Shown piece by piece: positions 1 to 38,097 of a DNA stretch of 38,097 nt. Position 1 is the stretch's first letter; every line of letters starts with the position of its first letter. A model generated the notes under the pieces. It saw only the letters and a list, made by a program, of their open reading frames with translations, was not told the origin of the DNA and searched no databases. The translations under genes were made by a program, and so were the position numbers. This stretch comes from Lysobacterales bacterium (GTDB lineage: Bacteria > Pseudomonadota > Gammaproteobacteria > Xanthomonadales > Marinicellaceae), in assembly GCA_020442725.1 (NCBI GenBank), contig JAGRJO010000002.1, positions 1 to 38,097 of the forward strand. The letters are read 5' to 3'.

Positions 1-1
1 A

Positions 2-1408
2 AAAGTCATTGCACAAGTACCTTCCAAGGTTGCAAACTTTATCATCAACGAAAAACGCACAGAACTTTTTGAGTTAGAGAAAAGACACAAAGTTCCTTTA
101 TTGATTGTTGCAAACGAATATTACCAAACCCCACATTTTGATGTGACGCGACTAAAAAAATCCGAAGCCGGAAAAGTGGATATTAATAATCTTAAGTTGA
201 ACAAGCCTGAGAATGAAGAGGGTGCTGAAAGCAAATCAATGCAAGCTGTTGACAAAGTGGTCTCTAAAGCGGCTGTCGGCGTTTTAATTCCTGAAGCCCA
301 AGCTCCTAAACCAAAAAATGGCTTTGTAAAGTGGTTGAAATCTTTATTTTCAAAAGATAACTCAAAAAACAAAAAGAAAAAACCATATCAAAAAGATAAT
401 AAAAACAGGAATTCCAAGCCGAAAAATAGAAAAGCTCCCCAGAATCGTAAACCGGCTACCACTCCAAATAACAATCAAAACACTCATCAAAACAATAAAC
501 CTAAAGGTGGAAGAAGAACTCCTTACAACAATGGAAATCGTAAGGATACAAAAACCAATAAGCCAAATACACAAGCAGATGCTCAGAATAAGGCTGAGAA
601 TAACAAGTCACCTGCTAACAAGAGGAAACCAAAACCGGCTCAAAAACCCAATGTGAAACAGCAAGATGTTCAGCAACAAACTTCTGAGCCAGCAGTATCC
701 ACAAAAGCGACTGAGCAAATCATGAAAAGACCTCTTGGTAGCGTGGCATCCTATGCAGCTCAAAAACAACAAGAGACTCAAAGTTCAAATTCTCAAAATG
801 CGAATAAAGTGGATGTGGAGAATACAAATCCTTCCGTAAAAACTACTGACAAAATCGATCAAAGTTCACAACAAACGAGTCAATCTAAAGATCAAAAACA
901 AAAGTCCACAAAACCAAATAGAAGAAATAAACCGACTAATACTCAAGCTGGCAAAACAGATAATCAGTCGGCAGCACCAAAAACTCAGACAGAGGAGACC
1001 AAGGTTGTAAATTCAGAAAAAGCAATGCCAAAACAAAATAATGAGCAAAGCAATACTACTGATAAGCCAATGACTGATAACTCTGGTCAAAAAGCGAGTG
1101 ATAATCAAAAAGTCGGTCCTGAAAAAACTTTAGAAGTAAATAATCAGCAACCAGTCGAAAAAACAACTAAGAAAACGACAAAGAAAACAGCAAAGAAGAA
1201 AACCAGTAAAAAGGTTTCCAATAAAAAAGCTGAAAACACGAAGTCCTCGACTGAAGTTAAGAAGGACGAAAGCAAACCCGTAGAAAAAAATGAAACAACT
1301 GCAAAGCCCAATACTTCCAAAGAGGAAAAGCAAACTCAGGAAATCAAAAAACCAAAACCTGTGAAGAAAGTTGCTGACCCAACCAGCGGGATTAATTTCG
1401 ATATATAG
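2..1408 (+). CDS. rne: Ribonuclease E, C-terminal part (5' end outside window)
   Basis: The reading frame is open from base 2 and has no start codon inside the window; a TTG at 101 lies inside the conserved part and is not a real start. The first ~45 residues read like the end of the RNase E/G catalytic half (VPSKVANFIINEKRTELFEL, then EKRHKVPLLIVANEYYQTPHF). The remaining ~400 residues are low-complexity and rich in K, N, Q, T, S and P, with a lysine/threonine block near 1159-1230 (TTKKTTKKTAKKK). In this family the tail is the disordered scaffold of the RNA degradosome and binds RNA and partner enzymes. I recognise no partner-binding motif in this one. It ends in GINFDI just before a strong terminator. 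RNase E is the essential endonuclease of mRNA turnover and rRNA processing. Confidence 0.88.
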   Translation, partial: KVIAQVPSKVANFIINEKRTELFELEKRHKVPLLIVANEYYQTPHFDVTRLKKSEAGKVDINNLKLNKPENEEGAESKSMQAVDKVVSKAAVGVLIPEAQAPKPKNGFVKWLKSLFSKDNSKNKKKKPYQKDNKNRNSKPKNRKAPQNRKPATTPNNNQNTHQNNKPKGGRRTPYNNGNRKDTKTNKPNTQADAQNKAENNKSPANKRKPKPAQKPNVKQQDVQQQTSEPAVSTKATEQIMKRPLGSVASYAAQKQQETQSSNSQNANKVDVENTNPSVKTTDKIDQSSQQTSQSKDQKQKSTKPNRRNKPTNTQAGKTDNQSAAPKTQTEETKVVNSEKAMPKQNNEQSNTTDKPMTDNSGQKASDNQKVGPEKTLEVNNQQPVEKTTKKTTKKTAKKKTSKKVSNKKAENTKSSTEVKKDESKPVEKNETTAKPNTSKEEKQTQEIKKPKPVKKVADPTSGINFDI

Positions 1409-1431
1409 AAGCACTTGAATTTATTCGCACG

Positions 1432-1470
1432 ACCCCAACTTAATTATTTCAATTCAAGTTGGGGTTTTTT
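1432..1470 (+). terminator. Rho-independent terminator of rne, abutting msrB start
   Basis: A perfect 10-bp stem (ACCCCAACTT at 1432-1441 with AAGTTGGGGT at 1456-1465) has a 14-nt loop and ends in a T run at 1465-1470. The next base is the A of the msrB ATG. The GGGG of the 3' arm (1461-1464) is also the only Shine-Dalgarno-like sequence before msrB. Confidence 0.9.
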
Positions 1471-1917
1471 ATGCGCTATCAGAAAACAAAAGAGGCTTTA
1501 GCAAAACTTTCTCCTGTACAATATCGTGTCACTCAGGAAGACGCAACCGAACATCCTTGGACAGGGGAGTATGTTTCAAACAAAGAAGTTGGGATTTATG
1601 TCGATATTGTTTCCGGTGAGCCTTTATTTGCTTCAGCAGATAAATTTGAATCCGGTTGTGGCTGGCCGAGTTTCAGTCGGCCAATTATCACTGATAATGT
1701 GATTGAGAAAAAGGACTCCAGTCACGGAATGATTCGGACTGAGGTCAGAAGTCAATATGCAGACAGTCATTTGGGACATGTTTTTGACGATGGACCGGAA
1801 GAACTCGGTGGCTTGAGGTATTGTATCAATTCGGCTTCATTGCGTTTTATCCCAAAGGATGAAATGGAAGCTGAGGGTTATGGTGAATTTTTAGATTTGA
1901 TTGAGGAATCAAAATGA
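1471..1917 (+). CDS. msrB: Peptide-methionine (R)-S-oxide reductase MsrB
   Basis: Reduces the R epimer of methionine sulfoxide in proteins, repairing oxidative damage. Of 148 residues, GEY at 32-34, SGCGWPSF at 61-68, GHVFDDGP at 102-109 and [11 protein letters not shown] at 116-126 are the family signatures. C118 is the catalytic cysteine and C63 the likely resolving cysteine. The two CxxC pairs of zinc-binding MsrB proteins are absent, so this is the zinc-free type. I chose ATG 1471 because the upstream TTG at 1459 lies inside the rne terminator stem and homology begins at the ATG. The stop overlaps msrA (ATGA), so the two are translationally coupled. No signal peptide: cytoplasmic. Confidence 0.95.
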
Positions 1918-2420
1918 ATCAGCAAAGAGCAGTTTTAGCAGGTGGTTGTTTTTGGGGAATGCAGGAACTCATTAGAAGTTTTCCGGGTGTTTTATCAACC
2001 AGAGTCGGATATTCCGGAGGTGATGTTGTTAACGCGACATATAAAAACCATGGAAGCCATGCAGAGAGTATCGAAATATTATTTGATGCTGATGTCATCA
2101 GCTATCGCAAGATACTCGAGTTTTTCTTCCAAATTCATGATCCGACAACATCCGATCGTCAGGGAAATGATCTTGGAAGCTCTTATCGTTCAGCGATTTT
2201 TTACGAAAACGATGAACAAAAATCAATTGCATTGGACACCATAGCCGATGTAGATGCCAGTGGTCTCTGGCCTGGAAAAGTTGTCACAGAAGTTGAATCT
2301 GTTGGTGATTTCTGGGAAGCAGAACCGGAACATCAGGATTATTTACAAAGATTCCCTGAGGGTTATACATGCCACTTTATCCGACCGGATTGGGTGTTGC
2401 CCAAACGCAATCAAGACTAG
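1914..2420 (+). CDS. msrA: Peptide-methionine (S)-S-oxide reductase MsrA
   Basis: Reduces the S epimer of methionine sulfoxide, complementing MsrB. The 168-residue protein carries the GGCFWG signature at 10-15, with catalytic C12, and the family motifs [14 protein letters not shown] and AEPEHQDYL. The start ATG overlaps the msrB stop by 4 nt, giving a two-gene msrBA unit. It ends 2 bp from the convergent regulator gene, with no recognisable terminator between them. No signal peptide. Confidence 0.96.
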
Positions 2421-2422
2421 TT

Positions 2423-4756
2423 TTAGTTTAAACTATTTGAAAGCAGTTTTTGCAAACGAGCTTCTTCTTTGTCTCCCCAGATAGAAGAAGCTTTTTGTTT
2501 TGCCGACTTTGCGAGTTCAATTGATTGATTGACTTGCCCATTAGCGTTCATGATTTCGGCCTCGAATAAATCAATCTGCCACCAATCCAGATTCATAATT
2601 TTTAATTCATTTAGAGTGTCAGAGGCTTCCGAGAGTTGATCGTTTTGTATATGTTGTTGTCCAATCTTTAGTAAAATATTTGCCGAAGCAGCATCATTCC
2701 CCATCGCTCTGGATAATCTTAACCTTTGTTTGTAGGATTCTTGTAATTCCAGTGTTGATCCATAAGACTCCAGATAAAAATTCTCTAAATCCAGCCAGTA
2801 CATACGCATACGGCTGTCTTCACCGGACTTAAGGTAGGAAAATTCATCAAGCCAAACTTTGATAATATCTTTATCTCCTAGCTTTTGTTTACATTTCATC
2901 TGCACCATATCTATACTGCGACTGTTAAAATCATCGGGAAGTTTTGCAATTTTATCAAAAGTTGTTTGATAATCATTCTTTAGGAAATCAATATAAATTC
3001 CCAGTTTGGTCATTTCAAAATTTCTGGAATTGATTTTTGTTTCGGCAATATATTGTTGTAACTCACCATATACGCGTTCCAGAGCCGGGATATCTTCAGT
3101 CTCCAAATAGACGTCAGTCATGCTTAATTTGCTATCAATAATTCCGATACCATCATTGAGCTTTAGTTTGAACTCCAGTGATTCATTGAGTCTCTCAAGA
3201 GCTTCAGAATAACGTCCTTTTTTTGCCAGTAACATGGCATGTGCATTCATAACACTTGTGGCTTCTCTGTATTCTTGATTTTTATTGAATTGATCATAAG
3301 CCTGACTAAACAGACTAATCGCTTTATCGGTATTTTGTAACTCTCTTTCAATTTGTCCAAGAAGATAGATTGCAGTTGGGTCATCAGTGTTATTATGTTT
3401 TCTGGATATAGTTAATGCCTCGGTTACCCACTTGCGCGCATTATCATAATGACCTAGGTTTTTTTCAACGATTCCCATATTAAGAGATGTTTTAATTAGA
3501 AATTTATGGTTGTTCAATTTTTTAGCAAGCTCATAACTTTTCAAATAGTAATGAGTAGCTTCCTTGAAATCTCTCTGACGGAAATAGGCAACACCCAGAG
3601 AGTTATTGATTTCAAGTTCATTTGTAGGATCTTGAGGAAACTGGTCCAAGTTTTGTAATAAGTTCTGCAAATCGTCAATCGAGCCCTGATAATTGCTGAG
3701 TTTGCGTTTGACAATAGCTAATTCAATTTTCGCTGCAATCAGAGTCGGGTCTTGTTCGATTGCGAGCTCAAAGTATTTTTCGGCTTTATCAGCATATCCC
3801 TGGATTTGGTAAGACATACCTCGTGAGTAAAGTTCATTGGTAAAATCGTCTTCTGAAACGACATTTTCAATAGCGGTGGTGACTTGACCGGGTAATAATT
3901 GAGTGATTTGTTTCGCCATTTTTTGTGCTAAACCGCTGGGATTATCGCCTTCTATTTTGACTTCGGAGTAAACCCCTTTTGGATGATAAACGCTGTATCT
4001 GAGTACATAAAGTTTTTCATTATGTTGAGTCAGTACAGAACTGATGATGTAATCTGCATTAAATCGTTGTTTCAGTTTTAATAATTGCTCTTGAGAAATT
4101 GGGAATGTATCGGATTCCAGAATTTCTGTAGATTTTGCACTTTCCGAATCCGCCAGAAGACTGATATGAGTGCCTGACTCAATAACTTTGCTTGCCAAAG
4201 ACATAAGACCTAGAGAGACCCAAGAATAAGACTCATCTTCAATTTTATTGGAAACCGGAAGAACCATAAGTCTATGATGAGATATTTCTTCAGGGGTTTC
4301 CTGATTCAGATAAACAAGCCCGATTCCGATAAACGACAATAATGTCAGAATTAATAGTGTGGTTTTAACAGAAATACTCCTGAACAAAGATGTTTGAACT
4401 TCATCAATATTTGTTTTTGAAGTTGTTTTAGATTCAGGTTCTTTTTCGATGACTGTTATGTCAGCGATAAACTTATATCCATGTCCGTGGATTGTTTGAA
4501 TGTAGTTCTGTGGGTTCGATTCATCATTGAGTGCTTTGCGGGCTTTCATCACCGCTCTTGTGATCGCGGTTTCTGAAACCTCCACATTAGGCCAGATGGC
4601 ATCCTGAAGTTCATCCTTGCTGATAGCCTTATTGGCATTCTCAATGAAGAAAATTATGACCTCATAGACCTTAGGTTCTATGACTAAAAGCTCTTTATTG
4701 AGATAAATTTCGCGTAAAGTTGTATTTATTTGAAAATTGTCAATTTTATAACTCAT
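2423..4756 (-). CDS. CadC/ToxR-like membrane-anchored winged-helix regulator with TPR repeats
   Basis: The 777-residue protein has an N-terminal OmpR/PhoB-type winged-helix DNA-binding domain (about 1-100, with DELQDAIWP, SETAITRAVMKARKAL and YIQTIHGHGYKF). A charged linker follows, then one membrane segment at about 131-150 and a large C-terminal part. The latter starts with a segment like those preceding TPRs in this group (HHRLMVLPVSNK) and continues as many TPR units from about 310 (for example GYADKAEKYFELAIEQDP). This is the ToxR/CadC layout: DNA reading in the cytoplasm, sensing or partner binding outside the membrane, no phosphoreceiver. The ligand is unknown. It is divergent from the mddA-like gene, and the gap holds four 11-bp repeats that could be its own operator. 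No good Shine-Dalgarno precedes the ATG. Confidence 0.85.
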   Translation of the reverse strand: MSYKIDNFQINTTLREIYLNKELLVIEPKVYEVIIFFIENANKAISKDELQDAIWPNVEVSETAITRAVMKARKALNDESNPQNYIQTIHGHGYKFIADITVIEKEPESKTTSKTNIDEVQTSLFRSISVKTTLLILTLLSFIGIGLVYLNQETPEEISHHRLMVLPVSNKIEDESYSWVSLGLMSLASKVIESGTHISLLADSESAKSTEILESDTFPISQEQLLKLKQRFNADYIISSVLTQHNEKLYVLRYSVYHPKGVYSEVKIEGDNPSGLAQKMAKQITQLLPGQVTTAIENVVSEDDFTNELYSRGMSYQIQGYADKAEKYFELAIEQDPTLIAAKIELAIVKRKLSNYQGSIDDLQNLLQNLDQFPQDPTNELEINNSLGVAYFRQRDFKEATHYYLKSYELAKKLNNHKFLIKTSLNMGIVEKNLGHYDNARKWVTEALTISRKHNNTDDPTAIYLLGQIERELQNTDKAISLFSQAYDQFNKNQEYREATSVMNAHAMLLAKKGRYSEALERLNESLEFKLKLNDGIGIIDSKLSMTDVYLETEDIPALERVYGELQQYIAETKINSRNFEMTKLGIYIDFLKNDYQTTFDKIAKLPDDFNSRSIDMVQMKCKQKLGDKDIIKVWLDEFSYLKSGEDSRMRMYWLDLENFYLESYGSTLELQESYKQRLRLSRAMGNDAASANILLKIGQQHIQNDQLSEASDTLNELKIMNLDWWQIDLFEAEIMNANGQVNQSIELAKSAKQKASSIWGDKEEARLQKLLSNSLN

Positions 4757-4778
4757 TGATTTTAAATGTTATTATTCT

Positions 4779-4822
4779 TCGTCATAAAACCGTCACAAAA
4801 TCGTCAGTCAATCGTCAAGTAT
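4779..4822. promoter_or_regulatory. Four 11-bp direct repeats (YCGTCA), Pho-box-like operator candidate
   Basis: CGTCA occurs at 4780, 4791, 4802 and 4813, each exactly 11 bp after the last, separated by A/T-rich spacers. Repeats 1 and 2 (TCGTCATAAAACCGTCAC) match the E. coli Pho-box consensus CTGTCATAWAWCTGTCAY at 15 of 18 positions by my count. PhoB/OmpR winged helices bind head-to-tail direct repeats with this spacing. The array sits 22-66 bp upstream of the winged-helix regulator and about 90 bp upstream of the methyltransferase gene. Confidence 0.65.
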
Positions 4823-4856
4823 TCATTTGGCGAAACTGGAAAATGTGTCCCCAGGT

Positions 4857-4877
4857 TCAGCGAAAAAGTATCGCTGA
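4857..4877 (+). promoter_or_regulatory. Inverted repeat in the leader of the mddA-like gene
   Basis: TCAGCGA and TCGCTGA form a perfect 7-bp stem around a 7-nt loop, 34 bp before the ATG at 4912. No T run follows, so it is not a terminator. It may be an operator or a leader hairpin; the sequence does not decide between them. Confidence 0.4.
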
Positions 4878-4911
4878 GAAATAAATCTTATCACAACAAG
4901 GGGTAAATAAA

Positions 4912-5676
4912 ATGAAAAAATTAACAATATTTATATACGGTATCTTATCTTATGTCATGTTCTTAGGCGTGTGTGTCTGGGGAATCGGTTTTATCGGTAA
5001 TATAAAAGTCAGTAACTCACTGGATGCACTTCCAAACATTCCTTTTAGTCAGGCTTTGATGATCAATCTGGGATTGTTGGCATTATTCGCCATTCAACAT
5101 AGTGTAATGGCAAGACCTGCTTTCAAAAAGTGGTTCACTAAATATATTCCAAATGCTGCTGAAAGACCAACTTATGTATTTTTGTCGAATGTGGCGATGG
5201 TCGCTATTTTCTGGTTTTGGGAGCCTATGGGCGGAGTGATTTGGAGCACAGAAAGTGAGTTTATCAAAAACAGTGTTTTGACATTCTATATGTTCGGTTG
5301 GGCTTTAGTTGTTATCGCGACATTCTTAATCGACCACTTTCATCTTTTTGGCTTGAAACAAATTTGGTGTGAGCTAAAAGGTCAAAAACTTCCTCCTGCA
5401 AAATTTGTAATGCCTTCGCTGTACAAAAGAGTCAGACATCCATTGTATGTTGGTTGGTTGATTGTGTTCTGGGCGACTCCGATTATGACAGTTTCTCATC
5501 TGGTATTTGCATTGATGTGTACGGCTTATATTTTGGTTGCAGTGCAATTTGAAGAAAAAGATTTGGAAGCTGAATTTGGCGAAAAATACAGACAGTACAA
5601 AGAGGCTGTGCCAATGATTATTCCTGCTTTAAAAGCAAGGAAGCTCACTGAAAAAGAATTGGTTTCAAAATCTTAA
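4912..5676 (+). CDS. mddA: MddA-like methanethiol S-methyltransferase (ICMT/NnrU-type membrane protein)
   Basis: A 254-residue integral membrane protein with hydrophobic segments near 7-29, 45-65, 88-104, 120-140 and 180-212. The C-terminal RHPLYVG at 175-181 followed by FEEKDLEAEFGEKYRQY at 213-229 is the SAM-binding signature of the isoprenylcysteine methyltransferase superfamily. The N-terminal part (LALFAIQHSVMARPAFKKW, ERPTYVFLSN) resembles what I remember of MddA, which methylates methanethiol to dimethyl sulfide. Assignment within the superfamily is moderately sure; a related NnrU-type protein is the alternative. AAGGGG lies 7 nt before the ATG. The gene is divergent from the winged-helix/TPR regulator, which may control it. 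Confidence 0.75.
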   Translation: MKKLTIFIYGILSYVMFLGVCVWGIGFIGNIKVSNSLDALPNIPFSQALMINLGLLALFAIQHSVMARPAFKKWFTKYIPNAAERPTYVFLSNVAMVAIFWFWEPMGGVIWSTESEFIKNSVLTFYMFGWALVVIATFLIDHFHLFGLKQIWCELKGQKLPPAKFVMPSLYKRVRHPLYVGWLIVFWATPIMTVSHLVFALMCTAYILVAVQFEEKDLEAEFGEKYRQYKEAVPMIIPALKARKLTEKELVSKS

Positions 5677-5703
5677 ATATCAAAATTCTAAAAGGAGAAT
5701 AAC

Positions 5704-7419
5704 ATGAAAAAAGTATTTACATTTATCGGTTTAATGTTGGCATCTGTTCATAGTTTGGCTGTTCCGGTCACTTTAGGAAACGACGCAAATTGCACTTACA
5801 ACATCGCAAATACTAGCATTCAAAATTTGGTTGATGCCTTTGCAGGTGAGATTCGTGTAACCAAACAGGTCGAAATTATTGAGAATATTCAGATTGACAG
5901 GAGTATTACCATACAGGGAGGATATGAAAATTGTAATGATGCAGCATTGGGAATCAAAAATGGTGTTACAACAATTAACGGCAATAATCAGGCACCGGTA
6001 ATTAGTATTTCTGATGGGAATGATCTTATAACAGTTATAATTGACAGCTTGAAGTTAAAAAATGGTGTTGGACTTGGTAGTCAACATGGTGGGGGTATTT
6101 CAGTTAGAGAAACTAACAATAATGGTATAAAAATTGTTCTCAGAAGAAGTATTGTGAGTAATAATAATGGAAATTTTGGAGGTGGAGTTTTTCTCTATGG
6201 TCCCAGTGTTTCTCTAAGTCTCGAAGAATCAAAGATTTTGTCTAATGAAGCAGTTTACAATGGTGGTGGTATCTATTGTCATCAAGGATTTGTAAGACTT
6301 AGCAAGGATAGTGGAATCATATTAAATAGTGCATATAATTCATCAAATTCATACGGTCTAGGTGGTGGATTGTATGCCGGATCAGGTTGCGAAGTGGAAA
6401 TTCGATCAGGCACCAGTGGTTCTTTGTTCAATTTCAAAGGCATTGCAGGAAACTCATCCAGTAATCATGGAGGTGGAATCTATGCTCAAGGCGGATCTGT
6501 TGTTAAACTACAAAGCTACTTAATAGATGAATTTATTAACATTACAGAAAACTTTGCAGATTCCAACTTTAATGGGAGTGGTGAAGGTGGGGCCGCGTAT
6601 CTAACTGGTGCTGGAACAAAGCTGGAAGTTTATGGTGGTTTGATAAAAGAGAATTCAGCGGTTCATGGTGGTGGAATATCTGTTAATAATGCAGCAGAAC
6701 TAATTGTAGGCAAGTTCAACGGAAGTTGCTGGAATCAAAAAAACTGCAATCAGATTGTAGCCAATGAGGCAACTACAAATGGTGGATTTGGTGGAGCAAT
6801 TTACTCTATAGGCGGAAATATTGATATTTCTTACACGGATATTTCAGACAACCGTGCTGATAATGGAGTGGTTTTATATGCTGATTTTGGTGCAGACATC
6901 AAAGTGAGAGCATCAATGGTACATGATAATGGTGCAGGAAATGCAGACGGTTGGGAAGATATCTACAACTTTAGTATTCACAATAGCGATTTCATTATGA
7001 ATCATGTGACCTCTGCTTACAACGATGTAATAGGGTCTTCGCTTCGAATTGATGGTGGTAGCTATACTTTGGAAAATTCAATTATCTATGATCCTGATCC
7101 GGGCGTTACGGCTTCAATGACTGGCGTCACTGGGATTGAAAACTGTCTGGTTGTAAATTCAAGCGACGGTTTGAATCAATTTACTCAATCATTAGTTGCT
7201 TTTCCTAACTTTATTGATGTTGTCAACCGTGACTACCATGTGCGTGGACATTCAGAAGCAGCTGATTTGTGCCCAAGTACAGTAAACTCATTGGATCAGG
7301 ATTTTGAAGGGCAGAATATATGGGATGATCCGAGTCAGGTTAACATATTCGGCTTCAGAGATGCCGGAGCCGATGAAACCTATCTTTCAGATACTATCTT
7401 TGCAAGCGGGTTTGATTGA
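5704..7419 (+). CDS. Secreted right-handed beta-helix protein with C-terminal DxIFxxGFD tail
   Basis: A 571-residue exported protein. Residues 1-19 form a signal peptide (MKKVFTFIGLMLASVHSLA). The body is a string of short repeats built on GGGI/GGGL/GGAIY turns (HGGGISV, FGGGVFL, NGGGIYC, LGGGLYA, HGGGIYAQGG, HGGGISVNN, GGFGGAIYS), as in parallel beta-helix or polymorphic-outer-membrane-type proteins. Cysteines are few. The last residues, DTIFASGFD (563-571), match the tail of the unrelated protein encoded next. Such folds serve as adhesins or polysaccharide-active enzymes; I see no catalytic motif and give no function. AAAAGGAG lies before the ATG. The gene follows the methyltransferase gene by 27 bp and may be co-transcribed with it. 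Confidence 0.8.
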   Translation: MKKVFTFIGLMLASVHSLAVPVTLGNDANCTYNIANTSIQNLVDAFAGEIRVTKQVEIIENIQIDRSITIQGGYENCNDAALGIKNGVTTINGNNQAPVISISDGNDLITVIIDSLKLKNGVGLGSQHGGGISVRETNNNGIKIVLRRSIVSNNNGNFGGGVFLYGPSVSLSLEESKILSNEAVYNGGGIYCHQGFVRLSKDSGIILNSAYNSSNSYGLGGGLYAGSGCEVEIRSGTSGSLFNFKGIAGNSSSNHGGGIYAQGGSVVKLQSYLIDEFINITENFADSNFNGSGEGGAAYLTGAGTKLEVYGGLIKENSAVHGGGISVNNAAELIVGKFNGSCWNQKNCNQIVANEATTNGGFGGAIYSIGGNIDISYTDISDNRADNGVVLYADFGADIKVRASMVHDNGAGNADGWEDIYNFSIHNSDFIMNHVTSAYNDVIGSSLRIDGGSYTLENSIIYDPDPGVTASMTGVTGIENCLVVNSSDGLNQFTQSLVAFPNFIDVVNRDYHVRGHSEAADLCPSTVNSLDQDFEGQNIWDDPSQVNIFGFRDAGADETYLSDTIFASGFD

Positions 7420-7432
7420 TAAATGATTGTTA

Positions 7433-7528
7433 ACCATGAAGAGCATGAAGTTATTGAAGGATATTAATCATACAAATTACAAAAATCTCAGTTTATAAAA
7501 ACTTTATGTACTTCATGTACTTTATGGT
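7433..7528. repeat. Imperfect intergenic inverted repeat with ATGAAG units
   Basis: The left arm ACCATGAAGAGCATGAAGT (7433-7451) pairs at 16 of 19 positions with the right arm ending ACTTTATGGT (7510-7528). The arms contain ATGAAG units about 10 bp apart. It resembles the dispersed CATGAAG/CACGAAG intergenic repeats seen in many bacterial genomes. It lies just after the beta-helix gene. Confidence 0.5.
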
Positions 7529-7564
7529 GAAATCTAACTTTGTGGTTTTAACAAAAGCATTTGA

Positions 7565-7605
7565 CCCACTAATCTGTTTTCTCTTTTTCAGGTTGGTGGG
7601 TTTTT
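7565..7605 (+). terminator. Rho-independent terminator after the beta-helix gene
   Basis: CCCACTAATCTG (7565-7576) pairs with CAGGTTGGTGGG (7589-7600), using a few G-U pairs, around a 12-nt pyrimidine-rich loop. It is followed by TTTTT. Confidence 0.8.
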
Positions 7606-7638
7606 GTTTGTACAATCCTCAATATAACAAGCAATAGA

Positions 7639-7666
7639 TTGACGCTCTCAAATTTTAGCTTAGAAT
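7639..7666 (+). promoter_or_regulatory. Sigma-70-like promoter for the SpoIID-like gene
   Basis: TTGACG (7639-7644), a 16-bp spacer and TAGAAT (7661-7666) lie about 37 bp before the start at 7704, just downstream of the terminator. This makes the SpoIID-like gene its own transcription unit. Confidence 0.5.
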
Positions 7667-7703
7667 GATTCGATAACTATCTGTGTTATTTAGATGATTA
7701 TCA

Positions 7704-9539
7704 ATGTGTAAAGTAATAAAGGTTCTGTTATTTGGATATTTATCAATATCAATAGTGCAAGCAGATTCACTTAAAGTCCGTGACAGCCAAACTGGTGCAT
7801 TGATTGATGCTGAAATTCTGATTCAATCAATTGATGCCAATGATTTAACTACTGAAGATTTAAGGAATATCAAACTTGGTAAAAAGCCATTGGCTGATAT
7901 TTTAATACTCAATTCAGAAGTTATCTATACACAAAAAACTGCCGTTCAATTATCACCCGGTTCTGATTTTCGTCTGCTTACAGTCTCAGCTGATGGTTAT
8001 AAAACTTTACAAACTTACATAAATGCAAACTCGAATGTTGTGCTTGAGCAAATAATGCTTGATCAATCAGTATATGAGCCGAAATCTAGAAATCTCTGTG
8101 AAGATTCAACTCTCTGTGGTTATATTTATGATAAAAATTCCGGTATGCCTCTGCGCAATGTGGCTATTAGTGTTAATAATGATTCAGATAAAACGGAAAC
8201 TTATACAGATGATTATGGTTTGTTTTATTTTAGTGAAAAATTACCGGAAACTATTGAGATTTTAATACAACAGCAAGGTTATCAATCTCAATTATTGACA
8301 GAGGTTGGTACGGGTTCATCATTGCAAATGGTGATTGACCTCGATGCTGGAAGTGGCATTAAAAAAATAGATATGACACACCCTCTGAAAAAAGGTGGAT
8401 TTAAAGATAGAAACTCTCAATGGGTTAGAGCAAAGCTTTCTCATCAACCAAGTGAATATAACTTACCCGTTATTCTTGAAAGATCATCCGGTGCGGTTTA
8501 TCTTGAACCTCCGGCCAGTATTCGGGTGGGCTTTAGCAGTACAGGCGGAACTTGTTGCGGTTCCAATTGCTCAACCAGTCAGGTTTACTCGCTGGAAACT
8601 TATGTTCAGCGAGGTCTGGATAATGAGTGGATTTCATCGTGGGATTCCGACAGTTTAAAGGCTGGCAGTATTCCATATCGTTCTTACGGTGCATGGCATG
8701 TCATCAATGGCACTTATCCCGGATATGATATTTGTGCCGGACCTTGTTGTCAGGCATTCGGATATACCGGATATTCGTCCACTATGAATGCAGCTGCTGC
8801 TACCAATGGGATAATGCTCGATTTAAACGGAGAATTGGCTCGGTCTGAATATTCAGCCCAAAATAACAGTTGGGATGACCCCAATGACGGATTAAGTTGC
8901 ACGAATGTGGATTTATCTTGTGGTAACGGATATGTTGGTTCTCCATCTGCCGGATGGCCTTGTTTATCCGATTCTTTATCCAGCAATCATGGTTGTTTTG
9001 GACATGGTCGGGGAATGTCGCAATGGGGAACTCAATATCAGGCTTTAAACGGTAGCAGTTTTGCGGATATTGTTGATTTTTACTATAATGCCAATAACAA
9101 TCCCTCAGGCATGCGGAGTCAATTCGCCAGCACCCCGATTCGACTGAACTCCATTGCAATCAGTGATTCTGTTATCAATCAAAATGAACTCTTGACGATT
9201 TATTTTAATATTTTTAACTCAAGTGATACCAACCAACCTTTCGGTCCGGTTTTGCTTGGTGCTAGTCTATATGACGGCGTTGCATATTTTTCAGATCTCG
9301 CCAATGATGTCAGTACTACTGTTAATCAAGCAGGTGTTTCGGTTCTGGACAGACCTTTTCAGTTAGATGCGAGCGTGTTACCTGGAATATATGATTTAAT
9401 AACGGCTCTCTACTTGGATGTTGATGGCAATAATCAAATCTCATCTGCCGATTGGTTGTTGCAAGTATATACTCAAACTGGTGCTCTGGAAGTTTTGGAA
9501 GAAGGTGATTTGATTTTTAGAGATGGGTTTGAGTTATGA
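7704..9539 (+). CDS. Secreted SpoIID/LytB-domain protein with C-terminal DxIFxxGFE tail
   Basis: A 611-residue exported protein with an N-terminal signal peptide (cleavage near VQA, about 20). A carboxypeptidase-regulatory-like beta-sandwich segment lies at about 136-195 (LCGYIYDKNSGMPLRNVAIS). The SpoIID-like domain, about 270-455, has SLETYVQRGLDNEW, SLKAGSIPYRSYGAW and GHGRGMSQWG. E308 occupies the place of the SpoIID catalytic glutamate. SpoIID proteins cleave glycan strands of peptidoglycan. Unlike spore SpoIID, this one is cysteine-rich (CCGSNC, CAGPCC), implying disulfides outside the cytoplasm. A C-terminal beta-rich region of about 130 residues ends in DLIFRDGFEL (602-611). No clear Shine-Dalgarno precedes the ATG. 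Substrate and true role are uncertain. Confidence 0.8.
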   Translation: MCKVIKVLLFGYLSISIVQADSLKVRDSQTGALIDAEILIQSIDANDLTTEDLRNIKLGKKPLADILILNSEVIYTQKTAVQLSPGSDFRLLTVSADGYKTLQTYINANSNVVLEQIMLDQSVYEPKSRNLCEDSTLCGYIYDKNSGMPLRNVAISVNNDSDKTETYTDDYGLFYFSEKLPETIEILIQQQGYQSQLLTEVGTGSSLQMVIDLDAGSGIKKIDMTHPLKKGGFKDRNSQWVRAKLSHQPSEYNLPVILERSSGAVYLEPPASIRVGFSSTGGTCCGSNCSTSQVYSLETYVQRGLDNEWISSWDSDSLKAGSIPYRSYGAWHVINGTYPGYDICAGPCCQAFGYTGYSSTMNAAAATNGIMLDLNGELARSEYSAQNNSWDDPNDGLSCTNVDLSCGNGYVGSPSAGWPCLSDSLSSNHGCFGHGRGMSQWGTQYQALNGSSFADIVDFYYNANNNPSGMRSQFASTPIRLNSIAISDSVINQNELLTIYFNIFNSSDTNQPFGPVLLGASLYDGVAYFSDLANDVSTTVNQAGVSVLDRPFQLDASVLPGIYDLITALYLDVDGNNQISSADWLLQVYTQTGALEVLEEGDLIFRDGFEL

Positions 9540-9543
9540 ATTT

Positions 9544-9590
9544 AAGGAACACAGAGTTTCGCGGAGGAGACACGGAGAATCACGGAGGTA
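9544..9590. repeat. Intergenic CGGAG-type periodic repeat
   Basis: GAG triplets in CACAGAG, CGCGGAG, CACGGAG and CACGGAG recur at 10-11 bp steps directly after the SpoIID-like gene. It is far more GC-rich than its surroundings. It resembles the dispersed 'CACGGAG' elements found between genes of many bacteria, and its layout parallels the element at 7433-7528. Confidence 0.5.
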
Positions 9591-9629
9591 ATCAAATTGT
9601 GGCAGAAATTGTATGTTTCAAAATAATTA

Positions 9630-10460
9630 TTAAAACTCACACAATTTCTCTATTCCTTCCAGTAACCTCATATTCGGATGTGACATCAAGTTAGGTGAAA
9701 TCGTCAGAATTCGATTGTTTTTAACGGCATTAATATCTTTCCATTTCTGCCATTGATTATCTTTTTTTAATGCTATATTGAGAATTACATCCGGATTTTT
9801 GTCGATGACTGATTCAATGTTAATTGGAGCTGATAACGGTTGCATTTCACTAAAAGTATTTTCATATCCGCATATCATTGCTGCTTCACTCAACCAGTGA
9901 GTGCCTGAAACAGTGTAAAGAGGTTGGTGATAAGTTTCGATAAAGATATTTCTTTGGGGCTTGAATTGGTTTTTGTGCTTGTTGATGACTGAATGAAAAA
10001 GATTGATATTTTGCTGAGCTATAGATTCAGTACCTGCAATTTTGGCAATTTGCTCAATGGTTCGCGGTATATCTGCTAACTTTTGGATTTCTATCTCTAA
10101 CACATTTAAACCCAGAGATTTTAGTTTGTGAATCACACTGGCAGGATTTCCATCCTTCCAGACGAATACATAATCAGGTTTGAGTGAAATTATTTTTTCG
10201 TAATCAACTTTAAAAGCATCGCCGACACCTTCGATTATTTTTTCAGACTCAAGTTGAGTATATGACACGATTCCTACAAGTGAATCGAGTGCACCGGCAG
10301 ATTCGGCAAGTTCCGCAAGGTGTGGAGCCAGAGCAATCATTCGGACGTTGGATCGAGTGTCAATAACATCACTTGTTTCAGAACAGGATGCCATAAAACT
10401 GATGAACAGTAATAAAGAAAGCCGGTACAGAACCGGCTTTGATTTTTTGTTTTTCAACAT
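9630..10460 (-). CDS. BtuF-like periplasmic substrate-binding lipoprotein
   Basis: A 276-residue protein of the TroA/BtuF helical-backbone binding-protein class, which delivers cobalamin, haem or iron chelates to ABC importers. The N-terminus is a lipoprotein signal (LSLLLFISFMASC, lipid cysteine C26). The body has the family's RMIALAPHLAELAESAGA, KPDYVFVW and IESVIDKNPDVIL segments. Corrinoid is the likeliest ligand by resemblance to BtuF, but specificity cannot be read from sequence. No permease or ATPase gene lies nearby, so the transporter must be encoded elsewhere. The start is 4 bp after the stop of the upstream secreted-protein gene, implying co-transcription. A terminator-like hairpin lies inside codons 7-15. 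Confidence 0.75.
   Translation of the reverse strand: MLKNKKSKPVLYRLSLLLFISFMASCSETSDVIDTRSNVRMIALAPHLAELAESAGALDSLVGIVSYTQLESEKIIEGVGDAFKVDYEKIISLKPDYVFVWKDGNPASVIHKLKSLGLNVLEIEIQKLADIPRTIEQIAKIAGTESIAQQNINLFHSVINKHKNQFKPQRNIFIETYHQPLYTVSGTHWLSEAAMICGYENTFSEMQPLSAPINIESVIDKNPDVILNIALKKDNQWQKWKDINAVKNNRILTISPNLMSHPNMRLLEGIEKLCEF
10413..10440 (-). terminator. Terminator-like hairpin inside the 5' end of the BtuF-like gene
   Basis: Read on the minus strand, AAAGCCGGT, a 5-nt loop and ACCGGCTTT form a perfect 9-bp stem followed by TTTCTTTATT. It lies just after the stop of the gene at 10465-11370 and within the first codons of the lipoprotein gene. It could stop part of the transcription between the two. 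The T run is interrupted, so termination strength is uncertain. Confidence 0.45.
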
Positions 10461-10464
10461 GAGT

Positions 10465-11370
10465 TTAGCGATAATCTTCGATTAATTCTTCAAAAGCATC
10501 ATCAATTTCACCGGGTGAAGACATTAATTTAGTGAACCCGTGTGCTCCTGTCATTGGTAGGTCAGGGAAGTAAAGCGCCATTCTGAATTTCATGTGCAAT
10601 GCTTCGACTTCGTTGTTGTTAACAAGTATTTCATACGGAAAGTAAGCAGTTTTAGCCGGACGTTCAAAATCAACAATGCTCATTTGGTATTTTTCATCCA
10701 GATCTTCTTCATCTTCGTCTTTTCCGGTAGCTTTCATCTGCACGCCAAACAATGTCATATTAGTTCCCGGAATTTCCAGTTTATAAACTAAAGACAATGG
10801 ATCACCTTCTGTATTCAGACGTTTCTCCACTTCGCTGACAGCTTGTTCATACGAATCATACTCATCATATTCATAAGGGTCATCGAAGTAGGGCATAGAA
10901 AACATATAATGATATTTTTTCAGTTTTTTAGCGGTCAATCCTTCTTCTGAACCAAATTCTTTAATATATCCTAAGGTTTCCCTGAGTTTGTTGTCAACTT
11001 CGGCTAGCGAGCCTTTTAACCAATAGGCTTTTTCAAAATACAGCGGATTGGCATAACTAACTTCAACTTCTTCTCCGTGTTTGCTTACAGAGATTCTTTG
11101 CGGAGCTCCGTAGGCTCCTCTTTTTGACATGGATGCGACTTTGAGAGCTTCATCATTAGTGACAATCAGCAATGTATGATCGGCAAATGGAGAATATTCT
11201 CCAATCACAGTAAAACCGGCATTTTCAAGATTGCTGCGGGTCTTTTCTAATGTTTCTGTGAAATCAGCAGGTTCAGTTGATGCCAACACAAAAGGTTTGA
11301 ATGTTTGTTCAGCCTGAGCTGTTGTTGCTATAAGAACAGCCAATAACATTAGTTTTGATAATAATTTCAT
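10465..11370 (-). CDS. Secreted protein of unknown function (possible DUF302-like N-terminal half)
   Basis: A 301-residue protein with a clear signal peptide (MKLLSKLMLLAVLIATTAQA). Residues about 30-80 (NLENAGFTVIGEYSPFADH, TLLIVTNDEALKVAS) faintly recall DUF302-type domains; I do not claim membership. The middle is acidic and tyrosine-rich (YFDDPYEYDEYDSYEQA) and so is a later stretch (GKDEDEEDLDEKY). No cysteines, metal motif or catalytic site is evident. It is the first gene of a two-gene minus-strand unit with the BtuF-like lipoprotein and is divergent from two cytochrome c genes. This hints at a shared envelope or redox setting, but that is inference. Function unknown. Confidence 0.65.
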   Translation of the reverse strand: MKLLSKLMLLAVLIATTAQAEQTFKPFVLASTEPADFTETLEKTRSNLENAGFTVIGEYSPFADHTLLIVTNDEALKVASMSKRGAYGAPQRISVSKHGEEVEVSYANPLYFEKAYWLKGSLAEVDNKLRETLGYIKEFGSEEGLTAKKLKKYHYMFSMPYFDDPYEYDEYDSYEQAVSEVEKRLNTEGDPLSLVYKLEIPGTNMTLFGVQMKATGKDEDEEDLDEKYQMSIVDFERPAKTAYFPYEILVNNNEVEALHMKFRMALYFPDLPMTGAHGFTKLMSSPGEIDDAFEELIEDYR

Positions 11371-11511
11371 TAAAATTTCTCAATATGGTTTTCGACATTC
11401 TATATTTAAGCGCTGGTAAATGTCTATTTTTTCATTATATTAATGTTTTCTAATATAAATACAATTGTTCAGAAAATGTTATTCAATCGTGAAAATTTGA
11501 TTTTATCAATG

Positions 11512-11517
11512 TATAAT
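11512..11517 (+). promoter_or_regulatory. -10 element (TATAAT) for the cytochrome c pair
   Basis: A consensus TATAAT lies 28 bp before the first cytochrome ATG in the divergent gap. No good -35 hexamer stands 16-18 bp upstream, so it may depend on an activator. A GAGGG ribosome binding site follows at 11537-11541. Confidence 0.45.
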
Positions 11518-11545
11518 CCTGCAAAACTAAAAATCTGAGGGTAGA

Positions 11546-11857
11546 ATGAAAAGATTACTATTAGTATCATTTTTAATGATGTGTGCAGGACAGGTTTTTG
11601 CTGCTGGAGATGCAGTCAATGGGAAAGCTTTGTCTTATACTTGCACAGGATGTCATGGAATCAAAAATTATATGAATGCATATCCTGTCTATCATGTTCC
11701 TAAATTGGGCGGACAAAACGAGGGATATATTGCAGCGGCATTGAAGGCTTATCGTTCCGGTGAGCGTTCTCATCCAACTATGAAAGCTCAGGCCGGTAGC
11801 TTATCAGATCAGGATATTGCTGATATCGCTTCTTACTTCGCATCTTTAAATAAATAG
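11546..11857 (+). CDS. Periplasmic monohaem class I cytochrome c
   Basis: A 103-residue exported cytochrome. The signal peptide ends near VFA (about 19). The haem site is CTGCH (C33, C36, H37) and M79 in SHPTMKAQ is the likely distal ligand, as in cytochrome c553/c4-type domains (SDQDIADIASYFASL at the end). It would carry electrons in the periplasm, for example to a terminal oxidase; its partners are not in the window. The second cytochrome gene begins 9 bp downstream, so the two are one unit and together mimic the two halves of a dihaem c4. Confidence 0.9.
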   Translation: MKRLLLVSFLMMCAGQVFAAGDAVNGKALSYTCTGCHGIKNYMNAYPVYHVPKLGGQNEGYIAAALKAYRSGERSHPTMKAQAGSLSDQDIADIASYFASLNK

Positions 11858-11866
11858 GGGAAAATC

Positions 11867-12223
11867 ATGAAAAATATTAAAACACTAATGTTGTTGGTTT
11901 TAGGCTTATTTGTTTCTTCAGGTGTGCTGGCAAAAGGTGATAACTTGAGTGGCGATAAAGCCAAAGGTGAAGAGAAAGTTAAGCAAGTTTGCCAATCTTG
12001 TCATGGTATGGACGGACAAGGTATCAATGACACTTATCCAAAATTATCAGGTCAATTTGCTGATTATATGATTCAGGCATTAAGTGACTATAAATCCGGC
12101 GCCAGAAAAAACCCTATCATGTCCGGTTTTGCTGCAACACTAACTGATGAAGATATTGTCAATGTTGCTACTTATTATTCATCGTTGACAGAAAAAAGGT
12201 TGACAGATTTATCTATCAAATAA
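11867..12223 (+). CDS. Periplasmic monohaem class I cytochrome c (second of pair)
   Basis: A 118-residue exported cytochrome. The signal peptide ends near LAK (about 23). The haem motif is CQSCH (C42, C45, H46) and M85 in NPIMSGF is the likely distal ligand, followed by the C-terminal helix TDEDIVNVATYYSSL. It is similar in plan to its upstream neighbour, probably an old duplication. GGGG lies before the ATG. A terminator follows at 12250. Function is periplasmic electron transfer. Confidence 0.9.
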   Translation: MKNIKTLMLLVLGLFVSSGVLAKGDNLSGDKAKGEEKVKQVCQSCHGMDGQGINDTYPKLSGQFADYMIQALSDYKSGARKNPIMSGFAATLTDEDIVNVATYYSSLTEKRLTDLSIK

Positions 12224-12249
12224 AAAATCTTAGACTGATTAAGAAATCA

Positions 12250-12276
12250 AAGCCTGTGTTCATCACGGGCTTTTTT
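12250..12276 (+). terminator. Rho-independent terminator after the cytochrome c pair
   Basis: AAGCCTGTG and CACGGGCTT form a 9-bp stem with one G-U pair and a 5-nt loop, followed by a T run at 12271-12276. Confidence 0.85.
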
Positions 12277-12320
12277 ATTCGTGAAAGGAACAAATAGATT
12301 GAGCTACTGTCAGAAATTTT

Positions 12321-13019
12321 ATGAAGTATTTTATTGTTCTCCTGTTTTTATCATTTTCCATAATGTCGCAAGTAATTCCAGAAAGCTCACGTTCCAAAGC
12401 CGCAGTTGATAAATACACGCCATTATTACAAACGGAATTTACACAAAAAGGATTGCAATTGGGACGACCGGTTTTTATCCGAATTTTTAAACAAGAAGCC
12501 AAATTGGAAATCTGGGTGCAAAATAATTCTCGATTTGAGTTATTTAATACTTATCCGATTTGTACATTTGGGTTCGGTGGTTTGGGACCCAAGCAATCCG
12601 AAGGTGATGGCATGGCTCCTGAAGGGTTTTATTTTGTAACTCCTCAACAATTAAATCCATACAGTAGTTACCATTTATCATTTAACTTGGGGTACCCCAA
12701 TGCTTTTGATCGTGCGTATGGGCGAACGGGAAGCGCATTGATGGTTCACGGTGATTGTGTGTCCATTGGATGTTATGCCATGACAGATGATAAAATTGAA
12801 GAGATATACACCATAGTCCATTCTGCTTTAAACAATGGTCAATCATTTTTTCGAGTGCATATTTTTCCTTTCAAAATGTCCGATGAAAACCTGCAAAAGC
12901 ATTCCAATAACCAATGGTACACTTTTTGGCAAAATCTGAAACAAGGATATGATTACTTTGAAGAAAAAAGATATCCCCCCAATGTGACTGTTGAATCCAA
13001 GAATTATATTTTCGAATAA
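12321..13019 (+). CDS. YafK-like L,D-transpeptidase family protein
   Basis: A 232-residue exported protein with a signal peptide (MKYFIVLLFLSFSIMS). The catalytic signature HGDCVSIGCYAM lies at 143-154, with H143 and the nucleophile C151, in the form typical of the YafK subgroup. In E. coli YafK (DpaA/LdtF) cuts or regulates the attachment of Braun's lipoprotein to peptidoglycan and does not form cross-links. The same role here is inferred from the motif. It follows the cytochrome terminator and lacks a clear Shine-Dalgarno. It converges on pyruvate kinase with 1 bp between stop codons, so transcripts from the two strands must run into each other. Confidence 0.85.
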   Translation: MKYFIVLLFLSFSIMSQVIPESSRSKAAVDKYTPLLQTEFTQKGLQLGRPVFIRIFKQEAKLEIWVQNNSRFELFNTYPICTFGFGGLGPKQSEGDGMAPEGFYFVTPQQLNPYSSYHLSFNLGYPNAFDRAYGRTGSALMVHGDCVSIGCYAMTDDKIEEIYTIVHSALNNGQSFFRVHIFPFKMSDENLQKHSNNQWYTFWQNLKQGYDYFEEKRYPPNVTVESKNYIFE

Positions 13020-13020
13020 G

Positions 13021-14445
13021 CTATTTCAACTTTTCAACCCTGATAACATTCGTTGTGCCTGATTTTCCAAAAGGAACACCGGCGGTGATAACATAACGCT
13101 CGCCAACTTTTGCGGCATCGCATTTGCGAATAATTGCCTCAGAAATATCGACCATTTCACTGGTATTGTTGGCATCCGGTGAGAGCATCGGGTGAATTCC
13201 CCAGCTGAGTGCTAATTGCTGACAGGATTTTAATTTTGGCGAAATGGCAATGACATTGGTTTGAATTCTGTTGCGAGCGACACGCAGAGCTGTTGCTCCG
13301 GAACTGCTGAAACAAACCATGACTTTTGCTTTGATATTACTGGCAATATTACACGCTGCTGATGCAACCGCATCCGGAGTGGTTTCCTCAGTATCCAATG
13401 TTCTTTCCTGCATACGAACAATGTATTCCATGTCGTTCTCAACGGTGTTAGCAATTTTTCTCATGGTGCTGACAGCTTCTATGGGATAAGTTCCAACCGC
13501 GGTTTCGGCTGATAACATGATGGCATCAGTTCCGTCAAATATGGCATTGGCAACATCACTGGCTTCTGCTCGTGTTGGAATCGGGTTGTCAATCATGCTT
13601 TCCAGCATTTGAGTGGCAGTAATAACCGGTTTACCCGCTTGTCTGGAAAGGCGAATGAGCTTTTTCTGCAACATGGGGACTTCTTGAGGAGATAATTCAA
13701 CTCCCAAATCACCACGTGCCACCATGATGCCATCGGCAATTTTTAGAATTTCATCAAAATTCTTAATCGCACTTGGTTTTTCAATTTTTGCCATGAGTTT
13801 GGCATCGGAACCATGAAGTTTGAGATAATGTCTGGCGAGAAGTAAATCTTCCGGTTTTCTGACAAAGCTGAGTGCAACCCAATCGACACCAAGTGCCACG
13901 CCATACTCTAAATCTTCAATATCTTTTTTGGTGAGGGCAGCGACCGATAGGTCTGCGGATGGAATGTTGATTCCTTTATTGTCTGAAAGTTTGCCGCCAA
14001 CAATGACTTTGGTATTAATGTCAGAGTTTTCGATTTTTGTTACAATAACCTTAAGTTTGCCGTCATCCAGCAACAATTCATCTCCTTCTTTGACGTCTTT
14101 GTACAAATCTTTATAACTGACGCAGGCGCGCTCAGCATTGCCTATGCAATCATCTGAACAAGAGAGTATAAATGAGTCATTTTCAACTAATTTAATTTTT
14201 CCTTTTTCAAATTTTCCAATGCGTATTTTAGGACCTTGCAAATCTAGCAAAATTCCTACGACTTGTTTCAGTTCATCAGCAGCGGATCGGATGGCATCAT
14301 AGCTTTTTTTGTGTTGTTCGTGAGAGCCATGAGAGAAGTTGAGTCGAAAGACATTGACCCCGGCTTCGATTAATTCCTTTATTTTTCTTGGGTTGTTGCT
14401 CACCGGACCTAATGTGGCGACGATTTTTGTTTTGTGTTTTATCAC
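13021..14445 (-). CDS. pyk: Pyruvate kinase
   Basis: Converts phosphoenolpyruvate and ADP to pyruvate and ATP in glycolysis. The order of motifs is complete: TKIVATLGP, NVFRLNFSHG, DLQGPKIRIG, the domain B region, VDWVALSFVR, MAKIEKP, GIMVARGDLGVEL and ITATQMLESMI, then the C-terminal regulatory domain. Two starts are possible. ATG at 14493 adds 16 residues unlike pyruvate kinases and has no ribosome site. GTG at 14443-14445 gives 474 residues beginning VIKHKTKIVATLGP, has AGGA 5 nt upstream, and fits the family's usual N-terminus, so I prefer it. Cytoplasmic. Confidence 0.94.
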   Translation of the reverse strand: MIKHKTKIVATLGPVSNNPRKIKELIEAGVNVFRLNFSHGSHEQHKKSYDAIRSAADELKQVVGILLDLQGPKIRIGKFEKGKIKLVENDSFILSCSDDCIGNAERACVSYKDLYKDVKEGDELLLDDGKLKVIVTKIENSDINTKVIVGGKLSDNKGINIPSADLSVAALTKKDIEDLEYGVALGVDWVALSFVRKPEDLLLARHYLKLHGSDAKLMAKIEKPSAIKNFDEILKIADGIMVARGDLGVELSPQEVPMLQKKLIRLSRQAGKPVITATQMLESMIDNPIPTRAEASDVANAIFDGTDAIMLSAETAVGTYPIEAVSTMRKIANTVENDMEYIVRMQERTLDTEETTPDAVASAACNIASNIKAKVMVCFSSSGATALRVARNRIQTNVIAISPKLKSCQQLALSWGIHPMLSPDANNTSEMVDISEAIIRKCDAAKVGERYVITAGVPFGKSGTTNVIRVEKLK

Positions 14446-14564
14446 TTTAATCCTGTTAGATTGAGTATTTGTAAATTCGGATAATTTAAACATTTTCGTA
14501 ATGGTTTGTTAAGAAATTAATGATTTATAATCATTTAATAATATCAACAAGAGGCTTACTTAAG

Positions 14565-14624
14565 ATGAATGAAATATTTTGCAATGTATGTGACTCTGCT
14601 GTTAAACTGACAATTTTTAAATAG
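14565..14624 (+). CDS. Possible 19-residue leader peptide with CxxC
   Basis: An ATG with AAGAGG 10 nt upstream opens a 19-codon frame (MNEIFCNVCDSAVKLTIFK) ending 9 bp before the zinc-ribbon gene. It contains one CxxC, like the first half of the zinc ribbon encoded next. It may be a leader peptide, a decayed gene end, or chance. Confidence 0.25.
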   Translation: MNEIFCNVCDSAVKLTIFK

Positions 14625-14633
14625 CGGTACTAA

Positions 14634-14996
14634 ATGGCATTAATTAATTGTCCTTCATGTAAGCAGAGAATTTCAGATAAGTCTGAAAAATGTCCCGAAT
14701 GTGGTTTTTCCTTTAATTTAAACAAGGAAGAGATGGAACGTCTCAAGGTCATCAAATATCGTGATTATCGCGATAAGATGTATCGATTCAAAATGCTGAC
14801 ATTTTTTGCTGTTGCAATTGCTTTGGTAGGAGTTGTGCCAATGGTCTGGGATTATGCACGTGCGATTGATTATGGATTTAATGCGGTGATAATCAATCAT
14901 TGGGGAGTTTATTTCGCAGTCGCCGGTTTTTTATTTTATGTTTTGATAAGAATCTTTATGGTGATTGTAAAAAGGAACTACAAGCAATCCAAATAA
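14634..14996 (+). CDS. Zinc-ribbon membrane protein of unknown function
   Basis: A 120-residue protein. A zinc ribbon at 6-23 (CPSC...CPECG; C6, C9, C20, C23) is followed by a charged stretch and two hydrophobic segments at about 53-72 and 90-110. The ribbon would face the cytoplasm. Small proteins of this plan are widespread and mostly uncharacterised. It converges on the DUF2937-like gene with 14 bp between stops. No function is assigned. Confidence 0.75.
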   Translation: MALINCPSCKQRISDKSEKCPECGFSFNLNKEEMERLKVIKYRDYRDKMYRFKMLTFFAVAIALVGVVPMVWDYARAIDYGFNAVIINHWGVYFAVAGFLFYVLIRIFMVIVKRNYKQSK

Positions 14997-15010
14997 TTGA
15001 TTTTTAATTG

Positions 15011-15541
15011 TTAGCTGGCAAAGGTTCGGCTTCTTTTTAATTGTCTTTTTTGAATCATTTTCTTAGGAAGAAAAATCACCCCGTTAAAAAACATGCTAAA
15101 TAATATTCCGCCAAATAAGCCATATACAAAGGTCCAGAGGTTGAGAGGCACTCCGGGCTGAAATGATTTCAATGTGCCTTTTGCTAAATCAAAACGTGTA
15201 TGCGTTGTCAGAAATAGTATTTTTTTGAATAAGCCCTCGGTTTCGAGCACATTGAGTTCTTCTTTTAAATCTCTAACATCAAGTTGAACTTCTTCAATGT
15301 TTTCTCCTGTTTTTCGTATCGCTTCATCTTTTGAGTTTTTAAAGCTCTCAATCAATTTTTGAATGTTTCCGTCATAGCCATTTGTAGCAATTGACAGATA
15401 TTTGTCTAGTTGCTGATTTTGTGATTCGGAATACCCGCCAACTCTTTGTGTGTATTGATCAATAAAATGAGGGAGTTGAAGAAACAGAATAACCCCGGTG
15501 GCGAAAAATATTTTATCAACAAGCTGTTTGATTAAGTTCAT
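15011..15541 (-). CDS. DUF2937-like inner-membrane protein
   Basis: A 176-residue protein with an N-terminal hydrophobic segment (FFATGVILFLQLPHFIDQYTQRVGG) and a second near the C-terminus (FVYGLFGGILFSMFFNGVIF). Between them lies a charged helical stretch with coiled-coil character (EEVQLDVRDLKEELNVLE). The LQLPHFIDQYTQRVGG block is what I associate with DUF2937. The ATG at 15541 is chosen because family members begin close to the first membrane segment. An upstream ATG at 15571 would add ten residues, and neither has a good ribosome site. The basic tail (KKMIQKRQLKRSR) suggests a cytoplasmic C-terminus. Function unknown. Confidence 0.7.
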   Translation of the reverse strand: MNLIKQLVDKIFFATGVILFLQLPHFIDQYTQRVGGYSESQNQQLDKYLSIATNGYDGNIQKLIESFKNSKDEAIRKTGENIEEVQLDVRDLKEELNVLETEGLFKKILFLTTHTRFDLAKGTLKSFQPGVPLNLWTFVYGLFGGILFSMFFNGVIFLPKKMIQKRQLKRSRTFAS

Positions 15542-15707
15542 TCTACAATTGTTAAATCCAGTGTTATTCAAAATAACATAAACTTTAAAAAAACTCCATC
15601 AATTGCGATGACGGCTTGGTAAACTCATCGACACCATTGTTAATGAAAATGTTCGTTTTATTTTTTGGATGAATAAAATTTATTAAAAAGATTAATTAAT
15701 TTCATGC

Positions 15708-15735
15708 TTGACTTGATTTTTTTGCCTGCTATATT
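15708..15735 (+). promoter_or_regulatory. Sigma-70-like promoter of the TonB-dependent receptor gene
   Basis: TTGACT (15708-15713), 16 bp, then TATATT (15730-15735). The predicted start of transcription, near 15742, falls on the first bases of the palindrome at 15741, leaving a leader of about 70 nt. Confidence 0.65.
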
Positions 15736-15740
15736 TACTG

Positions 15741-15760
15741 ATACGAATAAATATTCGTAT
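15741..15760. promoter_or_regulatory. Palindromic operator candidate at the receptor gene's start site
   Basis: ATACGAATA and TATTCGTAT are perfect 9-bp inverted arms with a 2-bp centre, directly after the -10 box. Size and symmetry fit a dimeric TetR- or LacI-type repressor site covering +1 to +20. It is unlike a Fur box. No matching repressor gene is in the window. Confidence 0.65.
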
Positions 15761-15790
15761 AACATTAAACTTAACTTAAATAATAACAAC

Positions 15791-15805
15791 CAGTCTGGGA
15801 GACTG
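15791..15805 (+). promoter_or_regulatory. Hairpin enclosing the receptor gene's ribosome binding site
   Basis: CAGTCT and AGACTG form a 6-bp stem with a GGG loop. The Shine-Dalgarno GGGAG (15797-15801) lies in the loop and the first stem bases, 9 nt before the ATG. Folding would limit ribosome access. Confidence 0.5.
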
Positions 15806-15810
15806 AAATA

Positions 15811-18417
15811 ATGAAAAATAAATTTAACAAAAGAACGGCATTGTTTTTAGCAATGTTTGCACCGTTCACCGTTGGTTTATCAACCCAAGCTGTTGCTCAA
15901 GAGGATGGAGCAGAAGAAGCTGAAGTTGAAGAGGTGGTGGTATTGGGCTCTCGCCGTGCTCCTCGTTCAGCGACTGATTCTGCAGTTCCTGTTGATGTCA
16001 TCGGCGGTGACGATTTTGTCAATCAAGGTGAAACTGATTTAAGTAACTTATTACGTAATGTTGTTCCGTCATACAATGTGAACACACAGGCAATTAGTGA
16101 TGCGGCAACTTTGGTACGTCCGGCTAACCTCCGTGGTTTGGCTCCTGATCACACATTGATGTTGGTTAATAATAAGCGTCGTCATCGTGCTGCGGTTATT
16201 TCCTGGTTAGGAAATGGTGTTGCTGATGGTGCACAAGGTCCAGATATTTCACAAATTCCGGCAATTGCATTGAAACAAGTTGGCGTATTAAGAGACGGTG
16301 CTGCTGCTCAGTATGGTTCTGATGCGATTGCCGGTGTGATGAATTTCCAATTAAAAGATGCGAATGAGGGTGGAAGTTTTGAAGTCAGATATGGTTCTTT
16401 CTATGAAGGTGACGGAGATACATATTCAGTTGCCGGTAATATTGGTTTGCCTTTCACCGATAACGGTTTTGTTAACCTGACTTTTGAATACGGTGAAGCC
16501 GATGACACAAACCGTTCTTATCAAAGAGCGGATGCTGCGGCGTTAGTTGCTGCAGGAAATACAGCTGTTGCAAATCCGGCACAAATTTGGGGACAACCCA
16601 AAATTGATAACGATATAAAATTCGTTTATAACATGGGCTTGCAGCTGGATGAAGATAAAGAGTTCTATGCATTTGGAAATTATGGTTCCAAATCTGTTGA
16701 TGGCGGATTCTACTTCAGAAATCCAAACACTCGCGGTGGTGTATTCAGCAATGATGGTGGCCAAACTTTATTGGTTGGTGACGTATTGGATGCTGCTGAT
16801 GGTATTTTAGATGGTTCTGCAGGTTGTCCGGTTGTTCCTATTGTTAATAATGCACCTGACCCTCAAAGATTGGCTGAAGTTTTGGCAAATCCAAACTGTT
16901 TCACATTCCAAAAGATGTTCCCTGGCGGATTCACTCCGAGATTCGGTGGTGATGTTGAAGATTTCTCGACCGTTGTCGGGTTAAGAGGCGAGTCCGGAAG
17001 CGGATGGAATTGGGATTTAAGTGGAACTTATGGACGCAGTAGTGCAGACTTCACAATTCGCAATACCGTAAATGCTTCTTTAGGTCCACAAACGCCGACT
17101 GAATTTTATCCGGGTTCATACACTCAAACTGAAAAGAATTTGAACTTTGATGTGTCTAAAGGTTTTGCAGTTGGAAGTTTTGCTTCAGACCTAAACGTAG
17201 CAATGGGTCTTGAGTATCGTTCAGAAACATTCCAGATTACAACAGGTGATCAAGCATCATTCGAGATTGGTCCTTATGCGGCTCAAGGATTTAGTTCAGC
17301 TTCAAATGGTTTTCCGGGTTTCTCAAATCTGGCAGCTGGTAGTTGGGAGCGTTCTAACTATGCAGCTTATGTCGATTTAGAAGCAGATGTAACTGAAAGT
17401 TTGTTGATAGGTGTAGCATTGCGTTTCGAAGATTTTGAAGACTTTGGTACTACAACCAATGGTAAAGTGGCAGCTCGCTATGAGTTTACAGATGCTTTTG
17501 CATTGCGTAGTGCTTGGAGTACAGGCTTCAGAGCCCCGACTCCTGGTCAATCCAATGCCTTTAATGTCTCGACTCAGTTTGAAAATGGTCAGTTAGTCAA
17601 TAACGGTACAATTCCTTCAATAAATCCTGTGGCTTTATCAAAGGGAGGACAGCCTCTTGATGCAGAGGAATCAACTAACTTTACATTCGGTGCGGTAGTG
17701 AATTTTGCAGGTATCGATTTGACAGTTGATTACTTTGCAATTGATTTGGATGGACGTTTAACGCTTTCTGAAAATCATGCATTATCACAAGAAGAAGTTG
17801 ATGCTTTGATTGCATCCGGTGTAACCAGCGCGGCAAATCTAAGAAATTTCCGCTACTTCACAAATGGTTATGATACAGAAACTCGTGGTATTGATGTGGT
17901 TGCAACTTACTCGACAGAAATTGGTAATGGTAATACAGATTTCGTGTTATCGTTTAACCATACTGAAACGGATGTTGTACATGTTGATACTTATAGAGGG
18001 CAACTAAGTGATGACATGGGCAATCCACTATTTGATGTTGAGGGAAATCCTGTTATAGGTGATATTCCATTATTAGGTGATGAAAGAGTCTTGGAGCAAG
18101 AAAGAGGTTTACCTGAAACTCGTTGGAGTTTCTCTGCGAATCACACAGTTGGAGACTGGCGTTTCCTAGGTCGTTTAAATCACTACAGTGGTATTTATGA
18201 CACCGGTGACAATGTCTTCGTTGGTGACAACTTGTTCTTAGATGTAGAAGCTGCATACAATTTCAATGAGCATTATACATTGACAGTTGGAGCTCAAAAC
18301 GTAACTGATGAATATCCTGATGAAGTATTCGGCGGTGCCGGTAATATTTATGGTCAGGCTTCACCGGGAGGTTTTGGTGGTGGTTTCTACTACTTCCGTC
18401 TGAGATATGAACTTTAA
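15811..18417 (+). CDS. TonB-dependent outer-membrane receptor
   Basis: An 868-residue outer-membrane receptor. A signal peptide (about 1-29, ending AVAQ) is followed by an acidic stretch and a TonB-box-like EEVVVLGSR near 40-49. A plug domain follows (about 55-185, with DLSNLLRNVVPS, LRGLAPDHTLMLVNNKRRHR, VLRDGAAAQYGSDAIAGVMNF). Then comes a long beta-barrel ending in an aromatic-rich strand (FYYFRLRYEL). Such receptors import scarce ligands (iron chelates, vitamins, glycans) with energy from TonB; the ligand here cannot be read. The energising cluster begins 150 bp downstream. Control is suggested by the promoter, the palindrome and the hairpin upstream. Confidence 0.93.
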   Translation: MKNKFNKRTALFLAMFAPFTVGLSTQAVAQEDGAEEAEVEEVVVLGSRRAPRSATDSAVPVDVIGGDDFVNQGETDLSNLLRNVVPSYNVNTQAISDAATLVRPANLRGLAPDHTLMLVNNKRRHRAAVISWLGNGVADGAQGPDISQIPAIALKQVGVLRDGAAAQYGSDAIAGVMNFQLKDANEGGSFEVRYGSFYEGDGDTYSVAGNIGLPFTDNGFVNLTFEYGEADDTNRSYQRADAAALVAAGNTAVANPAQIWGQPKIDNDIKFVYNMGLQLDEDKEFYAFGNYGSKSVDGGFYFRNPNTRGGVFSNDGGQTLLVGDVLDAADGILDGSAGCPVVPIVNNAPDPQRLAEVLANPNCFTFQKMFPGGFTPRFGGDVEDFSTVVGLRGESGSGWNWDLSGTYGRSSADFTIRNTVNASLGPQTPTEFYPGSYTQTEKNLNFDVSKGFAVGSFASDLNVAMGLEYRSETFQITTGDQASFEIGPYAAQGFSSASNGFPGFSNLAAGSWERSNYAAYVDLEADVTESLLIGVALRFEDFEDFGTTTNGKVAARYEFTDAFALRSAWSTGFRAPTPGQSNAFNVSTQFENGQLVNNGTIPSINPVALSKGGQPLDAEESTNFTFGAVVNFAGIDLTVDYFAIDLDGRLTLSENHALSQEEVDALIASGVTSAANLRNFRYFTNGYDTETRGIDVVATYSTEIGNGNTDFVLSFNHTETDVVHVDTYRGQLSDDMGNPLFDVEGNPVIGDIPLLGDERVLEQERGLPETRWSFSANHTVGDWRFLGRLNHYSGIYDTGDNVFVGDNLFLDVEAAYNFNEHYTLTVGAQNVTDEYPDEVFGGAGNIYGQASPGGFGGGFYYFRLRYEL

Positions 18418-18456
18418 AGATTATTGACATTTTAGTTACATATCGATAATAATTGA

Positions 18457-18492
18457 AAGTGCCTGTTGTTTGTATTCAACGGGCACTTTTTT
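18457..18492 (+). terminator. Rho-independent terminator after the receptor gene
   Basis: AAGTGCCTGTTG (18457-18468) pairs with CAACGGGCACTT (18477-18488) with one G-U pair around an 8-nt loop, followed by a T run to 18492. It separates the receptor from the ttpC-exbB-exbD-tonB cluster, though some read-through is possible because no strong promoter is evident before 18567. Confidence 0.88.
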
Positions 18493-18566
18493 AAGTGGGT
18501 GGGATAGTTTAGAATAACGCGATCTTAAAAATACAAAATAATTTCAAGAAACTTAGAGAGAAAACA

Positions 18567-19349
18567 ATGCAGATAAGCACAAAAATTGTTAATTTTAGAA
18601 AGTCTCTGGCTTTAGCAATGATTGTCGGTGTGACATCAGTCAGTTATGCACAACTGGAAGATGTGGTAAAAACCGGTGAAGCTAAAGTAGAAGAGGCACG
18701 CAAGTCACAAGCAAAGGTTGATGCCATTGTCGATTCTTCACAAGCAAGGCTGGTTGAATATCGCAGCTTGCTAAAACAGATTGAAGGTTTAAAAGTTTAT
18801 AACAATCAATTGCAAACACAAATCGACAGTCAACTTCAATTAATTGAAAAATTTGAAGCGTCAACGGCACAAGTTGCGGTTATTGAGCGACAAATGTTGC
18901 CATTAATCATGAAAATGATTGATGGAATTGCTCAATTTGTTGAGTTAGACATGCCGTTTAACGAGCAAGAACGTGCAGAAAGAGTGTTATTCATGCAGGA
19001 AAATATCGAAAGAGCTGATGTAGATATTTCAGAAAAATTCAGACAAATTCTTGAAGTTTATCAAATTGAAGATGAATACGGTCGTAAGATTGATTCCTAT
19101 TCAAAAATTATTAATGTTGATGGGCAAGAGCATGAGGTTGACATTCTGAGAGTCGGTCGCATCGCTATGGTGGCTCAAACTAAAGACACAAAATTGAGTG
19201 CGGTTTATGATAAGGATTCTAAAAAATGGATAGCTTTAGATAACGGTACTTACAGAAATTCAATCAAAAATGGCATCAAAATGGCGAATAAACAAGCCAC
19301 AATTGACGTCATGACTTTACCAATTGCAGCTCCAGGGGTGGCAAAATAA
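18567..19349 (+). CDS. DUF3450 protein of the TonB2-type cluster
   Basis: A 260-residue exported protein with a signal peptide (about 1-28, ending VSYA) and a long helical region (about 30-110, KTGEAKVEEARKSQAKVDAI, IEGLKVYNNQLQTQID). This is the family pattern of DUF3450, a periplasmic coiled-coil protein always met beside TtpC/ExbB. Its exact job is unknown; a link between TtpC and the TonB complex is a reasonable inference. The stop overlaps the next start by 1 nt (TAATG). It heads six genes in the order of the Vibrio TonB2 locus. A purine-rich AGAGAG precedes the ATG. Confidence 0.85.
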   Translation: MQISTKIVNFRKSLALAMIVGVTSVSYAQLEDVVKTGEAKVEEARKSQAKVDAIVDSSQARLVEYRSLLKQIEGLKVYNNQLQTQIDSQLQLIEKFEASTAQVAVIERQMLPLIMKMIDGIAQFVELDMPFNEQERAERVLFMQENIERADVDISEKFRQILEVYQIEDEYGRKIDSYSKIINVDGQEHEVDILRVGRIAMVAQTKDTKLSAVYDKDSKKWIALDNGTYRNSIKNGIKMANKQATIDVMTLPIAAPGVAK

Positions 19350-20698
19350 TGAAAATCGCAAAAATTATGACATTAGCAGCTTTCTTATTTTCTGTATCAT
19401 CACTCGCTATAGCTGATGAAAGCCTTTCTATGGATGATTTGCTCAACAAAGTCAAAGCAGGTCGTGCCGCAGATAATCAAGATAATAAGAGAAGAGAACA
19501 AGAGTTCATTCAGCAGAAGCAAGAACAAGAACGTATGATTCGTGAAGCCAAAGCAGAAATAGCCGCTTTGGAAAGTAAATCTGCTGAGATGGAAAAACAA
19601 TTCAACGAAAATGAACTTGCCGTTGAAGAAAAAAGGAAACAGCGCGACGAAAGATTAGGTTCATTGAAAGAACTTTTTGGTCATTTGACTTCAACAGCTG
19701 GCGCACTGCGTGAAACTTTCAAAGGCTCTTTAACCAGTACTCAATTTCCGGGACGTGTTGAATTTCTTGACACTTTGATTAAAAAAATGAACAGTTCAAC
19801 AGACTTGCCTTCCATGGAAGAAATTGAAAAGGTCTGGTTTGAAATGCACCGAGAAATTACTGAATCCGGTCGTGTGGTTAAATACAACACCAAAGTCGGA
19901 ACTCAAGGCAGTCAGGAAGTTGTCAGAGTTGGTTTGTTTAATTTAGTTTCCAATGGCAACTATTTGTCTTATGAACCGGATACCGGTAATTTGTCAGTAC
20001 TGGCAAGACAGCCTGAAGATTATCAAGCCGGTGCTGCTGCATTCCAATCATCAACATCTGGCGTTTCTCCACTTGGGATTGATCCGACAGGTCCGGCCGG
20101 TGGCGGATATTTGAGTGCTTTAATCAATTCTCCAACAATTGAAGAGAGATGGCATCAAGGTAAGCTGGTTGGTTATATCATTACCGGTATTGCAGTATTT
20201 GGTATCTTACTGGCTATCTGGAGATTTATTGTACTGAGTGGAATATCAGCAAAAGTAAACAAACAACTTAAGTCTAAAGAGTTATCAAATAATAATCCGC
20301 TTGGAAGAGTTCTTTCAGCAGCAGAGGCTCATCATAATACGGACATCGAAACTTTGGAACTGCGTTTGGGTGAAGCAATTCTGAAAGAAAAACCGGCAAT
20401 TAACAAGGGGATTCCTTTGTTAAAAATCATCTCAATGGTTGCTCCGCTCCTCGGTCTGTTGGGTACAGTGACAGGTATGATTATTGTGTTCCAGGCAATT
20501 ACAATATTTGGTGCCGGCGATCCAAAAGCGATGGCGGGTGGTATTTCCAGTGCATTGGTTACTACGGTTCTTGGTTTGGTCGCAGCGATTCCAACTTTGT
20601 TGTTACATACTTTCTTGAGCGGTAAAGCTAAAGGAATTATGCATATTTTGGAAGAGCAAAGTGCCGGAATTCTGGCTGAGAGATCAGAGCAGAAATAA
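19349..20698 (+). CDS. ttpC: TtpC-like MotA/TolQ/ExbB-family protein
   Basis: A 449-residue inner-membrane protein. A signal peptide (about 1-22) is followed by a charged coiled-coil region (about 35-105) and a long periplasmic part. Next come a membrane segment at about 272-295 and an ExbB/TolQ domain with two more segments (about 352-382, KIISMVAPLLGLLGTVTGMI, and 400-424). The GLLGTVTGMI block is the family signature. This enlarged ExbB relative is TtpC, which in Vibrio is needed by the TonB2 complex and not by TonB1. It is coupled by overlap to the DUF3450 gene and followed 15 bp later by exbB. Confidence 0.88.
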   Translation: MKIAKIMTLAAFLFSVSSLAIADESLSMDDLLNKVKAGRAADNQDNKRREQEFIQQKQEQERMIREAKAEIAALESKSAEMEKQFNENELAVEEKRKQRDERLGSLKELFGHLTSTAGALRETFKGSLTSTQFPGRVEFLDTLIKKMNSSTDLPSMEEIEKVWFEMHREITESGRVVKYNTKVGTQGSQEVVRVGLFNLVSNGNYLSYEPDTGNLSVLARQPEDYQAGAAAFQSSTSGVSPLGIDPTGPAGGGYLSALINSPTIEERWHQGKLVGYIITGIAVFGILLAIWRFIVLSGISAKVNKQLKSKELSNNNPLGRVLSAAEAHHNTDIETLELRLGEAILKEKPAINKGIPLLKIISMVAPLLGLLGTVTGMIIVFQAITIFGAGDPKAMAGGISSALVTTVLGLVAAIPTLLLHTFLSGKAKGIMHILEEQSAGILAERSEQK

Positions 20699-20713
20699 CC
20701 CGGAGGGACGGCC

Positions 20714-21241
20714 ATGCTTTTATTATTACAAGATGCATTTGAGGCTATAAACAACTTCTTTAATAAAGGAGGTCCGGTATTGTATGTCATTGCCGCGACC
20801 ACCTTTATTATGTGGGTCATGATACTTGATAAACTTTTATATTTTAAATTTGGTTATAGAAACGATTTTGACAAAGTCTTAAAAACCTGGAACTCTCGTG
20901 GTGAGCATAAATCTTGGAATGCTCATGCGATTCGGGACAAACTCGTATCTGAAACTCAGATTAAAATTAACAAAAACATTCCTTTAATTAAAACCTTGAT
21001 TGCGCTTTGTCCGTTATTAGGTTTGTTAGGGACGGTTACAGGTATGATTGAAGTGTTTTCCGCACTTGCTATCACAGGTGGCGGAGATGCTAAGTCTATG
21101 GCAGGCGGAGTATCAAGAGCAACGATTCCGACAATGGCAGGTATGGTTGCTGCATTGTCAGGTGTTTTTGCCAACACTTTTGTGACTCAAATAGCTGAGA
21201 AAGAAAATAAATTAACAGAAGAGCATCTGACTTTTGAATAG
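20714..21241 (+). CDS. exbB: Biopolymer transport protein ExbB (TonB2 type)
   Basis: A 175-residue inner-membrane protein with three hydrophobic segments (about 17-38, 90-118 and 135-160). The proton-channel signature LIALCPLLGLLGTVTGMIEV and the conserved stretch RATIPTMAGMVAALSGVFANT are both present. ExbB pentamers around ExbD use the proton gradient to drive TonB. It is short compared with E. coli ExbB (244), as is usual for TonB2-type ExbB. GGAGGG lies before the ATG. Confidence 0.93.
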   Translation: MLLLLQDAFEAINNFFNKGGPVLYVIAATTFIMWVMILDKLLYFKFGYRNDFDKVLKTWNSRGEHKSWNAHAIRDKLVSETQIKINKNIPLIKTLIALCPLLGLLGTVTGMIEVFSALAITGGGDAKSMAGGVSRATIPTMAGMVAALSGVFANTFVTQIAEKENKLTEEHLTFE

Positions 21242-21281
21242 CAGATACTCTAATTTTAAGAGAAACTAAAAGAGAAAAACT

Positions 21282-21695
21282 ATGCGTAGAAGTTTTATTT
21301 CTGAAGCTGCCAGTGAAGACGAAGGTGCCATTGACTTGACACCAATGCTTGATGTTGTATTCATTATGTTGATATTTTTCATTGTGACAGCAACTTTTAT
21401 CAAGGAATCCGGAGTTGAAGTCAATCGTCCGGAAGCCAGCACTGCGAATGAAAAAAGTGATACAACCGTTTTGGTTGCAATCAATTCCGATAATTCTGTA
21501 TGGATTGATAAACGTCGTGTGGATGTGCGCTCAGTTAAGGCGAATATTCAACGTCTTCATGCAGAAAATCCTGAGGGCGGCGTCGTTATACAATCTGATA
21601 AGAATGCAACCGTGAAAACATTCACGGAAGTATTAGATGCAGCCAGAGAAGTTGTGGGGAACGAAAAAGTATCACTCGCAGTCGATAAAAAGTAA
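21282..21695 (+). CDS. exbD: Biopolymer transport protein ExbD
   Basis: A 137-residue protein with one membrane segment at about 22-40 (DLTPMLDVVFIMLIFFIVT). D24 is the proton-carrying aspartate of ExbD/TolR. A periplasmic domain follows (GGVVIQSDKNATVKTFTEVL). It pairs with ExbB to power TonB and lies 40 bp after exbB and 12 bp before tonB. Confidence 0.94.
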   Translation: MRRSFISEAASEDEGAIDLTPMLDVVFIMLIFFIVTATFIKESGVEVNRPEASTANEKSDTTVLVAINSDNSVWIDKRRVDVRSVKANIQRLHAENPEGGVVIQSDKNATVKTFTEVLDAAREVVGNEKVSLAVDKK

Positions 21696-21707
21696 GAGGA
21701 GAATAAG

Positions 21708-22322
21708 ATGGTAATGAAAAGAGCCTTAATTACTTTTCCTGTAGCTTTTGCTGTAACAGCAGCTTTAATCACTTTGATGGTTGCGTTGATTGAGTTCAGT
21801 GACTCACCATTGGATAAAGAAGCTCGTATCAAGCTTCCGGAAATTCTAATGCCTGAGGCTGAAAGAATGGCGAACCGTGAGGTTCAGAAACCTGAAAAAC
21901 CAAAACCGGATGAACAACCACCACCGGAGATTCCTCAACAGGATTTCGATCAAATTGATGCCGACTCCAATATTGGTGCGATCAGTGCTCCGGGAAATAT
22001 GAAAGCAGACTTGGATTTGAGTATTGGAACCGGTTTGTCGGCTTCTGATGGAGAGTATTTACCAATTGTTAAAGTGGCTCCACAATATCCACAACGTGCC
22101 GCATCTCGTGGGATTGAAGGTTATGTAATACTGGAATATACAGTAACAAAACAAGGAACAGTGAAAGATCCTGTAGTGATTGAAGCAGAACCGGCAAGTA
22201 TTTTTAATCGTTCTGCAATCAGTTCTGCTCTTCGTTACAAATACAAACCTCGTGTTGTTGACGGAGTGCCACAAGAAGTTCATGGTGTCAGAACCCGAAT
22301 CGTCTTTAAACTGGCGGAGTAG
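21708..22322 (+). CDS. tonB: TonB energy-transducing protein
   Basis: A 204-residue protein with an N-terminal membrane anchor (about 6-28). A short proline- and charge-rich linker (KPEKPKPDEQPPPEIPQ, about 60-77) leads to the C-terminal TonB fold (about 120-204, YPQRAASRGIEGYVILEYTV, FNRSAISSALRYKYKPRVVDG). The linker is short, as in TonB2 proteins. It transmits force to outer-membrane receptors such as the one encoded upstream. The ATG at 21708 is preceded by GAGGAG at good spacing. Confidence 0.93.
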   Translation: MVMKRALITFPVAFAVTAALITLMVALIEFSDSPLDKEARIKLPEILMPEAERMANREVQKPEKPKPDEQPPPEIPQQDFDQIDADSNIGAISAPGNMKADLDLSIGTGLSASDGEYLPIVKVAPQYPQRAASRGIEGYVILEYTVTKQGTVKDPVVIEAEPASIFNRSAISSALRYKYKPRVVDGVPQEVHGVRTRIVFKLAE

Positions 22323-22325
22323 TCT

Positions 22326-23636
22326 ATGAAATCAATCAAAGTATTATTAATAGCCTGTTTTTTAACTGTATTTAGTGTACAGGCAGCTCGGGATGAAAAA
22401 TCAAAGGCGACTGGTGCTATTGATGCTCAGACTTTTGAGAAGTTGATGAAAGCTCAAGAACTAACAGAAGCTGGTAATCATGATGAAGCTTTGGGAGTTC
22501 TTGATGGGATTAAAAACCGTGGCAAAGTTGAAGGTTATGGTAAAGCCCAAATGTGGAACTTTTATGCTTTCATCTATGCTTCCAAAGAAGATTATGCAAA
22601 TGCTATTAAAGCCTATAAGGAAGTGATTGCAATTGAGGAAACTCCCGATCAGTTGGTTCTTCAGGCAAAGTACACCATAGCACAGCTCTATTTTCAGTTA
22701 GAAGATTATGACTCATGCATTAAATACATGAACGAATGGCTAAAAGGCGTGGAAAAGCCAACTCCAACAGCGCATATCATGTTAGCTCAGGCGCATTATC
22801 AGAAAAGAAATTTTGATTTGGCATTGTCTAATGTTGATAAAGCGATTGAGCTGGAAAAAGCCGCCGGAAGACAAGTCAAGGAAAATTGGTTACGTCTGAA
22901 ATCAGCTTTATATTATGACAAAGGGGATTATCCAAATACGGCAAAAACATACGAAGATCTCGTTAAATATTATCCTAAAGTTGATTATTTAAAACAGCTT
23001 GCAGGAATGTATGGAGAGATGGGTAAAGACATGCGTCGCTTGACTGTTTTCGATTCAATCTATTTAAATAATTCTTTGAAAAAAGAAAATGAAATCCTCA
23101 ATCTGGCTTACATGTTTCTTGGTGCTGAAGTTCCTTACAAAGCTGCAAAAATCATAGAAAAAGGCATGAATGACGGTATTATCCAGAAAACACAGAAGAA
23201 TATCGAAACACTGGGTAATGCATGGGCACAAGCGAATCAGCATGATAAAGCCATTCCTGTTTTGGAAGAAGCAGCAAGATTGTCAGAAAGCGGAAAATTG
23301 TTTGCTCGCTTAGCAGGTGTATATTTTGATGCCGGCGATTATAAAAAAGCAGCCGAAGCAGCTAAGAAAGCGGCAGAGAAAGGTGGATTAAAGAATCCCG
23401 GGAACAATTATTTGTTAATGGGAATGTCGTATTCAAATCTGAAACAACACCACAATGCATTGCAGGCATTCAGACAAGCTAAAGAAACAAAATCGATTTT
23501 GAAAGATGCGAGAGCTTGGGAAAAGCATACTTTACAAGAGATTAAATTGATTGAAGACCTGGAAAAAAGTCAATTTGAACTTGAAGAAAAAACTAAGAAA
23601 ACTCTTGAATCTGAAGAAAATAACAAAGAGATTTAG
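22326..23636 (+). CDS. Periplasmic TPR protein of the TonB2-type cluster
   Basis: A 436-residue exported protein with a signal peptide (about 1-20, ending SVQA) and TPR units through its length (for example EDYANAIKAYKEVIAIEETP, RNFDLALSNVDKAIELEKAA, GDYKKAAEAAKKAAEKG). It ends in a charged helix (LEKSQFELEEKTKKTLESE). A TPR gene closes the TonB2 locus of Vibrio too. Its role is probably protein-protein contact in the periplasm. It starts 3 bp after tonB and ends before a strong terminator. Confidence 0.88.
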   Translation: MKSIKVLLIACFLTVFSVQAARDEKSKATGAIDAQTFEKLMKAQELTEAGNHDEALGVLDGIKNRGKVEGYGKAQMWNFYAFIYASKEDYANAIKAYKEVIAIEETPDQLVLQAKYTIAQLYFQLEDYDSCIKYMNEWLKGVEKPTPTAHIMLAQAHYQKRNFDLALSNVDKAIELEKAAGRQVKENWLRLKSALYYDKGDYPNTAKTYEDLVKYYPKVDYLKQLAGMYGEMGKDMRRLTVFDSIYLNNSLKKENEILNLAYMFLGAEVPYKAAKIIEKGMNDGIIQKTQKNIETLGNAWAQANQHDKAIPVLEEAARLSESGKLFARLAGVYFDAGDYKKAAEAAKKAAEKGGLKNPGNNYLLMGMSYSNLKQHHNALQAFRQAKETKSILKDARAWEKHTLQEIKLIEDLEKSQFELEEKTKKTLESEENNKEI

Positions 23637-23654
23637 TTACTTTTTACTTAATCT

Positions 23655-23691
23655 AAAAAGGCTGAACCGTTTATTGTGTTCAGCCTTTTTT
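23655..23691 (+). terminator. Rho-independent terminator closing the TonB2-type operon
   Basis: AAAAAGGCTGAAC (23655-23667) and GTTCAGCCTTTTT (23678-23690) form a perfect 13-bp stem with a 10-nt loop and built-in T run. Confidence 0.93.
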
Positions 23692-23722
23692 GTTTGGAGT
23701 AGATAGAACCCAAATTATTGAT

Positions 23723-24757
23723 ATGAAAACTGTTTTATTTTTAGATAATACTTATCCACAGGCATATAACCTCAAAACACTTCAAGAAAAAGCGATTGGA
23801 GGAACAGAAGCCAGTATCATAAAAACAGCACAAATTCTATCAAATAAATATAAAGTTTTCGTAGCTCAAAAATACAGGGAAGAAGATGAGGTAGTTAGTG
23901 ATTCTCTGGCATTTATTTCGAAAAGGAGTATTTCTCAGCACAATGCAGACTATGTGGTTGTCTTACGGAAATATCAGGTATTAAAAGAAATCAGAGGATT
24001 ATTTCCTCACGCCAAATTGTTTTTGTGGATTCATACATATAAAAATTTTGAATATATATTTAAGAGATGTGGATTTGCCAAAAATGATGTTACTGTAATT
24101 TGTAATTCAGAAACTCACAAAAAAAGTATTAACAGGATATTAAATCAGAATATATTAGGTAAATTTTTTACACTAATCTGTAAAAAAACAAATGTTAAAT
24201 TTTGCTACAATCCAATAACTAAACCAGAATCACCGAAAAAAACGAGAGATATAAATAAGCTGTTGTTTTTTTCATCACCGAATAAAGGTTTGGAACAGGT
24301 CATCAACTGTTTTAACGAAGTCATCAGGGAAATGCCGGAAATGAAACTTTTCATAGCTAATCCAGGTTATAAAACTTCTGATATTCAAGCAGAGAATAAG
24401 AATATTATTGTCTTAGGTTCACTACCTTATCATGAAATGATGAAACATGTTGCAGAATCACTCTGTATTTTCTATCCACAAAACACTTTTGCGGAAACAT
24501 TTGGGCTGATTTACGCCGAAGCCAATGCTCTTGGCATACCGGTATTGGCACATGATATCGGTTCAGCACGAGAAATTTTGCACTCGAATAATAATTTGAT
24601 TGATGCAACAAACTCACAACAAATTATTAATACGCTGAAAAGCTGGCAAAATGACTTGCCAAAAGTTGAATACAAAGAAAACTTCAATGAAGATTTTGTT
24701 TTTCAGCAATGGGATGCCTTATTCTCACAGTCCCAGTTTTTTAATACGATACCTTAA
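23723..24757 (+). CDS. GT4-family glycosyltransferase
   Basis: A 344-residue protein with the two-domain GT-B pattern. The N-terminal half opens with VLFLDNTYPQ and GGTEASIIKTAQILS. The C-terminal half carries SSPNKGLEQVI and the EX7E-type nucleotide-sugar motif ETFGLIYAEANALGIPVLAH. It would transfer a sugar to a glycan or lipid on the cytoplasmic face; donor and acceptor are unknown. I chose the ATG at 23723, since the upstream TTG at 23690 lies in the terminator. No good ribosome site is visible. No other glycan genes are nearby, and the region looks more AT-rich than its neighbours, so acquisition is possible. Its last 33 bp overlap the convergent regulator gene. Confidence 0.85.
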   Translation: MKTVLFLDNTYPQAYNLKTLQEKAIGGTEASIIKTAQILSNKYKVFVAQKYREEDEVVSDSLAFISKRSISQHNADYVVVLRKYQVLKEIRGLFPHAKLFLWIHTYKNFEYIFKRCGFAKNDVTVICNSETHKKSINRILNQNILGKFFTLICKKTNVKFCYNPITKPESPKKTRDINKLLFFSSPNKGLEQVINCFNEVIREMPEMKLFIANPGYKTSDIQAENKNIIVLGSLPYHEMMKHVAESLCIFYPQNTFAETFGLIYAEANALGIPVLAHDIGSAREILHSNNNLIDATNSQQIINTLKSWQNDLPKVEYKENFNEDFVFQQWDALFSQSQFFNTIP

Positions 24758-26023
24758 AGCTCTGAAACTAATTCCCAATACCTTAGCTGCTGCTGTTTTA
24801 TTGTTGTTTGTCAGTTTTAAAGCATTGGTGATTTCCTGAATTTCAATTTCGTTAATGTACTCTTCAAGATTTTTATTATGTCTTTGTGAAAGCAATTTAG
24901 GTTGTTGATTATCATCGAACCCAAGATCAGTTTCGCGAATAATATCATTCTCACAAACATTCGCCGCTCGCTCAAGAATACTCTTAAGTTCCAGTATGTT
25001 CCCGGGGAAATTATAAGAACACAGCGTATGCAACGCTTGAGAATCAATTTTGCACGGAAGTTGCTGCCATTTTTCAGCATATTCAGTCAGAATGGCTTTA
25101 GACAATCCAGGTATATCATCCTTATGATCAGCCAATGGTCGAGTGAAAAGTTTTATGACGGTCATTCTCTCCATCAGTTCACTGTTGAATTTATCCAGCT
25201 TTTCTGCTTCATCAATATTATGGTTGCAAGTGACGATGAAGCGGACATCCAGATTGACTTTCTCGTTGTCCTCATTGGTAAATGATTTATCATGAAGAAT
25301 TTTAGCTAAACTCGATTGCGTGGAAATTTTGAGAAATCCAATGTTTTCCATAAACAAGGTACTGCCATTCGCTTCGGTTAAAACAGCAATTAAGCGTTCA
25401 TATTCACTCATCTCAGGAGAATCATTTTGATCTTCTATACAATCAAAGCTGATGAACTCTTTATCATTTCTTCGAGATAAATTATGGATGCACTGAGCAA
25501 TGAATTTCTTAGATGTGCAATTGGGTCCTTCGATATAAACAGTCGATTGTGATTTTGCTAATTTTGCAATGGATTTGTTAATGGATTGAATATATTCAGA
25601 AGAACCTGCCAGTTTGGTTTTTCCTTTGGGTGTTGAGTTTTCATTTGTTGGTGACTCGAATTCTTTGATGCCATTGGCAACCAAATTCCTTAATACCTGC
25701 AAACTAATCGGTTTGCTGATAAAATCAAAAGCACCTTTCTTTAATGCCTCAACTGCATGATGAATGGTTCCATAAGCAGTGATTACAGCAATCGGAGTTT
25801 TAGGAAAGTTTTTATGTACATGCTCAACCAGTTCGATACCATTGCCATCAGGCAATTTCATGTCAGTTAAGCAAAAGTGAAAAGTGTTTTTCTCAAGCAC
25901 ACTTTTTGCAGCTCCCAGAGTTGGAGCCGTATAAACTGTCAGACCCATTTTATTCAAGGTCATCTCAAGGAGCTTCAAAATATCCGGTTCGTCATCGACA
26001 ACTAAAATCTTAACATTTGACAT
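24725..26023 (-). CDS. PilR/NtrC-like response regulator with an eroded AAA+ domain
   Basis: A 432-residue protein of three parts. The receiver domain (1-115) is intact: D10 and D11, phosphoacceptor D54, T82 and K104. The DNA-binding end (about 400-432, NNNKTAAAKVLGISFRALRYRIKKLGL) is a Fis-type helix-turn-helix very like PilR. The central sigma-54-activator domain is degenerate. The Walker A position reads GPNCTSKK (166-173) where GESGTGKE is expected, and Walker B reads GSTLFMENIG (220-229) without the DE pair. The segment carrying GAFTGA is missing, with only about 25 residues between C195 and G220. It therefore probably cannot hydrolyse ATP or contact sigma-54. No sensor kinase gene adjoins it. 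It is likely a phosphorylation-controlled DNA-binding protein acting otherwise. Confidence 0.88.
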   Translation of the reverse strand: MSNVKILVVDDEPDILKLLEMTLNKMGLTVYTAPTLGAAKSVLEKNTFHFCLTDMKLPDGNGIELVEHVHKNFPKTPIAVITAYGTIHHAVEALKKGAFDFISKPISLQVLRNLVANGIKEFESPTNENSTPKGKTKLAGSSEYIQSINKSIAKLAKSQSTVYIEGPNCTSKKFIAQCIHNLSRRNDKEFISFDCIEDQNDSPEMSEYERLIAVLTEANGSTLFMENIGFLKISTQSSLAKILHDKSFTNEDNEKVNLDVRFIVTCNHNIDEAEKLDKFNSELMERMTVIKLFTRPLADHKDDIPGLSKAILTEYAEKWQQLPCKIDSQALHTLCSYNFPGNILELKSILERAANVCENDIIRETDLGFDDNQQPKLLSQRHNKNLEEYINEIEIQEITNALKLTNNNKTAAAKVLGISFRALRYRIKKLGL

Positions 26024-26083
26024 ACTGTTTGAGTGAATATTGCTTAATATAATATCTTACTGCATGATGTTAGTTTTTAAAAC

Positions 26084-26971
26084 CTAAATTTTTTGCAAAT
26101 CCAAAATTCGTCTTCGCAACATTGGCCCGAGTTGTAGAAAATCGAATAGCTGATTGATTCTTTCAGTATTAATTCGCTTACGGCGAATGTCTATGTTCTC
26201 AAGTGGAATATCCGTTCTGATTTCAGTCAGTGATTTAGCCAGTTTTGCCTGATCAAGATTATCGGCAATTTTCTTTTGGCAGGATTTAGCTCCCCGAATA
26301 CTTAAAAAAGCGATTTCTTTGTTTCTGTCCATAACATCCTGCAAAGTATCGAAATGGTTGATTAAGTGAATTGCTGTTTTAATGCCAATGCCTGAGACCC
26401 CGGGAATGTTATCGACACTATCTCCGCAAAGTGCCAGATAATCTGCAATTTGATGTGGATAAACACCAAATTTTTGTTTGATGAGATCAGGGTTCATAGG
26501 CTCGTCTTTTCCATAATTCCACCAAGTATCATTCTCGCCAACTAATTGTGCTAAGTCTTTATCGGCTGAAACGATGTGGTTACGAAAACCTTGTTTCTGG
26601 TGGTGATGTGCCAAAGTTCCAATCAGGTCATCGGCTTCGTAATATCCATCACTATAAGTGCTAATGCCTAAAACATTGGCAACTTCCTGACACAATTTAA
26701 ACTGACGCTTTAAATCTTCAGGAGCCGGATCACGATTGGCTTTATACGGAGGATAAATTTCGTTGCGGTAAGAGGATTCCAGAGATTCATCAAAAGCACA
26801 GGCGATATGCTGTGCTTTTGTTTTGTGTATGAAATCTGTCAGAAATCGTGTGAAACCATAAACCGCATTGATGTTTTCTCCATTGCTGGCAGTATAGTTT
26901 CCGTAATTGACGTAATAACTTTTAAAAACATAAATACTAGCATCAATGAGATAGGCTTGCTTTTCCGACAT
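26084..26971 (-). CDS. 5'-3' exonuclease / flap endonuclease (PolA N-terminal domain family)
   Basis: A 295-residue protein equal to the N-terminal 5' nuclease domain of DNA polymerase I without the polymerase. Signatures include YLIDASIYVFKSYY, ACAFDESLESSYRNEIYPPYKANR, YEADDLIGTLA, SADKDLAQLV and LCGDSVDNIPGVSGIGIKTA. The acidic residues are the metal ligands, and the last motif is the helix-hairpin-helix (H3TH) segment. It would remove flaps or RNA primers. E. coli Xni (ExoIX) is the nearest stand-alone relative I know, but that lacks some ligands which appear present here. No Shine-Dalgarno precedes the ATG. Confidence 0.9.
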   Translation of the reverse strand: MSEKQAYLIDASIYVFKSYYVNYGNYTASNGENINAVYGFTRFLTDFIHKTKAQHIACAFDESLESSYRNEIYPPYKANRDPAPEDLKRQFKLCQEVANVLGISTYSDGYYEADDLIGTLAHHHQKQGFRNHIVSADKDLAQLVGENDTWWNYGKDEPMNPDLIKQKFGVYPHQIADYLALCGDSVDNIPGVSGIGIKTAIHLINHFDTLQDVMDRNKEIAFLSIRGAKSCQKKIADNLDQAKLAKSLTEIRTDIPLENIDIRRKRINTERINQLFDFLQLGPMLRRRILDLQKI

Positions 26972-26989
26972 TACAGATTAACTGATAAA

Positions 26990-28492
26990 TTATCCGACTA
27001 ACATTCCTGCGAAATTGGCAGAAAGTAATGATGCCAATGTTCCACCGATTAAAGCCTTAATGCCAAACTCAGAAAGACGTTTTCGCTGATTTGGAGCTAA
27101 ATGTCCGATTCCGCCAACTTGAATACCGATAGAAGCAAAATTGGCAAAACCGCAAAGCATATACGTTGCAATCAGTACTGATTTTTCATAAGACAAATGC
27201 ATGGCTGAAGCTACATTTTTAAACTCAGCCAAGTTGATATAACCGACAAATTCACTAGCAATCAATTTAATACCAAGCAACTGTCCAAGAATGGTAATGT
27301 CTTCTTTGGCAACGCCAATCAGCCACATTAAAGGTGCAAAAGTATATCCAAGAATAAACTCCATAGACAACTTGTCATAGTTGGTATGAGTAGCAATCCA
27401 TTGACTGATAGAATTTCCAAATGTGTAACCATCAACATTGAGTACCATGATGTAGCGATAGAGAACGACCGCAACTAAAACTCCAAAGAAGTTCATGAAG
27501 AAGTTTCTGAATACCGGAATATTTTCACGCTTGTAATAACTAACGCCGGCTGCGAATACGGCAGCGACAATCCAATGCAAGAATGAAGTAAAATGTCCCA
27601 AGACTTGTAAAATATAGTTACCCATAGCAATAAATGCGAAGAACACCAAAAGCATCGCACCGATATTTACAGCTAATTTCAAACCATCAGTTGTTCCTGA
27701 TGCCATAGCATCCAAAAAGTTAGAACCGGCTTTTTCTTTTGAAACCTCAATGTTGCTGTCAATTTTTTCAGTTTGTGGCATGAGAATTTTAGCAACCACA
27801 ATGGCTCCAGGAGCTGCCATAACTGATGCACTGAGCAAGTGCTTGGCATAAAAAGCCTGTTGAACTGGGTCATCCCCACCGAGAAAACTCACATAAGCAG
27901 CCAATACACCACCGGCAACGGTTGCCATACCACCAATCATAACCAGCAGTATTTCTGAACGGTTCATACGCTCCAGATACGCTTTAATCATCAAAGGAGC
28001 TTCCGTTTGACCGAGAAAGATATTACCTGCGACCGATAAACTTTCAGCGCCGGAAATATTTAAAGTTTTAGTTAATACTACAGCTAATGCTTTAACGATT
28101 TTTTGAATGATTCCCAGAAAGAAAAGCACTGATGTTAACGCAGAGAAGAAAATAATGGTTGGCAATATCATGATTGCAAAATTAATCAGCGGACTTTCAA
28201 TTTGACCGGATGTGAAAGAGTTAAATAAAAAACTGGTTCCGGCTTTGGTGAAATCCATTACTTTAACGAACATTTGTCCGACGGTATCAAAAAATGCAGC
28301 AACAAATGGAACATACAGCACGCCGACAGCAATTAGCAACTGCATAAATAACCCGATGCCAACGACTTTCCATGAAATGGATTTGCGATCGGAGCTAAAA
28401 ATATAAGCAATGACAATCAAAACAATCATGCCAATAATGCCACGAGAAATGGAAGTGAAATTAATCCCCTGTGAAGCAATTAACTCTGTCAT
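26990..28492 (-). CDS. Concentrative nucleoside transporter (NupC/CNT family)
   Basis: A 500-residue inner-membrane protein with about ten or more hydrophobic segments. It carries the CNT signatures GNIFLGQTEAPLMIKAYL, GGMATVAGGVLAAYV and GFANFASIGIQVGGIGHLAPNQR. It imports nucleosides with Na+ or H+. It is longer than E. coli NupC (400); an insertion with extra hydrophobic segments lies around residues 285-370. The closing segment (LIGGTLASLLSANFAGML) is typical. A weak AGGG lies before the ATG. Confidence 0.92.
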   Translation of the reverse strand: MTELIASQGINFTSISRGIIGMIVLIVIAYIFSSDRKSISWKVVGIGLFMQLLIAVGVLYVPFVAAFFDTVGQMFVKVMDFTKAGTSFLFNSFTSGQIESPLINFAIMILPTIIFFSALTSVLFFLGIIQKIVKALAVVLTKTLNISGAESLSVAGNIFLGQTEAPLMIKAYLERMNRSEILLVMIGGMATVAGGVLAAYVSFLGGDDPVQQAFYAKHLLSASVMAAPGAIVVAKILMPQTEKIDSNIEVSKEKAGSNFLDAMASGTTDGLKLAVNIGAMLLVFFAFIAMGNYILQVLGHFTSFLHWIVAAVFAAGVSYYKRENIPVFRNFFMNFFGVLVAVVLYRYIMVLNVDGYTFGNSISQWIATHTNYDKLSMEFILGYTFAPLMWLIGVAKEDITILGQLLGIKLIASEFVGYINLAEFKNVASAMHLSYEKSVLIATYMLCGFANFASIGIQVGGIGHLAPNQRKRLSEFGIKALIGGTLASLLSANFAGMLVG

Positions 28493-28569
28493 TATTTTTC
28501 TACCCTAAAATTTGAATAAACATTATAGTTTGCGATAATTTATCAAGTCAAATGAATGTGTTAATTCAC

Positions 28570-29745
28570 TTATACAAACTGACCGCAAGCATGCCCTGAT
28601 GACCAGGCCCATTGGAAGTTGTATCCGCCTAAATGTCCGGTGACATCCAGAACTTCACCAACAAAGAATAAACCTTTGACGAGTTTGCTTTCAAAAGTTT
28701 TTGAGGAGACCTCATCGGTGTTCACTCCACCTTTGGTGACTTCAGCAGTTCGATAGCCTTCCGTTCCATTAGGTTTGATTTGCCAATGATGAATTTGTTT
28801 GTGGATTTCTGCTTTTTTTTGTTTTGAAATTTCTGCAAAATTTTTCGAGCGGATTTGGTTGAAAAATAATTCGCAAAGAATAGTGGAGAGCTTTTTACTG
28901 AAAAGTTGGTTTAGAATTTGTTCCAACGATTTATTCGAACTGTTTTCAGCAAACGCTAAAACGTCTTCATCAGGTAGCAAATTGATTTCAATAGTATCTC
29001 CCGAATTCCAGTAACTTGAAATTTGCAAGATTGCCGGTCCGCTTAAACCACGATGGGTAAAAAGCATGTTTTCACGAAAGCTTTGTCCGTTACAAGTGAC
29101 AGAAACATCCTGAGACGTTCCGGATAATTCATTGAGAAATTGTTTGAGTTGGTCTGTGATCGTAAAGGGAACCAAAGCTGCTGATGTTGGCATAACAGTA
29201 TGACCGAACTGTTTGGCAATTTCATAACCAAAACCGCTGGCTCCCATCTTTGGTATTGACAACCCACCGGTTGCAATCACCAAAGATTCGCAGGTAAATA
29301 AACCAAGTGATGTTTTGAGCTCAAATTGATTGTCTGTTTTTACAACTTCAAGCACGTTGCAATTGAGTCTGATTTTGGATTGCACATCTTCGCACTCGGA
29401 TAAAAGCATTTCCAGAATGTCCTTGGATTTGTTGTCACAAAATAATTGCCCCAGAGTTTTTTCATGATAGGGAATATTGTGTTTTTCCACCAAAGAGATA
29501 AAATCCCATTGTGTATATCGTGATAATGCAGATTTATGGAAGTGCGGATTCGATCCAAGATAATTTTCCGGCTGAATATCCAGATTGGTGAAGTTACATC
29601 GACCACCTCCGGACATCAGAATTTTTTTTCCGGCTTTATTGGCATGGTCGAGTACCAGAACATTTTTGCCCCTTTTGCCGGCAGAAATTGCCGTCATCAA
29701 ACCGGCAGCTCCGGCACCGATAATGATTACATCTACTTTGTTAAT
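28570..29745 (-). CDS. YhiN/HI0933-like FAD-dependent oxidoreductase, apparent ATT start
   Basis: A 391-residue flavoprotein. The FAD-binding VDVIIIGAGAAGLMTA opens the protein, followed by KKILMSGGGRCNFTN, WDFISLVEKHNIPYHEKTLGQLFC, LVIATGGLS, LLFTHRGLSGPAILQISSYW, NGTEGYRTAEVTKGGV and GLFFVGEVLDVTGHLGGYNFQWAW, all as in E. coli YhiN. The physiological substrate is unknown. No ATG, GTG or TTG exists in frame before the dinucleotide motif: the first is a TTG at 29700, which would delete GAGAAG. An ATT at 29743-29745, with AGGGTGG just upstream, places the start where YhiN begins. The gene overlaps the methyltransferase stop by 13 bp. A sequencing error near 29745 is the alternative. Confidence 0.88.
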   Translation of the reverse strand: MNKVDVIIIGAGAAGLMTAISAGKRGKNVLVLDHANKAGKKILMSGGGRCNFTNLDIQPENYLGSNPHFHKSALSRYTQWDFISLVEKHNIPYHEKTLGQLFCDNKSKDILEMLLSECEDVQSKIRLNCNVLEVVKTDNQFELKTSLGLFTCESLVIATGGLSIPKMGASGFGYEIAKQFGHTVMPTSAALVPFTITDQLKQFLNELSGTSQDVSVTCNGQSFRENMLFTHRGLSGPAILQISSYWNSGDTIEINLLPDEDVLAFAENSSNKSLEQILNQLFSKKLSTILCELFFNQIRSKNFAEISKQKKAEIHKQIHHWQIKPNGTEGYRTAEVTKGGVNTDEVSSKTFESKLVKGLFFVGEVLDVTGHLGGYNFQWAWSSGHACGQFV

Positions 29746-30443
29746 AAATCCACCCTGATAGGCGAGGTGAAAAATGCACCTTTTTCAGTCTGGTGATTTT
29801 TAAATTTGGATTTGATTTTTTGCATCAACTCATCGGAGATTTGATGCTCGGTATGAGTGACATTGATGACATTTTGCTCAAATTCTTCAAAGTCTTTAAA
29901 AACTCTGGGAGTGTTAAAAAAGATTTGTTTAATGAGTGAAAGTTCTTTTTTATTAATGCTTTCCACAATCGCCTCGAAAGCAGCCTTTCTGACTATTTCT
30001 TCATCATGAAAAAGCCTGAGGATTTCATTAAAATCGCCGGCAAAGACCGGTTCGGAAATATAGGCTTTTCCCTTTGGCTTTAATACACGAGAAACTTCAG
30101 AAAGAGCTTTTTGCATTAACTCTTGTGGAACATGGTGTAATGACTTAAACATTAAAATAATATCAAAACTATTATCATCAAATGGCAAATCCTGAGCACC
30201 AGCCAATATAAAGTCAACATTTGGCAAATCTGAAATTTCCAGATTTTTTTCATGCTGAATAGTATCAACTTCAGTGGCAACAATCTTTCTGTCAAAACCC
30301 GTAGTGGCAATCTGACGAGTGATTTGAGCTTTTCCACATCCCAATTCCAAAATGTTTTTGTTATCAAAATCAAGAACTTCATTTAGAGTTTCGCTTTCTG
30401 GACAAGTTCTGTCAGAAATTGTATCGGGCTTCATTGCAATCAT
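29733..30443 (-). CDS. Class I SAM-dependent methyltransferase
   Basis: A 236-residue soluble protein with the Methyltransf_11-type Rossmann motifs: NILELGCGKAQITRQIA (motif I), KIVATEVD, GAQDLPFDDNSFDIILMFKSLHH and LSEVSRVLKPKGKAYISEP. The target molecule is unknown. The long helical C-terminal part may form the substrate lid. Its ATG overlaps the gltX stop (ATGA), and its 3' end overlaps the flavoprotein gene, so the three are transcribed together. Confidence 0.88.
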   Translation of the reverse strand: MIAMKPDTISDRTCPESETLNEVLDFDNKNILELGCGKAQITRQIATTGFDRKIVATEVDTIQHEKNLEISDLPNVDFILAGAQDLPFDDNSFDIILMFKSLHHVPQELMQKALSEVSRVLKPKGKAYISEPVFAGDFNEILRLFHDEEIVRKAAFEAIVESINKKELSLIKQIFFNTPRVFKDFEEFEQNVINVTHTEHQISDELMQKIKSKFKNHQTEKGAFFTSPIRVDLLTK

Positions 30444-31849
30444 TGATTAGTGATATTTTCTTTGACAACAGATAACGCTTGTTGAATGCGTTTCAATGTT
30501 TCTTCTTTACCAAGAATTTTCATGATTTCATCATTGGCAGGTCCGGATGATTGTCCTGTTAAAGCGACACGAAGCGGTTGTCCGACTTTACCAAAACCAA
30601 CTTGTAAATCATTGACAGTTTCTTCAATCAATCCATGCAAGTCTGCATTGCTCCAATCGTCTATCTCATTACACTTTGTGATTAAAGTTTGTAATGGTTC
30701 AATAGCAGATTCTTTGAAAACTTTTTTAACCGTATTTTCATCGTATTCGGTGATATCCTGCAACAAGAAAAGCGAAGAATCCGCCATCGCATTGATAGTT
30801 GTTGAACGAGCTTTGAACATTTCTACAACTTGATTGAGATTTAAGTTCTGAGGAACTTGGATTCCTGAGTCATTATAACGATTTTTCAATAACTCCGCCA
30901 AACGAGATGTGTCAGCATTTTGGATGTATTGTTGGTTAATCCAATCCAGTTTGGAAGTGTTGAAAGAGGAGGGAGCTCGATTGACTTTTTTCAAGTCGAA
31001 CAGCTCAATCATTTCATCTTTGGTAAACAGTTCCTTGTCTTCATAAGACCAACCCAAACGCACCAGATAATTCAATACCGCTTCCGGTAAATAACCGTTT
31101 TTGGCATATTCCATCACGCTCACTGCTCCATGACGTTTGGATAAACGAGCACCATCGTCACCCAAAATCATTGGTAAATGAGCAAATCTCGGCAATTCAG
31201 CGCCCAAGGCATGATAAATGTTGATTTGTCTTGGAGTGTTATTGATATGATCATCACCTCGTATGACGTGTGAAATTTGCATGTCCACATCATCAATAAC
31301 CACTGTAAAATTATAAGTCGGTGTGCCATCCGGACGAGCAATAATCAAATCATCCAGTTCCTTATTAGATGTAGTAATCACTCCACGAACATAATCATCA
31401 AAGACCACATCGCCGTCAGTCGGATTTTTAAACCGAACCACCGCATCATCACTGTTTGGCAAGTTTAAGTGACGACATTTGCCATCATAACGAGGTTTCT
31501 CTCCATTTTGCATTTGCTTTTCACGAATTTCGTCCAGTCTTTCTTTACTGCAAGTGCAATAATAGGCTTTACCTTCGTCTAACAATTGTTGAATTTTCTC
31601 TTTATAACGGTCGAATCGCTGTGTTTGAAAATATACCTCACCATCATGTTCCAAACCTAACCATTCCATTCCTTGAAAAATCGCATCAACCGATTCTTGA
31701 GTAGAGCGCTCACGATCGGTATCTTCGATACGCAAAATAAACTTTCCTTTGTTTGCTCGGGCAAAAAGATAAGAAAACAATGCGGTTCTGGCACCTCCAA
31801 CATGTAAATATCCAGTTGGAGAAGGAGCGAATCGGGTCACAACAGTCAT
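30440..31849 (-). CDS. gltX: Glutamate-tRNA ligase
   Basis: Charges tRNA-Glu with glutamate, with ATP. The 469 residues begin RFAPSPTGYLHVGGARTALF, whose HVGG (16-19) is the HIGH-type motif. ARLSKRHGAVS at about 234-244 is the KMSKS-type motif. The CTCSKERLDEIREKQ region and the C-terminal anticodon-binding helices are in place. It heads the minus-strand group with the methyltransferase and the flavoprotein, and is divergent from purM over 174 bp. No Shine-Dalgarno is visible. Confidence 0.97.
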   Translation of the reverse strand: MTVVTRFAPSPTGYLHVGGARTALFSYLFARANKGKFILRIEDTDRERSTQESVDAIFQGMEWLGLEHDGEVYFQTQRFDRYKEKIQQLLDEGKAYYCTCSKERLDEIREKQMQNGEKPRYDGKCRHLNLPNSDDAVVRFKNPTDGDVVFDDYVRGVITTSNKELDDLIIARPDGTPTYNFTVVIDDVDMQISHVIRGDDHINNTPRQINIYHALGAELPRFAHLPMILGDDGARLSKRHGAVSVMEYAKNGYLPEAVLNYLVRLGWSYEDKELFTKDEMIELFDLKKVNRAPSSFNTSKLDWINQQYIQNADTSRLAELLKNRYNDSGIQVPQNLNLNQVVEMFKARSTTINAMADSSLFLLQDITEYDENTVKKVFKESAIEPLQTLITKCNEIDDWSNADLHGLIEETVNDLQVGFGKVGQPLRVALTGQSSGPANDEIMKILGKEETLKRIQQALSVVKENITNQ

Positions 31850-32023
31850 AAAATTAGTATCAAAAATAAATCAAGCGGCATAATACCAAATTGCTTGGTA
31901 AATTACATTTAAGCATGAGTTGCTTTGGTGAAATTGTTTATGTTTTTCCAATTAGATAGTTACTTGGCTTTCCATCCATCAGTCTAAAAGGTAAAATTTG
32001 CTTTTTTATTAAAAATACAAAAT

Positions 32024-33076
32024 ATGAGCGACGAGAATAAAAAATCTCTCAGTTATAAAGATGCCGGTGTGGATATAGATGCAGGGAATGAGCTGGTTGA
32101 AAAGATTAAACCGGCCATCAAGACCACAAACCGTGAAGGAGTCATGGGAAGCATAGGTGGTTTTGGCGGTTTGTTCGATTTATCCAAACTGAACTACAAA
32201 AGCCCCGTTTTGGTTTCCGGGACCGATGGTGTCGGAACAAAATTAAAACTAGCAGAAATGATGAATGATCATTCAACTATTGGAATTGACTTAGTAGCAA
32301 TGTGTGTCAATGACATTGTAGTTTTAGGTGCTGAACCGCTATTTTTCCTTGATTATTATGCTTGTGGTCAGTTGAACACTGATGAGGCGGCTTCTGTGAT
32401 TCAAGGCATTGCCAATGGTTGCAGACAGTCGGGTTGTGCCCTGATTGGTGGAGAAACTGCAGAAATGCCGGGGATGTATGCCAAAGGAGATTACGATTTA
32501 GCAGGATTTGTAGTTGGAGTTGTGGAAAAAGACAACGCAATTACCGGCGAAAACATTGAAGAAGATGATGTGATAATTGGACTTGCTTCATCCGGTCCGC
32601 ATTCCAATGGTTATTCGCTAATCAGAAAAGTATTAGAAGTCAATAATACCAATTTAAACTCTCCAATGGGTGATAGCACAATTGGCGAGAAGTTACTGCA
32701 ACCGACACAAATATATGTCAAACCCATCCTGGAGTTATTAGACTCAGCCGTTGAAGTCAATGGCATTGCTCATATCACCGGTGGTGGATTGTTGGAAAAT
32801 ATCACTCGTGTAATTCCCGATGGTTTAGCAATCACGTTGAATTTATCGTCTTGGCAAATGCCTGAAATTTTTAACTGGTTACAGGAAAAAGGCAATTTAT
32901 CACAAACTGAAATGCTAAGAACATTCAATTGTGGTATCGGAATGGTTGTTATTACCAAAAAATCGGATAGTGAAGAGTGTATGAAACAACTCCTCTTATC
33001 AGGAATTGATTGCTGGGAAATTGGCTTCGTTCGTTCTCATGAATCAAATACAGCCGAAGTGGAATTACAAGACTAA
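32024..33076 (+). CDS. purM: Phosphoribosylformylglycinamidine cyclo-ligase
   Basis: Makes aminoimidazole ribotide (AIR) from FGAM with ATP, step five of purine synthesis. The 350 residues show the PurM signatures LSYKDAGVDIDAGNELVEKI, VSGTDGVGTKLKLA, DLVAMCVNDIVVLGAEPLFF, GGETAEMPGMY and HITGGGLLENITRV. The stop overlaps the purN start (TAATG). The leader is AT-rich and lacks a Shine-Dalgarno. Confidence 0.97.
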   Translation: MSDENKKSLSYKDAGVDIDAGNELVEKIKPAIKTTNREGVMGSIGGFGGLFDLSKLNYKSPVLVSGTDGVGTKLKLAEMMNDHSTIGIDLVAMCVNDIVVLGAEPLFFLDYYACGQLNTDEAASVIQGIANGCRQSGCALIGGETAEMPGMYAKGDYDLAGFVVGVVEKDNAITGENIEEDDVIIGLASSGPHSNGYSLIRKVLEVNNTNLNSPMGDSTIGEKLLQPTQIYVKPILELLDSAVEVNGIAHITGGGLLENITRVIPDGLAITLNLSSWQMPEIFNWLQEKGNLSQTEMLRTFNCGIGMVVITKKSDSEECMKQLLLSGIDCWEIGFVRSHESNTAEVELQD

Positions 33077-33708
33077 TGTCTTCTCCGCTTAAAATTGCTG
33101 TTTTTATCTCAGGAACAGGGAGTAATCTGGGATCGATTATTCGTAATCAGTCAAAATACAACTATCAAGTGGTTTTGGTTGTCAGTAATAAAGAATCTGC
33201 CAAAGGTTTGGACTTTGCCCATGAATCCAATATTCCTTTTTATACATTTCAATGGGATAAAGAAGATAAAGAGCTTCAGCATTTACAAGAACAAATTTCC
33301 CAACAGCAATGTGAATTGATTGTTTTAGCCGGTTTTATGAAGATTTTGCCCGAAGCTTTCACAAAAGCGTATAAAAATAAAATTATCAACATTCATCCTT
33401 CCTTATTACCCAAATATCCGGGATTGCACACTCACCAGAGAGCACTAGACAATGGTGATGAATTTCACGGAGCAACAGTTCATTATGTCAATGAAGAACT
33501 GGATGCCGGACAACGAATCTCACAAACTATTATTGAAACAAAAGGCTGTAATGATGCAGATTCTTTAGCAACACGGCTTTTAGTCAGGGAACATTCACTT
33601 TTCCCGTATACAATAGGGCTTATTGCTGCCAATCGTGTAACATGGCAAAATGATGAATTGTACCTTGATGGTGAAAAATTAACGGAACCGGTAATTTTTA
33701 ATGAATAA
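33076..33708 (+). CDS. purN: Phosphoribosylglycinamide formyltransferase
   Basis: Transfers the formyl group of 10-formyl-THF to GAR in purine synthesis. The 210 residues carry ISGTGSNLGSII (substrate loop, 11-22), NIHPSLLPKYPG with N105 and catalytic H107, HGATVHYV with H131, and ELDAGQ with D143. It is coupled to purM by a 1-nt overlap, and its end overlaps the DUF3108 gene by 8 nt. Confidence 0.97.
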   Translation: MSSPLKIAVFISGTGSNLGSIIRNQSKYNYQVVLVVSNKESAKGLDFAHESNIPFYTFQWDKEDKELQHLQEQISQQQCELIVLAGFMKILPEAFTKAYKNKIINIHPSLLPKYPGLHTHQRALDNGDEFHGATVHYVNEELDAGQRISQTIIETKGCNDADSLATRLLVREHSLFPYTIGLIAANRVTWQNDELYLDGEKLTEPVIFNE

Positions 33709-34375
33709 ACCAATACTCATATTATTTCTTTTTCAGTCTTTCTCATTATCAGCTTTGGATTTGTTCAAGGCCGATTATAAGGTCTTTAAAGATGGAAAAG
33801 AAATTGGCTACAACACATTACAGCTCAGTCAACAGGGAGTTGATTTTGTCATGTCTGATAAAACAGACGGAACTCACGGAATGGCATCATTTCTTGGGTT
33901 TAAACGCTCAGAAGAAACTGTATTTTTAGATGCGGAAGGCGTTTTCCAACCAAAATCCTACAAAATGACTCAAAAAGTGGCTTTTAACAAACGCACCTCA
34001 GAATACCATGTTGATGTTGAAACCAACACCATTCAAGGAATAACAAAAGACAACCAGTGGCAATTAGAAATTCCAAAGGATGCTTATAGCACCCCAAATT
34101 TAGTGAGTTTGAACTTAGCAAATGATATTTGTGATGGTAAAACCGAGTTGAATTATCCAATATTGAAGAATGGTGAAATCAGCTTGTATCAATTCAAAAT
34201 TATCAGTGAAGAAAACGGAATTGTTGAAATAGATAGAGTTCATTCAAAACCATCCAGAGTAACCAAAACCTGGCTCGATAAGACTCGTCAATGTCTTCCT
34301 GTAAGAACTTATCACAAGGAAGAGGATGAGGATGCTGTTGAGACAAAATTAATCGAAATAAAGTTTAATTCATGA
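33701..34375 (+). CDS. DUF3108 exported protein
   Basis: A 224-residue exported protein with a signal peptide (about 1-18, ending LSALD). The beta-rich body opens with FKADYKVFKDGKEIGYNTLQL, the usual beginning of DUF3108 proteins. These follow purN in many gammaproteobacteria, and their function is not known. It overlaps purN at its start and sbcB at its end (ATGA), so it is fully embedded in the operon. Confidence 0.82.
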   Translation: MNKPILILFLFQSFSLSALDLFKADYKVFKDGKEIGYNTLQLSQQGVDFVMSDKTDGTHGMASFLGFKRSEETVFLDAEGVFQPKSYKMTQKVAFNKRTSEYHVDVETNTIQGITKDNQWQLEIPKDAYSTPNLVSLNLANDICDGKTELNYPILKNGEISLYQFKIISEENGIVEIDRVHSKPSRVTKTWLDKTRQCLPVRTYHKEEDEDAVETKLIEIKFNS

Positions 34376-35793
34376 GTTCGTTTTACTGGTACGATTTGGA
34401 AACATTCGGTATCAGTCCGCAGTATGATAGAGTGGCTCAATTTGCCGGAATTCGTACCGATATTAATCTCAATCCGATATCAGAACCGGATATGTTTTAC
34501 TGTAAAACCTCTCTGGATACATTTGTTGATCCCGAATCGTGTTTAATCACCGGAATCACTCCGCAAGAATGTAACTCCAAAGGGATGAGCGAAAGAGATT
34601 TTTTTGAAAAAATCAATCAAATTTTCAGCCAACCTAAAACGTGCGTGACCGGATTCAATTCCATGCGTTTTGATGATGAATTTATTCGTTATGGTTTTTA
34701 TCGCAACTTGATTGATCCTTATTTGCGAGAATGGGCGAATGGTAATAGTCGTTGGGACGTGATTGATTTGCTCAGAGCCTGTTATGCTTTAAGACCGGAT
34801 GGTATCAACTGGCCGGAACATGAAGCCGGTAAACCGAGTTTTAAATTAACCGATTTAACAGAATCCAATCAGCTGACTCACACCGCCGCACATGATGCAC
34901 TGAGTGATGTGGAAGCGACTATTCAGGTTGCCGGTTTGGTTAAAAGACACCAGCCTGATTTGTTTGCCTATGGTCTGAAACTCAGGGATAAAAATTATGT
35001 GAAAAGCCTGCTGAACTGGCAATTTATGAAACCGATTGTCCATGTTTCCAATAAAATTCCTGCTGAAAGAGGGTGTCTGGCAATCATGTTGCCGTTAGCT
35101 GTTCATCCAACCAATTCCAATGGAATCATTTGTTATGATTTAGCTTTTGATCCTGAGGATTTATTTGAATTGGATATCGAAGATATTCGGGATCGTATTT
35201 TCACACCTCAAGACGAACTTCCCGAAGATTGTCCTCGTATCTCTTTAAAAACCATTCATGCCAATAAATCTCCATTTGTGGCTCCTTTAAGTGTGTTAAA
35301 GGATGTGGATTTAAAACGAATTTCACTTGATTATCCGGCAAATAAAGCAAACTTGGAGAAGTTTAAGGAATTTGGTGATATTTCGGCCAAAGTTGCAGAA
35401 GTTTTCAATCAGCCATTTGATTCTGATAACGAAGACGTCGACGCCATGCTTTATTCGGGCTTTTTCACACCACAGGACAAAAGTGAGTTTAACAAGATTC
35501 GAGGAATTAACATCAGCGAGCTACAAAAATATAAGTTTAATTTCAAAGATAAGCGAGCCAATCAGTTATTGTTTCGTTATCGGGCCAGAAATTGTCCTGA
35601 CGGCCTGACAAGTTCAGAAGCCAGTCAATGGCTAAATGATATTCAAACCCGAATGACGTATCGTTTTGGAGAAAATGCGGCATTGTTATTTGAAAAAATC
35701 CGCTTGTTACGCACCCAATTTAATGAACCATCTCATCAAGTATTGTTAGATGCTGTAGAACACTATACAAAAGAGCAACTCACTCAGTTGTAA
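34372..35793 (+). CDS. sbcB: Exodeoxyribonuclease I
   Basis: Degrades single-stranded DNA from the 3' end, in recombination and mismatch repair. The 473 residues (E. coli 475) begin with the DEDDh motif YDLETFG (D8, E10). TGFNSMRFDDEFIRYGFYRN and THTAAHDALSDVEATIQVA carry the other metal ligands and the catalytic histidine. SH3-like and helical extensions follow (AERGCLAIMLPLAVHP, SGFFTPQDKSEFNKI). Its start overlaps the DUF3108 stop. Confidence 0.95.
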   Translation: MSSFYWYDLETFGISPQYDRVAQFAGIRTDINLNPISEPDMFYCKTSLDTFVDPESCLITGITPQECNSKGMSERDFFEKINQIFSQPKTCVTGFNSMRFDDEFIRYGFYRNLIDPYLREWANGNSRWDVIDLLRACYALRPDGINWPEHEAGKPSFKLTDLTESNQLTHTAAHDALSDVEATIQVAGLVKRHQPDLFAYGLKLRDKNYVKSLLNWQFMKPIVHVSNKIPAERGCLAIMLPLAVHPTNSNGIICYDLAFDPEDLFELDIEDIRDRIFTPQDELPEDCPRISLKTIHANKSPFVAPLSVLKDVDLKRISLDYPANKANLEKFKEFGDISAKVAEVFNQPFDSDNEDVDAMLYSGFFTPQDKSEFNKIRGINISELQKYKFNFKDKRANQLLFRYRARNCPDGLTSSEASQWLNDIQTRMTYRFGENAALLFEKIRLLRTQFNEPSHQVLLDAVEHYTKEQLTQL

Positions 35794-35965
35794 GTACATT
35801 GTTATATTTGAGATGAACAGTACTGTTAGATATAAAATAAAGAAAAAGTATTTGTATATCTGAACCAAAGTGAATATGTGATTTATGTAAGGCCAACTCA
35901 GGAAAGGGATTATTCGGTACTTATTAGTATTGATTTTATTCAAAAAAATCAGATAATGATTTACG

Positions 35966-36898
35966 ATGAAAAACAAACTTTATAGTTGTATCTTATTATG
36001 TTATCTGTTTTATGGTAGTTGTTTAGCAGATAGCGACACAGTGCCTTATTTATATGTTCTGGGAGTTACTCAGGACGCTGGATATCCACAAGCTGGTTGC
36101 TATAAACCTCATTGTATTCCCGGTTGGAAAGATAAAGAACTTCGTAAACCAGTGGTTTCATTGGGACTAATTGACCCGAAGTCAAAAAAGAAATACATGT
36201 TCGAGGCGACACCTAATTTCCCTGAGCAATTGTACGAGTTGGAAGTCGAAGCTCCAACGCGTGAGTATGAATTTTCTGGAATCTTCCTGACACACGCTCA
36301 TATTGGTCATTATACCGGTTTGATGTTTTTAGGGCATGAATCAATGGGAGCAACTCAAGTTCCTGTGTTTGCAATGCCTAAAATGTCGGAGTTCTTGAAA
36401 ACAAATGGGCCTTGGAGTCAGTTAGTCAGCTATCAGAATATTGCAATCAAACCAATTCTGCATCAGCAAGAAGTTGATTTAAATACAGTAAAAGTGACTC
36501 CTTTTCTGGTTCCTCATCGTGATGAGTATTCAGAAACAGTTGGATATAAAATACAAGGCCCTAATAAATCCGCTATTTTTATACCGGATATAAACAAATG
36601 GAATATTTGGAAAACTAGTATTTCTGAACTGATTCAGTCAGTTGATTATGCACTTCTTGATGCTACTTTTTATGCAAATGGTGAAATTCCGGGTCGGGAC
36701 ATGTCTCAAATTCCACATCCTTTTGTGACAGAAACGATGCAAACACTTCAACACCTACCAAAAAGCGACAAAAGCAAAGTTTGGTTTATTCACATGAACC
36801 ATACAAATCCACTACTTAACTCAGAAAGTCCCGAAAGCAATCACGTCAAATCAGAAGGATATAATATTGCAAAAGTGGGTGATAAAATCGAGTTGTAA
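35966..36898 (+). CDS. Exported metallo-beta-lactamase-fold hydrolase (PqqB-like)
   Basis: A 310-residue protein with a signal peptide (about 1-21, ending CLA). The fold's metal motif is THAHIGH (H110, H112, H115), with the usual aspartate of HxHxDH replaced by glycine. Later ligands are probably H in VPHRDEYSETVGY, D in IFIPDINKW and H in WFIHMNHTNP. The early LGVTQDAGYPQAGC stretch and overall plan resemble PqqB and related exported MBL proteins. No pqq genes are nearby, so a PQQ role is unlikely to be readable here. Substrate unknown. It stands alone, with 172 bp of AT-rich DNA before it. Confidence 0.85.
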   Translation: MKNKLYSCILLCYLFYGSCLADSDTVPYLYVLGVTQDAGYPQAGCYKPHCIPGWKDKELRKPVVSLGLIDPKSKKKYMFEATPNFPEQLYELEVEAPTREYEFSGIFLTHAHIGHYTGLMFLGHESMGATQVPVFAMPKMSEFLKTNGPWSQLVSYQNIAIKPILHQQEVDLNTVKVTPFLVPHRDEYSETVGYKIQGPNKSAIFIPDINKWNIWKTSISELIQSVDYALLDATFYANGEIPGRDMSQIPHPFVTETMQTLQHLPKSDKSKVWFIHMNHTNPLLNSESPESNHVKSEGYNIAKVGDKIEL

Positions 36899-36964
36899 CT
36901 TAATTATTCAAGTATAAAAACTCCAGTTTCTTTAAAAAATGAAATAATTTCTTTTTTAGTGTGT

Positions 36965-36992
36965 TTGCTCTAGAAATTCTCCTTAATATACA
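36965..36992 (+). promoter_or_regulatory. Possible sigma-70 promoter of the phasin gene
   Basis: TTGCTC (36965-36970), a 16-bp spacer and TATACA (36987-36992) stand about 42 bp before the phasin ATG at 37034. The match is fair, not strong. Confidence 0.4.
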
Positions 36993-37033
36993 CCACAACG
37001 AAACAATAAACACATACATTAGTGGTGGATAAG

Positions 37034-37384
37034 ATGAAAAAAGAACTCAAAAATTCAATCAATAATATTTGGTTAGCTGGCTTAGGTGTTGTGTCTTTAG
37101 CACAAAAAGAAGCTGTTAAAGCGTATGACGCTTTATTGAAAGAAGGCAAAAACTTGGAAACTAAGTCTAAGAAAACTGTTAAAGAAGTGTCAGGTAAAGC
37201 TGAGAAGAAATTAAACACAATTCGTAAAGTTGCTGATAAACAGTTCAGTAAAGTTGAGAATTTGTTTGAGACTCGTATCGAAAAAGCACTGAAAAAATTT
37301 GAAATTCCTTCAGTTAAAGATATCAAAGCTCTGACTTCTAAAGTGGATACTCTTGTAAAAGAATTGAACAAGAAAGCCGCTTAA
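37034..37384 (+). CDS. Phasin-like protein (PhaF/PhaI-type)
   Basis: A 116-residue, lysine-rich helical protein. The segment IWLAGLGVVSLAQKEAVKAYDALLKEGK near the N-terminus is the signature of phasins that coat polyhydroxyalkanoate granules. The rest is a coiled coil without cysteine or signal peptide. I chose ATG 37034; two GTG codons at 37022 and 37025 would add four residues. No PHA synthase is in the window, so granule binding is inferred from the family. A terminator follows. Confidence 0.82.
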   Translation: MKKELKNSINNIWLAGLGVVSLAQKEAVKAYDALLKEGKNLETKSKKTVKEVSGKAEKKLNTIRKVADKQFSKVENLFETRIEKALKKFEIPSVKDIKALTSKVDTLVKELNKKAA

Positions 37385-37420
37385 TCACAAATTAGGGCAT
37401 TTGCCCAAGATGTGTCCCCT

Positions 37421-37448
37421 ATGCAGCCAAGGAAGGTTGCATTTTTTT
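37421..37448 (+). terminator. Rho-independent terminator after the phasin gene
   Basis: ATGCAGCC (37421-37428) and GGTTGCAT (37435-37442) form an 8-bp stem with one G-U pair and a 6-nt loop, followed by TTTTTTT. Confidence 0.8.
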
Positions 37449-37812
37449 GCCTGCGATTTGTGAAAGCCTTAGTTGAAATTAAAAAAGCCTATCCTCCCAT
37501 TTGGCCAAATTATCAATTTGGGAGGACAGACTTTAGTCAAATTAAATGGGTCAAAGAGAAGAATGGGATTTAATATAATCAAATATTGCTCTTATCTATA
37601 TACGCGTAAAATATTCAAAAACTTTATCAAATAAGTTAAATTATTTATGTGTTCATTATAAAAACCAGTTGGAATAATAGTTCTTAAAATAGGACAAGTA
37701 TTGTTAGAATTGAGACAAAGTCAGATATTTATCTTCTAAATCAATAAATTACTTTTTGTTTGATATTGTGAATTGTGTTTTGAGTTGAAACTCATTTGTA
37801 ATATGAGTTTAA
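37449..37812. other. Gene-free AT-rich gap with two inverted repeats
   Basis: No coding frame of any promise is present on either strand. TCCTCCCA (37492-37499) and TGGGAGGA (37519-37526) are perfect 8-bp arms around a 19-nt loop that itself holds TTGGCCAA; no T run follows. At the right edge TCATTTGTAAT (37792-37802) and ATTACAAATGA (37812-37822) are perfect 11-bp arms over the stop of the DUF523 gene, possibly its weak terminator on the minus strand. The rest is plain AT-rich sequence. Confidence 0.5.
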
Positions 37813-38097
37813 TTACAAATGAAGTAGGCTTCTCTTAAATTTGTTCAAAGTTTCAGTTTGCAGGAGATTTTTCTCATCAATTATGGCGATTTGTGGATTG
37901 ATTTTTTTGAGTAAATAAACGAAATAACCATCTCCAATATTGGACTCTCCATCTGTTTGAAAATGTGGAGTCGTTTGGTTTCCGCAACTGGGAGATTTGC
38001 TTTTCAGAATAAAGCCTGAAAATTTTTTAAAAAACTCAATGTTTTCATTAAACCAGTTTTGCATTTGGCTTTCAAAATGAATTTTCGGGTTCTCGAC
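37813..38097 (-). CDS. DUF523 (TudS-like) protein, C-terminal part, start outside window
   Basis: The frame is open to the right edge of the window, so the N-terminus is missing; 94 residues are visible. FSGFILKSKSPSCG is the hallmark of DUF523, a family that includes the 2-thiouracil desulfidase TudS with its iron-sulfur cluster. The cysteine of SPSCG is one of the expected cluster ligands. The rest (GDGYFVYLLKKINPQIAIID...EKNLLQTETLNKFKRSL) fits the family's C-terminus. The ATG at 38064 lies inside the domain and is not the start. An inverted repeat lies across its stop codon. Confidence 0.8.
   Translation of the reverse strand, partial: VENPKIHFESQMQNWFNENIEFFKKFSGFILKSKSPSCGNQTTPHFQTDGESNIGDGYFVYLLKKINPQIAIIDEKNLLQTETLNKFKRSLLHL

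Follow-up and report, generated by a model that had tools for sequence, protein, structure and literature searches.

A nine-residue motif recurs on unrelated exported proteins, dozens of them in a single genome, and resembles an as yet undescribed address label that would direct secretion or attachment to the surface. The motif, with the consensus D-[LVx]-I-F-x-[NDSH]-G-F-[ED], is confined to the order Xanthomonadales/Lysobacterales, including Marinicella, Dokdonella, Tahibacter, Rudaea, and Wenzhouxiangella, and a class-wide sample gave only background level outside this order. We tentatively favor the explanation that exported proteins carry it as a short, portable signal for sorting, most likely read by T2SS-A, a type II secretion system of the canonical kind (gspCDEF plus gspGHIJKLMN). 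The prevailing view is that T2SS substrates have no common linear signal (PMC7949064). How T2SSs recognize folded substrates is a long-standing question, which the motif would make directly testable; should it serve instead to dock proteins to an NpdA-like surface layer, it would be an S-layer-attachment motif of Gram-negative bacteria, and a very short one. In both cases, the motif offers an easy means of predicting exported proteins across an entire order of environmental bacteria and an entry point to hundreds of hypothetical proteins. Our literature search returned nothing relevant on the motif and no paper describing the tag.

The window analyzed here is a stretch of 38,097 nucleotides from a Lysobacterales bacterium (contig JAGRJO010000002.1), in which a preliminary description had claimed similar tails, DTIFASGFD and DLIFRDGFEL, on two neighboring exported proteins. 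Both tails are present in the corresponding ORFs (Table 1), the first beginning one codon before the position 7393 given earlier. The bodies are indeed unrelated: the beta-helix-like protein matched no Pfam or NCBIfam family in profile searches, whereas the other protein combines CarboxypepD_reg and SpoIID domains, with the NCBIfam profile TIGR02669 scoring below cut-off. Signal peptides are predicted on both proteins, as had been claimed. The two tails are uncovered by any Pfam or NCBIfam match, which agrees with the earlier statement that no named family is known for them, and they contain no hydrophobic segment or basic end, again as described. AlphaFold models of the SpoIID-like protein and a small tagged family were of low confidence (mean pLDDT of 32 and 53) and uninformative on the tail. 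A third match in the window, at 29796, is on the strand opposite a coding gene and was rejected as chance.

Table 1 Features of the two tagged proteins in the window.
Feature	Coordinates	Strand	Basis
Exported beta-helix-like protein, 571 aa, tagged	5704..7419	+	ORF with signal peptide; no Pfam/NCBIfam family
Sec signal peptide MKKVFTFIGLMLASVHSLA of the 571-aa protein	5704..5760	+	Predicted from sequence; cleavage site inferred
C-terminal tag DTIFASGFD of the 571-aa protein	7390..7416	+	Translation, pattern scan
Exported CarboxypepD_reg + SpoIID/LytB-like protein, 611 aa, tagged	7704..9539	+	PF13620, PF13715, PF08486 over cut-off
Sec signal peptide MCKVIKVLLFGYLSISIVQA of the 611-aa protein	7704..7763	+	Predicted from sequence; cleavage site inferred
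C-terminal tag DLIFRDGFE of the 611-aa protein, followed by a single L and the stop	9507..9533	+	Translation, pattern scan

The original observation is confirmed as real, and the motif extends far beyond these two genes. The degenerate pattern ATHTTYNNNNNNGGNTTYGAN has 38 matches in the source genome, a 2.4 Mb draft, versus 2 for the reversed pattern, and about 30 of these matches are DxIFxxGF[DE] sequences that lie at the very C-terminal end of an ORF. Likewise, GAYNNNATHTTYNNNNNNGGNTTYGA was found in 50 of 61 relatives, with up to 78 matches per genome and only 2 control matches over all. The wobble positions are free to vary, so the conservation lies at the protein rather than the DNA level; together with the reversed-pattern controls, this rules out chance or a DNA repeat as the origin of the motif. 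One scan of viral contigs gave six motif matches.

The motif is portable and linear, and is not strictly a C-terminal tag. In unbiased genome samples, the C-terminus is at most 12 residues away for 103 of the 119 copies, while 6 directly follow the signal peptide and about 5 are internal, in loops; tandem copies also occur. No transmembrane helix with basic residues was seen after the motif, and most chains end at the [DE] residue, including 148 of 220 distinct tagged ORFs in a set that was partly selected for this feature.

Tagged proteins are mostly exported and highly diverse. With the same heuristic, signal peptides were detected in 123 of 138 tagged proteins versus 262 of 724 untagged neighboring ORFs, so the tag is not equally frequent on cytoplasmic proteins. 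Nor is it limited to a few paralogues, since 68 tagged proteins from two genomes matched 60 Pfam families; no tag-like model was present among the top 25 families for these proteins. The NCBIfam families of the bodies include exoenzymes or bearers of sorting tags elsewhere, among them rhombosortase- or myxosortase-dependent M36, T9SS-dependent M36, and choice-of-anchor J/O/Q proteins, as well as ExeM/NucH nuclease, LapA aminopeptidase, and PelZ pectate lyase. The DUF1501 proteins, members of which carry Tat-like RR motifs, argue against shared ancestry of the C-termini: the chain of the homologues either stops at the family's own C-terminus or has the tag appended there. This appendage occurs in most tag-using genomes with T2SS-A and in none of the genomes read that are devoid of it. 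As the tag is explained neither by few paralogues, nor by equal occurrence on cytoplasmic proteins, nor by common descent, the early suggestion of a secretion or surface-attachment signal is supported.

Comparison with known systems places the motif close to several sorting signals. PEP-CTERM, MYXO-CTERM, and IPTL-CTERM are lineage-restricted, many-to-one tags on diverse exported proteins; they are tripartite (motif, transmembrane helix, and basic end) and cleaved, and the nine-residue tag has none of these parts. The T9SS C-terminal domains of Bacteroidota are likewise portable C-terminal secretion signals on exoenzymes, but they are folded domains of about 70–100 residues rather than nine residues. 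GlyGly-CTERM, the tag of the rhombosortase system (PMC3237569), is similarly common to unrelated secreted proteins; similar bodies, M36 peptidases among others, bear it in other lineages, and its best-studied bearer, VesB, is a T2SS substrate (PMC6219818, PMC12369372). In contrast to GlyGly-CTERM, the nine-residue tag lacks a hydrophobic helix and a basic end, also occurs at the mature N-terminus or inside the chain, and has no paired rhomboid protease known. As in the PEP-CTERM and GlyGly-CTERM systems, one motif is common to many unrelated exported proteins of a genome, but its placement is not strictly C-terminal and no Pfam or NCBIfam model was found to match it. For the T2SS itself, loop 3 of PelI/Pel3 is an exposed secretion determinant, also of nine residues, which contacts GspC and GspD (PMC7949064); it is a protein-specific loop with no common sequence. 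In the VesB Ig-fold/EpsC PDZ pathway, a portable signal of a subset of T2SS substrates depends on the PDZ domain of GspC (PMC12369372), but what acts as the signal there is a folded Ig domain, present in one protein, rather than a short motif on dozens. Two attributes of T2SS substrates, a Sec or Tat signal peptide (by the above heuristic) and a T2SS in the genome, are found for the tagged proteins.

The tag is co-distributed with T2SS-A. In a set of 250 genomes from the order, the 113 with T2SS-A account for 1485 of the 1556 tags, with a mean of 13.1 tags per genome versus 0.5 in genomes that lack this system. The GspC of T2SS-A has a PDZ-like domain, and the full second cluster is present; the GspK model PF03934 led to this gspG-N cluster, although as a short helix-hairpin model that matches other proteins too, it is useless for counting. 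GspD is found in 59 of 61 relatives, and the source genome carries the T2SS-A genes gspDEF on contig C75 and the T2SS-B genes on contig C367. In family f12, 5 of 6 T2SS-A-positive genomes are tagged, while at least two tags occur in 0 of 46 negative ones; both positive genomes of family f2 have tags, and G011, a complete genome from the window's own family, has neither GspD nor tags. Positive genomes without the strict motif are explained by variant [LV]F..GFE tails (14 in G445, 6 in G048, and 2 in G038). Exceptions exist in family f8, where G480 and G452 have real tags although GspC and GspD of T2SS-A are absent; the same holds for the genomes G439 and G448, though these are less complete. 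Conversely, genus g12 of family f9 retains T2SS-A yet is nearly tagless, which indicates that T2SS-A works without the tag. The Fisher p value of 1.5e-20 for tag versus T2SS-A is inflated by relatedness, since a tree built on the T2SS-B GspD from 47 genomes holds only 5 independent contrasts between genomes with and without T2SS-A; carriage of at least 5 tags changes in the same direction in about 3.0 of them and in the opposite one in 0.2, and the sign test is not significant. With only about five independent changes, neither the T2SS-A link nor the NpdA link is proven.

On the preferred reading, tagged proteins would pass through the inner membrane via the Sec or Tat pathway and then fold in the periplasm, leaving the nine residues exposed at the chain end or in a loop. 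We infer that recognition of the tag would follow at the outer membrane, with T2SS-A as the most likely reader, for example through the HR/PDZ domains of GspC or the N-domains of GspD. The tag would thereby separate exoenzymes from the untagged presumed substrate of T2SS-B, the NpdA-like S-layer protein, in the same cell. That the motif represents a genuine short, linear, transplantable T2SS signal, which up to about 80 unrelated proteins of one genome use and which works at both ends of the chain, is possible but somewhat doubtful. T2SS-B, a second system of the Xps type, was considered as the reader and is unlikely, because f2 and f12 genomes with T2SS-B only are tagless and the linked NpdA-like protein is untagged in all cases examined.

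Another receptor or processing enzyme of the Xanthomonadales envelope may read the tag, with T2SS-A and the NpdA-like gene merely sharing its loss lineages; we regard this as unlikely, though worth serious consideration. The small number of independent changes leaves room for it, and neither T2SS-A nor the NpdA-like gene fully predicts tags, as genus g12 has both and is almost tagless. Against it, clustering of neighboring ORFs gave no recurrent gene near the tagged genes, hence no candidate for dedicated machinery, and the N-terminal, C-terminal, and internal placement speaks against a single sortase-like cleavage enzyme. In the T2SS-A locus itself, no extra recurrent gene was seen beyond the standard gsp genes and housekeeping neighbors.

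Surface-layer docking, in which tagged proteins secreted by a T2SS bind the NpdA-like S-layer or a partner non-covalently through a minimal S-layer-binding motif, appears rather improbable. The NpdA-like gene beside T2SS-B follows nearly the same lineages as the tag: it is present in every examined genome with at least three tags, including the T2SS-A-negative G480, G452, G439, and G448, whereas T2SS-A-negative genomes of f2 and f12 lack it in the cases checked, a survey that left out G475 and G600 (f2) and G490, G522, G577, and G593 (f12). Docking through avidity would also fit the tandem copies and the occurrence of tags at both ends of chains. However, G039, G049, and G057 (f8) and G040 (f9) have the NpdA-like gene and zero tags, NpdA is widespread in Beta- and other Gammaproteobacteria (PMC10765051), where the class sample is tagless, and the independent contrasts are too few here as well.

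Finally, the motif might serve structure or folding and play no part in sorting, for instance as a beta-hairpin cap or as a recombination-spread remnant of an F-x-D-G-F-E-S-G-D-x-S-x-W jelly-roll-like domain start. This reading would fit the turn-like x-[NDSH]-G core and the few copies that continue as GFESGDVSSWS or GFETGDTSAWT (L100, L131), but it is very improbable, given that dozens of almost always exported families bear the tag, that its presence varies by lineage, and that chains ending at [DE] prevail in the partly selected set, with C-terminal placement also dominant in unselected genomes.

The two adjacent tagged genes of the window encode proteins with unrelated bodies and the same nine-residue motif type at both C-termini. 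A third pattern match, at 29796-29815, is a chance match that lies antisense to a coding gene, lacks the leading D and is not C-terminal. Throughout the window's own draft genome (2.38 Mb, 74.5% complete), the degenerate DNA pattern for IF..GF[DE] gave 38 matches versus 2 for the reversed pattern, our control. When these matches were read, about 30 ORFs carried xIFxxGF[DE] at the end or a few residues before it, two (L009 and L014) contained the motif inside the protein, and a few other matches were due to chance. The strict pattern, which adds the leading D, is found in 50 of 61 relatives, with a maximum of 78 copies in one genome and 2 control matches across all of them, and the column profile of the tag reads D-[L/V]-I-F-x-[N/D/S/H]-G-F-[E/D]. 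No description of this motif is known to us, and a literature search with its letter strings and host genera, mostly outside subscription journals, found none. None of the top 25 families listed for 68 tagged proteins models the tag itself.

Tagged genes of the window and their motif positions
Protein	Strand	Motif	Position	Placement
571-aa exported beta-helix-like protein, no Pfam match	+	DTIFASGFD	7390-7416	C-terminal
611-aa exported CarboxypepD_reg + SpoIID protein	+	DLIFRDGFE	9507-9533	followed by one L and stop

Placement was counted in genomes with matches unselected by position (the own genome, G012, G055, G041 and five others). Of 119 copies, 103 are no more than 12 residues from the C-terminus, 6 directly follow the signal peptide (...AQDAIFADGFD... 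in L122, for example), 2 lie 14-20 residues from the chain end and about 5 are internal; tandem double tags occur at the C-terminus in L085, L092 and L048. These placements show the tag to be a portable linear motif with a preference for chain ends, not a C-terminal domain. Tag pairs 27-36 bp apart were seen in genomes G024 and G019. The motif at times continues as GFETGDTSAWT or GFESGDVSSWS (L131, G041:C70; L100, G012:C12), which resembles the start of a jelly-roll-like domain, a possible evolutionary source of the tag.

By one simple heuristic applied to both sets, 123 of 138 tagged proteins have a signal peptide versus 262 of 724 untagged neighbouring ORFs, and some DUF1501 members bear Tat-like RR signals. 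In two genomes, 68 tagged proteins matched 60 Pfam families, including S8, M14, M12B, M28 and C25 peptidases, endonuclease I, GSDH, FG-GAP, PPC and DUF1501. NCBIfam matches, accepted at E up to 0.1 in place of NCBI's own cut-offs, name rhombosortase-, myxosortase- and T9SS-dependent M36 peptidases, choice-of-anchor J/O/Q, ExeM/NucH nuclease, LapA aminopeptidase and PelZ pectate lyase; such bodies bear sorting tags in other lineages or are known exoenzymes. One tagged protein of this gammaproteobacterium, L014 498-2711 (G000:C130), is a gingipain-family protease, C25/PorU-like, that carries the motif internally, ahead of its catalytic domain. Among DUF1501 homologues, 9 of 17 copies read from genomes with the canonical type II secretion system (T2SS-A) have a tag or near-tag (DPIFAASFD, DRIFANGFQ) after the conserved C-terminus, versus none of those read from genomes without it, which shows the tag as an add-on beyond that C-terminus.

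Two T2SSs were told apart by GspD searches and the loci around the matches. T2SS-A consists of a gspC-D-E-F operon, which in Marinicella adjoins ftsEX-like genes, and a second cluster, gspG-H-I-J-K-L-M-N, seen in several genomes; the GspC of this system combines an HR-like region with a PDZ-like domain. T2SS-B has the Xps-type order gspE-F-G-H-I-J-K-L-M-N-D. Of the 1556 strict tags counted across 250 genomes of the order, 1485 fall in the 113 with GspD-A (mean 13.1 per genome versus 0.5 without). The contrast holds within families: in f12, 5 of 6 GspD-A genomes are heavily tagged and 0 of 46 lacking it have at least two tags, while in f2 both GspD-A genomes are tagged and 49 of 51 others are not. 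Both GspD and tags are absent from G011, a complete genome from the same family as the window. Some GspD-A genomes without the strict motif carry a variant tail, [LV]F..GFE (G445, 14; G048, 6; G038, 2).

The link is weakened by exceptions and by few independent changes. In family f8, G480 and G452 are tagged without GspD-A or GspC; GspD-A is also missing from G439 and G448, both less complete, and G027 has only a contig-edge fragment of it. Genus g12 of f9 (G040, G447, G429 and others) has retained T2SS-A and carries almost no tags. In a tree built from GspD-B of 47 genomes, the T2SS-A state changes only about 5 times, and for tagging at a threshold of at least 5 tags the independent contrasts give about 3.0 in agreement and 0.2 in opposition, with significance unreachable; the small Fisher p-values therefore overstate the association.

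A second correlate is a gene that directly follows T2SS-B in tagged genomes; examples are L410 5804-7331 (G000:C367) in the window's genome, L306, L307, L309 and others. We call it NpdA-like because its size, its signal peptide and its position beside a T2SS cluster fit the description of NpdA (PMC10765051); the name follows these features, not the NpdA sequence. The position of this NpdA-like S-layer protein gene right behind an Xps-type T2SS cluster, in the window's genome and nearly all tagged relatives, suggests an S-layer with its own T2SS. Docking to this S-layer is a live rival function for the tag, since the gene accompanies T2SS-B in every examined genome with at least 3 tags, those without T2SS-A included, and is absent there from the checked f2 and f12 genomes lacking T2SS-A; however, four genomes have the gene and zero tags. 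None of the NpdA-like proteins examined is tagged. The same distribution leaves a third factor, neither T2SS-A nor S-layer, as another live rival reader of the tag.

If T2SS-A reads the tag, the protein would cross by Sec or Tat and fold in the periplasm with the motif exposed, and the motif would be recognised at the outer-membrane step. In cells with two T2SSs, the tag could sort exoenzymes to T2SS-A, apart from the S-layer protein directed to T2SS-B. No common linear substrate sequence had been apparent for the T2SS; a precedent is loop 3 of PelI, an exposed nine-residue stretch and specific T2SS signal that contacts GspC and GspD (PMC7949064). In Vibrio, only a subset of substrates requires the GspC PDZ domain (PMC12369372). 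GlyGly-CTERM (PMC6219818, PMC3237569) has a similar role, but the tag lacks its transmembrane part, basic part and strict C-terminal position.

Among the matches listed for the exact-end pattern in named genomes, most belong to Marinicella, Dokdonella, Tahibacter, Rudaea, Pseudofulvimonas, Pseudomarimonas, Wenzhouxiangella and unclassified Lysobacterales/Xanthomonadales MAGs, with scattered single matches elsewhere. Across 369 genomes sampled from the class, about 30 outside the order have 1-2 matches each, versus about 10 for the control. Six IMG/VR viral contigs (L255-L260) also gave matches, by pattern alone, to the tail followed by a TAA stop.
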